Of a DNA stretch of 64,000 nt, positions 1 through 64,000 are shown piece after piece (positions within the stretch are counted from its first letter, which is position 1; each line of letters starts with the position of its first letter). The notes beneath the pieces are model-generated. The model had not been told where the DNA came from, did not search any database, and saw only the letters and a list, made by a program, of their open reading frames with translations. Made by a program: the position numbers and the translations under genes. Where the stretch lies: contig CAMPET010000080.1 of NCBI GenBank assembly GCA_946803715.1, forward strand, positions 86,629 through 150,628, given 5' to 3'. The stretch is from Beroe ovata (taxonomy: Eukaryota > Ctenophora > Nuda > Beroida > Beroidae).

Positions 1-96
1 TGCAACAAAAAGGTCCTTATCTCGATAAAATTCCATTCGGGTTAGGAAAAAGTGCGGTATCGTTTCATCTCGATCTTAAATAACTCAAAAACTTAC

Positions 97-943
97 CACA
101 GTTGCCACACCCATCGCACGTCTTGGTCTCCTTTTCCTTGTTCAGGTTGAGGATCTTGATGAGGTTCTCAATAACTCGGTGTTTGGTGAAGTTCTTCACG
201 TCACCGTTGATAAGAGCAACTTCCTTTCGGCAGATTGGGCAACTGGGGAGGGGTGAGAAGAGAAATGAGAAATAGTCAGAAAAGGAGAAATGAATTTTGC
301 TGAATTTCTTGGAGGATGTATCATGAAAACTACCACGATATTCAAAAAAATTGGTCACAAAAACCAGCAAAATACTGCAAGTCTACTCACACAACATAGG
401 AGTTGTGTCCGGCAGCCTGCGCAAGACAAGCCTCACAGTAGGTGTGAAGACAGGGCAGGACTCGCGGGGAAGTAAAGTGGTCCCGGCAGATGGGGCATTC
501 CAACTCATTCCACATACGTGCAGCTACCTTCTCATCTGTGACCCTGGGGGAGGAGGAGGGGGTTAGGGTTATGGGGTGGTCATGGGTCAGGGGTGGAGAT
601 TGCGCTAGAGGGGTGAGGGCAATCCTCTCTTGTTTAAATTTTCGACCTAAGCCAATTGTCGAAAATTTGAATAGAAACTTCATCAGTAAGCGTGGTATCC
701 TGCGATTGAAATGGCAATATTTGTATTCAAATACAATCCTTATGAGCAATCGACAAAACAACTGTCCAATCCAAACACAAGGAAACATATTTCTTACTTC
801 TTTTGGACGACCTCCTCCTTGCCGTCCTCGGTGTGGTGGATGATGTTCTGTGCCTTCACTGCACTGGGTGGGGGCGATGCTTGACTTGTCCTGATCTCTT
901 TACCGTCCTCGTTGAATTCCTTCCGTTTGATAACCTCGGCCAT
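97..943 (-). CDS. TRIM-like RING-finger E3 ubiquitin ligase, N-terminal part
   Basis: Three exons (943-798, 543-391, 242-97) join with consistent phase, and the gene continues past the left edge. The ATG at 943 has good context. About 48 charged residues (starting MAEVIKRK) precede a C3HC4 RING: CPIC, then PCLHTYCEAC, then CPICR, with the last pair encoded in the third exon. A TCDGCGNCG segment begins just before the edge and may be the first zinc pair of a B-box, which is why a TRIM protein is preferred over a plain RING protein. RING domains recruit E2 enzymes for ubiquitin transfer. The C-terminal substrate-binding domain is outside the window, so the subfamily cannot be named. Donors and acceptors are canonical. 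Confidence 0.8.
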
Positions 944-2634
944 GGTAACACGTACAACTGGAGCAACTAGAGAGAAAGAGAGGGGGTGAGTCAGGGGACA
1001 GGCGAGAGAGAAGGGGGAGAGAGATGGGGAGAGAGGGGGAGTGAGTCGTAATGGGGGAGAGAGGGGGAGTGAGTCGTAAAGGGGTTGAACAAGATTTGAG
1101 TCTCAAGAGGGAAGGAGGGATGTGACAAAAAAAGAAATCAGGTATAAGTTCTCAACCAAGTTCAAATTTGTCAGCGAAATGATTTTTCTCTCCTCAATTA
1201 TAATACAACAGAAAAGTGGAACGAGCAAAGCCCCACTGTTGAGTGAGTAAGAGAATAAATACTCGCTCTGCGTCATGGAAGCACACGCTGCCACTTGCTG
1301 CAAAACCATGACAATTTGAAGAAAACAACATCATGATCTATGTTTGCAGCGAGAGTTTAACTGACGCAGATAACTAACGAAATAAAGTTGTTAATCCACT
1401 GCTATATACGTGCAATCAAGCGCTATTTTTATTGACACTTATCAAAATCAAGCAGGTAGTGTATTGCTTTGCATGATAAGCGTGATTTTAACAAGGTCAC
1501 GTGATAGTTGTTTCAATCGTATGTTGGTTACCTGGCAACACGTGATGGTCACGTGGCCCCGTTTCAGCCTATGGGAGCAACCGTAGCGTAGAAAGCAATT
1601 GTTGTTGCGAATTAGTTGCTATGGCCGTGCTTGTTTCCGATCTGTAGCCTGCTGAAACAGTGGATTTTTAAAGTGAAACTTGCATAAATCAAAGATTGTA
1701 GTGCATATGAAAGTATACAATGGAATCCAGATCTTGGTTAGGAAAAACACGTTACGATCATTACCAGAGAAAGGCTTGTTTCGGACAGCCGTCGTAAACC
1801 AGTACATTCATTGTATTTGAACTTGTAAAACTCCATCTAAACTGTGAAGTTGGGTGAGTACTGAGTAACTCGAATAAATATCGACGTTCAGTGAAAGTTA
1901 TCAGAAACTTTTGAAAAAAAATGCGCTTTGTTAGAAAGGGCAAGCTTGTGTCAAAATTTAAACTCCCAATCTTGAAAAGCAACAGAAATTGAATGCGCAA
2001 ATACACCAAAACATTTTCTTAACAGGCAGAACATCTGCCTAAAATCATATCTTCAAGTTAAAGTATTAACTCTCGCAAAGTATAGTTTTTAAACAGTAAA
2101 ATTAATCAATTAATATAAGGTGAAGGTCGCTGAAATAATTCAAAAAAGTGATTCTTCAGCTCCCCGCTTCATTAATTGAACAGTTAATCAGGAAAGTATA
2201 AAATGTACATTTTCATTGAAACCATTCTGAAGAACAGAGCTAATTTTGAGAACGTCTGAATATAAAAATATAGAAAAAAGAAAACAAATATTATGTATTG
2301 ATCACAATACCATTCCCAGAGCTAAACTTGCTACCTGACCCTGACCGTATGCAAAAATGCTTTCAAAAACAGCTTCTTAAACAGTGTGTCACAAAAGAAG
2401 GCTAGAAGTCCTGTTTCTTTTCTTACAATCAAATGAAAATAAAAACTAACCAACAGCGTGGGGAGGAAAATAATCTGAAATTTTTAGTCGACTTCATTAC
2501 ATGCCGACAGTGTGAGTTTTCACATCATCTTAATGTGAAATTGAGGAATTAGAAGTGCGCGGTGTATGATCACAATCTTATTCAGATCGAATTCTGACAC
2601 AGAAATCGATCGGATATCAACGAATCATGTTTGT
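944..2634. other. Intergenic stretch between the TRIM gene and the pseudokinase gene
   Basis: No coding exons could be supported. It holds purine-rich low-complexity DNA at 960-1080 (GAGAGGGGG runs), an E-box/X-box cluster near 1500-1557, and AT-rich sequence up to the 3' end of the next gene. Confidence 0.5.
1496..1557. promoter_or_regulatory. CACGTG E-box cluster with an X-box-like site
   Basis: Three CACGTG cores lie at 1498, 1539 and 1550, two of them as GTCACGTG. Between them is GTTACCTGGCAAC (1526-1538), which fits the RFX X-box pattern of two inverted half-sites. It sits about 550 bp upstream of the TRIM start codon on the minus strand, so it is a candidate promoter or enhancer. Binding factors are inferred from motif resemblance only. 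Confidence 0.4.
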
Positions 2635-5600
2635 TCAGTGTGCTCCCCTTGTCTCATCCAAATGTAAAATTCTGATAATTGATCCAGGATCGTTTACTTT
2701 CCAGTTGTAAGCTTTGACTATGAGATCCAGAATGACTGTCAACTTTTCCTTGACTGTCGTGAGTGATGGTCTGTCGTGTGATCTGGAGTACAGGGAAAAG
2801 TAACAAAAAATTAAGAGGGCCCCATCGCTTATCAAATTGATAGATAGAAATTACTCTCGATCAGCGAAAAGTTTTACCAATGAATAAGTTTGGAAAATAG
2901 GAGTTTCGACGGAAACCACAGACAGGAATAAGTTTGGAAAATATCATTTAAACCGAGAAGTTTCGACGGAAACCACAGACAGATATAAACCACAAAGATG
3001 AATTCATATCATACCTTTGTCGTATACAAAGCTTGATTAGATTTCGGACTGCTATTGGAACGTGCGGTTGGAATGAAACAATAGGAACGCCGTTGTTATA
3101 CTTGATCTCCTGTTAGTAAGAAAAATAAAACACAATCGTCGACAGTTTTAATTTCAGCATCTACCGACCGTTTTTCGTTACTCCTACTCCAAAAGTTTCC
3201 CTACTTTTTGCGAAAACTCGAGTGTCATGATACTTCAAAATATCCCCTATTTTTGCCCAGTGTCATGCTACTCTAACTCAAACACTCACCAGCAAGTCTT
3301 TGTAGCTGAACTGCGAGTAGTGTATCGCCTCGAGGAGTGTGATACCCAGACTCCAAGTTAGACTGGTCTTGCTGTCAGTGGGAAACCACCTGATCTTATC
3401 CACGTCCTGTTCGGAACATCAGAGAGAGAGATGAGAGAAGATTCATCGCCAAAATGCATCAATAAATTGAGCAAAGACTATACCAGGGCCGTAGTATGAA
3501 ATTTCAATATCAATTCATCCAATCAGTGAAAATACAATTTCCACAGAAATTTCTATACTGGTTCCCTAGCAAAGGCAACACTCTCATATCTACCTGATCA
3601 CTCAGTAATCGTGTGGTTGAATAGAGAGATAGTTTAGCGCACAGAGCGGAGTTTAGGAGAATATTGCGACAGGATAGTGCCCGTAGCGGCAACTTCACAT
3701 CCTCGATATACAGCAATGCACTGCATATGTCACGAATCCAGAATAGAACGTTGAGGGGTGATGTGTCTCTGAAACAGGGTTTGGGAGAATGGACAAAACA
3801 GAGGGTTTGGGAGAATAATGTGGTGCAATGAGCAAAGCGGAGGGTTTGGGAGAGGGAACAGAATAGGTGGGGGCTAGGTTCAGGAACCAGGAAAAGGCCC
3901 TTTCTCCCGGCAAAAGGGGGTTCTTAGGGGATCTTAATATGAATGAATGACTTACTTTTTCCCGTTTTCCGCCAGGTAGATGTCTAAAGTGCCTATTTCG
4001 CACAGCTCTGTCACGATCAATTGCTGCTTTTCGAAGCCTGGAAAAGGGGGATTGAAGAACAGCACCTCGAGACCATGACATTGCCAAATTTTACACTTTG
4101 TTTTGTCATTCGGTCAGATTTGTTATAAATACAGCGCATGAGATCATCAAAATGTGACACCTATCAGGTAGCCATAATCAATTACAAAACTCGAGCCGCG
4201 CATCGATATTGTTAGGAAACACGTGATGATAGATGTTGAAAACAAACAATTTCATGGACAATTGTTTGCGCGCGTTCCACACTCTAAACTACTATTTTGC
4301 GTCCGCCCGAAATTATGATTGATGAAACGGAAATTAGCCCAAGTTGTGGCGTGTATTTGATACATGCTGAAATTTGACACTCGAATAAGTTCATAGTACA
4401 CCAAGTCCTGAGAACTTTGTTCATGACATAAACAAGGAAGTGCAGTAGGAGTGTCAGACTTTCGATGAATTGTTAATAATGAATAACAGCGGATTTCCCA
4501 ATCAATGGAAATCTGATGATCGAAAGATTCTGATACACCCCCACTAAACAAACTGTTACCGCCCAACAAACTGTTACCACCCAACAAACTGTTGTCAGAA
4601 CAAACTGTTACCACTCACCAATCAAACGAACTATGTTATCATGTTCTAGGACAAATGGTTCATGTTTCCACTTGCTGCTTCCCTTAGCAACCCTTTTTAT
4701 AGCAACAGGGACGTAATGGAGTGTTCCTTTGTAAACTTTACTACACGCTCCATTTCCTGAAATATAGCACCAGATTGATCACATTTCTGAGAAAATATCC
4801 AATTGTCCCCCAGCAGCTTTAATGAAAAGGAAATTGATTGTGTTTCGAAGAAAGTTCTAAAATTAGTCACTAGGTATCACACTATATATGGTATTGCAGA
4901 CAAAATGTAGAACTTGAGTACTGCTAGTCAATGATTGTGAAATATCGATGATATATGTCGGTCACAGGTTTTCTTACTCAAGACAAGATTTTGTGGGAAC
5001 GAATGCGTCAGGCGTACAGGTGATCAAAGATCAAGGAACTTTAGAGCAGGCATAATGAACTCATTTCTGGTTCCTCAGGCGATGTTCAATACAACAACAA
5101 ATAACAAATGAACTTACCGACAACTTCACTGCAGAGGATACTGTTCTGATCGAGGGATAGACGGTTTGAAGAGGATTTCAGACTCTCAATTTCGCTCTGT
5201 CGCAGGAAATTTTTCTTATTCTTCTTCCTCTCGCCAGCATTCCTGTAAAACAGTGCAAAGTATTCTATCAAGCACACGAAAGGAGAAGTTATGATATGTC
5301 GGGCTCGCAAAAATATTTACCTGCGTTTGAGTTTGGTCTGAACCTGGTGATTTCCTCCGTCTACCTCATCAGATGAGGAACTCTTCCTAGCAGCTGCCTG
5401 AGGAATGAGCTACGTCACAAACTGGTGTCAGAGGTATGTCATAAACTGGTGTCAGAGGTATGTCATAAACTGGCGTCAGCGCAATTCACAAACTGTTAGA
5501 AATTTTTTCGTCTTGGGCGTGGCTTCACGGCAAGAATGAATCCAGTAAGGTCATTAAAAGAGTGGCTACTCGTAGTATGAGAGTATGAGAGATGATTTGG

Positions 5601-8069
5601 TGAACAATTGGTGTCCTAAGTGCCCGTTAAGACTCCGTTACAAGCCTACAAAAATGACGTACAGGAGTGTGGAGTCATTCACTTCATTTTCTATCGATAC
5701 TGTTGTCAGAAATTCGAAGAAAATTTTTGTTGCATTTTCATGCAAATACCATCGATTCCCATGCATTTTTGGACGCTGAATCGATTCCCGATCGAATTTC
5801 AGCCCTATCTTGCTTCCCTGAGGAGCTGTATATCATGTGACTCAGAACCTCATGACCGAGAAGAAATTTGAATTTTCCCCAATTTCCCAATCAGCTAGCT
5901 CTCTAATTCTTTCAGATTCGAATTCTACGTCAAAAAATAGGCCAGAAACACTTTTTTTCAGTATGTCACGTGCAAATATGTTTTTGGCCTATTTGTGTGT
6001 CCCATTGATTTTCGTGTTTTTGTAGTGAATGCTTCCCAGGGGAGAGAAATCGTCATTTGGGCGTGGTTTCACGGCAAGTATGAACTGAGCATGATCGTCA
6101 AAAGAGTCGATACTTGTAGTGTGATAGTAGGAGAGATGATTTGGTGGAAAATTAGTGTCGTAAGCGCCGGTTAAGACTTCATTAGGGACCTTCAAAAATG
6201 ACGTATAAAAGTGTGGAGTCATTCACTTCATTTTCTATCGATACTGTTGTCAGAAATTCGAAGAAAAATTTTTGTTGCATTTTCATGCAAATACCATCGA
6301 TTCCCATGTATTTTTGGACGCTGAATCGATTCCCGATCGAATTTCGGCCCTATCTTGCTTCCCTGAGGAGCTGTATATCATGTGACTCAGAACCTCATGA
6401 CCGAGAAGAAATTAGAATTTTCCCCAATTTCCCAATCAGCTAGCTCTCTAATTCTTTCAGATTCGAATTCTACGTCAAAAAATAGGCCAGAAACACTATT
6501 TTTCAGTATGTCACGTGCAAAAATGTTTTTGGCCTATTTGTGTGTCCCATTGATTTTCGTGTTTTTGTAGTGAATGCTTCCCAGGGGAGAGAAATCGTCA
6601 TTTGGGCGTGGTTTCACGGCAAGTATGAACTGAGCATGATCGTCAAAAGAGTCGATACTTGTAGTGTGATAGTAGGAGAGATGATTTGGTGGAAAATTAG
6701 TGTCGTAAGCGCCGGTTAAGACTTCATTAGGGACCTTCAAAAATGACGTATAAAAGTGTGGAGTCATTCACTCCATTTTCTATCGATACTGTTGTCAGCA
6801 ATTCGAAGAAAAATTTTTGTTGCATTTTCATGCAAATACCATCGATTCCCATGTATTTTTGGACGCTGAATCGATTCCCGATCGAATTTCGGCCCTATCT
6901 TGCTTCCCTGAGGAGCTGTATATCATGTGACTCAGAACCTCATGACCGAGAAGAAATTAGAATTTTCCCCAATTTCCCAATCAGCTAGCTCTCTAATTCT
7001 TTCAGATTTGAATTCTACGTCAAAAATAGGCCAGAAACACTATTTTTCAGTATGTCACGTGCAAATATGCTTTTGGCCTATTTGTGTGTCCCATTGATTT
7101 TCGTGTTTTTGTAGTGAATGCTTCCCATGGGAGAGAAATCGTTACTTGGGCGTGGTTTCACGGCAAATATGAACAGAGCATGATCGTCAAAAGAGTCGAT
7201 ACTTGTAGTGTGATAGTAGGAGAGATGATTTGGTGAAAAATTAGTGTCGTAAACGGTCATCATCGATTATACTTTCCTACTTATACTGAGATCCGAAATT
7301 CTATGGTGAATTTTTGCTCAATTTTAATGCTAATGCCCTGAATTCCTATATAATTCTGCATGCAGAATGCATGCAGAATTGATTCCCGGTGAAATATTGC
7401 CTCTATCTCGCTTCTCTGAGGCGGTGTCTGCCGTGTGACTTTGAACCTCATATCTGACATCAGTAGGTCGCATCGAATTCTTAATAGCATGAGACTATTC
7501 CCCACCTGCATTTTGAGGAGTTTCCTCTGGGATTTCTCGAGGGATTTACGTTTTATGTTGTTACTCCCCCGTCTCGATAGGGTGTTGTGCAGATCAAGAG
7601 TGATGTTTTCATCTTCTGAGAAGAGAGGGGGAGTGAACGTGTGATTAGGAATTCAACTTCTGTGTCAACAGAGTGGTCTATACGGATCACCACATGGTTC
7701 CTTGTTTAACACGCCGTACAGCACCAGGCTAATTTGATGTGGATAACAACTCCACGTTAATGTTCAAAACACTGTGAATTGACTACATTAGAACGCAACA
7801 TGATTATATAAGCTTGACAGCTACGTGGTATCAACTATTCAAACTGTAATATTAATGCAATGTACACTATTGAGTTGGTTTATGATGAAGTACCAATCAT
7901 CAACAATACATTATATGTACTGTTCAGTCAGGAACGATGATAATTAGATGTATTATATTGTATAATGTATAGTGCATACCATACATTGTATAGTACACGC
8001 TGTAACTGTCACCTTTCACAATGATATGTTCTACAATTAGTATGTCAGACATATCGGGAATATGATGTT

Positions 8070-8155
<86 letters not shown>

Positions 8156-10572
8156 AACACACAAACAAACACGTGCGAGATGAATACAGGCATATCATAA
8201 GATTTTAAGAGTAATGCGAGAAATAACGGTATTAAGCAAAGAAAAGCGATAACACGTGAAACCATTTTGGCTGAAACATAACAACCACATATGCAGGAAA
8301 TAGCCGTCAGGAAAGTGTTCAAAACAAAAGTGTTTTGACGCACTGGGAAAAACTTTCATAATATCAAAACAAACCCATGTATCAGTGACCGGTTCACATT
8401 TCAAAATAAAATTCGCCAAAAATAGCGCTATATGAGTGTTCCATGATACAATGGTACTCACATGGTACAATGGTACTCACAACTTTCCGCGCAAGGTCAT
8501 TAAACGGCAAAGCAATTTGGTAACATAATGTGAAGGCTCATGAGGCTCTGAGATCCTCATTACATATTTGACACTAATGAAGTAACACTATACCTTGCCC
8601 CTTACTAATGCGCTACATTATCTAATGTGTTAAATGTGCTTCTTATAACGGGTATATTGGTGCATTAGTGCAATAATGTAGTATGGGGTGTATAGCGTGT
8701 ATTTTGGGATGTATATTACACAATGCATGATGCACTATATTTTATGAACTCTGTCAGAAATGAGAGAAAGACAGCTTTAAATCACACTGCGATATGACTC
8801 AGAAAAGTAACCCTTTGTGGGAGCCATAAACTTCATAACATGACGGGTATTTCATCCAGTTGAAATGGTGAATTCTTAAGGTGATTGGTGAATAATCCTA
8901 TGGTGAATTTAGTTTAGTTGCACAGGAAATTCAAACTAACTTGATTTGTTGTTCGAGGGAGCAGTATCTTCATCGTCACTGAAAGTCATGTTGAAATATC
9001 CGACTGCATTTCCCTCACTCGGGTAACTATCGTTATCCGACAGAGACAGATTCGAACTGCGAGTATTGGAAATTGGAGTGTTACATTTGAGAATTATTGA
9101 TTGAGGAGTGAGGACCTTGCTCTTAGGATTTTCCCTTAAGATGAATAAACAGATGGGTCGTGAAAGGCTGGAACTTACAGGTTTGCAAGATTGAGACTCG
9201 AGGATTTCCGCTTGGTTTTCATTGCGACTTTTCTCTTGGCTGGACGAGCTGAGTCTATTGATCCATCTGAGACCTGAAATTCGTGATTACTGTTAACATT
9301 CTAACCTGTTTTTTATGTTCATAAACAATTGTTTTGATTTATTGAAGCTTATCCCACAAAAACAGAAAATCATACCAAAACTATCAATTGCGAAACACAA
9401 AGGACACCTGGTACCTCAACATCACTTTGTCTGAAGTTGTCAGGGATCAGCTCTGGTGGGTGTGAGAGGTGACCTCTTTGTAACCACGTGGAAACACAGC
9501 ATGGCTTCCGGAGACCAACACCTGCATCAGAAGAGAGTATCAGGGTGTTCATTTCATAGATTTGAAGGCCAAAGATTCAAATTTCTTTGTTAGCTCATGC
9601 TACAGATCTTAACTCACCCAGGGATTTATCAGTTTTATAAAACTTGATAAGATCAAGCAGGTTATCGAATCTGTTCTGAATTGTGATCCCAATTTTGTTG
9701 TCCATTTCAATCACATCAAATTGCCTGACCTGCATAAAGTATGAAGTGCTGATAGCATGCCAGATGACAGGAAGAAATTGTTTTGCTTCATAATTTTGTC
9801 AACAGGAAAGTTTTAATGTTTATTCACCTTATTATTGAGCCAAATTGAAAGAACATAGATGACTGATTCTTTGATAGAAGTTGTGACAAGAAATGAACCA
9901 CAAATTGGGTCTGTCACAGCAAGCCTCAAACTAACTTCCTCTTTTGGAATTTTTCCATGGAACCAACAGAGACCTGTACACTGCAATATATTGAATGTTG
10001 AATTTTATATTTGAATTCAATGAATGTACAAATAATTGATATTTATTCACACCATTCCCAATTTCAACTGACCTGATGTCCAGGAAAGAGAGAGTCATGA
10101 ACTATAAAGTATCTCACTGGGCAGCCATGAGTCAAAAGAGTCACCATACCATTGGTTTGTTTGCTGTGCTCTATGACCATACTTTCAAGACTCTCATAAA
10201 TGTGATTGGAATCCCACACAATGCTTCCATCAATCTGTAGAATTATTTATTTGCCATCAGAAGGTATGATACCTTGTAGATATTACATACATACTGCAAT
10301 GCCAATTATTACCTTCATTTACCTGTTTAGTGATAAGATAGTGAGCTATTTTCCTCATGTAGTAAACACTGATAACATAATTCTCTTCATCCTGATGATG
10401 GAAATATGAAGGACAATTTCCATGCATCCTTCATCAGATCAGGAAAAGTAAAAGAATGGTTTCATACCTTGGACCTAATAAGGAATGTTCCATCACTACT
10501 ACTGTAGAGCATCAACCGACACTCAGCAGTTTCTCGATCCACATTGCCATGGAAATATAATTCCACCTCCAT
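2635..10572 (-). CDS. Tandem-SH2 protein with a degenerate tyrosine-kinase domain (Syk/ZAP-70-like pseudokinase)
   Basis: Sixteen exons: 10572-10468, 10391-10323, 10234-10073, 9980-9828, 9729-9618, 9521-9415, 9273-9179, 9056-8941, 5393-5321, 5242-5118, 4756-4619, 4037-3956, 3768-3594, 3406-3290, 3109-3015, 2782-2635. Phase holds throughout, giving 623 aa, close to ZAP-70 and Syk. An in-frame TGA lies just before the ATG. Domains: SH2-1 (about 6-98) keeps the pocket arginine as FLIR (R33). SH2-2 (about 118-206, WFHGKI) has FLVT, threonine 145 replacing the arginine. A linker follows with a basic PAKRK..KTKRK patch (possible nuclear signal) and acidic/serine stretches. The kinase-like domain keeps the glycine loop (GNGACSKV, 373-380) and VAIK lysine (K393), but HRD reads LRA (474-476), DFG reads LYS (494-496), the activation loop is short and lacks the paired tyrosines, and the F-helix aspartate is replaced. 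It is probably a phosphotyrosine-binding scaffold. Exon 9 uses the second of two close AG acceptors. Intron 8 (3.5 kb) holds a tandem repeat array. Confidence 0.85.
5513..7262 (+). repeat. Tandem array of ~545-bp repeat (array 1, 3+ copies) in the pseudokinase intron
   Basis: The landmark TTGGGCGTGG...CACGGCAAG recurs near 5513, 6058, 6603 and 7146, a period of 545 bp. Each unit carries TATTTTTGGACGCTGAATCG, CTACGTCAAAAAATAGG, GTCCCATTGATTTTCGTG and GATGATTTGGTG. Copies 2 and 3 are almost identical, while the outer ones are more diverged. Short open frames inside are repeated by-products, not genes. Related arrays lie at about 23.1-24.4 kb and 39.5-41.4 kb. Confidence 0.9.
7263..8940. other. 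Remaining intron sequence with a CA microsatellite
   Basis: Part of intron 8 of the minus-strand pseudokinase gene. It holds a long CA repeat at about 8071-8170 and AT-rich sequence with short direct repeats (GGTACAATGGTACTCAC near 8450-8480). No exon with splice signals could be supported. Confidence 0.5.
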
Positions 10573-10885
10573 GAATCATCTTATAGAAGAAAGCATAACA
10601 TCTCCATCCTGAATCAGGGTTATTTGTTCACTGTATCTTGGCATCTTGTTAGCAGGAAAATATGCCAAGTGACATTTCTTTAATGACAATATTTATTTTC
10701 ATGCTGTGTTGTCTATGAATCTAATTCCAAAGCACTTCCATTATCACACAATGCTGAATGTGAACACAATACTAATTTTCTGAATATATACAGACAGTTT
10801 AATCAGTGAAAAAGAGGTGCTTATTTCATTTTATTTCTCACCACATTGCATTCCATATTTCCATAAACAATTCCTTCTTGATGTT

Positions 10886-11320
10886 CTATCTTGTCGCGTC
10901 GATCGATGATAGACCCTATTGAGAATTTCGTTTTGCGCGCGCGCGGCGCAAACTTATTCTCAGACTTATTCTTTTGCTGCACGCAAGCCGCTTCGCGGCT
11001 TGCATCACTGCATCAGCGGTCTAGCATCGCCAGACAAGTAGCTAACGCAAGCCGCGCCGCTTCGCGACTTGCATCATGATCAGTGGTCTAGCATCGCCAG
11101 ATAAGTCCGATCGAACAATCTTCGCAGTGCAGCGCGCGCGCACACACGCTTCTGATGGGCCGTTTTCAGTTTAAATTTGCCTGATGTTATCTGGAGGCGC
11201 GCGCCTCCATCGCATCGAATACTAATAGTTTCGGCCTTTGATGCAGATGAAGGCGCGCGAGAAACAGTGGACAGATAACATCCGGCAAGTTTAAATCTGA
11301 CCTCTAGCTTAGCGCGCGCG
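10886..11320. mobile_element. CGCG-rich foldback/MITE-like element, copy 1
   Basis: A GC-rich island in AT-rich surroundings. It contains a hairpin GCAAGCCGCTTCGCGGCTTGC near 10983, the motif CATCAGCGGTCTAGCATCGCCAGACAAG twice (11011 and, diverged, 11083), and long inverted arms (11168-11193 against 11272-11297, 24 of 26 bases complementary by eye). The same motifs recur at 55533-55790 upstream of another gene, so this is a dispersed repeat. It encodes nothing recognisable, and its exact ends and target duplications could not be set. Confidence 0.55.
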
Positions 11321-12014
11321 GGAATTCACTCCAGAATTATTATGCGTGGCACATTCATATTGCCCAATCTGCCTCAGTGCAGCCTCACCTTGCAAATTTG
11401 TGAACTTGAAGCTCTGATAAGTGATAGTGCAGTGATATCAATATGTGAATTGATATGATACTATGATAGACTGATAGTGATAGAGGCCACTGTTATTATA
11501 TTCATGATTGTGCGCACGTTGGTCGTTGAGTGCCCTCTTTTTTGCCGCACCGAATGTTATCTGGGGCATGGGCATTGGGCACGCAAGTAGTGCACCTTGT
11601 GCAAATGCAATGCTCAATGACAAAGAGGACAATGACATTGGCATGGATATTGGATAATTCTCGAACCAAAACAATCTGTCAAATTCAATGTCATACTCAT
11701 AGAGTGACTTCATTCAATATGACGCATGTGCTTGTCAATCAAGCAACATGAGAGCAGAAACGATTGACTGAATGGGGGAGAGTTCGTACGTAGAGAAGAT
11801 TTAAAAATGACCAACGCCTCTCCTCCTCCATTTAACATTTAACAAGCGTAGCGACACCCATTTGTCGAATAATATTCATATTTTGCCTCACAGATTGGTG
11901 AGGAATCATCGTATCTTTAGTATCGTATGTTTTATTCCCTCAAACATCTGAACAACACCCCAGCTACACTACAGCGCACGTTGAATATAATGAATTATAT
12001 GTGCTTGCAGTCGT

Positions 12015-12067
12015 GTCACGTGACCGGTACGCTATGGCACGTGACACGAATACTGACACGTGATTGG
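12015..12067. promoter_or_regulatory. CACGTG E-box cluster upstream of the Ig receptor
   Basis: CACGTG cores at 12017, 12038 and 12057, each within (G)TCACGTGA or GGCACGTGAC contexts, followed directly by ATTGG (a CCAAT box on the other strand). The cluster lies about 680 bp before the receptor start codon in the divergent promoter region. bHLH-ZIP binding is inferred from the motif. Confidence 0.4.
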
Positions 12068-12739
12068 CTGCTTGAGAAAAGTGCATGTGTGTACGCATCA
12101 CATCTGAGGCCTGAGCTGTTGCTTTCTCTAAGTCGAGGCGTGCGTGGCAATTTTATCATTATATTCAAATTGCGTGTTTTTTCCGAATCTGTTTAATTCA
12201 TATCGACACTGTTTTGTGATTGTGTCAATAATATTTTTGCTTGTGAGATTCGGAGTCTGAGATTCACATGCCAACTGATCTTCTCAGGTTTAGAACTTTT
12301 GCTTTCGCAAACCAACGTCTAAAAGCAGTCGGAAATTCAAAATTCGCTTTTGAAAAATCATCCTATTGAAAAGCTTGCTAAAGTTGCTTGACTTAAAGTT
12401 TTTACTCTTCCATTGCCACGAGATTTTGTGTATTAAGTTAAACTAGTGCTACTCACACGCAAAATTGGACTGATTTTCTCGCTTGAATCATATCTTGATC
12501 TTGTTCGGGATTACGTATTCAGAGCTCTGATCAGAATTTTGTAAGCAATAGCTTATTATAGCGACTCGCTCGATATCTTCACGTTATCTATACTTTATCG
12601 ATCAATAAATAGTTCCGTTATCGCTCCAGAGTCTAGACACAGTTCTCTTACTTTGGTTTCCCAGAGAATACGTGGTTTCTAGACAACCCATTATCAAGAA
12701 CTTGGTATTCTTACCCATCATATTCTCGTCTGCGTAGTC

Positions 12740-15700
12740 ATGACATTCCAAACTCACCACGTGGCTGTTTCCCTGGTTATGATCATGTTGTTCGTTCTGA
12801 GGGGTGTGGCAGGGGGCATCGCTCGATCTGTGGCACTCAACCCTTCGGGAGAAATGGACAGTGAGTATATGAAGTTATTGGGCATTATCTATTGCTTGGG
12901 GGATGGGTAGTGAGTAAACCAGTATTTGAGGTTATTAGGCATAATTCATTCCTTAAATTGTCTTTCTAACCATGACCCTAGCTCATTATGAACAGGGCCT
13001 ATGCCCACGCTCAAACCCTGACCCTAGTACCCTAACTATGACCCTTATACTCCGCAGAACCGAACATGACACTGACAGTGGAACCTAGACAACGGACCAT
13101 GACAACATTGGGTAGCTCAGTGACTCTGTCTTGTGCCGGCACAACCAGCCTACCCAACGGTCAGCCCTCCATAACGTGGCTGTTCACACCCCAAATCACA
13201 CCTGACCTGAGGTAGGAGAGTGCTTGCAAATCGCCAAACTTTCAGTTTTCAATAGCCAAATAAGCATGTTTGAGTCACCTTGCCAATCGATATTATGATT
13301 GATCTGGTTATAGGTCAAGTAAAAGCGTGAACAGTATCTTACAAGGCCACACCCTCATGGGCCGTGGCTCATTCCATCGCTTTAATAACTTGGTAGTGCA
13401 CTAGTAGTATATTGCTATTTTGCTCGTACCATGGTACGAGCAAAATAGCAATATACTCCGATATAATCATCTTCATCTCTGATGATCAAAATTGTTGAAG
13501 CTCATGTGCTGCAAGTCGAGAATCTTATTCCATGACCGACGATTTGACAGATCACATTTTCAATCACGATGTTTTACGTCATGAGTACGTGATACTATCT
13601 CTTGATATGCACATCTCTCATGTACACATGGGTTAATCTCTTACCCACTATAGAGATGATTTCAATTCTCGATCTCATATTGAACTGTCAAGCTGTCATG
13701 ACATTGCAAGAGTAGCTGATAAACGTGCCACATGGGTTGTCATGGATACCATATCAGTAAGAGATTGACTCTATGACAACCTGTCATTGTCACCAAGGAG
13801 TCTATCATAGATGGGTAAACTCTGACGTCGTTCATGGAGCGCTAACTGTTACAGTTCTAAGTAGGAATGAACTATGATAACAATCATAGTTCATGAAACG
13901 TGGAAACTTCAAATGACCACCACCCCTTCTATTCTCATACCCCTTAATAACCCCGCCCCTCTAATTTTACTTCTCAAACTTCCTCCTTGGCTCTTACATA
14001 CCCTCTCTCCCTTCACAGCACATGGCAGAAGTTGACAGGTGTTCACCTTCACCTCTTAACTACAAAACCTCCTGACTCCTCCAAACCACATTATAACCCT
14101 CTAAATCCCTCCTAATCTCCATGACTCTTCCCCAAATCTTGGCGCTCTTTCTCTTACCCTCTCTCCTTCTCTCATCAGCACGTGGGAGACGCTGGCAGGA
14201 GGAACGAGCGGTACTCTGATCCGGGGCAACCTCCAGAAGGACGAGGGAGGGTGGTATTTCTGTCAACTGACCGACGGATACGGATATAGTATCATCAGTA
14301 GAGGAGCACTCGTCATTGTTACCTGTGAGTAATTAGGTAGTGACATTAATATTGGGTGATTAGGTGGAGTTAATTAGGTTATTAATTGGGTAATTAGGTG
14401 AGAGCTAGTGGGTAGCTAGTGGGTAGCTAGTGGGAGCCTCATGAGAGTTCATTCGGTTGTAAGTCCAGGAATTGTTGGTGTAAAGAATGGATTTGGTTGA
14501 TCTAAACCATGTCCGATCAACAAAAGTTCCCAATGCTACCATCTTTCTCAGAAAAGGCTGTGCCCATGTAACTAATTAAAATCAAAGACAAGATATCGAT
14601 CCTGTCAAGAGCACGTGCTAGGGTTAACCATGCATCCGACATTGACAATAAGATCATCTCATATGTCCGTTGATAATGAGGGCAAATTGGGGCATATTTG
14701 GGTGCTGAATGTTTCCTTGTATTCTCTCTAAACCGATGTCACAATATGAATCTATTCCGATCGAATTTGAGGGGTGATATTGAACTGAATTATAAGGCAC
14801 GGGGTTGTAAATGCCTGCCGCAAAATTTGACAGGGAGATGCTTCATAAGAATTGCCCTGCGATCGAATGATAGAGTCTGAACCGTTTATCATCGATATCG
14901 TGATCACAATACACAAGACCAAGCGCAAGTAACGTGAATCAAAATTAAACACGAGAGTTGTCAAGCAGTCTGAAACCTAAATGTCCTCTTAAACATATAT
15001 CCTCTCTGAACCTACAAGCCTACTGTAACCAATTCCCGTCGCTCATATACCCTTTGCTCCCCCAACAATGTAACCTAATTGTCGTAACTATCCGCTCACA
15101 TGTAACCTATTTCCCCCCTCTGTAACCCATACTCCCTCCTTGTAACCTATTATTTCCCACCCCCAGATCTGGATCCAGATTTCCCTGAGTACCCTATTGA
15201 CGAGGTGTATGAAGAATCACGGAGTTATATCAGGGTACCATGCCAGCCCCCGCCCAGCAATCCGCCCGCCAAGATTAACTGGTACAAAGATGGAACACTA
15301 CTTGAGGTTAGAACATGGCTGCTGTCCTAACTGTGTATTCCTAACTGTGTATTCCTAAGACCTAACTATATAACGTGTATTCGTTTAACTTAGTTCATAC
15401 TGTCTTGAGCGTATTGTGTACGTCCTAAGTATATACTGTATTCTGTTCTTTGGTCCTACTGTCTTATGTCTTAATACTGAGTAATGTAGTGCCTTCACTG
15501 TCTTAGATAAATATGAGTTTTCACTATCAAATCGAATACTTATACCAAAGTATTTAAATTAATCAGCACTCTATAACTCATTATCAAATCTTCACTCGAT
15601 AGCTATGTTGTGAAGTTTAACTTTCTCGCCGACTATGTTTCTGATTGATCCAGATCTATCAGATCCAGATCTATCAGAATCGACAACATTCCGCATGAGA

Positions 15701-18700
15701 GTCGACCTTCCCCACTAAAAGTGCAATATTATTATTCTGGCGAGTTCAACTGCTTCACTGAACAACGCTCTGTGTTCATGAATATTTCAACTTAATATAT
15801 TATATTTAAAGTTTAGAGCGATAAATGTTTATAAATTGCACACGAAACTGCTAAACATTTAATAACCGGGAAGGAGTGAATCGCATTTCTGTGGTGCTTA
15901 ACCTTAGTATTAAGTTAGTACCAACTTAACTTACTTACCTAAATTTACCCTTACCCAAATTTATCCTTACTTAACATTTCACAATTTCCCCGAAATAAAT
16001 TACTCCAAAAACGCATAAAGATCACCTGTGGTCACACTTTTTCACATGAATTTATGCAAAAACGTTAAAAAATCAATTTTCAGAATGTAGAAAACATGCT
16101 TCAAGAATACGTATCGGAGTCAGAGTACGGGTCACTGATCATTTTCAACCCGAAAACGAGTGATAGCGGGAAGTACGCGTGCGAAGCGAGTAACGTTAAC
16201 GCTAACCCGGAGAAGAGGCGAACTGGCGAAGCTACGATTGAGATCAAGGGTAAGTTTCGATGAGCTTTCGATAAGGTTTCAGTAATCCACTCTTTCACGC
16301 ACTATCACTTCACATTCGCACATGAGCATTGAGCCATGGGCATGTCTATCATTTTTGTCTGGTACCCCGATATTTTGATGGGTTTCGATATACAATAACG
16401 AATGATTCCGATACCATCATGAACCGCTTCCAAAGAATCGGAGCTCATCCTTCATTCCCAGTATTTCCATGAAAATAACGACCCGTAATACCAGTTTTCC
16501 CATTTCTCGTAGGTAACGACCCGTAATATTACAGTCCATGTTTTACCTCGCCATGCTTTACAGTTACCTCGCCATGTTTACAGTTACCATGTTTTACAGT
16601 TACCATGTTTTACAGTTACCATGTTTACAGTCCATGTTTTACAGTTACCATGTTTACAGTTACCATGTTTACATGGTTACCATGTTNNNCCATGTTTTAC
16701 AGTTACCTCGCCATGTTTACAGTCCATGTTTACAGTTACCATGTTTACAGTAACCATGTTTTACAGTTACCATGTTTACAGTTACCATGTTTACAGTAAC
16801 CATGTTTTACAGTTACCATGTTTACAGCTACCATGTTTACAGTTACCATGTTTACATGGTTACCATGTTACCATGGTTACCATGTTTTACCTCGCCAGAT
16901 GACGGGACGGGGACGTACTACCCCCAGCAGTTCGTACAGGATCACGATGTCCTCGTGAAGAAGGGAGAAGATGCGGTAAGAGAGGAGGAAGTATCTGATA
17001 TACACGTGATATATTACACGTGATATACACGTGATTTATCTCATATACACGTGATAAACACGTGATTATCTCATAAACATACGTGTTGAACACGTGGACA
17101 ATCTTATACAAACGTGATATATTTCGTGTAAAAACATAACCTAATAATTTGTCCTTTTTCCGTCCATCCAGATTTCGTAACGTACATAAAAGTAAAACCC
17201 CGCTGAACATGTCTCTAAATAGCTTGAACAACATAACATCCACCCACTAAATATTCTTCCTAAACTATACTTCCTTTCTCAAATAAACTTGCCTGCCTAC
17301 GATAGGCATATGCCCGGGTTTCGCGCACACCGCGGCTCGCCAGNTTATATCAGGGTACCATGCCAGCCCCCGCCCAGTAATCCGCCCGCCAAGATAAACT
17401 GGTACAAAGATGGTACACTACTCGAGGTTAGAACAGCTGCTGTCTTAACTGAGTATTCCTAACTGTGTATTCCTAACTGTGTATTCCTAACTGTGTATTC
17501 CTAACTGTGTATTCCTTACTGTGTATTCCTAACTGTGTATTCCTAACTGTGTATTCCTAAGACCTAACTGTATAACGTGTATTCGTTTAACTTAGTTCAT
17601 ACTGTCTTGAGTGTATTGTGTACGTCCTAAGTATATACTGTATTCTGTTCTTTGGTCCTACTGTCTTATGTCTTGATACTGAGTAATGTTTTAAGTGCCT
17701 CACTGTCTTAGATAAATATGAGTTTTCGCTTTCAAATCGAATACTTATACCAAAGTATTTAAATTAATCAGCACTCTATAACTCATTATAAAATCTCCAC
17801 TCGATAGCTATGTTGTGAAGTTTAACTTCCTCGCCGACTATGTTTCTGATTGATCCAGATCTATCAGATCCAGATCTATCAGATCCAGATCTATCAGAAT
17901 CGACAACATTCTGCACGAGAGTCGACCTTCCCCACTAAAAGTGCAATATTATTAGTTCAACTGCTTCACTGAACAACGCTCTGTGTTCATGAATATTTCA
18001 ACTTAATATATTATATTTAAAGTTTAGAGCGATAAATGTTTATAAATCGCATGGGCACACGAAATTGCTAAACATTTAATAACCGCGAAGGAAATATACG
18101 AGTGAATCGCATTTCTGTGGTGCTTAACCTTAGTATTAAGTTAGTACCTACTTAACTTACTTACCTAAATTTACCCTTACCCCAATTTATCCTTACTTAA
18201 CGTTCTTGTCCACGATTTCCCCGAAATAAAATACTCCAAAAACGCATAAAGATCACCTGTGGTCATATTTTTTCAATTTTCAGAATGTTGAAAACATGCT
18301 TCAAGAATACGTATCGGAGTCAGAGTACGGGTCACTGATCATTTTCAACCCGAAAACAAGTGATAGCGGGAAGTACGCGTGCGAAGCGAGTAACGTTAAC
18401 GCTAATCCTGAGAAGAGGCGAACTGGCGAAGCTACGATTGAGATAAAGGGTAGGTTTCGATAAGGTTTCGATAAGGTTTCAGTAATCCACTCTTTCACGT
18501 GTACTATCACTTCACATTCGTATATGAGCATTGAGCCATGAGCATGTCTATCATTTTTGGTTGATCCCCCGATATTTTGATCAGTTTCGATGTTCATGTA
18601 CAATAACGAATGATTCCGATACCATCATGAACCGCTTCCAAAGAATTGCAGCTTATCCTTCATTCCCAGTATTTCCATGGAAATAACGACCCGTATTACC

Positions 18701-21700
18701 ATTTTTCCCATTTCTCGTAGGCAAAAATAACGACCCGTAATTTTAATAACAGTCCATGTTTTACCTCGCCATGTTTTACAGTTACCATGTTTTACAGTTA
18801 CCATGGTTTACAGTTACCATGTTTACATGGTTACCATGTTTACAGTTACCATGTTTACATGGTTACCATGTTAACAGTTACCATGTTTACAGTTACCATG
18901 TTTACAGTTACCATGTTTACATGGTTACCATGTTTACATAGTTACCATGCTTACATGGTTACCATGTTTACAGTTACCATGGTTTACATCATACATGGTT
19001 ACCATGTTTACAGTTACCATGGTTACCATGGTTACCATGTTTTACCTCGCCAGATGACGGTACGGGGACGTACTACCCCCAGCAGTTCGTACAGGATCAC
19101 GATGTCCTCGTGAAGAAGGGAGAAGATGCGGTAAGAGAGGGAGAAAGTATCTGATATACACGTGATATACACGTGAATTATCTCATAAACATACGTGATA
19201 AACACGTGATTTATCTCATAAACATACGTGATACACGGGGACAATCTTATATAAACGTGATATATTTCGTGTAAAAACATAACCTAATAATTTGTCCATT
19301 TTCCGTCCATCCAGATGTCGTAACGTACATAAAACCCCGCTGAACATGCCTCTCAATAGCTTGAACAACATAACATCCATGACCCACTAAATATTCTTCC
19401 TAAACTATACTTCCTTTCTCATATAACTTGCCTGCCTACGATAGGGTACGATAGGTATATGCCCGGGTTTCGCGCACACCGCGGCTCGCCAGGCAAAAAT
19501 GAACCATGTTTAGTCAGAAGTTTTGACCAAAATCATCGCCCACGTATGCAACATGGTGCATGTTTGATTCTCCCGTCCTCGACACCACACCCAAATTAAT
19601 CATGATATCATATAATTATACACTGCACTCTTCATGGGGTTATATCCGCGGAACATGGCTATTTTGGGAGATGTTGTGACATACGCCCACCTTCACCCAT
19701 TTAATATGCTCCACAAAAAGTGGGGGGGGAGGGCGGTAGGGTTTGCAATCGATAATATCGGCGATAAAATTATAGGCGATAATTCGTAGTGAAATCATTA
19801 TCGGTTATCGGCGATAATTTCTTACCGATAAACCGATAATTTTCAGAACTTTTTCTCAAAAACTATTTCGAATTTCCTGATTTCACACGATAAAATTTAG
19901 TACTAACTCGAATGATTCTCATTAGATTGATTATTAGATAAGTAAAGCTGATCAAAACATCTGAATTTGCTACTAACTTAATCAGCAAGAGTCAGCGTAT
20001 GAACTAAGTGTAAAGGTATTCACATTTCATCGTACACATTATATAAGTGAATACATTACATTTTAAATAGTGCATTGCATATTTGAATTTAACATAATAT
20101 AATGAACGGTTAATACTTAATTGGTAAGTTGTAACGAAATACGAATGTCCCGTAGTTTCGCCCCACCCCATTGCAGATCAGATGTTTACTCCCAGCTACC
20201 TATTCAAGTTACAACAATATGTAAATGAAAACCAGACACACAATACATGCCAAGGCCTCTACCACGCCTTCGTCTAAAAATGCCGATGATAAACTTGCTC
20301 ATTTGCTCATAGTTGATTGATAGCGTCACACATTACAATTGTTATCTGTTTTCTGTTGTTTACCACTGTGTCGGACACTGGTCAACCTCAACCAACGAGA
20401 TCTGGAAACACTTCAGAAAAGAGGGGGACAATGTGACTCGCATGAAATGTGACAAATCTTTTCTAGCATTAACAGCAAAGAGGTCTTACACGAGTCTCTG
20501 ATACCACTTGAGAGTAAAACACGGTATTGAGCACACTGCCGCTAATAGTGACAAATCCTCGTCTTCACCCAAAGTCAAGCGACAAAAAAAGTAAAAACAA
20601 TTTCTGATCGTCTCTTATGTCGAAAAGAAAACTCAATCTGAAATGTATAGCCATTTAGCGGCTGTGGACCGCCTCTCCTTTAATCAAATCGCAACCAGCA
20701 GTTTTATTAGGGACGCCATGCGGGAAAAGAAACTCGTTGCTCATAGCTCCCCTAACACTATACGTGGTAAGGTAAAACTGGTAAAACTGGTAAAACTTAC
20801 CAGGCTGCCAAACAGGAGGTTAAGGACTGTGATATTACGTGTTTTGATTCTTAGAATTACAGTGTTTATAAATCATACTCTACACTCTACAGTCACGAAA
20901 GTCATGAAGCATGATTCATGGCCGCAAGATTGACAGAAAATAGACTCATTGTACTGACCAAATTTTATCGCCGATAATTATCGTTATCGCCGATAATTGA
21001 AAAATTATTATCGGTTATCGGCGATGAAAAATTTTGGACCGATAATGCAAACCCTAGAGGGCGGTAATAAATGGCAAGTTTGCATGGTTTGCAGGTTGAT
21101 CTATAAGTTGGGTTTGCGAAACACGATTATCAGATGTGCTATTTCAGGTGCTATTAATGAGGTGTGCTTTATTTCAGGTGTTACGCGCAGGTGCTATTGG
21201 GTTCCCAGCCCCCACATATCGATGGAAACTTGGTGTATCGGTGGAAATTGACATCAGTCCGGGTAGCAAATTCTCCACTGCAGACCATGGCAGAGAACTG
21301 AGAATCAGGTTGACACACTACTATAATCTTCCTGGCTGCAGTTTTCTTTGACAAAAGTGTTGACCTCCTTGACACCAGTTCTCTTCCCTGACACCAGTTC
21401 TCATTCCTGACATCAGTTTTAGTCCTTGACACCACAACACTCCCGACACCAGTCTCCACTCTTGACACCGTTTCTTTTCCTAGACACTCATTTCCAATCC
21501 TGACACCACATATTTTGATGTCCCACATTCTCTGACACTTCAAACATATGTTTCTCAAACTGATCTTGTTTGTCGAACTGATCAGAGGGTGTCAAACTTG
21601 ACACCCTCTGACACCGCACATATTTTGATGTCCTACACACTCTCTGACACTTCAAACATGTGTGATCATTCCCTCTACCGCAGTGGTGTCCCACATTCTC

Positions 21701-24700
21701 TGACACTTCAAACTGATCATTCCCTCTCTACCGCAGTGGTGTCCAAGTGGAAGACCGGGGAACATACTGGTGTGAATACATGAACGCATTCACAGGGAAT
21801 GTCGCAGTTATCAGGCTTTACGTCATAGGTGATATATTGACATGAATTGACTGCGATTGAAGTGTGAACAATTCAACTAGCAACTGTATATTTCGGGTTT
21901 TTTTCGCAATTCTCTCGACATGAGCTTAATGTTAAACCAAAATCTCCCTCACACGACACTGGCATTATATATTCCGACCTCCCTGCCGAACGAACCCATC
22001 ACATTCTGATATCTAAACATCCCGTGACATCCCCCTCCCGCCCACGCCCCCCCCTCATAATGAAACTTTCCCTCAGAGGACATCACATTCGACACGGTGT
22101 TGACAGCTCAGACAGTCGAACATCTCACCCCACACACGTTCGATTGCCAGTGCTCGGGAACCCCGTTTACCAGTGGCGACCCCACTGCACCCCCATCTGT
22201 CTTGTGGCTGAGAGACGGCGTGCCACTCGTGGATAATGATAGATTCAGAGTGAGTGGTCATCGAATTATAGGGTCTAGTCGGAGGGTGCTCCGTTAAGGA
22301 TTGAAGGCTGAATCCGTGATTTTACAAACAACTATTCGCACTTTTCACTTGTATAATACGGTTATAAACGATCAATGATCTTAACCGAGTTCATTTTGGG
22401 AATAATATCTCAGTCGGGATATCATCAACCCCCCCCTTCACAGGAGGTGGACGGAAGTCTGATAATGTCAGGATTGGAGATGTCGGAGACGGGAATGTAC
22501 CAGTGTTTCTGCTACAACACTATGGAGATCACACAGACATACATGGCTGTCCATGTGAAAAGTTAGTCAGATTAATGAGACATTATTGGCGCGTTTTTTC
22601 TATCTAGAAACACCACCGTACGCTTTATTTCCCAGTGACTTTAGGTTCAGACCAAATCATATCACTTGAAGTATAGCTTCTAATTGCGAACACGTTCTTA
22701 CACCGTACCTATCTACCCGGCACCCAACTCAGCCGCGCTATAATCATAACTAAGCCCCAGCTGGTCCCAGACTGATCTATCATGTCAAAACACATACACA
22801 CACNNNNNNNNNNNNNNNNNNNNNACACACACACAATCACACATAGACAATCACACACACAATCACACATAGACAATCACACACACACACAATCACACAA
22901 TCACACACACAGTACACACAAACAGGTATAATTAACATTCCAGCCATGTTTAATAGGAACACCAAAAAAGGAATGGTTTTACAGAGTTGTCATATCATGA
23001 ACTAGACACGACTAGGGTCATAAAACCACAAATTGTGCAAAAATGCAGGAAATGATTTTCACGAAAGTGAATTTGATCGGTGACCATTGTGTCTTGTGAT
23101 GAATAAGCTACCTACTTGGATAAGAAATCCGAAGAATTTTTTTCCTCACTTTAGTGACTGGTAATGAGTGTTTCTGGCCTATTTTTTGACGTAGAATCCG
23201 AATCTGGAAGAATAATTGAGCTAGCTCGATGAGAAATTGGTCAAAATTCCAATTCCTTCACAGTTGTGAGGATAAAAGTCGCGTGATAGATAGCTCATCA
23301 GGGAAGCGAGATAGAGTCAAAATTCGCACAGGAATCGATTCAGCGTCAAAAAATACGTAAGAAACGGTGGTTTTTGCATTAAAATTGGGCAGAAAATTTT
23401 TCCGGTTTTGGTGTGTCCCATTGAATTTCGTGTTTTTGCGATGTTTGCTTCCCACAGGTTTGAAATCGTGTTTTGGGCGTGGTTTTACGGCAAGAATGAA
23501 CTTTCAATAATCGCAACGGGGGTTTTTCCTTGTAGTGTGAGAGTAGAAGAGATGATTTGGTGAAAAATAAGCAGCACAAGTGCCAGTAAAGTCCATATTA
23601 GAGACCCTCAAAATCGGAGTATAAAAGTGTGAGATCATTCACTTAACTATTTACTGATACTTGGATCAGAAATCCGAAGAATTTTTTCCTCACTTTAGTG
23701 ACTGGTAATGAGTGTTTCTGGCCTATTTTTTGACGTAGAATCCAAATATGGAAGAATTATTGAGCTAGCTCGATGAGAAATCGGTCAAAATCCCCATTCC
23801 TTCACAGTTGTGAGGATAAAAGTCGCGTGATAGATAGCTCATCAGGGAAGCGAGATAGAGTCAAAATTCGCCCAGGAATCGATTCAGCGTCAAAAAATAC
23901 GTAGGAAACGGTGGTTTTTGCATTAAAATTGGGCAGAAAATTTTTCCGGTTTTGGTGTGTCCCATTGAATTTCGTGTTTTTGCGATGTTTGCTTCCCACA
24001 GGTTTGAAATCGTGTTTTGGGCGTGGTTTTACGGCAAGAACGAACTTTCAATAATCGCAACGGGGGTTTTTCCTTGTAGTGTGAGAGTAGAAGAGATGAT
24101 TTGGTGAAAAATAAGCAGCACAAGTGCCAGTAAAGTCCATATTAGAGACCCTCAAAATCGGAGTATAAAAGTGTGAGATCATTCACTTAACTATTTACTG
24201 ATACTTGGATCAGAAATCCGAAGAATTTTTTTCCGCACTTTAGTGACTGGTAATGAGTGTTTCTGGCCTATTTTTAGACGTAGAATCCGAATCTGGAAGA
24301 ATTATTGAGCTAGCTCGATGAAAAATCGGTTAAAATTCCAACTCCTTCACATCTCGCCCTGTTCAGATATGACGATTCCTGTGAGCATAGACGGGAATGA
24401 CCGAGCGGAGGGGGTTTACAATGAGAACATACTTGTTCCTTGCAGAGCTAACGGGTAATCATTGTTCATCCATGAATTGAGGTGTCCGACATGAGTCATA
24501 TTGTTCATCCATGAATTGAGGTCCAACGACCAACATGGGTCATTGGCAATGACTCATTCCCGACGTAGTCAAATGTGTGTCTGGTGCCTGTTCTAATTAA
24601 AACAGTTAACACAGATCACTTGGTTGGAAAGGGAATAAAGATATTTTCTTGTGTTTAGGTATCCGTTGCCAGTGGTCACGTGGTTTAAGGACGGAGATGA

Positions 24701-27700
24701 AATAACGGCACAATACGATCTAAGGTTGGTGAACAATGGCGTTCTCATTGCGTCCTGAGGGAGGCCTTATCCATCAAATAATCCCATCAAAATCTCCAAA
24801 TGACTAAATCATATCCCCATGTCTATCATACGCTTGTTGCAGGTATTCGATAACCCAAGAGAATCATAACGATTACGTCATATCCAAGTTGACAGTGATC
24901 TCTGTCAAGGATGAGGACGCTGGCATGTTGACATGTCGGGCTGTTAACCAGAAAGTTGACACCTACACCGCTGAACTAGACATTGAGTTCCTTGTGGGTA
25001 AGTAATCTGGGTGAGTAGCTCAACTTAGATTCGTGATAGACATTGCTGGTTTGATACACAAATTCACAATGATCACTGTGATATTAATGACCTATTATTT
25101 GACCTGATTCTCCAAGACATACGCAGACCTATCCCTCCTAATGACCAATTTCAATACATTCATTCACCATACAATCAGAACAATGTAAAATCTTTGATGA
25201 GCACATAATAACGAACACTCACCCCTTAATGCAGTCTACTGCCCTCTCACATCCATCATCCCATTCCTCAACTCATCTCCTCCACTCCCTAGGGAGGGAG
25301 ATTGCTCCCAGCATCTCCCTATCGGACATCACAATCCAGGTGGACTCCTCCATCATTTTCGAGGCTGTGGCGTACGGATACCCAACTCCTGGAATAACTT
25401 GGTATAAGGTATGATGAGCAATGAGTTGATCAGGAATGAATGAGGAAATCAGCGTTAATAAAATCATCAAAAAATTGGAAGAATGCTGGAGAATGATTTA
25501 TGAACATGTTGAAGAACGGAAACTATTGATTATATGTGACATGTGGTGTGAAAGTGACACACCCCCCTCTCAAAATTCAATATATATGATCCCCCACTAC
25601 CCCACCCCACCACCCAGGGTGAGGAGAGAGTCCCCATAGTGTCAGGAGGCCGGTATCAGATGTACGGGCCCACCCTGTTCATCGAGGGGGCACAGAGCTC
25701 AGACACTGGGTTATACATCGTGCGGGCATCCAACGGTGTTGGTGACGATGCCTTCGCCAATGCCACTATCTCACTTGGTGAGTGCAATGGCATTTTCATA
25801 AGTGCCACAATTTCACAAAATATAATGAATGCCACGCGATTTGATCCACTTTCGGTCCTATCGTTTAATAACTACCTATAATATCATGATGATCGTTCTG
25901 GAGATAGGTATCATGATATGAATTAAGTTTGAAGCCTGGAAGAATCAGCAAAGTAATGACTTTCGTACGTGAAGCATATTTGATATAGAAATTGCAGTTC
26001 GACATATGCCATAGAAAACAGTTCAACATGACGTCATAAACACTTTGTGCCATGCGATAAATACTGTGTGACGTAGTGTGACGTAACTATGATAATGAAC
26101 CACACATTTGAATACCTATAGTAGCCCTCTTAAATTTTGACAGTTATATTGAGTGGTTGAAAACCATTAGAAGCAGAAATCTCAGGTGCAGCAACGCTGT
26201 TGTTAGATCGTGATTGATATAATTTAGATATACCCTGTGGCTTCTTAGCTCAAATCTTATAACTCCTAAAGATCATTTATGAACCATTAGGTAATTTTAG
26301 CCAGTATACAGAAGCTACAATCATGGAAGATGCGATTTTTATGGCTAGGCACACACAATTAATATGGTTACCAATAATTACTTTGCTCCACTATTTTCTG
26401 AAGAAGGGAATCTCAACATATTTTCACGCTGAGCACAACTTATTATCCTAGTGTCAGGTGGTGGTGGGGAAGAAAAACCGGTTTTTGATGATGGAGGTAA
26501 AATATCAGATCAGGATCGCGGATGGAATATCAGTGTTGTTTCCAGTAGTGATTCTAGTTAGTCATACGTGTTAATCAAGATCTCTACGTGTTGCTGACAC
26601 ACATGTTTTTTGGCCTACATGTTGTTTGGGCTACATGTTGTTTGGCTACAATATGTTGTCTGCTTTGTTAATAACAGCTATCAACTCCAACCCTTTTCAA
26701 TGTCGGAATCTGTGTTACTCTCTGTAACCAACATGTTACAATGTTACAAAATAGCTTTTCCTATAATTCTCCAATGTTCCATTCTAAACTGTAGAATCTA
26801 CAGAGCTTATTAACGGTGTTCCCTAGGCGGCACCCATGTCTTTGACTTTATCTTCATTAAGATTGTCATTTATCTACGTGAATGTAAACTGATAATAGTT
26901 TGCTATACCATTTTATTACCTTTAAATCATATGCCATATGATTTTTAATCAACTCACCCATAAACAAATTTAAATAATGAAACACCAAATGAGATGGCTT
27001 AATATGGTTGAACAACGTTTAGCAATCAACTGGTCAAGATCAAGATTTTGACAGATCGCTTCACTGGTCATTATCTCTCTGCTGGTCTCTTGATCAATGA
27101 TTTATGAGATAAAAAGATTCTTATAAGTTCCTGTCGAAATAGAATTCCAGAAGTAATAGTATGGAAGCATCTTGACACATATATATGTGCGCTGCATATT
27201 GCTGCAAATAATAATAATATGAACCATGCATATTCAGCGGTCAATCTCAAACTTTCCTTCCCTATTAAGTACTTGGTCATGATCTCATCAAAATCGGAAA
27301 AGAATCTGCTCCATCCAACTTTCCAATGCTCATACCTGAGAGCTCCATAATCTATGTTATGTACAGATCACTCATAGTTGCACTACTAAAATAGCATGTG
27401 TATTCAAAAACGTTTTCCCATTCTATGTGTTAATTACTCGTACTCCTTAAAAAGTTTTCTCAAAAAAAATCGGCAACTTTCATCATATAGAAACAATTCT
27501 CCCTGTTATAGATCTATGTTATAAGTTTTTTGTTTCCTCCTTATGAAAAACGAAACAAATCTTCTCCACTTCTTTGACATCAGAAAACTCTCTTCTCCTG
27601 ACAGGTGCAAACCAGATGGTGATCATTACTTCAGCTGGTGGAGTGGCTGGACTCCTCTTCATTTTATGTCTCCTTGTGCTCCTGTATGTACTGTTCCGCC

Positions 27701-30464
27701 AGAAGCAGAAGAGAGAAGCAGTCCCTCCACTAGGTTTGTAATTAAACTAATATATCTTATTGGGGCATGGGATATGATCGTGTTTGCACAACTTCATGTA
27801 AAATGTATATTATTTGCATCCCCGAATTTTGCAGCCAAAAATACTGTATCAAACTCCTGTCTGTGCAGCCTGAACTTTCATTTTGTTTCCAAGTTGCAGG
27901 TTCCTCCTACCAACTACCAACCCTAACGTGGAAACACAACAAAGCTTATCAAGGTCCCCATGACAATCGCAGAGGTTCAAGACATCAGGTCAGGTGGAGG
28001 GATAAGTTACTCCCGGCTAATGCAATGAGATCGATCATTGGTCTTTGTAGTAACTTGGTGAAGGGTAGGAGAGGTGAGGAGGACTTGAAGAGGGGAGAAG
28101 TCCAAACTGTGGAGGAGGACAGAAATGGAGAGAGGAAAGAACTTGGTTCAGGACGGAAAAGAAAGAGGGGTGGAGTAAGAAGGGAATCTCAGAAGCAGTT
28201 GCAGCCAACAACTGAAACATCAACATTAGGATCCACGATTACCGGCAGTGTATCTGAGGATAACAACATCATGCAGGATAACAGCACTTCAACAACCGAT
28301 CTGACAACAGTGATTATGATGTCAAACTATCATGGTGAAGCACAATTTGGCAGACTGAAGAAAAGAAAGAGACGACCCAGGATAAAGTCGAATGGATTTC
28401 ATTTCAATCATAAACAGCATGGACTTTCACACTCAATTATACCCCAGATGTTTGATCAGCATCATGGCTCATATTTGCATGGCCCGCATGTTTTTTGTGA
28501 TAGTTATAAGCCCAGGCTGCATGAGAGTCTATGTGAAGCTTACCATGCATTCAGTGATAATAACACGTTCACTGTTCCAGCTGCCACCACGCCATGCGAG
28601 AAGGAAATCGAGAAGAGGTAAGATTTCACTCAGCTGAGAGGTTATCTTGTGGGAGATGCAGTTAGACAGTTTGCAATCCAGAGAAAAATTGAGATTCCTG
28701 ACTTTACTAGATAGCTATGCTATGGAATCTATGCCATGGATTGCATATTATATCAAATAGTCTGGAATGAATACTATGCTAGCTAGATAACCAAATATCT
28801 GCGCAGAATTCGATTAAGCAGTCAGTCTCCTCCAATTGGTTTTGAACCAAAGCCTGACTTGGACGAAAATATGAAAAATTCGTTATACCTCAAGGAAAAC
28901 CCGGCTTTATCCGATGTTAAGCTTGGGGCTCGAAATCTTCCTCCGATTCTGAGACCACAAATGGGTAAAAACATATGACTTTTCGTAACTTTTTACAGAT
29001 TTTGACATTGCTCAGATCTTTCAGTTTGAATGGAGATCATGATCACCACACTAAGAAACCGGAAATCCAAGTGAACGGAGGTACAAAGCAGCTCAAATGT
29101 GTTTCGGGAGTATTTTTCACCAAATCTTTTCTACTTTGTGTCCCTTGCCTGGAATCTTGCTGCTCCCCTGCTATGTCTAGGGTTCTTGCATACCTCAAAA
29201 CTGCATGTTTCTTCTTTTCTCTCACTGTCCCTCTAACATAAACGATACAGAAGTTATTAAGAATGCATTTCTTCGACTACCGCACCCTATATAATGAAAA
29301 CTATCGGATTATTTTCGAACAACAACTCAGATAATAAGATCCAAAAACCATAGATAAAAACGGAGAGCTGATTATGAAAGGTCCGGATTCCATTGAAGAT
29401 GAACCAATTCCCATCAGAATTCATCCAGATTTACCAAGTACGTACCTAATAGGTGCTCATGCCACTTGACAGGTCAAAATTGCAGAGATTCTGTTTTGGA
29501 GGCTTATTTATGCTTACGCCACTGACATATGAGCTTAATGAATTAATGAGCTTAATAATGAATTAAATGAGCTTAATAATGAATTAGATCAACTGCATCT
29601 TATCTTCTATTGTCTCCCTGAAAAATAAGCATCTCTAGAGTCTCCGGCTGACTCTACAAGAGAGCTAAATCTGAAAAGTCCAGCCAAATTACAAGAACAG
29701 CCCATTCCAGCAACATTGTATCCTAATTTACCAAGTATGTCAACTTCAAAATCATTTGATGGTAAAGCTTGGTAACAGCCCTAAGCTGGTACTTTGTGTG
29801 TTTGAATGTCTAGTTTTGTTTAGAATCGCCTGCTGAAATTTCAAGAGAAATGGATCTAAGGAGTCCCGGTGCGATTCATGAAAAAGAAATACCAGCAACT
29901 TTGTGCCCGAATTTACCAAGTATGTACAATGATAATTATCGAATAAGTTAGCTCGACGAGAGATCTATGCACATGAGCTGCTTTGTACTTCTAAGTAACT
30001 TCCATATTCTTTGGGTTGGCTTCCTCATTGAATTTAAAAAAATGTTTTTAGGAGCGCCAGAGTCATCGACAGACTCCAGTGATCCTGACAGTGATTCCTC
30101 AAGCTACGGATCTAGCACCAAAATAGTAAGAATCGCGGTGACATATTGATATGCTAGAAAAAAACCTTGAAACTTATAAATTGGAGATTATGTTCGTCTG
30201 TAAGCATTCACCAAGATAGAATCAAGCAAACTTTACATTCTTCTGGAAACGCACACACACACAAACACACACACACACNCACACACACACACAATTGAAG
30301 CCTTTCTTCTTTCATCCTCTTGCATCTCTCACACCAAACAATGAAATATAGGGATATAGGAGTATTAATCTTGTTCAAACTATTCATTTCACAAGTCTAG
30401 CAGGCTGAAAACATCCATTCTTCAGGTCCGTAAAGTTGGAAAGTCTAAAGTCGGACCGGTGTGA
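12740..30464 (+). CDS. Six-Ig-domain type I membrane receptor with long cytoplasmic tail
   Basis: Exons 12740-12860, 13058-13211, 14179-14324, 15167-15306, 16084-16249, 16899-16975, 21178-21308, 21737-21828, 22077-22249, 22444-22561, 24367-24454, 24659-24724, 24843-24997, 25293-25408, 25618-25777, 26452-26496, 27605-27733, 27900-28617, 28807-28964, 29354-29437, 29639-29734, 29824-29919, 30052-30125, 30426-30464 keep frame and give about 1113 aa. The first exon encodes a hydrophobic signal peptide. Six Ig domains follow, each split by introns (WLF...YFC, WYKDG...YAC, YRWKLG...YWC, LWLRDG...YQC, WFKDG...LTC, WYK...YIV). Ig3 lacks the first cysteine and Ig6 lacks both. A TM helix (about 655-680) precedes RQKQKR. 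The tail has a large basic exon (27900) and repeated exons ending in LP. It is probably an adhesion or recognition receptor; no classical ITAM was seen. The exon at 27900 is the least certain. Confidence 0.8.
13406..13457. repeat. 52-bp perfect palindrome
   Basis: Two 26-base arms meet at CATG (GTACCATGGTAC centre) without mismatch, inside intron 2 of the Ig receptor gene. It can form a full cruciform. Confidence 0.9.
15213..19493 (+). repeat. Tandem duplication of receptor exons 4-6 joined at a single N (probable haplotype artefact)
   Basis: Copy A (about 15213-17343) and copy B (17345-19493) are collinear and meet at one unknown base, 17344, which lies inside the exon carrying YIRVPCQ. Copy B holds the exon remnants 17345-17426, 18284-18449 and 19054-19130. 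Ten coding differences were found by eye and all are synonymous. Copy B has about eight units of a 14-bp TAACTGTGTATTCC repeat where copy A has two. Two alleles placed in series fits best; a recent real duplication is the alternative. Confidence 0.8.
16537..16890 (+). repeat. Minisatellite of TTACAGTTACCATGT units (and 18750-19050 in copy B)
   Basis: Imperfect 14-16-bp units of GTTACCATGTTTTACA fill the end of the intron before exon 6, with a 3-base N gap at 16687-16689. Copy B has its own version with a different unit order. The open frames across it (repeated YSYHV) are artefacts of the repeat. Confidence 0.9.
19737..21056 (+). mobile_element. Fossil hAT-family DNA transposon, 1.3 kb
   Basis: Terminal inverted repeats TAGGGTTTGCA (19737) and TGCAAACCCTA (ending 21056) are flanked by a perfect 8-bp target duplication GAGGGCGG (19729-19736 and 21057-21064), the hAT signature. 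Subterminal regions on both sides carry repeated TATCGGCGATAA-type palindromes. Inside, about 20395-20560 resembles a BED zinc finger (EIWKHFRKEGDN...MKCDKSF), but the second cysteine is serine and stops interrupt the frame. A further stretch near 20643 (MYSHLAAVDRLSFNQI) looks like hAT transposase N-terminus. There is no full transposase, so it is a dead or non-autonomous copy in an intron of the Ig receptor. Confidence 0.9.
22796..22930. repeat. CA microsatellite with a 21-base N gap
   Basis: CACACA and CAATCACACA units in an intron of the Ig receptor, with unknown bases at 22804-22824. Confidence 0.9.
23116..24350 (+). repeat. Tandem array of ~544-bp repeat (array 2) in an Ig receptor intron
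   Basis: Landmark TTGGGCGTGGTTTTACGGCAAG occurs near 23474 and 24018, a 544-bp period, with two full copies and a third partial one. The GTCCCATTGAATTTCGTG and GATGATTTGGTG segments run in the same orientation as arrays 1 and 3, but the CTACGTC...GACGCTGAATC segment is reverse-complemented. Confidence 0.9.
30250..30292. repeat. CA microsatellite with one N
   Basis: (CA)n in the last intron of the Ig receptor; unknown base at 30279. Confidence 0.9.
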
Positions 30465-33400
30465 TTTGTGAACGGAATCAATTAAGAGAGAGAGACAGAA
30501 AGCAAGAACGTGAAGATGATATGATTGATGTAGCCATCATGAGCCATGGACCCACATTTATGAAGTTGGTTGTTAACAGGCAACAGCACATCCTTGATTT
30601 TAACATCATATTATGGTGTCAACGTACCACAAATGATGTTTATTTATCATTAATGATGCTTCAGATTTCTATGTTAAAGGATAACGGAAACTTCATAAAA
30701 ATTTGAATTAGAAGTTGGGATATATGATTATAAGTAATCTGTCAAGGACAGATACAAAAGAATAAGTATTGACTATTTAACATAGCGGTCCAAAATTTCA
30801 GAATTAATTAGTGCTAGTTTTATAAGTTTTTAACTTCAGTGAAAACACATTTTGATCTTTTATTTTGTTCATCATATAAAAGTGTGCAAAAAGGTTTTTC
30901 ATTTTCATGGCTGGTGATTTAAATTACATTAAATTTCAATGTCATAGTCAGTAAGATCACACCCTTACCCATATTAGCAAAAAACAACTTGAATAGTGAT
31001 CCCATACCACAAATGGAAATGGAGAAAGCCCATGCAGACACCAACGTGCAACTGTTTTGCTGTAAACATTCAATTGTGTGGTTGGGTTGTTACATCCTTT
31101 CAAAGTTACGACAAAGGTAGCTCCGGAGAAAAGGGGTTCAACTCGGTTTTGTCTCTATAAGGTTTAATGGTTCATATTGGGACACCCACATAAACAGTAT
31201 ACATCCACTGGAGCGACTGGAGTTCTTGCTTTCTTGTTCTTGTTTTATATATTTGGGGCTGTTGACCTACATGCGCGTACCCTCTCCCCCTTGCCACCAC
31301 CCGCCCATTGCTACCCCCGCCCATTGCTACATATATTCATGTCATGACGGATAATGAATTCCCTGCACAAAAAAGCTGTAACCGGGCGCTTAACTTATGG
31401 TGGTGCAGAGGTGGTGGTCAATAAATCAGAGATCGACTCCGTAATAATAGCATACATAGTGCAACTGACTATAATAGCGACTATATAGTAACTATCGCAT
31501 CTCGGAATTACTGGCCAATTCGACTTGTATTGGTACGGATTGCACGTATTCGTTATCAAAAGATGTGATTGATTCAGTTTTGGGATGGTTATGAGTACGT
31601 TACATATGTCATGACCTACATGCTGCTTTGAATACGATTTATTTTTTCTTTTTTAATTTGCCCCGAGTTTTACTTACTGAATTCAAAATATGTCTAACTG
31701 CTTTGTGCTTAGTTCTGATCACCCTACAATTTCTCAATGACCTGAAACTCGAATTACTAAGTAAGTTCTCTTATTAAGATCTGAGTTCCACTGACCTTAC
31801 TATATAGTCTATCTGATATACCTAATTCTATTGGTCTACTCAAATATACTGATGACATGCTAATTATCATCTCTGAACCGAATTAAACAGCACATCATAG
31901 AAATCGAAACAATTATCCTTTATATGATCTGAATAAATCGAGGGTTACTCGATTCACCAAAGTTAAATACACAGTGCTCTCAGCAATGATAACGGCATCA
32001 TATTGTAGGGGTGGCGGTGATATAGTCTCGGGGTTGTCAAATGAGCGATGTGGCAAGATAAGCTTAACCTTATGAGATGTGTTGTAAAGCTTGCCACCGT
32101 GCGGAACTCTACGCGCGCGATCGTCATAACACGTGAATTGGACAGAGTTTATCTGCTCAACGAGGATGAATTCCACTCTCAGGGGAGGGAAATGATGCTG
32201 TGGTATTATAGACATACACGTCACACCCAGATGCACTCACACAGTCACACGCAAAGTCACAGACCCAAATACAGACACAAACCACCAGTGATTGATTGAA
32301 TCACATACGCGCGCACACCACACACACAAACAGTACGTGCAAGTGGTTATCACGATAATTCTGAAAATCACGCGATATAATAATCAAATGTTGTTGCGCC
32401 GCGACCTAGGTTTCATCATGACAGTGAAGCGCAATAAACTGATCATTTAGCATTTTGAATTTTGCATTCGCAATGATAGTTCAACCTACCTTCCTTCGTT
32501 ACTGTCGCTTATTCATAATAAAAATATTTTTTATATTAATCTCACTCATCTATTTAGGAGTTATTCGGGGAGAATTCATATCTATGCCCAATTAAGCAAT
32601 TGCTACCACAATCAATTCCCCAAGGAAAGGTGTGACTTCCCAATTCACACAAATATCACATTTTGATCCCTAGCTAGGATCCCAAAGACCTGTCACACAC
32701 ACACATTCATAATATAACGCTCTCTCTCTCTCTCTCCACATATTATCCTTGAACGTCACGCGGGAGTCGCGAGACACAAAACGTCAAAATTGAGCTGTAT
32801 TATATAATGTGGAGACGCGGGTCGATCGAAATGGTTTGATTGATATTTTGCTGTGCAGAATTGCTTCCCTAAGATCCCTCCCTCTCTCTCTCCCCAATCC
32901 CCCTTATGTTCAAATTCCCCTTATGTTATATGTCACCCCCTTTGTTTTATGATCGCTCAACTTGCTCCCATTTCGATGTCATAAATGACACGTGTAGGTA
33001 GCACGCGCTTCACACGTGCTAACATTATACGCGCCACGTGTTTCCATGGCGACATGAGTTGCACACTGATAACAGATCTTCTTATCCCGATCGATCATAG
33101 ATTGCATGCGTGATTTTCGAGACAACAGCTTTTGCTTCTACAACCAGAATATATATGTATCGTGTCTGTGCGTTGCAGAGTTATAATCGTATTTTTCATT
33201 TCTGAAGGTGTGTCCACAGAACATTCCATTACGCTACACCTTGCAAAGTTTGTTACGAGTCGGGTAGAGCACGATTTGAGAAGCTCATTTGAGCGAAACG
33301 CAGTTGTCCACAACTCTTAGATTTGAAATGCTCATTTGAGCTGCAGTTGTCTGGCAGCCGAGTTTCTGATAAATATTCACACTTCTTTGAAAGTTCAGTT

Positions 33401-36400
33401 CTTCCTCCCATGTATTCTGTTCTTATACTTGTCATGGGATTACTTTTTTAAGCTTCTAAGAGTCTATTAACAGATCGACGATCTTGTATGTTCAAAGATT
33501 TCCATATTTCCATGTACAAACATTCTATGACGAAGCTCGATCCAGCAAACTTAATTTAATTCTTATCACTGAGTTAAGTTGATGAAAATGAAATTTTCAT
33601 GCTATCTCCAAATCATTAAAACTGTGTATTCAACTGTTGCACGTACTGTGACGCGCATTATTTAGCGCGCCAATTGAGTGCGTGTAGCGTTGTTGAAAAG
33701 ACTCATATGGCTGCACCGAATGCTGTTTATATAGGCACAATATCAATTTGTATCGAAGCAATCCAATATAAAGAGTCACCTGAGCTCGATGTAACTCATT
33801 ATAATGAACGATATTTCGTAAGTGACTAATAGATATTGTAAAGAGTGGGGGGGAGGGGGGCATTTCTATACTCACACGCGAAAACTGCTCCTTTTAATGA
33901 AATTGTCTGTAACAATGTGTAATGGGTCACGGGTAACAGTATATGTCACGTGGGACAGAGGATCGGACACGATGTTTTAAGCTCTCCGCATGCAACAGCT
34001 CAACGCTTTTTGAAATTTCTATCAAGTGAGGATATTTTCAATATCGGAGATTGATACTAACAATTGCTTTTCTAGAGCGCTCGTCCGGAAGCTCTCCCGA
34101 TTTTTAATGAATATTGAGACTGAGAGATTGAAGCACGATCGGTCATTGACCACGTGACCCATCCGCGATTAGCTCATTGTCATGATTGTTTCTCTGTTTC
34201 AGAACACTTAAGATTTGCTGTTCCTGCTGATAAGATATGCGTTGAAGTCCCATATTAAGCCTCACGTATAATACGATTGATCTTATATTTCGCTTCTTTA
34301 CTCATAAGTAACAACCGGCGAGACTTAGTTAGTTAGTTAAAGTTCGATTAACGTCATAGATAAACATCATAGTTTTGATCGTTCGATTGTCCTTGATGAT
34401 CCCTAAAAACGATCACTTCATATGCTGGTACTATTATGCAACACCCTCCATTTTCCCTCATTATAATGACCCCTTACCCAGCAGCAAACGATGAATAACA
34501 TATAAGTTGTCTACTTCTTCCCCCTACCCAAAAGTCTTAATTTGCTTGGCGGCTCATGTCAAAACCTGTCTTCCCACTAGGTTTACTTTGTTTTATGAGT
34601 TGTATTTGCTTTTGAGCGAGCGCCTATGCCATCCCATATGCGATCAACCAGTCATTCGAAACGGACATTCTAACTTCAGTTGAATTACCACAGTTTGATA
34701 GATTGCTTGTTCCCGCTCACAATCACATGCTATATAATATGAACTAATGCTATATAATATGAACTATAATGCCTGAAATGCGCGAGTTTAACAAATTCTT
34801 CAAACGAATCGTCACATCACATCTCTGATTAAAAATAGCTAAATAAGGTTATTTTTGGAGCGTATATGTCACACTCATATCATCGTTCTGAAACGTTGAT
34901 TTAAATCAACGTTTACACCTACGCTTTTTGTTAAACTAGAGACCGATCACGTTATACATTTACATTCGAGTGCGTTGGTGTATGACGTATGTACTGTGTT
35001 AAATATTAATCTTCCCAAAAACGAGTTTTGTAATTTTTCATGCGCTTGGCTAACCTTTTTGCTAAAAATCCCCAAATTTCGTCCCCCATAAACATGTCTT
35101 CTAAAGTACGATATTATGAAAATAGCACATTATTATATTCAGATTCTCGCGCGTGTTAGTCGTGAGATCTCATATCATACCACGCGTGAACATGAAGATG
35201 CGCGCGAAATCTAGGTGGTCACTGGTCATATTATGAATGCAAACGCATTACCCCCCCCAACACGATAATCGATATATCAAACCATATTCTACATATTCAA
35301 CTTTAAAAACGATTCCTTTTAAGTTAAGTATATATATATTCTTCCGTGAATTTGTCATTGGTTTCACCCATCGGTTATCACTTATCAATATCATCATGAC
35401 TGATTTACTGTGATCAGTAGTACCTTATAATTACACACGCAATTAGCTTTTCGTTGGCTTCACTTTTAGTTGATTATTGATTTCCATTGTTGTTTCGATA
35501 TCCAATTAACAACAGGAAGAATCCCAGTTCTTCATCCATGTGTACGGTAATTAGGCTAGAATATTGTTGAGGTCTTCCAAAATAACACGTCCGGAGTAAC
35601 ATTATTGCACGTGCAGCTTCCTGCGTGCGCGGTGTAAAGATAAGACTGCGCGCAGTTGTGCCATTGATTAACATATCTTGCGTTATATAACTGCACCAAG
35701 CGAACTATAACTACGCCATTTCAAGATTTAACTTCAGCGAGCATATTTAATCTTTCAACTCCCCTTGTGCATTTACTAAGTATTTAGAAAAGGAAACGTT
35801 TTTCTTACAGCAGTGGAAGACGCTTTATTCGACTCACATTTTGTTTCAAATTTTCCGACCATTACATAACTTTCCTGTCGAGACTTTCTGTCCACAGATC
35901 TATGTTCATAAAGTACGTGCAGTTCAATGAAACAGATAGTTTAGCTCGAACCAATACTATATTTTCGTGTTCCGTGACCTCCGTACACCACATACAATTC
36001 AATATATAAAGAAAGCTGGACGCCCATGCTTTGGCAGACCTGGGAGTTCTAGTAGGTTCACCACACGTCTCACTTACGTGCAATTATGATATGGGCAGTC
36101 AGTCTTGTGTACGTGCCGCCCCCCAAAACATCGTTCACTGAGACACCCACTTGTGTTTTTGTGTGTGTGTGTGTTTGTTTGTGTGTTTGTTTGTGTGTGT
36201 GTGTGTGTGTAAGTGTGTGTGTAAGTGTAAGTGTGTGTAAGTGTGTGTGTGTTTGTTTGTGTGGCTGTGTATGTGCGTGTGTGTTTGTTTGTGACTGACC
36301 CCGCCAACCAGTCAATCGTCATAGGCGAATTAAGCCAACTTACAAATTCTGTGTGGTGTGCTACCGCATAAACCCTCTTTATATCCAATTTGTCTAGGGA

Positions 36401-36734
36401 AATTAGTCTAACTTATGTCCAGTTTTCATATAAAAACCCCAGAATAGCTTCTTTTTGCTTCAACCAATACTCTTGTTGATAATTTCTTGTTCACCGTTTG
36501 TCACATTAAGGAAACTTATTATTTGCTTCAGCCCACACAACTTAACATTCAAAACCATTTAATGTTGATTGCCTAGTCTGCCTTTCCATGACCTCCCATA
36601 AATAGCAAACCCTGCTTGCCTAAAACCACTGTCTGCAACTAAAACACCTGATCGTTCTCAAGTCTGAATTCCTATTTCGTGATTGTCCAATGTCCAGTTG
36701 TATATATAGATTCTGATTACGCACTGTATAGGTC
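30465..36734. other. 6.3-kb intergenic region without a recognised gene
   Basis: No chain of spliceable exons was found on either strand. It holds CACGTG-type sites near 32990-33050, CT repeats near 32720 and 32880, and a long GT microsatellite at about 36155-36295 just before the GPCR. Single short open frames here show no family resemblance. Confidence 0.5.
36155..36295. repeat. GT-rich microsatellite
   Basis: Interrupted (GT)n with GTTT and GTAA variants, about 440 bp upstream of the GPCR start codon. Open frames on both strands across it are repeat artefacts. Confidence 0.9.
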
Positions 36735-39700
36735 ATGGCCTCTGAAGAGAACCTCCACACTGAAGGGATACTGGGCAACGTCTACTATGTTTCCTTCCTC
36801 TCAACCTCTCTTGTCGTGTTCTGCATAGTGGGAACCCTTGGTAAGTGCAGTCAACATATCATCTAGCAACAAATCATGTGCTTTAGATGGACTTTGGAAA
36901 CCAAAAATGACGACCATTTTGGATCCCGCTGATCAATTTTATCTTTCAAAATCCCCAATTATTATGTTCAATCATTCAGTATATGCATTTAGCAGTCATA
37001 ACACTCCCTCATCCCAGGCAACACCCTGGCCCTTATCTGTGCCATACAGAACCCTTCTCTCCGAACTGTCAGGAACAAGTTCATCCTCAATTTGGCTATC
37101 TCTGATTTCTTCATCTGCGCGTGGACAATGCCAACTATGGCACTGGCCCTCATAAAACGAGGCTGGATACTCGGAGATACAGGTTAGGGCAAAGTTTTCC
37201 TCGATTTTCGCCCCCCCACTACTTCACTATTTATCTGCAATTTTGGCCACGTCTCTCCCTACACTTACCTATGAGTTTATCCCTACACTTACCTATGATC
37301 GTTCATCATCATAACTGTAGCGATTTTTCGGATACATATTGATATGTACCAAATTTACCCGAAAACCCTCCAATCAGACTTCCATCAATATAGACTTTCC
37401 TCAATAGGTTAGGTATTATTGGCTCCAACCTAACATTGATGCCTCAAAATATGAAATAAAAAGGCTTGATCGCTACTCCTTTATAATCTATAAATCATAG
37501 TCGTGCTCCTTCATAATATTATTCCACTATTCTGGTGGTTATGAAATATAAGCGCGGCCGGCACCCGGCGAGGCATGTATGAATTAGCGCTTCCAAACGG
37601 GTATAATCTGGTTCACCATTCAGAACATATTTATATGAGTATGTGTGTGGCACTTACATGACAGGGATGCGAAATTTGGACAAACCACCTCTCTGAGAGA
37701 TTCTCTCGACAATTTAGAACGGTCGTACTAAACACATGCATACATGGGGATTGTGTGGAGCAGCATCATGGGGAAATGTTTCCGAATTCTTATGAAATGG
37801 TTAAAGAATGAAGCTTCTCACTAAACACCGAGCATCTATAATAACATGTAATATAGGTAGCGGAGGAAATGAATTTATTGTAGAACCCAGCACAAGAATA
37901 GTATAAATGCTATACGTCTTTCGAGCTTTTACTAAACTGCCATAAGGATATGAAAATTGAACAACATTTCTTAGTATTTATTGAAATCTAGCAATAAAAA
38001 CTCTGGAACGAACTTTTGGAATGAAACTGTTTTTCAATCGATATAGGTCAGACCCTGAAATTGGTAAAACTCTTGGATCAATAACTTACCTTCACTATTA
38101 CTTTCAGTGTGTGACATTTCTGGGTTCATAGACAACGTGATGCTAACAGCATCGGTGTGGACGCTAGGATTCTCATCTCTCAACCGCTTCTTCAAGATCA
38201 CCAAACCCTTCAAATACACTAAGTTCATGAACCAGAGAAACTGTGGACTGATCATAGCAACGATCTGGCTTATCGCCATAGCAACAGCAGGTAAAACATG
38301 ACCTCAATCACACCATGAATAATTATGACAACCGCGCAATGCTGATCTTTGTGTCATATCACAATCTAATTTCAAATGTTTCGCCTTGAATTTCATTATA
38401 GACACGTCAGGCAAGAGATGTATCCTTGATATCACAAAGTCAAATACACGTCCTTGGTATAATTTGCTGTAACAAGCTTGGTTAAATTGACAGAACCTGA
38501 GATAGAGTGACACTTTACAGTGTGTGTGTGTGTGTGTGCGTGCTAGTATGACTGACACTATGTGTGATTTCAGGTCCACCACTGGTCGGTTGGAACTCCT
38601 ACAAGTTCAGTTCATTCAGTTGTGGCATCGCTATCATAAACACGTGAGTGCTCCTCAAAGTGTCACTTGGTCCGTGTGTCACATGATCCGTGTGTAAGTT
38701 GATCCTAAAACCTGTCAGAACCATCTTACAGAGCCACAAATAATACAAATCCCACCATCGAAACCTGTATTATGATGCCCACGGTTTATTAATACCAGAC
38801 AGAGAAACTGGCGCCATCTTACTTCTTACTCACTTCGCATTGTTTTGCACGTGCAGAACGTCTCGTTCACATTGTTCGTTTCCAGGACTACCGTAGCGGG
38901 ACGATATTTCATCTATCTGACGGTGATGTACCTACCGGTGCCGCTCTGTCTCATTCTTTTCTCCTACACACACATCTTCATCACGGCAAGAAGACAGTAA
39001 GTACTACAAAAGAAAGGAAAAACAACTAAAAAGGAAAAAACTGTTGTCTACACTTGTTTACCAAGTATGCTATCAGCTGATGGGGTTTCTAGAATTGTCA
39101 TGATGAGTTCTATACTGTACACGTGTAAGATACCTAGACTATTATAGAATATAGAATACCATGATATCATATTGAGGGATAGGGGGAAGTTTGAAATGGG
39201 TATCTTTTCATGACAGTAAATGTTTATTATGATCCATCTCAAACACTTCCCGGGATGATTATAATATTTGCAGTTCCTCGCGCTAAACTTTTAATAAATA
39301 ATCGTGTCTGCAGTTTATGGCTGTTTAGCGAGCTATGATACTCGGTATGACAATCTTAAAGTAGGAATGGCGCGCGGTTTGGTTTCAACATGACTTTCCG
39401 TGCACAGAGAAACAAACCCAGCAGACAAACACCTATGAACTTTCATATATCGATAAATAGATTGGATAATGAATATACCCACCACGAATACAAACTTCAG
39501 ACACACTTGCAGATAGGCACTATAGGAATGGGATGACCTGCTCGTCATGTGACTTGGAACCCCATATCCGAGAGAAAAACAGTGTCGATAGTGCCAGTCC
39601 TCATTTGAGATCCTCGAAATCGAAGCATACAATATGGAGCCAATCACTTACTAGTGTCTGCCGATACTCAGAAAATCGAAGAAAATTTTTTGATCTATTC

Positions 39701-42112
39701 CCATGCAAGCACCATGTATTCCCATGTATTTTTGGACGCTGAATCGATTCCCGAACGAATTTAGGCCCTATCTCGCTTTCCTGAGGAGCTGCAGGTCATG
39801 GGACTTCGAACCTTATGTCCAAGAAGAAATTGGAATTTATCCAAGTTTCCTGATGAGCAAGCTCGAAAATTCCTTCAGATTCGGATTCTACGTCAAAAAA
39901 TAGGTTAGAAACACTTATTACCAGTCATCGTCCCGCGAAAAAACTTTTACCGATTTTGGTGTGTCCCATTGATTTTCGTGTTTTTGCAGATTATTTTCCC
40001 ACAGGCTTGAAATCGTGATTTGGGCGTGGTTTCACGACAAGTATGAACTTTTCATGATCGTGACAAGGGTTGATATTTGTAGTGTGATAGTAGGAAAGAT
40101 GATTTGGTGGAAAATTTGCGGCGTAAGTGCCGGAGGAACTTCATAAGAGAGCTTTAAAAACGGAGTACAAAAGTGTGTGATCAATCACTTCACTTTCTAC
40201 CGATACTCAGATCACAAAATCAAAGAAAATTTTTTGTTTTATTTCCATGCAAACACCATGTATTCCCATGTATTTTTGGACGCTGAATCGATTCCCGAAC
40301 GAATTTAGGCTCTATCTCGCGTCCCTGAGGAGCTGCAGGTCACGGGACTTCAAACCACGTGTCCAAGAAGAAATTGGAATTTATCCAAGTTTCCTGATGA
40401 GCAAGCTCGAAAATTCCTTCAGATTCGGATTCTACGTCAAAAAATAGGCTAGAAACACTTATTACCAGTCATATTCCCGCGAAAATTTTTTTACCGATTT
40501 TGGTGTGTCCCATTGATTTTCGTGTTTTGCAGTTTATTTTCCCACATGCTTGAAATCGTGATTTGGGCGTGGTTTCACGACAAGTATGAACTTTTCATGA
40601 TCGTGACGAGGGTTGATATTTGTAGTATGATAGTAGGAAAGATGATTTGGTGAAAAATTGGTGGCGTAAGTACCGGAGAAACTTCATAAGAGATCTTTAA
40701 AAACGGAGTACAAAAGTGTGGGATCAATCACTTCACTTTCTACTGATACTCAGATCACAAAATCGAAGAAAAATTTTTGATCTATTTCCATACAATCACA
40801 ATGTATTCCCATGTATTTTTGGACGCTGAATCGATTCCCGAAAAAATTTAGGCCCTATCTCGCTTCCCTGAGGAGCTGCAGGTCACGGGATTTCAAACCA
40901 CGTGTCCAAGAAGAAATTGGAATTTATCCAAGTTTCCTGATGAGCAAGCTCGAAAATTCCTTCAGATTCGGATTCTACGTCAAAAAATAGGCTAGAAACA
41001 CTTATTACCAGTCATTGTCCCGCGAAAAATTTTTTACCGATTTTGGTGTGTCCCATTGATTTTCGTGTTTTTGCAGATAATTTTCCCACAGGTTTGAAAT
41101 CGTGATTTGGGCGTGGTTTCACGACAAGTTTGAACTTTTCATGATCGTGTTGAGGGTTGATATTTGTAGTATGATAGTAGGGAAGATGATTTGGTGGAAA
41201 ATTTGTGGCGTAAGTGCCGGAGAGACTCCGTAAGAGAGCTTTAAAAACGGAGTACAAAAGTGTGAGATCAATCACTTCACTTTCTACCGATACTCAGATC
41301 ACAAAATCAAAGAAAAGTTTTAGTTTTATTTACATGCAAACACCATGCATTCCCATGTATTTTTGGACGCTGAATCGATTCCCGGTTGAATTTAGGCCCT
41401 ATCTCGCTCACCTGAGGAGCTGTTTGTCGGATGACTTCTAACCTTAGCAAGCCGCTCGCCGTTACATACAAAAAATGCCAAATTATGATAGGGATATCCC
41501 ATACCATGGAATTTGGCAAATCCCTCAAATCCGCCCTCAAGTATAATTAACACCTCAAACACGCACATTTATCCCAGGAAGAAAGCAAGCAAAGCGCGGA
41601 TGATGCATCGCTTCACTACTCCCAAAACCCTCAAAGAAGACCACACAAGTCGGCCGATCAATGAGATTGCCGAACGGCGTTCCTCCGACGAAATGCCGTC
41701 AGCCGAAGCCGTATCCTACCCCACCGTTTCGGAGGACATGCTCCAAACGTCCGTCAAAAGATCGTCGCCGCAAGATCGACGGCGGGTGCGCGCGGGGCGC
41801 ATCGACAAAACCACGATCATGATCATAATAATAATCGGGATGACGATGATAACGCAGATCCCCGTTTGTTTCGTGTACACGTTCAACTACATATCAGATG
41901 ACGAGGACTTGCGGATCAGCATGCCAGACTATCTCACCATATTGTTACACTGGCTTCTCCTGGTTAACAGTGCTGCTGACCCCGTGATATATGGACTAAT
42001 GAACCCGCCCTTCAGGACGGCGTACCTCAAGTTCTTCAATAACGTTAGGTATTGCTGGAGGAAGAATAACAGGACGCCCCCCTCCCGAACGGATTTGTAT
42101 TCGTTTAAATAG
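36735..42112 (+). CDS. Class A (rhodopsin-like) orphan GPCR, Tre1/Moody/GPR84/melatonin-receptor-like
   Basis: Six exons (36735-36840, 37018-37182, 38108-38290, 38574-38643, 38886-38996, 41578-42112) in phase give 389 aa with seven hydrophobic helices. Family marks: GNTLAL in TM1, LNLAISD in TM2, C92 and C168 for the extracellular disulfide, N116-R117-F118 in place of DRY, IWLIAI in TM4, FSYTHIF in TM5, a long basic third intracellular loop (about 75 residues), TQIPVC in TM6 where CWxP is usual, and ADPVIY in TM7 in place of NPxxY. NRY-type triplets and the LRTVRNKFILNLAISD loop recall the Tre1/Moody, GPR84 and melatonin receptor group, so subfamily placement is tentative. The ligand is unknown. 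The last intron (2.6 kb) contains repeat array 3. Confidence 0.85.
39535..41440 (+). repeat. Tandem array of ~543-bp repeat (array 3) in the GPCR intron
   Basis: Landmark TTGGGCGTGGTTTCACGACAAG recurs near 40020, 40563 and 41106, a 543-bp period, with about 3.5 copies. Inner segment orientation matches array 1 (TATTTTTGGACGCTGAATCG...CTACGTCAAAAAATAGG). Confidence 0.9.
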
Positions 42113-43235
42113 GGTTGCTAGAGCAACCGCACTTCTTAGCAACCACACTTGTTGCTAAGTTAGCAACATGGCGTATGTAAGGGACTTGCACTGTCGAACC
42201 AACACTTTATATAGTCCGTCTACATTGATATAACTGTCGTAGAGCACCGTCATTCGGTCAAATCTCGTGCACGTTCCATGAAAATGGGTTTGAATGACAG
42301 CAAATCTTCGTGGTCGACTTACAAACGCTTCTATAGCGCTGTCCCAGCAAAGTCTTAATGACTATACCCATGAACACTTGAGCTCGGTTAGATTACCTTC
42401 GACCGAGCAATAATATGAGATAGAATTGACCGGTAGTAAGTATGAGCTAACCCATGCTACGGTGGTTTAAGGTAAACTAGAGTCAAGTTGGGGCGATTAT
42501 AAACGGTTAACCCCATATATTAACTGACGCGCGGGAAGTCAGAAGTGGTTAGGAAAACACCTTCTCATACAGGACTCCCGTTATTTAAAACTTTTATTAA
42601 AAACTGTCCGATCAATCATTAAATACCGAGTCAATTTTACCAGACCTGATAATCGTATCAGGTCACGTATTCTTATGGTATTCTTGTGGTAGGTACCCCC
42701 AGAACCTTATTACAGTCAAGATTGGAGCATAGAGTCACAAGTGAAATTAGAATTTGAGTGAATATTGAATCATGGAGATATGAACCTTTTTTTTTAAATG
42801 TGAGCCGTTTAACCATTCCGATTCAGGGATTGATTCTTATACTGAGAGAGGTATTCAAACATGCGATGATTTGACAGGATGATGTTCTTGGTTATATTTT
42901 CCAAATGTCACCCACTCAAACACTCGCTCCCTCTCAAGACATTCATTGATGTCCTGCCCTCACGAAATTATCCGCCAGCTTCTGACAACCATTTTAACCT
43001 CCCATATCCCAAAGTTACATTTAAATCCCGATTTATTCTACGCTCATGCAATATCAATATATGCATCAGATTCACAGGGAACTCATTCGATATTAGACGC
43101 ATTGAATCAATGGCCAGCTTCAGAATCATTAGATGGGTCATTTACGTCATTGAAAAATAGCGTGTGGGAGATGACAAGTATTCATAAGATGGTTGAAGAA
43201 TAGGTTTAATTCTGACGTTTTCTCGCATCAAACTC
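42113..43235. other. GPCR 3' flank with an unassigned plus-strand open frame
   Basis: An X-box-like palindrome GTTGCTAGAGCAAC lies at 42114-42127 right after the GPCR stop. An open frame at 42946-43203 (+, 85 codons, ending HKMVEE) has protein-like composition but no partner exons were found. It may be a stray 3' exon, a gene fragment or chance. Confidence 0.35.
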
Positions 43236-46059
43236 TTACCTCAATACTGGCTGTAGAGGGAGCTGGGGCATATTTACCATGTTCATCATCTTTCGCTTCA
43301 ACCTGAAAGTTTATTGACGTCACGTGAAGGTGTCATCGCAATATAATTCGTTTTGGGATGATGGGGGATAAAATGCTTTACAATCCCCAATGATTTAAAT
43401 AAGGGGGTTGATATCTACACAAATAAAACTTGATGTATGTAAGGAGTAAGATTGGATCTCAAAATCTCAATCTTGAATTATTTGTTATCTTTGTAAATAA
43501 GCGTTAATTGACTTCATATTAAATGTACTTTGCTGTAAGTGTCATTTAGATTTTGTTTAAAGCCAAAATGTGCAAAAATTCTTTTCTTAGGAAGCATTCA
43601 ATCTAACTTCCTTCTCTGTATGTAAGACAATGTTGTCTTAACTCAAACTGACGCCTATTCTATTTGTAAATTTTATTCTGTCTTTGAATATTTTGCCATC
43701 TTTCTCTGTTTAACCATTGCATTTGATTCGTGTAATACTCCAATATATAAGATAGCTGTCCAAAATATTAATATCATGACTTCATTGGTGAATGGTGGGG
43801 AATTAACTCAATTTCTACGAAAAATATCAAATTTACTCACGTGTCAAGCAGAACATGAGTAATACGGACATCTATTCCACTTTCGGTGAAAATGAGTGTC
43901 ATTCTTCTGAATGTTTTACTCCCCCGTTTCGCATGTCTGTTAGAATCCTGCGAGAGAATTGAAAGGTTATCTCCGCGACCATAATTTTAGGTATCATCAC
44001 GACATTATTTGACACATCGGACACACATACACAGGCACACACAGACACAGGGTCACACAGACACACCGACAGACACACGCACACAGTATGTGTTTAAAAC
44101 ACAAAAACAAACACACACACCAACAAACACGCACACACGCTGTATTAAATATGATAGGTAGATGATCGCGGGTTAGAAACCTTCACTTCACATCGGGCTC
44201 CTTTGCAAAGTTATACTGGATGGTTTGTGCGATGGAGACGTTCATTTATAATTGAATTTAAAGCAGGAGGAATGACAGTTATATTATGATAAGAGTTAAA
44301 GAGGGGGCAATTATACCGTAAAATTCATCACAAAATGTCAATTCGTTTCGCAAAGCAGGGCGCAGATAAGTCACGATTTGAGGCAGTCACGGATCGAAAC
44401 CAGTGAGAGACTCATAATCAAGAAAATCTCACATCCCAATGAACCAGTTTCTGACTTCATTTTGAACCGACTCCTACTACTAAGGAGATGAATCTCTCAT
44501 GTTCACAACTCAAAGTAGGGCGCAATGAGTCGGAAGCCAAATCCAGGAATGTTCATCGGTATTTGGACACGAAAATGCTCAAGTTTTCGTGAAGGGTACC
44601 AGGGGAAAGGAAACCTAAGAACTCGCTGCTGAAACTCCGATACGAGTTGCACTGGCAGTTGACACCAGCAGATCTTGACATCAGTTGGACTACTGTCATT
44701 TGACAACGGTTTATCTTGACACCAGTCGTTTTTTCACTGACATCTACTCATAATTCGTCTTCATGATAATTGAGACTATCACCCCTCACACTTGTCTATC
44801 GATGATAGACTCTGTCTAGATTCTCGCGCTTGTTGTCTGAAAATGTCATAGGATGAACCAGGAATCAGCATCATGTCATCGGTATAACCAGTATCATCAG
44901 ATAGTAGTGAAATTCATGTACTGTCGAAATTCATGTCGAAAACTGCACTGAGTGTCAAACCGCGCGCGCGTTCAATTGTGTGCGCGCGCGAATTTAACGC
45001 AAAAAGCACAACTTGTGTAGTAAAATGTCAGCGCGCCGTACGCAGAGTTCTATATTTGCAGACAAATTTGGCACACTTTGTGTCCACCAGAGCACACCTG
45101 GATTCCATAATGAACAGATGCCAATGAACTGGCGTAGATCACTACCCTATCGGTGGACTCCAATTATCCACAAATTGGAAACTGTTAGCGGAGTTTAGCA
45201 ACGGGGAAATATGAAGAGGAATGGCTTCGATTAGATACCATTCAGAACTCTCATTCGCCCTGTCAAGAATTGAGCCCACACTCTTTTAGTTCATATGCTC
45301 AGTCCCAACAATCATCAGTTAAATCATCAGTTGCCCTCTCGAAGCAACAATAAACTATTTGAACCGCTTATCAAATATTCGGAAGTCATTTCTACGGAAT
45401 CACCCATAATAATTCATACTGTTTGACACCAAATTCGGTTAATCGAATGACAGCGACGTCCCTTGCCTATGACAAATGAGATGATAAGCCGGGGTGGGAG
45501 GGGTTCCTGATTCTATCGTGTCAAATCTTATTGCTACGTTATAGATAAGATAGAATAAGGTGAGAGTTATAGATTAAGATTTTTAAATGTGATTTGAACA
45601 TTGTATAGGTGTTTAAGAAATGGTTTCAAATTCTGGAACGACGTGTGTGATGAATCCCAATCATAAGAAAACATTTTCCCCCATAATATAACTAACGACT
45701 TGTTGAATCATACATTATATATGGAGAACAAAAACATCAATTTAGATATTATATCTATCGGGCAGCATTTATCATACACATACTGTGATAGGAAGAGGGT
45801 AATTAGAGGAGTAATTAGAGGGGTAATTATGCAATTAGCGGAACTTATTTCGTCCACCTGGTGTTCTTTAATAACGTATGGAATTACTAATTGCGCTAAC
45901 ACTTTTATTTGTTTACATCGTATTACCTCTGTGTGTGTATGTGTGTGTGCGTGTTTGTGAGTGTGTCAGTGTGTCTGCGTTTGTGTGTGCAAAAGGTAGG
46001 GCAATTAGCAATATATAGCGAGCTAACACATTAGATTGACGAGCACACGCAAATATTCA

Positions 46060-46098
<39 letters not shown>

Positions 46099-48137
46099 NA
46101 ATATATTCGCCCGCAACAATGCTTGTTACTATTATAGGGCAGGTATTGTAATCACGATGGATCACATACACACACAAACAAAGTTACACACACACACACA
46201 CACACAGTACAGATGGGACTCTTTGTAACGGATTGACTTATGTAAAGAAACTGATCACTGTTCAATTTATCACGTGTTAATTGAAAATAGGCTCCGGATA
46301 TCATTCATTTGGTTGGTTTTTGACTTCTTCAATCATCCACAATTTCTTCGATAACAAGCCAGGCGAGGAGAAAAGAGAATTTGGTAGGTCTGAAGCCATA
46401 TTAGTAGGTTTTACACACAAGGTTCAGTCAGTTAAATAAACAAACAATTAGGAGATTGAACTTTTGAAGATATCTGAATTTCATGGGGAGGGGATTTCAC
46501 ATATGAGCAGGGAGGGTAATAGGGCGTGGGAACTGGGAAGGTTGATAAGAAGCGGGTTGTTTGTACCGTAAAAATGTTGTTGATATCGGTATTCAACGAC
46601 GTCAATCATATGTATGCAGTTACGATAGTTAGTGAATCAACCTAAAATGAGTGAAAACATACATATTTTTTGGTTCAAGAAATAATTCAATTTCCAGACA
46701 CACACACACATGTGCTCTAAAAGGGGTCAACATTCGATTCATTCGGATTTTGATAAAGCAATACGTGCGGCTTTATTCTAATGAAATTAGTCACACCACC
46801 TTTAGTGTTACTGCATCTAATTAGCGGTATTGGAAACCTAATTAGGGAAGAGTGTAACCTAATTAGACGCGGGTGTAACCTAATTAGCGATACCTTGTGA
46901 ACACCCGAAAATTGGATTATAACTCAATTAGTGGGGGCTGTATGGCGTGAGTGGGGGATGTGTGCGTTGGTGTGTAATGAGATTAGTGCGCGAGCTCGAG
47001 TTGTTTTGGAGCTAGTTCTCAACACAGCAAAGATGTGTGTGTGTGTGTGTGTGTGNNNNNNNNNNNNNNNNNNNNNNNNNNNNNNNNNNNNNNNNNNNNN
47101 NNNNNNNNNNNNNNNNNNNNNNNNNNNNTGTGTGTGTGTGTGTGTGTGTGTGTGTTCGGGTATGCGTCAATTGTTTGTGAGCCCTATCACTGTCAAGCAA
47201 TGTTTTATACGTGTTTGTACATGTGTTCGTATAATTTCTTCTAATTAGTAACATGATAGGTATTTTATTTTCACTGTAGAGGTGTCGCAAAACGTTTTTT
47301 GGCAAGCATCACAATAACAGCCCATGTTATTCACCAAAAATATCACCCAGTGAATTGCACCCTTTGTCAACTGATCAATTTGTCATGGATCACTACATAA
47401 AACTCCAATTCATCATATCCCCACCCTCAGCTTTATTCAATACAACAGAACATTGATTCTATTTATAGATCAGAATGAAACTAATTGATCAACCAATGAC
47501 CCATCCTGCACCATTAAAGGGGTATTTATAATGACTTCATTTTAATTGAATAATTCAATGAAACTTTCTGAAATAGAACGATGAAGATCCCGAAGATTGA
47601 AATAAGAACTAGGTATACGGGAGATATCTCATCGTCTGAGGACATACCTTTGTGGCAAGTAGGACCGAATCTTTCCATTTTCGTCCAGAGGGTTGAAGCA
47701 TTTCTTGGGAAGACTCTCCCTTTCGTCATCACTAGGAGAATGTAAGAACATGAAACATCGTCAAATTTTTGAATAAATGAATCTGTGGCACCATCGACAT
47801 ACAATCAAACCATCTGCCTGAGATTTGATGATGTCGTTGAACGGATAAAAACATCATGGTTAATTCCCCAAATTAGGTACATAGTTAACGAAGGTGACCA
47901 ATGCCCATCATGCATCTTTGCAGGACCTTTAAGACTTCTTAATAAAGAAAACTGGTCATAATGATAGGTATACGTATGCCTGAATTATTTGATCGATATT
48001 CCATAATAATTCTAGATTGACTGGAATCATGGATATTTAGCATACAAATTCGAATAACCGGAATTTAATCGCTGGTTATGGTCTGAGGCAGTAGAACTTA
48101 ACTTTCCCTCAAGTAACTTCAACTCATCTTCCGCCAT
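43236..48137 (-). CDS. Candidate small four-exon gene, 83-aa protein of unknown function
   Basis: Exons 48137-48103, 47731-47648, 43906-43841 and 43302-43236 join in phase 2 each time and end at a TAA. The ATG at 48137 has a favourable context (GACATGG). The product begins MAEDELKLLEG, continues through SLPKKCFNPLDENGKIRSY and TLIFTESGIDVRITHVLLD, and ends QLPLQPVLR. It has one cysteine and no signal peptide, TM segment or known domain. Internal exons are 84 and 66 nt and are flanked by canonical AG/GT sites. The last exon also ends at a good donor (GAG|GTAAGA), so further exons may follow. The gene is not recognised. The assignment rests only on splice and phase consistency, and the 3.7-kb second intron is a weak point. 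Confidence 0.45.
43998..44140. repeat. CA-rich microsatellite
   Basis: Interrupted CACACA/CAGACA repeats in the large intron of the candidate small gene. Confidence 0.85.
45798..46931. promoter_or_regulatory. Clusters of TAATTA/CTAATTAG homeodomain-type sites
   Basis: GTAATTAGAGG repeats at 45798-45842, then five (C)TAATTAG or CAATTAG sites at 46816-46931, three of them within a repeated AACCTAATTAG unit. They lie in gene-poor DNA downstream of the GPCR and may be an enhancer. CA repeats with an N (46060-46099) separate the clusters. Confidence 0.35.
47034..47155. repeat. GT microsatellite with a 73-base N gap
   Basis: (GT)n on both sides of unknown bases 47056-47128. Confidence 0.9.
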
Positions 48138-51100
48138 GTCATGTATTCAATCCCAAATATGACAAAAAATTGTCAGATTTTGTGTGCAATAACGCAGCCG
48201 CGAGATAAACTCAAAATATAATATCGAACCTCTCAAAGGGAGGAAAGTTTAAACTTTGATTAAAAATACTCTCGTCGGATATGGTCTTATTAAACTGAAC
48301 TCAAATCATTATCCATTATAAAATGTGAAAGAATAAAGCATACTTTGAGAAGTAATATATATCTTTTTCTCGATCCAAGTTTAAATATTTTAGTTTTCAT
48401 CAATCGCGAATCAATGAAAATTAATATGCAAAATTAAAATGGAAATCATTCTGATATGCCATTAAATCTGTTGTAGAGATATGATGAGAGTGTTTAAAAT
48501 AAGAGATATTTATGAGAAAAGTGATACATTTGCGAAATACGGATAAAATTTTTTATATCCCTTCGAAAATTGCTGCGTTTTGAGTGCATATGAATTTTAG
48601 ATTAACGTTTACAAAATGATTGATCTAATAAGATTCTATCTGATAATTACAGTATATTATTCAATCCAAGTCACATGTTCTGATGACGTAGTGCAGTAAT
48701 AGTGAGTGATAGAGCGATATTGAATCCCAACAAAGCAGAATTAGCCAACGTCGGCTGTTTTTAGGTGGGCCACTATTTATTTTTATGATTATTTATCAAT
48801 TATTATTGAGTAGAATACCGATTTTACGTATTAGTCATGAAATCATACGTCTAAAGACGTATCCAAGACGTATCCAAGCAAAGTATAAATTCATTAAAAC
48901 CTTTTAAACTATTTAAACTTGCCCCTACAATTCAAAGATAAAATTTTCGAGCAAATGTGCTTAAGATTAAAATTTAACACTTTTAAAAACCATCATACCC
49001 CAAAGCATGGTAAGCATTAACTTAACTTTTGTTTAAAATTCATTTAACATTTCCGACAACGTACACTAACCGTAACGAAATTCATATTCTTAATAACTTA
49101 GTGAATGTTTTAATACAGGAGTAACAATTATTTCAACAGACAGAATTAGCTAATCTAAAACTTTGTGAACACGATTTGACTGATGCAAATTGTGTTTTGT
49201 AACATCACATCTCAGAAATGATTTCATATCACGATTTTCATCACAAGTTCGGTGTTGATAACGAATCACTTTGCATGAACCCCATAAGCATCTTACCAAG
49301 AGTAGAAAGCTCTATAATTTGATATTAGTCACCATTTGACAAGAAAGTTTTGGAAGAGAAACTTCATAACATTTCTATAACTTCTATTTCTTGACCTCGA
49401 GTCATGATAGATACATAGATAGCTTAACATGATATTGGGAAGTCACTTTTAAGTTAGCTAAGAAGTAAGTCGCCTGGGAGAGTAATCAGCTGGTCACAGA
49501 TTGATGATTATCCACGCGATGGTTGTTCATAGCAACAGTTGCTAAAAGCAACAGTTGCTATTAGCAACAGTTTATGACAGTTGCTAAGAAACTGTTTATC
49601 ACAATTACCAAGACTCCTATGAGTAGAACGCCAGGAGACAGGGTGGTGGGGAACAGTTGTTGCATTTATCAAGACACCAGGGACAGTTATGTTATGAACA
49701 CTCTAACCACTTCACCGGCTAATCCCCTCTATTAAATGGATCGTATTCCACCATTTGATAGATAATTTGGTGTATATTTTTCTAACGAATTAGTAATACT
49801 ATCACTTAATTATTATTTTCACCAGAATTTGGGGAATTGTGCCGTGGAAGCAGTGAAACAAGGGTGTTCAGTAATTGTTAACAATATATTGAAATGTTGA
49901 ATAACGTTACATTGAAGTTTAAAACACTAAAAGTGATTGAGAATTATATCAGTTTAGTTTATAACATCCTTCTGGAGTAACTCTGGAAAGGGATCTTCTC
50001 GCTGCATCAAAACTTCTTTACTCACCTAATATTTCAGTTGCTTCAATTAACTAATTAACTAGACTAAGAGCACAGAGAAATTCGCTATCTACTTTAATAA
50101 CTCTTTCTCGACGTCTATCACTTTTTTGAATTCTAATGAAATTGAAATGAAGGTTTATGATAATGTACAATAATCATTACTTAAAGAATCCTCATCATAT
50201 TGAGATTATAACCTGAACCTAATCAAATGAAATGATTGTTAATTGACTAAAATCCATTTTAAATTATTTACAATTGATTGTTTGGTTAACTCTAATCTAA
50301 TATCGAAATCAAAAATCATTATCAATGGTTGTTAGGAATTAAGAATCAAATTTGTAGAGTTTCAAGATATCATTCGCATTAAGTTTTGAAAGCTTTTATC
50401 TGAAGTTCATTTATTCAAATCGTTTTAAATTCATTTTGAAATATAACTTTTAAATCTCTCAGCAGCACACAAATGACCATAAGCATTGACATTAATTCAG
50501 CTACGATTAATAGAATTTCCTGATAATCAGCTATACGTCCTATCGACTAAGCCTCATTTCAAGTTTAGATGGAAGGAACTCATTTAAGAAATTTAGATGC
50601 TAATTCTACTGACTACGATGATTGCTAAACAGCTAAATACATTGCCCAGCAATTCAGTTAATAAATGGGGGAGTTGATTCCTAAATTATTATTCCTCGAT
50701 TCATATATCATTGATAAACAATAATTGGTTCTGCTAGAAATCAGAAAATTAAATCTCTATCATTACTCCGCTAATCTGTTTATGATGACTCTAATTATAA
50801 AATAGGGGAGGATTATAAAATGACTTGTGATAACTCTGATTTTTATGATTCTGGATTCAAACGAACAAGTATAAACGTAGAAGCACTCTCGGGCGCGGAA
50901 TGAAAGCTGAATGAAAGCTCTTTCATATTAGCTATCCAAGACTGATAGTTAGGGGTAATTTGGCATGGGAAAAATACATCTATTCTACAAAAACTACAAG
51001 AAAACTACTGAATCACACACTCATTCTGTCTGACAATCTGATTAGTTCTCCTGCTGTCCTCTGACGATCTGACACAGGCATCTGAACCATAGATCTGAAG

Positions 51101-51164
51101 ATCTGAACTTGTTCCGGGACCACTAATCATACTCATAGCTACTTTATCATAGCTCTACATCGAG
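48138..51164. other. AT-rich gene-free stretch
   Basis: No exon could be supported on either strand. Two X-box-like palindromes, GTTGCTAAAAGCAAC (49538-49552) and GTTGCTATTAGCAAC (49554-49568), stand out from the AT-rich background. Confidence 0.5.
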
Positions 51165-54100
51165 CTATGTCTTACTATCGACATTCTGTCCCATGACCTT
51201 TGCCTTCATCACACTAGCTATATGTTTCTGACTGCCCATGTGGATGCCCAGATTAGCTTTCCTGGCTGTCCGGTAGTCACAGAGCACACAGACATACGGT
51301 TTTTCCTCAACGGCATGGGACTCCATGTGTTCGTGAAGGTACATACGCCGGGATGTTCGGAACGAGCAGAGCTTGCAGTGATAGAGTCTGCCCTGGGTGT
51401 GTGTCCGCATGTGTATCACTAGATTACCCCTGCGCAGGAGAGAGGGGGGTGAGAAGGGGGGAGGGAGGGGGAAGAGAGGTGGGAGTTAGAGAGGTAGAGT
51501 GGAGAATAGGGGGGGTAGGGAGAAGAGAGGTGGGCGACAGAGGGGGAGGAGGAGAATAGGTGGGGAAAAGGGGAGAACCTTACAGTAACACCAATATCTA
51601 TGGTTCTATTATCGGAGGATTGATAGCAAAACTCATTTATAATTTGAGGAAATCATTCCTTCAGATTTATCTGGGTACCTAGATATAGCATTACCTACGT
51701 TCTACATAATTATCTCTGGGCATTTTGTCAGTGTCTGCACAGATCGACATATATTTAATATTCAAGTTTTGGAGTTAAATGGTGCTCATACAGGAAATAC
51801 TAAATAATATATTCTCGCCAGACCAATTAGAAGCTCGAGTGGCTTAACCAGAAAATTACCAACTAATTATAAATCCACTAATATTCCACTTTCAATCTCC
51901 CATTACCTCCATGCCCCAAAGGGGAATTTCTGACGATGTTTTTGGCACACAGGTGGTTTAGGTGTACCTACCAAATGTATCGATTTACACAACACAAAGC
52001 ATAGCCGTATTGGGTTACAATAAACCACATGACGAGGCAAGGTTAATTGTTTAATTGTTTAATCAGTTATAGCAGTGGCGCGATAGCGCATATTTGCGAT
52101 ATGCGAAGGTTGAAATCATCAGACTACATTCTCTCGAAATTGAAATTTGAAATGTCTTATCGGAGTAAGGGAAATATACGGTATTCTTGTTTTCTGACAT
52201 AATGCATAAACCGACAGGACAAACCTTGGAACAACGTGTCGGGTGGCCCTTAACATGCTTCAGTTGCCTTCACGCCAATTTAGGGATCACTATAGCATAG
52301 ACCCCAATATCAAAAACCAGTTTTACCACCATATTAAATAACCCACCTATGATCACTCTTGTAGTCACAGATTTGGCAGGTATACGGCTTGTCCCCCGTG
52401 TGATCTCGTATATGCTTCACATAGTCCATCTTATCGATTGTTGTAAAGTCACAGAACGAACAGTCGAATGTTTTGCAACCTCCTGTTGCTCCGGAAATGT
52501 TGCTCATAGCAACCCCTCCACCAGGACTTAATCTGAAAGTAGATGGGTCATGATACGTGAGATTATGGTGAGGTTTAGATGAATAATAAGTGTCAATAAA
52601 GATGGTAGTGGGGTGGAACAGTAAAAGTGAAATGAGTCACGTTCTTTATACCTGGATGTCTTGATATGATCTAATGAATGATACGAATACACAGCTCTTC
52701 ATGTTCTAGCAGTCATTCCTGATGTTTCACTTCATCATGAGACTTCGAACATTTTACTCTGAGAAGTGAGAAAGTGTGCATTGTGTTAACTCACTGCGTA
52801 GAGGGTCCGGGGAGGGAAAGTTGAGAAAGTGAACCAAGGAAGGAAGAAACAGAGTTGAGATTGCTAACACTGTTCAAAACTGCTGCAGCCAGTCTGGAGT
52901 GAAAGTTAATAGTGAGAAAATTTTGATGGTATTGAGTTTGAATTTATGACAGATGCGACCAAGTGAACAGTCGAAGTTGAAAAGGTTTCAGTGAGGCAAT
53001 TAAGTGGTTGTATGCATGAATCATAGCAATTTTCAACAACCAAATAGATTCCAAAGAAAAGGGTGAGAAGGGAGAGCTTTTGAGTTGACTTATGTTTAGC
53101 AAGAAGCATTGAATACAAATACAACAGCTTACCTTTCAGCATCCTGCTCTGAAGCCTGCACTCCTGCTTGATGCGGATTGAGGGTAAGAGGAAGGTTGCT
53201 AGTAGCAACACTAAAGTTGCTATTAGCAACGCTGTTCGGCGTTTGGATTGTGCTTTCATCATCAAATGATATGTTCTCCATTTTTATCGCTTCTCCGGGG
53301 AGTTCTTGCTTGACTGAGCCATTCTCAGACTCTGACGGCTTGAGAGCTGGATCTGAATAGGTCATTTGCTTATTGTTACGAGTGATTCCCCTGAGCCACT
53401 CATTATCTACCTATAGCCAAATTTAGCCCTTAATCCACTAACCCAGCATTTCTACGCTTCACCCCTAATGAGATCCATGAAATATATAGGATGTCTCATG
53501 CTATAACACTTAAGAGTGGCAAGATGTTTTTGCTAAAAGCAAGTACGCAAATTACATGTTCTGCTAAACTTGCTCCTGATTTCATTAGAATATCCCTATC
53601 AAATTATGCTGACTGGGTCATGATGATCATAGGACGTGGTGTAAATACTGCCATCCTTGAGTCTTGACAACATAGCCGATCTTTAAGAAGTTTGCAAATT
53701 GGAAGCAAATGGTCGAGCATAAAAATGCATCCAGGATAACAGAAAGTGCCACACATCGATTATGTCCATTTATTGAGCTATAAATAAACAGAGATGGTTA
53801 TCCAGCAAAGATGTGGTTTGAAGGCTATTCAGGAAAATGGACAATGGACATAGGGGAACAACACTGAGTTTCGAGGATGCTAATCGTTATTTACGATAAA
53901 TTACCTTCTGGGGTGACTGCTTCCATGTTTGGTAAACAATGATTCGTGTTTCGTTGTTCAGGAGTCACTGGATCCAACATATCTATATCCTCCCTGGAAT
54001 AACTTGATCAATTTCCCACTTTATCAAATAGCAGCTATGGGAAAATCAGTTTCTACATCAACATCTTAATCACGGATCTTGCTTTGTATACAAATTACCT

Positions 54101-55052
54101 TGGTTCTGTATCTTCAGTCACCATAGGAACAGTTGTCATGGTATCTTGGTTAACTGCATCATTACTCTCAGTTTTGATCTCCACCTGACTTTCACCTATT
54201 CTATCACTTTGGTCAGGTGATACAAGATGATTGGGAACAGCGGTTCTTGGCTGACTCACAACAGACTTCTGCACATGGTGGACAGGATTTGCTATCAATG
54301 GAACAGGTTGACTGACATTAGCAAGAGCATTATTCATAGCTACTTCATCACATAGGCTTTGGGTCAGAGTCTCCAGCTCTTTTTCAAGCTGCTCAAACTC
54401 TGGAGGAAAATCACAATATGAATCATATGATTATGAAACTATTTAAAGGATTAACTGAACATGATTCAAAAGTACCTGAACTGTGCTGAGAAATTTGCTG
54501 ATCTAAAAGTTCAGGATCAATTTCCCCTGGCACGGAGTTGTGTTGAGAATTGTTGAGAGGGAACCCAAGAATATTAGGCTCTCTCAGGCAGGGCCTCTTG
54601 CTACTTGGATATATGGACTGCTCTGACTCTCTGAAGAGTAAACATTTAATCTAACTTTCACACTGACAACTGTGAAACAAAATCTCTCATCCAAATTCCA
54701 ACCTTATATCAAGGTCATGATGAATATGATGGAAATCTGGTGAAGGAACACTGGCATCAGAAACTGCTTCTATTACAGGTGATAAATGTTGAACTGAAAA
54801 TAAGGATTATGCAACTTGCAACTATCGTGAACTTACAACTATTAAGCGACTGGCAACTTTCATAAACTATATAAGCACACAAGTTGAGGAAAGCAATTGA
54901 CCTATTGAGATAACACGGACAGCAGTATCCAATAAGAAGACAATGAAATCATTGTCACTCTTCTGTTGGAAGTGAAACTCAGTTTTCTGTTTCAAATACA
55001 AATTAAAGACATCAGATGTTGTTTGAATTTGAAAGGTATCCACCATATCTTC
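51165..55052 (-). CDS. C2H2 zinc-finger protein with four C-terminal fingers (putative transcription factor)
   Basis: Exons 55052-54902, 54793-54703, 54630-54476, 54399-54099, 53993-53905, 53352-53133, 52893-52795, 52532-52347 and 51429-51165 keep frame. From the in-frame ATG at 55046 this gives about 516 aa, but that exon has a good acceptor, so an upstream exon may hold the true start. The N-terminal 50 residues (DVFNLYLKQKTEFHFQQKS) form an unrecognised compact segment. The middle is Ser/Pro/Asn/Gln-rich with a short predicted coil (FEQLEKELETLTQSL) and a VEIKTE motif resembling a SUMO site. The C-terminus has four fingers: CSFC...HIRDH, CQIC...HMRTH (split by an intron), CKLC...HMESH and CVLC...HMGSQKH, linked by TGDKPY and VEEKPY. 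Finger spacing suggests sequence-specific DNA binding. Family not assigned. Confidence 0.85.
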
Positions 55053-55340
55053 CTGGCAAAGAAAAATAGATCAATCTTACATGGACAATGATTCCTGTCA
55101 AGTTAAATTCAAACTATAAATCATCAGGTTTACGAAAATAAGGTGGCATCAGTAGTATCAGCGAATTTAAATATCTATTGAATCATCAAATGATTGGTCA
55201 AATATATTGAGCACTGCATATGTCAACCCACGCGATAAGAAAACTATATTGATAGCTCTGATTATTGAACAATTTACAAAATAATGCAAAATAATCAATC
55301 AGCACATATTGTCCTATTGTGCCTGAAGTACAAATTGATT

Positions 55341-55431
55341 GTAGGATTTTACCCTACCGTCGGTGCGCGCTTTTCAATCCGCCCCTTGCCAGGGATAAAA
55401 TCCCGCCAGCAAGGGTAGGGTGAAATCCTAC
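55341..55431. mobile_element. Short 91-bp foldback element
   Basis: The ends GTAGGATTTTACCCTACC (55341) and GGTAGGGTGAAATCCTAC (to 55431) are inverted repeats with one mismatch. The interior has a second inverted pair (CCTTGCCAGGGAT / ATCCCGCCAGCAAGG). It looks like a minimal MITE or stem-loop unit immediately upstream of the zinc-finger gene. Confidence 0.6.
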
Positions 55432-55514
55432 AAACAAATTGACTAAACAGACTGAGTCAGAATAAAATAAAATATCTTTTATAAAGTTTCATAATTCATA
55501 TGATGATTCATCAA

Positions 55515-55800
55515 ACCATCATACGCAGCATGCATCAGCGGTTTAGCATTACCAGACAAGACCGTCTGAGAATAAGTATGCGGCGCGCGCGGCGCTCAAA
55601 ACGATATTCTCGACATGCCGGCCCTAAAAGTTGTCGAATGTTACTTGACAATAATTCTTTAGCTTTAATTCGCGCGCGGCGCGCGCGAGAAACAGGGCCA
55701 GGTAGCATAACATTTGACTTGCCGGATGCTATCTGTCCACTGCTTTTTGCGCGCGGCTCGTGTCAGCTGGGCCTAGCATTGCCAGGCTAGGCAACTACTC
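55515..55800. mobile_element. CGCG-rich MITE-like element, copy 2
   Basis: Contains CATCAGCGGTTTAGCATTACC (55533), GTCTGAGAATAAG next to CGGCGCGCGCGGCGC, GCGCGCGAGAAACAG and CTTGCCGGATGCTATCTGTC, all found (some inverted) in the element at 10886-11320. Exact ends not set. Confidence 0.55.
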
Positions 55801-55832
55801 AACTAGGGTGTATCATGACTCGACAATTTTAC

Positions 55833-56240
55833 GTGCTGAGCTATTTTGCATGGCTACCAAAACTCAATAGTTTGCATGGCGTGCTCAAAAAATAAATGGG
55901 ACTAATTAGCAAAGCGCAAATAAATGGACCAGCTGTCATGTGTCAGAAAATAGTTTGCAATGTATGTGCCGCACAAAATTCTACACTGTGTAATGTGTAT
56001 ATTATCGAATAACCATATCATCACAAATGTGTTTTCATGATTCAAAGAGCAGATGAAAATGCATACAGGAAATCAGGTCCATCATTATCTTATCATTAAT
56101 TGACAAGAATCTATTAGCATAGAAATTAGAAATCATGTCAAAGAATGTTGAGGGTTTACAGTATACCGAAGTGGATTTATTTATGGCTTATTAGTGCTGA
56201 GCTATTTTGCATGGCTACCAAAACTCAATAGTTTGCATGG
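55833..56240 (+). repeat. 47-bp direct repeat bracketing 314 bp upstream of REXO4
   Basis: 55833-55879 and 56194-56240 are identical over 47 bases (GTGCTGAGCTATTTTGCATGG...TTTGCATGG). The second copy ends in a splice donor (CATG|GTAAGT) that can join the acceptor at 56308-56309, so it is probably the 5' untranslated exon of the REXO4-like gene. Confidence 0.8.
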
Positions 56241-56312
56241 TAAGTAATCCTTTGTGCCTGCTGGAAAACTTAAGGCAATATTCTTAAATTTTATCAATAT
56301 TTGTTCTAGCGT

Positions 56313-57104
56313 ATGGCTAAACGGAAGAGAAAGGCAGCTCCCAAGACTCTGGATGGCATTCCAGGTGCAAAGAATTGGAAGAAACTTTGTAAAGAACTGT
56401 CAATTTCAATCCCTACAAAGACTAAATGTCTTCTCAAGAGTAAGGATGTCCAAGAATGTGACACTCCCATCAATAATAAGCCTCAAAATGTTACTATCCT
56501 AAAGAGTAAGGAAAAGTCAAGCAACATAACCCATCGGCTTGCTCTGGATTGTGAAATGGTTGGATGTGGACCTGAGGGGGTAAACAGTCAGTTAGCAAGG
56601 ATATCCATTGTAAACATTCATGGTGAAACTGTCTATGACCAAATAGTTCTCCCTCAAGAAACAGTGACTGATTACAGAAGCCATATTACTGGATTAGATA
56701 AACAAACCCTTTCTAGCCAAGGGAGACCATTCAAAGAGGTCCAAAAAGAAGTTGCTAGTATGATAGACGGAAAAATCATAATTGGTCATGATATCAAGCA
56801 TGACTTTCAATGTCTACAATTTTCACACCCTAAGAGTTTGATCAGAGATACATCTAAGTATAAACCTTTCAGAATTGCATCTAAAGGGAACTCTCCATCC
56901 CTGAAGAAGCTCTGTAAACTGATATTAAATCAAGACATCCAGGATGGGGCTCATGACTCTGTTGAGGATGCAATTGCTACACTGCAACTTTATAAGAAGC
57001 ACAGGGCAGCATGGGAGAGGGGGATTAAAAATCACAAGAAAAGGAGCAAAGAAAAAGAATGTGCAGACAGTGAAGATGATGCACAAGATAATGTTGAAAA
57101 TTGA
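56313..57104 (+). CDS. REXO4: REXO4-like DEDDh 3'-5' RNA exonuclease
   Basis: Single coding exon of 263 aa. A 5' untranslated intron probably ends three bases before the ATG (TTGTTCTAG|CGT). The N-terminus is lysine/arginine-rich (KRKRKAAPK), fitting nucleolar targeting, with NWKKLCKEL as in REXO4 relatives. The DEDDh core is complete: ExoI D79 and E81 in LALDCEMVG, ExoII D164 in GHDIKHDF, ExoIII H214 and D219 in HDSVEDA. TGL and RDT motifs of the family are present. The tail is basic then acidic. Family members process pre-rRNA. This is shorter than human REXO4 mainly in the N-terminal extension. ISG20-type relatives are the alternative, but the basic N-terminus favours REXO4. Confidence 0.9.
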   Translation: MAKRKRKAAPKTLDGIPGAKNWKKLCKELSISIPTKTKCLLKSKDVQECDTPINNKPQNVTILKSKEKSSNITHRLALDCEMVGCGPEGVNSQLARISIVNIHGETVYDQIVLPQETVTDYRSHITGLDKQTLSSQGRPFKEVQKEVASMIDGKIIIGHDIKHDFQCLQFSHPKSLIRDTSKYKPFRIASKGNSPSLKKLCKLILNQDIQDGAHDSVEDAIATLQLYKKHRAAWERGIKNHKKRSKEKECADSEDDAQDNVEN

Positions 57105-57162
57105 ACTTATATTCTCGAGTCTGAGGAGGCAATATGATTGGGATTATAATTAAGTTATAGTT

Positions 57163-57359
57163 GATTGTAAGATTTTGCCTGTTGTGTGTAGCTTAATTGT
57201 GTGCTTAATTTGTTTCATTACAGTTCAAATGAATGTATTTGCAATTCTTTTTAACAGTATTCCATATCACAATCTTGATTGACAGCTACAATGGCTGAGA
57301 AACCAGAAGACCTGAATTTGCCAATGTCTGTGGTTACCAGAATAACCAAGGAAGCATTA
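57163..57359 (+). pseudogene. Partial second copy of the POLE3 5' end, cut at an N (probable assembly artefact)
   Basis: The sequence from GATTGTAAGATTTTGCCTG through the start codon at 57291 to codon 23 repeats at 57391-57586 with few differences. The copy stops at the unknown base 57360. One coding difference was seen (CCA/CCC, synonymous). This is the same pattern as the joint at 17344. Confidence 0.75.
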
Positions 57360-57517
57360 NAGATGCCGCGGGGGGCTTGCCAGCCCCCTGATTGTAAGAT
57401 TTTGCCTGTTATGTGTGACTTAATTGTGTGCTAAATTTGTTTCATTACAGTTCAAATGAATGTATTTGCAATTCTTTTTAACAGTATTCGATATCACAAT
57501 CTTGATTGACAGCTACA

Positions 57518-58229
57518 ATGGCTGAGAAACCAGAAGACCTGAATTTGCCCATGTCTGTGGTTACCAGAATAACCAAGGAAGCATTACCTGATGGGTGTCT
57601 TATAAGCAAGGAAGCAAGACTTGCGTTGAGTAAAGCTGCCAGGTAACCCCAGTTTGTGACAGTCTATTGACCTGATGTGGATTCTGGTAATGATAAATTG
57701 CTCACACATTGCTCACATTGCAGTGTATTTGTTCTGTATGCCACAAGTTGTGCGAATACGGTAGCTCAGAAGGGCAAGAGGAAGACTCTCACTGCACCGG
57801 ATGTTTTCACAGCCATGGAAGAAATGGAGTTCGAAACATTTCTTGAACCTCTGAAAGACAGTTTAGAGGTATTAGCTGATGCAAAGCATCCTCATTCTTC
57901 TGCAAAGAACCTTCCGAAATTGAATCTCTTGATTCCAAATATGTAGCTTCACTGAATGAATCATCTTTCAGGCATTCAGATCAGAACAAAACCAGATAAA
58001 AGAACGCAAAGCTGCAAAAAGGAAGGAAAAAGATGAAAAAGACGCTGCTGAGAAGGCAGCCAAAGTTTCATCCCTTGACAGTGCAACACTGGTGTCACAG
58101 GAACTTGCTCAGACAGTTGACACCACAGAAGAAATGACAGTCGATGAAACTGCGACACAATCAGCTGAGAGTTATAACCCAGAAACTGTAACAATAGAAG
58201 ATTCAGATGAAGCAGAGGTTATAGAGTGA
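57518..58229 (+). CDS. POLE3: DNA polymerase epsilon subunit 3 (histone-fold protein)
   Basis: Three exons (57518-57642, 57724-57868, 57972-58229) give 175 aa. The start [11 protein letters not shown], then [39 protein letters not shown] and [12 protein letters not shown], match the POLE3 histone fold closely. The C-terminal tail begins lysine-rich ([14 protein letters not shown]) and becomes acidic ([10 protein letters not shown]), as in the family. POLE3 pairs with POLE4 in the Pol epsilon holoenzyme and in the CHRAC chromatin remodeller and binds H3-H4. The gene lies about 400 bp downstream of REXO4 and 390 bp upstream of the hnRNP U-like gene on the same strand. The partial upstream copy is probably not functional. 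Confidence 0.95.
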
Positions 58230-58621
58230 AATCACCAAATGGGGTTTCTAGAATGAGTTCTAGAATCAGACGAGTCTCGATTCGAATCGATGTAATATTG
58301 ACCTCAATTAAATCTATTGAATAGTGCTTCAATTATTGGTTTCAGAGCACCTACAGTTAGTAGACCGAGCTCAAAGGATTCAGAATTGACGTTTTTAACA
58401 TAAATTTTTTAATATTTGAACTTGAGTTAACCCAATAACAAATGTTGTTATTAATTATTTAACTTTTGTTATGAGATTTAATCGCCTGTTTTTACATTTA
58501 TGTATGCGTTTTGGCTATAAAGTGCATGGTTTCTTGGGTTTATATTATATATATCTGATCTGTCTTTTCGTTGACCTAAACGCGTTTTTAGGAGTGTTAT
58601 GTGAGTGAAACGATCTTCAAA

Positions 58622-61600
58622 ATGAATCCAGTGTTGCTAGATGATTACAATGCAGATTTGAACTTCAACATCCGTGCTGATGGATTAGCTGGTAAGTGAT
58701 GTCAGTGCAATAGTGTCAGTAACGTGGTGTCAACTATTTGAGTGCCGTGGTGTTAGGTAATACAAATTCGGAGTGCTATCAAGAGAGGGATGCAGGAGCA
58801 GTGGCGTGAAAGTTGAGTCAGATGGGATGGCAGAGAGAAGTGGTGTCAAGAGAAACAGTGATAGAGAAAAGTGGTGTCAAGAGAAACAGTGATAGAGAAA
58901 AGTGGTGTCAAGAGAAACAGTAATAGAGAGAAGTGGTGTCAAGAGAAACAGTGATAGAGAGAAGTGGTGTCAAGAGAAACAGTGATAGAGAAAAGTGGTA
59001 TCAAGAGAAACAGTTACAGAGAGAAGTGGTGTCAAGAGAAACAGTTATAGAGAGAAGTGGTGTCAATAGAAACAGTTATAGAGTGAAGTGGTGTCAAGAG
59101 AAACAGGTATAGAGAGAAGTGGTGTCGAGAAAAACAGTCATAGAGAGAAGTGGTGTCAAGAGAAGCAGTAATAGAGAGAAGTGGTGTCAAGAGAAACAGT
59201 AATAGAGAGAAGTGGTGTCAAGAGAAACAGTTATAGAGAGTAGTGGTACCAGTACGTTGAGATTTAACTCAAATACGATGGTAAGTTTTGACACCCTCGC
59301 TCCCACAGGTCACTCACTATCACACAATGGCTGGCAGTACATGTGGGCTGGCTGTCGGAGTACACATGGTGTGCTACGTGGGAAAGTCTTCTACGAAGTT
59401 CACATCATCAACAACTATGTGGTGAGTTGAAGTGTGCGGGTTTCGGATTTATTCTGTGGTGATTTTGTGTATGATTTAGCAGGTGTTTGATTTCGTGTAT
59501 TGTTATTGTTGGCAAGATCTTTATTCGCTTGAATTTTATTGGAATTCAATTCACATTTTTAACATATATTGAAAGTGGCACATTTTGAAAACGTGTCCGT
59601 CGCGCGCAGAGATATTTTGTCAACGAAAGTTTATCTTTTTGGCAGTCAAAAACCAAACTATCTCCGTGCGCGTAACGCGCACATTTCATTTGCATACTCT
59701 GAAACTTTGAATGGTAGAAAATTTGATCCCGACTGTCAAAGAATTCATCACCCAGTTGAACGAATATCTGGAAGGATGCGACGTGAAAGCAGACTGTAAC
59801 GTCCGAGTAGGCTGGTCTTATGACCACACAGACTTGCTGTTAGGCGAGGACGCCAACTCTTATGGTTACGATGGTTCTGGACTGAAGGGATCAGAAGGAA
59901 AGTAAGTTTACGGCGAAAATAGGTCCTGCGCCCGATTTTCAATTAAAAGTGCATAATATCTACCAACTCTTGATTCATCTATGATTATTCCTCCTCACAG
60001 ATTTGATGTATATGGCGGACGGCTCGGTTTACACGATATCATAACATGCTACCTTGACCTCGACAGTGGACTCATATCTTTCCAGAAAAACGACGAATTC
60101 CTAGGTACAAATCAGCTGCAATGTCAATAGATCGTGACTTGTTGAACGTTGTTTCACTCGCTGTTCACAGGAACTGCATTCAAGCTGGATAAAAGATCGA
60201 AAGATAGCCCGTATTTTCCTCACATATGCGTTAAGAACACCGAGGTATCCTCTTAATTCTCTGACACTGATAAAATATCATCATTGTTAAAACCCCTCTT
60301 TACTTATCACTAACAATCATTTTCCCAGGTTTTTATCAACTTTGGTCAGAAGCCCCCAACGTTTGAACCTCCTCACGGATTCATTTTCATTTCCCAGACG
60401 CATCCGAACAATGTTGTGCCAACACCGCGACCATCTAGTAAGGTATGACACTTTATCAATGTGTTAGAGAGTTGACAGATGTCACTCTAACTGTGTGAGA
60501 GATAGAGTGGCAGGGCTGTGAGAGTGGTTATTTCAGTCCCCCCACACACAGAAAACACACACACACACACACACATACACACACAAATTGTCTCAGGAAA
60601 TTGAGGTGATAATGATGATTGGGCTACCTGGCGCGGGAAAAACCACGTATGCCAAGAAACAGGTTGAAGAGAAGCCAGACAAGCGGTACTACATCCTCGG
60701 TCAAGATATGGTCATGGGTCATCTCAGAAATGCGGCTGTCCGTCGATACAAATTAAAGTTAGTGTGAGAAGTACATACCTACACTCCCCGATTCGGTTTA
60801 TATGAGATCGTCGGATTCAGGGATTTTTGAGATATTTTGATGACACTCACTACCTCAGGTGGAATCGGGTGGTAAAACTCTGTTCTGATATTGCTGCCGA
60901 GCAGCTGAAGATCGCCGCAACAAAGCAGGTACAGATCATTGCTATTCCAGGAACGTTGTAATGCTTTGGGTAGAATAAGATTTAGGGAAGGCTCTCTTCA
61001 AAACTTTTTCTTTACTCGTCACTATTTCGTTTTTATTTCCAGAGGAACTACATCATAGACCAGACAAATGTGTATGCCACTCCGCGCAGACATAAGTTGA
61101 GAATGTTCGAGAATTGTAAAGCGGTAGCAGCGGTTTTGGTCGTTACCGATACCGAGCTTATAAAACGGTGAGAACTGATTTAATCATCTTGAGTTTACCC
61201 GGCTACCCGACTTTCAAGGGAACTGCAATGTTTCCATGCTATTTCGAAGTTTGGGACAACATCAGTGGTCCCAAAGTACATTTCGCTCCATTTTACACTC
61301 CTGATATTCAGATGTAAGGAACGTGAGCAGGTTTCTCCCAAGCACATACCACTCCCTGCTGTGGATGAAATGAAGAAGAACTTCACTCTGCCACATGAAG
61401 ATGAGGGACTATTTGTAGAGATACGGTAATGAGGAAATTCTTGTGAAATTTCAAAGGAATCAAGAATTTTTAAGGAAACTTTGCATCGATACTTAATCCG
61501 AATCTCATTATCATCTCAATCCCAGATATGTGGAACAGAACAGGACCGTAGCCGAAGCGATCATGTCGAGTTACAAAACATCTCGGGAACTGAACAACAA

Positions 61601-63813
61601 ACCCGGGATTCTCCGGCCCCTTCTCTCGCCCACTCTACAGGGGCTTGGGTTCCGGCCCCCGTACCAACTTCACCCAAGTGGCAGTCGTCCACCGTTCATG
61701 CAGCCCCCTCCCAGATACCCCATGCAGCAGCAGCAGCAGAGACGTGGGAATTACAAGCCGCATGAACAACACGCAATGAACAGAGATGATAATATTGAGG
61801 CTCTTGCCAAGAGTGTTGATAGTATCAGGTAAAGTCGGCAATTCTCATGCAGCTATCAGTTATCCTATTGAAGTAGTTGATGATTATTCGGGTATTATTA
61901 GGTATCGTACCAGATAAACTCTGGTGAACACAATGAGTCTACTGATTGCACTTCTCTGGTGAACAAAGCCTAATAAAGTCAATGCCGGGAGTCGAATTAT
62001 TGTCTTAACCCCTCCGCCCAGAATGAAGGAACCGGACCAAGCGGATATAATGCGAGCAGTAAAGAGAGTGCCCTACAAAAAACCAGGAGCACCACAGCAA
62101 CAGCAGCTCGAGGAGCAAGAAAAGGGCGGGGTGCAGGAGAAAGTGGGAAAAGATGACAAGCCCGAGCAAATTGTCCATCCGACTATCCAAACAAAACCCG
62201 AGGTATGACGCTCGATAATTGTTTGCACTCTGCATGCGTGGTTTACATAGTTTACGGCTTAATTCTTCATCAAGGTTGGGCTCTAGACTCAATTCTCAAG
62301 ATAAATAATTACCCGCCCCACATTTCAGCAAATCGTTCATCCAATCCAAAGTGTACAGTTTACGAAGGAGCAGATCCAACAACCCCCTCCCCCACCACCT
62401 CCCCCTCCACTCATGCCTCAAGACAACTTCAACATTTACATGCCTCGTGAGTAATCGTCATAGTCTATACTCTCGTAAAAGTAAAAATCTGACCAAAGCC
62501 CCAGCCCTAATTGCTCAATTTGAACATATTTCATGCCTCTCGTGAATTCTTCATTCACAATACCAGTTCCCTTTGACTCAGGGATGAACGAAAAGGACAG
62601 TAACAGCCGGCCTGGCATAATCCCAATGAGCAAAATAAACGATCAAACTGTATTCGGGAGTCAGCAGCTACCCTCGCCCCACCACGCAACGTATGTGTTA
62701 TGGAACTCAATATGACGTCAATTCTAGTGAAAATATATTTGTGCTTCATTTCCGATCATAGATACAGGTGCCATGGCATATTATTCATATTCTATGACCA
62801 TGGTTGACATAGTGCGATGTTTTACGCATATCATGCCAAGTTGTGACGTCATACCCCTCTCCTCAGGTACATGGGCGGGACCGCCAACACGAGGTTTGCG
62901 GGAAACACAAACCAGCAGCCGCCACCCCACCGGCCCATGCCCGTGAACATGAGTCTACAGTTCCAGGCGGCCGCTGCCCGTTCCCAGACACCAGTCTCCT
63001 CAAACTACAACAACAACCTTGGTAAGGGCGGTGTCATTGGGTGGTGTCATGGTGATTGTCAGTACTAGAGCGTTGCTATTGAATAGTTGTCATAGTAACA
63101 GCTGTAATTGGAGTTGATATTGGCATGACACACTTCCTTTCAGGGGCAGCACTCTCTACACCAAATTTCAACCAAAACACTCTCCTCAACGCGTTCAACA
63201 ACAGCCAAACTTCATTCATATCTCAGGGTTAGTTGAGATAATCTTTGGAAAAGACACTCAAGATGTATAATATTACGAGGCTTTTCTTAAGTTCTTACAG
63301 CGATTTGATTCGAAGTTTAAATCCTCAAAGTTTTTGATAATCTCAGGACACGTAAACAACCAAGAACAATTGTTGGCATTCCAACTTCTCCAGCAGAGCA
63401 ATCCCTTCCAACAGGTACGGCCAATCAGAAGCCACCAATCATGTCACGTGACTTCGATTATTGTAATATTCACTATTCAGACACAATTCTACCCGAAAAG
63501 CAACGTATTTCCCCTACTAAACTCTCCCATTTTCCCTCGTAAACTCCCTGTTCCCTCCTAGATGATGCTGCCACAGAACTACCAAATCCCTGGACTTGAG
63601 CTGATGCCACAAGCGCTGCATTCCACAGCTGGGATCCACTCCACGGCACTTCACTCTTCTGGACTTCACTCAACTCCTCTACTCCAACAAGCTAACCTAC
63701 CGGAACATTTCACCAACCTTACAGGTAGTTTTATATCGGGGTTAGGTATCGGTCCATTGGCAACATCCCCCAATATGCCCCTTTCCCACTCCTTCTTTAA
63801 CGAGAAAGTGTGA
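58622..63813 (+). CDS. hnRNP U-like protein: SPRY plus P-loop kinase-like domain, Q/P/N-rich tail
   Basis: Eighteen exons: 58622-58691, 59309-59421, 59756-59901, 60001-60104, 60171-60244, 60329-60442, 60597-60757, 60859-60928, 61043-61167, 61312-61425, 61526-61828, 62022-62202, 62329-62446, 62567-62690, 62867-63021, 63144-63227, 63347-63414, 63562-63813. Phase holds and the product is about 791 aa. The SPRY domain (about 8-190) includes LDDYNADLNF, WAGCRSTHGVLRGKVFYEVH and FINFGQKP. The nucleotide-binding domain follows with Walker A GLPGAGKTT (216-224), NYIIDQTNVYATPRRHKL and VVVTDTELIKRCKER. This order is typical of hnRNP U and HNRNPUL proteins, which bind RNA and chromatin. No N-terminal SAP domain is present at this start, and the C-terminus is rich in Q, P and N (PRYPMQQQQQRRG, a nine-proline run) instead of RGG. 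An upstream SAP exon is unlikely because POLE3 ends 390 bp before. The last exon could be spliced further at 63724. Confidence 0.9.
58800..59250 (+). repeat. 31-bp minisatellite in intron 1 of the hnRNP U-like gene
   Basis: More than ten near-identical units of AGTGGTGTCAAGAGAAACAG plus TGATAGAGAGA fill most of the intron. Earlier degenerate GTGGTGTCA units start near 58720. Confidence 0.9.
60549..60590. repeat. Short CA microsatellite
   Basis: (CA)n in the hnRNP U-like intron just before the exon that carries the Walker A motif. Confidence 0.85.
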
Positions 63814-64000
63814 GATAACACGATATATGCATTGAATTTGATGTCGGTCCATTGACAATTCGCCCTCTTCTCCCACTCTGTCTTGTTATTCCTAACTCTT
63901 CACCCCCTATTCTCCATACTTACTCTACTCTTCCCCTCTCACCCCTGACCCTCTCTTCCCCCACTGACCCCTCTCCTTCCCCCCACTGACCCCCTCTCCT
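63814..64000 (+). other. Pyrimidine-rich 3' flank
   Basis: CT-rich sequence (CCCCTCTCCTTCCCCCCACTGACC) follows the stop codon. It could be a 3' UTR or a polypyrimidine tract before a further exon outside the window. Confidence 0.4.

Follow-up and report, generated by a model that had tools for sequence, protein, structure and literature searches.

A conserved tandem-SH2 protein with a predicted pseudokinase domain, of probable Syk/Shark origin, in the comb jelly Beroe ovata

Syk and Shark kinases connect tyrosine-motif receptors with immune and clearance responses. In one survey, invertebrate proteins like vertebrate Syk/ZAP-70 were reported only alongside CARD-CC/Bcl10, in a planulozoan clade of cnidarians and bilaterians (PMC5978004). 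The first-pass annotation of the DNA analyzed here knew of no described tandem-SH2 pseudokinase, and none was found in the listed matches among open-licence paper titles. No open-licence paper was found for Syk, ctenophore and SH2 together. The main text of the Mnemiopsis chromosome genome uses none of the terms "Syk", "tyrosine kinase", "SH2", "ITAM" and "pseudokinase", and the word "kinase" is absent from the Beroe ovata main text.

The window, meaning the whole stretch of DNA analyzed, comprises 64,000 nucleotides of B. ovata contig CAMPET010000080.1. Pfam and a frame check confirm the open frame first annotated, which encodes a pair of SH2 domains and then a kinase-like domain (Table 1). 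For the original 623-aa chain, Pfam returned SH2 in two stretches (E 6.4e-23) and PK_Tyr_Ser-Thr (PF07714, E 4.3e-23; 82.4 bits against a cut-off of 23.1). No match above cut-off was found in the NCBIfam scan, nor any match in the phage collection. The 16-exon model behind that chain had overlooked exon 9 and started exon 10 at 5393 instead of 5397, and it was dropped. The 17-exon model is preferred because the exon-9 peptide is contained in both close relatives, P0001 (94.6% identity, 35/37) and P0002 (73.0%, 27/37). Its frame is closed across all 17 exons with GT-AG splice sites at 16/16 introns, and the 661-aa product equals P0001 in length and aligns with it in register. The 16-exon splice may occur as an isoform. 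Two large introns of the gene contain repeats.

Table 1. Features of the tandem-SH2 pseudokinase gene (positions in the window)
Feature	Position	Strand	Details
Whole gene	2635..10572	-	SH2-SH2-linker-predicted pseudokinase, 17 coding exons, 661 aa
Start and stop	ATG at 10572; stop codon ends at 2635	-	
Exons 1-4	10572-10468, 10391-10323, 10234-10073, 9980-9828	-	
Exons 5-8	9729-9618, 9521-9415, 9273-9179, 9056-8941	-	
Exons 9-11	7615-7506, 5397-5321, 5242-5118	-	
Exons 12-14	4756-4619, 4037-3956, 3768-3594	-	
Exons 15-17	3406-3290, 3109-3015, 2782-2635	-	
First SH2	10121..10557	-	aa 6-96; Pfam PF00017, 48 bits alone (cut-off 21)
Second SH2	9487..9971	-	~aa 116-212; Pfam PF00017, 41.5 bits alone (cut-off 21)
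Long linker, SH2 pair to kinase-like domain	5131..9486	-	
Exon 9	7506..7615	-	Part of linker, ends in KRKSLEKSQRKLLKMQ
Kinase-like domain	2698..5130	-	~aa 407-641; PF07714
Glycine loop GNGACSKVYKG	5118-4725, intron-split	-	Retained, as is the VAIK Lys
Shortened alpha-C region	4635..4685	-	Residue count by script
HRD site	3692-3663	-	LRA (LPLRALSCRN)
DFG site	3635-3615	-	LYS (KLSLYST)
APE and SDVW sites	3391-3344	-	PTD and SLTW (RWFPTDSKTSLTWSLG)

Strong relatives of the protein were limited to two among ~5.8 billion proteins, in searches needing shared short words: P0001 (85% identical, from a contig of 2502 bases) and P0002 of Bolinopsis microptera (~69%). The individual protein searches gave three matches at E <= 0.001 among 6085 candidates, seven at E <= 1e-5 among 7987 candidates (only the top word-sharers being scored) and two among 641 candidates. 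Outside the two close relatives, only distant kinases were found among the word-sharing candidates. Since these searches rely on shared 5-residue words, remote orthologues may be missed. Conservation, which is described here from three sequences in total, is about equal over all regions relative to P0001. Identity to the Bolinopsis protein is 72.1% for both the kinase-like domain (165/229) and the SH2 pair (160/222) and 60.3% for the linker (105/174); the second SH2 alone is weakly conserved (59.2%, 58/98).

The catalytic losses initially described, HRD to LRA, DFG to LYS, disappearance of the F-helix aspartate (SDVW to SLTW) and absence of the activation-loop tyrosine pair, were borne out by alignment with 12 reference kinases. 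The tyrosine pair is absent, and LRA and PTD are present, in all three sequences. P0001 and P0002 carry the same substitutions (LRALSCRN, KLS-[LI]-[YF]-ST, P-T-D and LTW), with IYS at the DFG site of P0001 and LFS at that of P0002. With the HRD and DFG aspartates missing in different species alike, the domain is classified by its residues as a pseudokinase, predicted to be catalytically dead in all three comb-jelly-type sequences. Because the altered motifs recur in both relatives, the gene is judged to encode a conserved pseudokinase rather than to be in decay. The database name of P0002, "tyrosine-protein kinase SYK-like", is probably misleading on activity.

The domain is also shortened. 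The distance from the VAIK lysine to HDN is 17 residues in 3/3 sequences versus 22-26 in 12/12 references, and no helix is predicted for the alpha-C region of P0001 in a low-confidence model. The stretch ahead of the F helix is shortened in all three proteins. The DFG-to-W segment has 16 residues in the window protein and P0001, 25 in SYK and 30 in P0002, whose activation segment is not short and contains a 14-residue insert with one tyrosine. Nucleotide binding looks less likely than first supposed, because the alpha-C region is shortened too.

The first SH2 retains alpha-A Arg13, FLVR Arg33 and beta-D His52, unchanged in 3/3 sequences, and these residues indicate a canonical phosphotyrosine pocket. 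In the second SH2, Thr145 stands at the FLVR arginine (FLVTTS, 9893-9876) and Gln166 in place of the beta-D4 histidine, likewise in all three. With the FLVR arginine lost from the second domain, the first SH2 alone looks fit to read phosphotyrosine, so that the capacity ascribed to the whole protein by the first-pass annotation holds for one of its two SH2s. Neither this arginine loss nor the shortening of alpha-C appears in that annotation. The short inter-SH2 spacer that it described is present, ~20 residues (aa 97-116) versus ~60 in Syk, and no ankyrin repeats were found between the SH2s by Pfam scans. The linker contains three Lys/Arg clusters (9237-9205, 7556-7521 and 5334-5212), acidic/serine stretches and two tyrosines only, none of which is aligned across all three relatives.

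The designation "Syk-type" is upheld by the best overall PDB match and left unsettled by the kinase domain by itself. Syk/ZAP-70 were the best PDB matches of the whole chain and of the SH2 pair, and they hold Foldseek ranks 1-23, with a poor structure model as the query (mean pLDDT of the models 30 and 43). The best match beyond comb jellies was the Shark protein P0004 (E 6.4e-22, profile search among the candidates scored). A derivation from the Syk/Shark group is probable from these comparisons. The alternative is that two SH2s were joined independently to a degenerate tyrosine kinase of other origin, which we consider unlikely. The domain order SH2-SH2-long linker-kinase argues against it, as do the SH2 profiles, which score 30-44 bits on Syk C-SH2 and Shark N-SH2 and at most 12 bits on JAK and a PLC-gamma-like ORF. 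Agreement is uneven within the family: on Syk N-SH2 the first SH2 profile gives 36 bits and the second 1 bit, and the second SH2 of Shark scores 7 and 3 bits with the two profiles. PDB matches and a local test alike place Syk-family SH2s among those nearest to the first SH2; the best PDB matches of the second SH2 alone are Csk and RasGAP SH2s, which favors independent joining.

The kinase profile is similarly divided. Among 13 references its highest scores were for SHARK (66 bits), ZAP70 (57) and EPH (55); SYK was sixth (51 bits), behind CSK and ABL1 as well, and JAK JH2 was the weakest (22 bits). In the PDB the same profile favors Eph (85 bits, with ZAP-70 at ~60), as independent joining would predict. 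The tree places the domain on the same side as SYK, ZAP70 and SHARK at 80/86, unstarred and with a branch of 5.2, but groupings with other families are not rejected (Eph, p 0.29; Csk, p 0.16; JAK, p 0.36). Of 66 reference pairs, SYK+ZAP70, which are also mutually close, rank first for private residues shared with the domain (four), against an independent origin; Shark paired with SYK or ZAP70 shares none. As a single reference FAK (five) exceeds SYK (four), which speaks for an independent origin. A double leucine of the RNILL type is found in SYK, ZAP70 and SHARK and in 0/9 other references, and W-Y, present in P0001 and P0002, is limited to those three and JAK; both again point to the Syk/Shark group.

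No convincing active Syk was found in searches of the same genome, in which 69 of 85 kinase loci were classified against 13 references (C1:1403004 and C6, for example, were left out). A human SYK query gave 72 matches at E <= 0.001 (123 candidates, 69 scored). The clearest assignments were to Src (C173), Abl (C87) and FAK (C156), and C50 appears Abl- or FES-like. Two loci lean towards Shark by top summed score (C38 and C92, the latter tied with FAK), but their best single match among four references is Abl, and neither has the KWYAPE signature. By thin margins, ZAP70 was the top reference for C142 (73 bits) and C169 (60 bits), and Shark for C46 (62 bits). The window gene itself is missing from the SYK-query matches, and thus degenerate copies would be missed. 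An active Syk or Shark may therefore still be present in this genome.

Taken together, these features make it fairly probable that the gene encodes a comb-jelly tandem-SH2 pseudokinase, probably Syk/Shark-derived, that works without catalysis, as an adaptor or decoy at single phosphotyrosine sites. With the HRD histidine and aspartate, the DFG aspartate and the F-helix aspartate gone and alpha-C cut back, no phosphate transfer would be expected. The pocket residues retained in the first SH2 suggest that it would recruit the protein to such sites. The protein's second SH2, like its kinase-like domain, may serve as a folded interaction surface. The protein would thus be an adaptor, or a decoy filling sites that an active SH2 protein would use; the two are inseparable by sequence. 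Two-handed reading of doubly phosphorylated ITAMs in the manner of Syk is unlikely, because one pocket is without its arginine and the spacer has only ~20 residues.

A different role, improbable in our judgment, is that of an allosteric partner, in which the SH2s merely recruit and the pseudokinase domain pairs with an active kinase, activating or inhibiting it. Allosteric activators often act through an intact alpha-C face, and this region is cut back in the comb-jelly protein; no sign of any partner was found. Of the two lobes of the kinase-like domain, however, the C-lobe is more strongly conserved (P0001 88.9%, 152/171; Bolinopsis 72.9%, 113/155), and precedents are described for the pseudokinases HER3, with EGFR-family kinases, and KSR, with RAF (PMC11311582). 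Residual or unusual catalysis, as retained by some "dead" kinases, is very improbable: the glycine loop, the VAIK lysine and the catalytic-loop asparagine (CRN) are kept, but the catalytic and DFG aspartates, APE and the F-helix aspartate are jointly altered in 3/3 sequences, besides the shortened alpha-C. A decaying pseudogene or faulty gene model, which the missing catalytic motifs and intronic repeats might suggest, was ruled out at the sequence level by the closed GT-AG-spliced frame and by the same substitutions in two other proteins, one of them from a contig too small for introns of the kind present in the window gene.

New here are the shared motif losses, the shortened alpha-C and pre-F-helix stretches and the loss of the second FLVR arginine, each in 3/3 sequences. 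More tentatively, and less likely than not, a tandem-SH2 pseudokinase may replace the catalytic Syk/Shark kinase in comb jellies. A phosphotyrosine reader of Syk architecture would then signal without its own catalysis, and the Syk-type module would have worked, or been reused, as a pure adaptor early in the history of animals.

The comb-jelly protein resembles Syk/ZAP-70 in its similar size and its SH2-SH2-linker-tyrosine-kinase-like order. It differs from them in the altered catalytic residues, the absent activation-loop tyrosine pair, the second SH2 without FLVR arginine, the shorter spacer and the few linker tyrosines. With Shark/HTK16 (SH2-ankyrin-SH2-kinase) it shares two SH2s ahead of the kinase but not the ankyrin repeats, and HRD, DFG and both FLVR arginines are intact in Shark P0004. 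As in HER3, KSR and other signaling pseudokinases, a kinase-like domain is retained with its catalytic motifs lost; HER3 and KSR are not known to contain two SH2 domains. JAK likewise combines an SH2 and a pseudokinase domain within one chain, but its single SH2 is accompanied by FERM and by a further kinase domain that is active, an arrangement also visible in P0006. SH2s without the FLVR arginine are known from TYK2, RIN2 and SH2D5, where His or Trp occupies this position (PMC7530234), whereas the comb-jelly protein has Thr there, adjoining an SH2 with the arginine kept.

A closed reading frame on the minus strand encodes a tyrosine-kinase-like domain preceded by two SH2 domains. The 16-exon chain proposed for it in the first-pass annotation reads cleanly, but one exon was absent from this model, as was revealed by comparison with two close relatives, P0001 and P0002. 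In the revised model, exon 10 begins upstream of the start previously assigned, and the gene has 17 exons, GT-AG boundaries in 16 of 16 introns, and a product of 661 aa. P0001 is also 661 aa long and is in register with the window chain. Pfam domains found in the window protein are SH2 (two stretches) and PK_Tyr_Ser-Thr, both well above the cut-offs; either SH2 domain scanned singly also exceeds the cut-off.

Positions of the pseudokinase gene and of other features in the window
Feature	Position	Strand	Remarks
Pseudokinase gene	10572-2635	minus	
Exon 9	7615-7506	minus	
Exon 10, start	5397	minus	
Three tandem copies	5513-7255		unit ~545 bases, 80-99% alike in aligned parts; inside the 2108-base intron separating exons 9 and 10
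CA dinucleotide run	8071-8172		in the intron separating exons 8 and 9
Frame with RING-like peptide	387-899	minus	peptide of 25 residues, seen by eye; perhaps a TRIM-type gene adjoining the pseudokinase gene
Open frame, final part of rhodopsin-type 7TM receptor	41492-42112	plus	7tm_1, 32.4 bits
Open frame (264 aa), RNase_T exonuclease domain	56310-57104	plus	Pfam 44.9 bits; presumably REX4-like

Among 6085 candidates from a search of ~5.8 billion proteins, three matches had E ≤0.001. P0001, at 79% local identity, derives from a 2502-base contig and, judging by its source tag "lgn", probably from an assembled read archive. P0002, at 62% local identity, is a Bolinopsis microptera protein annotated as "tyrosine-protein kinase SYK-like isoform X1". 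The third match, to a plant kinase, is marginal (E 6.4e-4). In MAFFT alignments, identity was 85% between the 17-exon window chain and P0001 and 69% between the 16-exon window chain and P0002. These relatives make a comb jelly the most likely source of the window. The P0002 model has a 14-residue insert at or beside the position of the window exon 14-15 junction and a short C-terminus, both perhaps annotation errors or an isoform.

Genome searches were run exon by exon, over a capped number of letters. The protein search of the Beroe genome (77.8 Mb, 534 contigs; E ≤1) gave 17 matches, 16 of them on the contig of the window; apart from the gene described here, it recovered a single weak kinase (E 0.0055). 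An active Syk or Shark may be present elsewhere in this genome. Two SH2 domains were also seen within one unbroken 355-aa frame (L011/L012, G000:C149:52540-56169), which by eye looks PLC-gamma-like, not Syk. Two kinase matches with equal scores (L054 and L055, contig C119) lie on opposite strands ~35 kb apart, which reflects either recent duplication with inversion or the assembly itself.

The catalytic-motif losses listed in the first-pass annotation (HRD, DFG, and the F-helix site) were recovered in an alignment with 12 reference kinases. The glycine loop, the VAIK lysine, and the catalytic-loop asparagine are retained relative to these references. In all three proteins, HRDLAARN is replaced by LRALSCRN and APE by PTD. 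The DFG position is occupied by LYS in the window protein, IYS in P0001, and LFS in P0002, and SDVW is replaced by SLTW (CLTW in P0002). Spacings are also altered: all three proteins have 17 residues from the VAIK lysine to HDN and 8 from the APE-side tryptophan to the F-helix position, versus 22-26 and 15, respectively, in all 12 references. From DFG to the tryptophan, the window protein and P0001 have 16 residues, versus 19-29 in the references; P0002 has 30, with the 14-residue insert located there. No alpha-C helix was seen in the low-confidence predicted structure of P0001. Two features outside the earlier list are found in the second SH2 domain of all three proteins, namely FLVT at the expected FLVR and Gln at the expected beta-D4 His. 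In the first SH2 domain, Arg13, Arg33, and His52 are retained.

Identity of the window protein to its two relatives, by region
Region	P0001	Bolinopsis
SH2 pair	86.0% (191/222)	72.1% (160/222)
First SH2	86.6% (97/112)	83.0% (93/112)
Second SH2	84.7% (83/98)	59.2% (58/98)
Kinase-like domain	85.7% (210/245)	72.1% (165/229); 30 gap columns
Linker	86.1% (149/173)	60.3% (105/174)

The gap columns result from the insert and short end of the Bolinopsis model. All regions are similarly conserved between the window protein and P0001. Against Bolinopsis, conservation of the dead domain equals that of the SH2 pair and exceeds that of the linker or of the second SH2 domain taken singly, and the substituted motifs are invariant or almost so among the three sequences. 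Small as this set of sequences is, the pattern argues for selection on the non-catalytic kinase-like domain.

The window protein is Syk/Shark-like in architecture and probably descends from the Syk/Shark group. Its best PDB matches as a whole protein are Syk and ZAP-70, and the SH2-pair profile best matches Syk, both of whose SH2 domains align to the first SH2. With the first and second SH2 profiles, respectively, the Syk C-SH2 scored 44 and 30 bits, the Shark N-SH2 35 and 33 bits, and the Syk N-SH2 36 bits and 1 bit; JAK and a PLC-gamma-like ORF scored ≤12 bits. Among 13 references, the highest kinase-profile scores were those of SHARK (66 bits), ZAP70 (57), and EPH (55). By pair, SYK and ZAP70 share the most private residues with the protein (4; rank 1 of 66), and the RNILL double Leu occurs, among 12 references, only in SYK, ZAP70, and SHARK. 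Foldseek ranks 1-23 are ZAP-70 and Syk, with a poor model and low TM-scores. An independent joining of two SH2 domains to a degenerate tyrosine kinase, without Syk/Shark descent, appears unlikely, although SYK is only sixth of 13 by kinase profile and the second SH2 of Shark scored 7 and 3 bits with the two SH2 profiles. Other comparisons are likewise neutral or adverse to Syk: in PDB the kinase profile prefers Eph (85 bits) to ZAP-70 (60) and the second SH2 taken singly prefers Csk and RasGAP, as single references, FAK has more private residues in common with the protein (5) than SYK has (4), and there are no such residues for Shark in a pair with either SYK or ZAP70. In the tree, the three proteins fall on the same side as SYK, ZAP70, and SHARK, with unstarred support of 80/86, and their branch carries 5.2 changes per column; groupings with Eph (p 0.29), Csk (p 0.16), and JAK (p 0.36) were not rejected. 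Since defining features of the Syk family were looked for and not found, the window protein is not placed as a member of that family.

Judged from their sequences, the three proteins have in common the loss of catalytic motifs, one intact phosphotyrosine pocket, and one altered pocket. We consider it reasonably likely that the window protein is a Syk/Shark-derived tandem-SH2 pseudokinase acting as a non-catalytic adaptor or decoy; a role as allosteric partner may also be envisaged. The first SH2 would recruit the protein to a single phosphotyrosine site, and the second SH2 and the pseudokinase would serve as interaction surfaces. The linker contains three Lys/Arg clusters in all three proteins; their involvement in nuclear or membrane targeting is a guess. 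Each linker has two tyrosines, none aligned across all three sequences, and thus phosphotyrosine docking sites of the Syk-linker type are not conserved.

No account of this protein was found among the papers listed by searches of the open-licence literature. The main text of the holozoan tyrosine kinome study mentions pseudokinases three times and contains no reference to ctenophores, Mnemiopsis, or Shark; passages of it list Syk among the tyrosine kinase families emerging in vertebrates (PMC8662651). According to passages of a survey of the planulozoan clade, invertebrate Syk/ZAP-70 occurs only alongside CARD-CC/Bcl10 (PMC5978004), and one Syk-like gene plus HTK16/Shark is described for invertebrates in part of another source (PMC10253181). 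Human SH2 domains lacking the FLVR arginine, as named in part of a further source, are those of RIN2, TYK2, and SH2D5 (PMC7530234).
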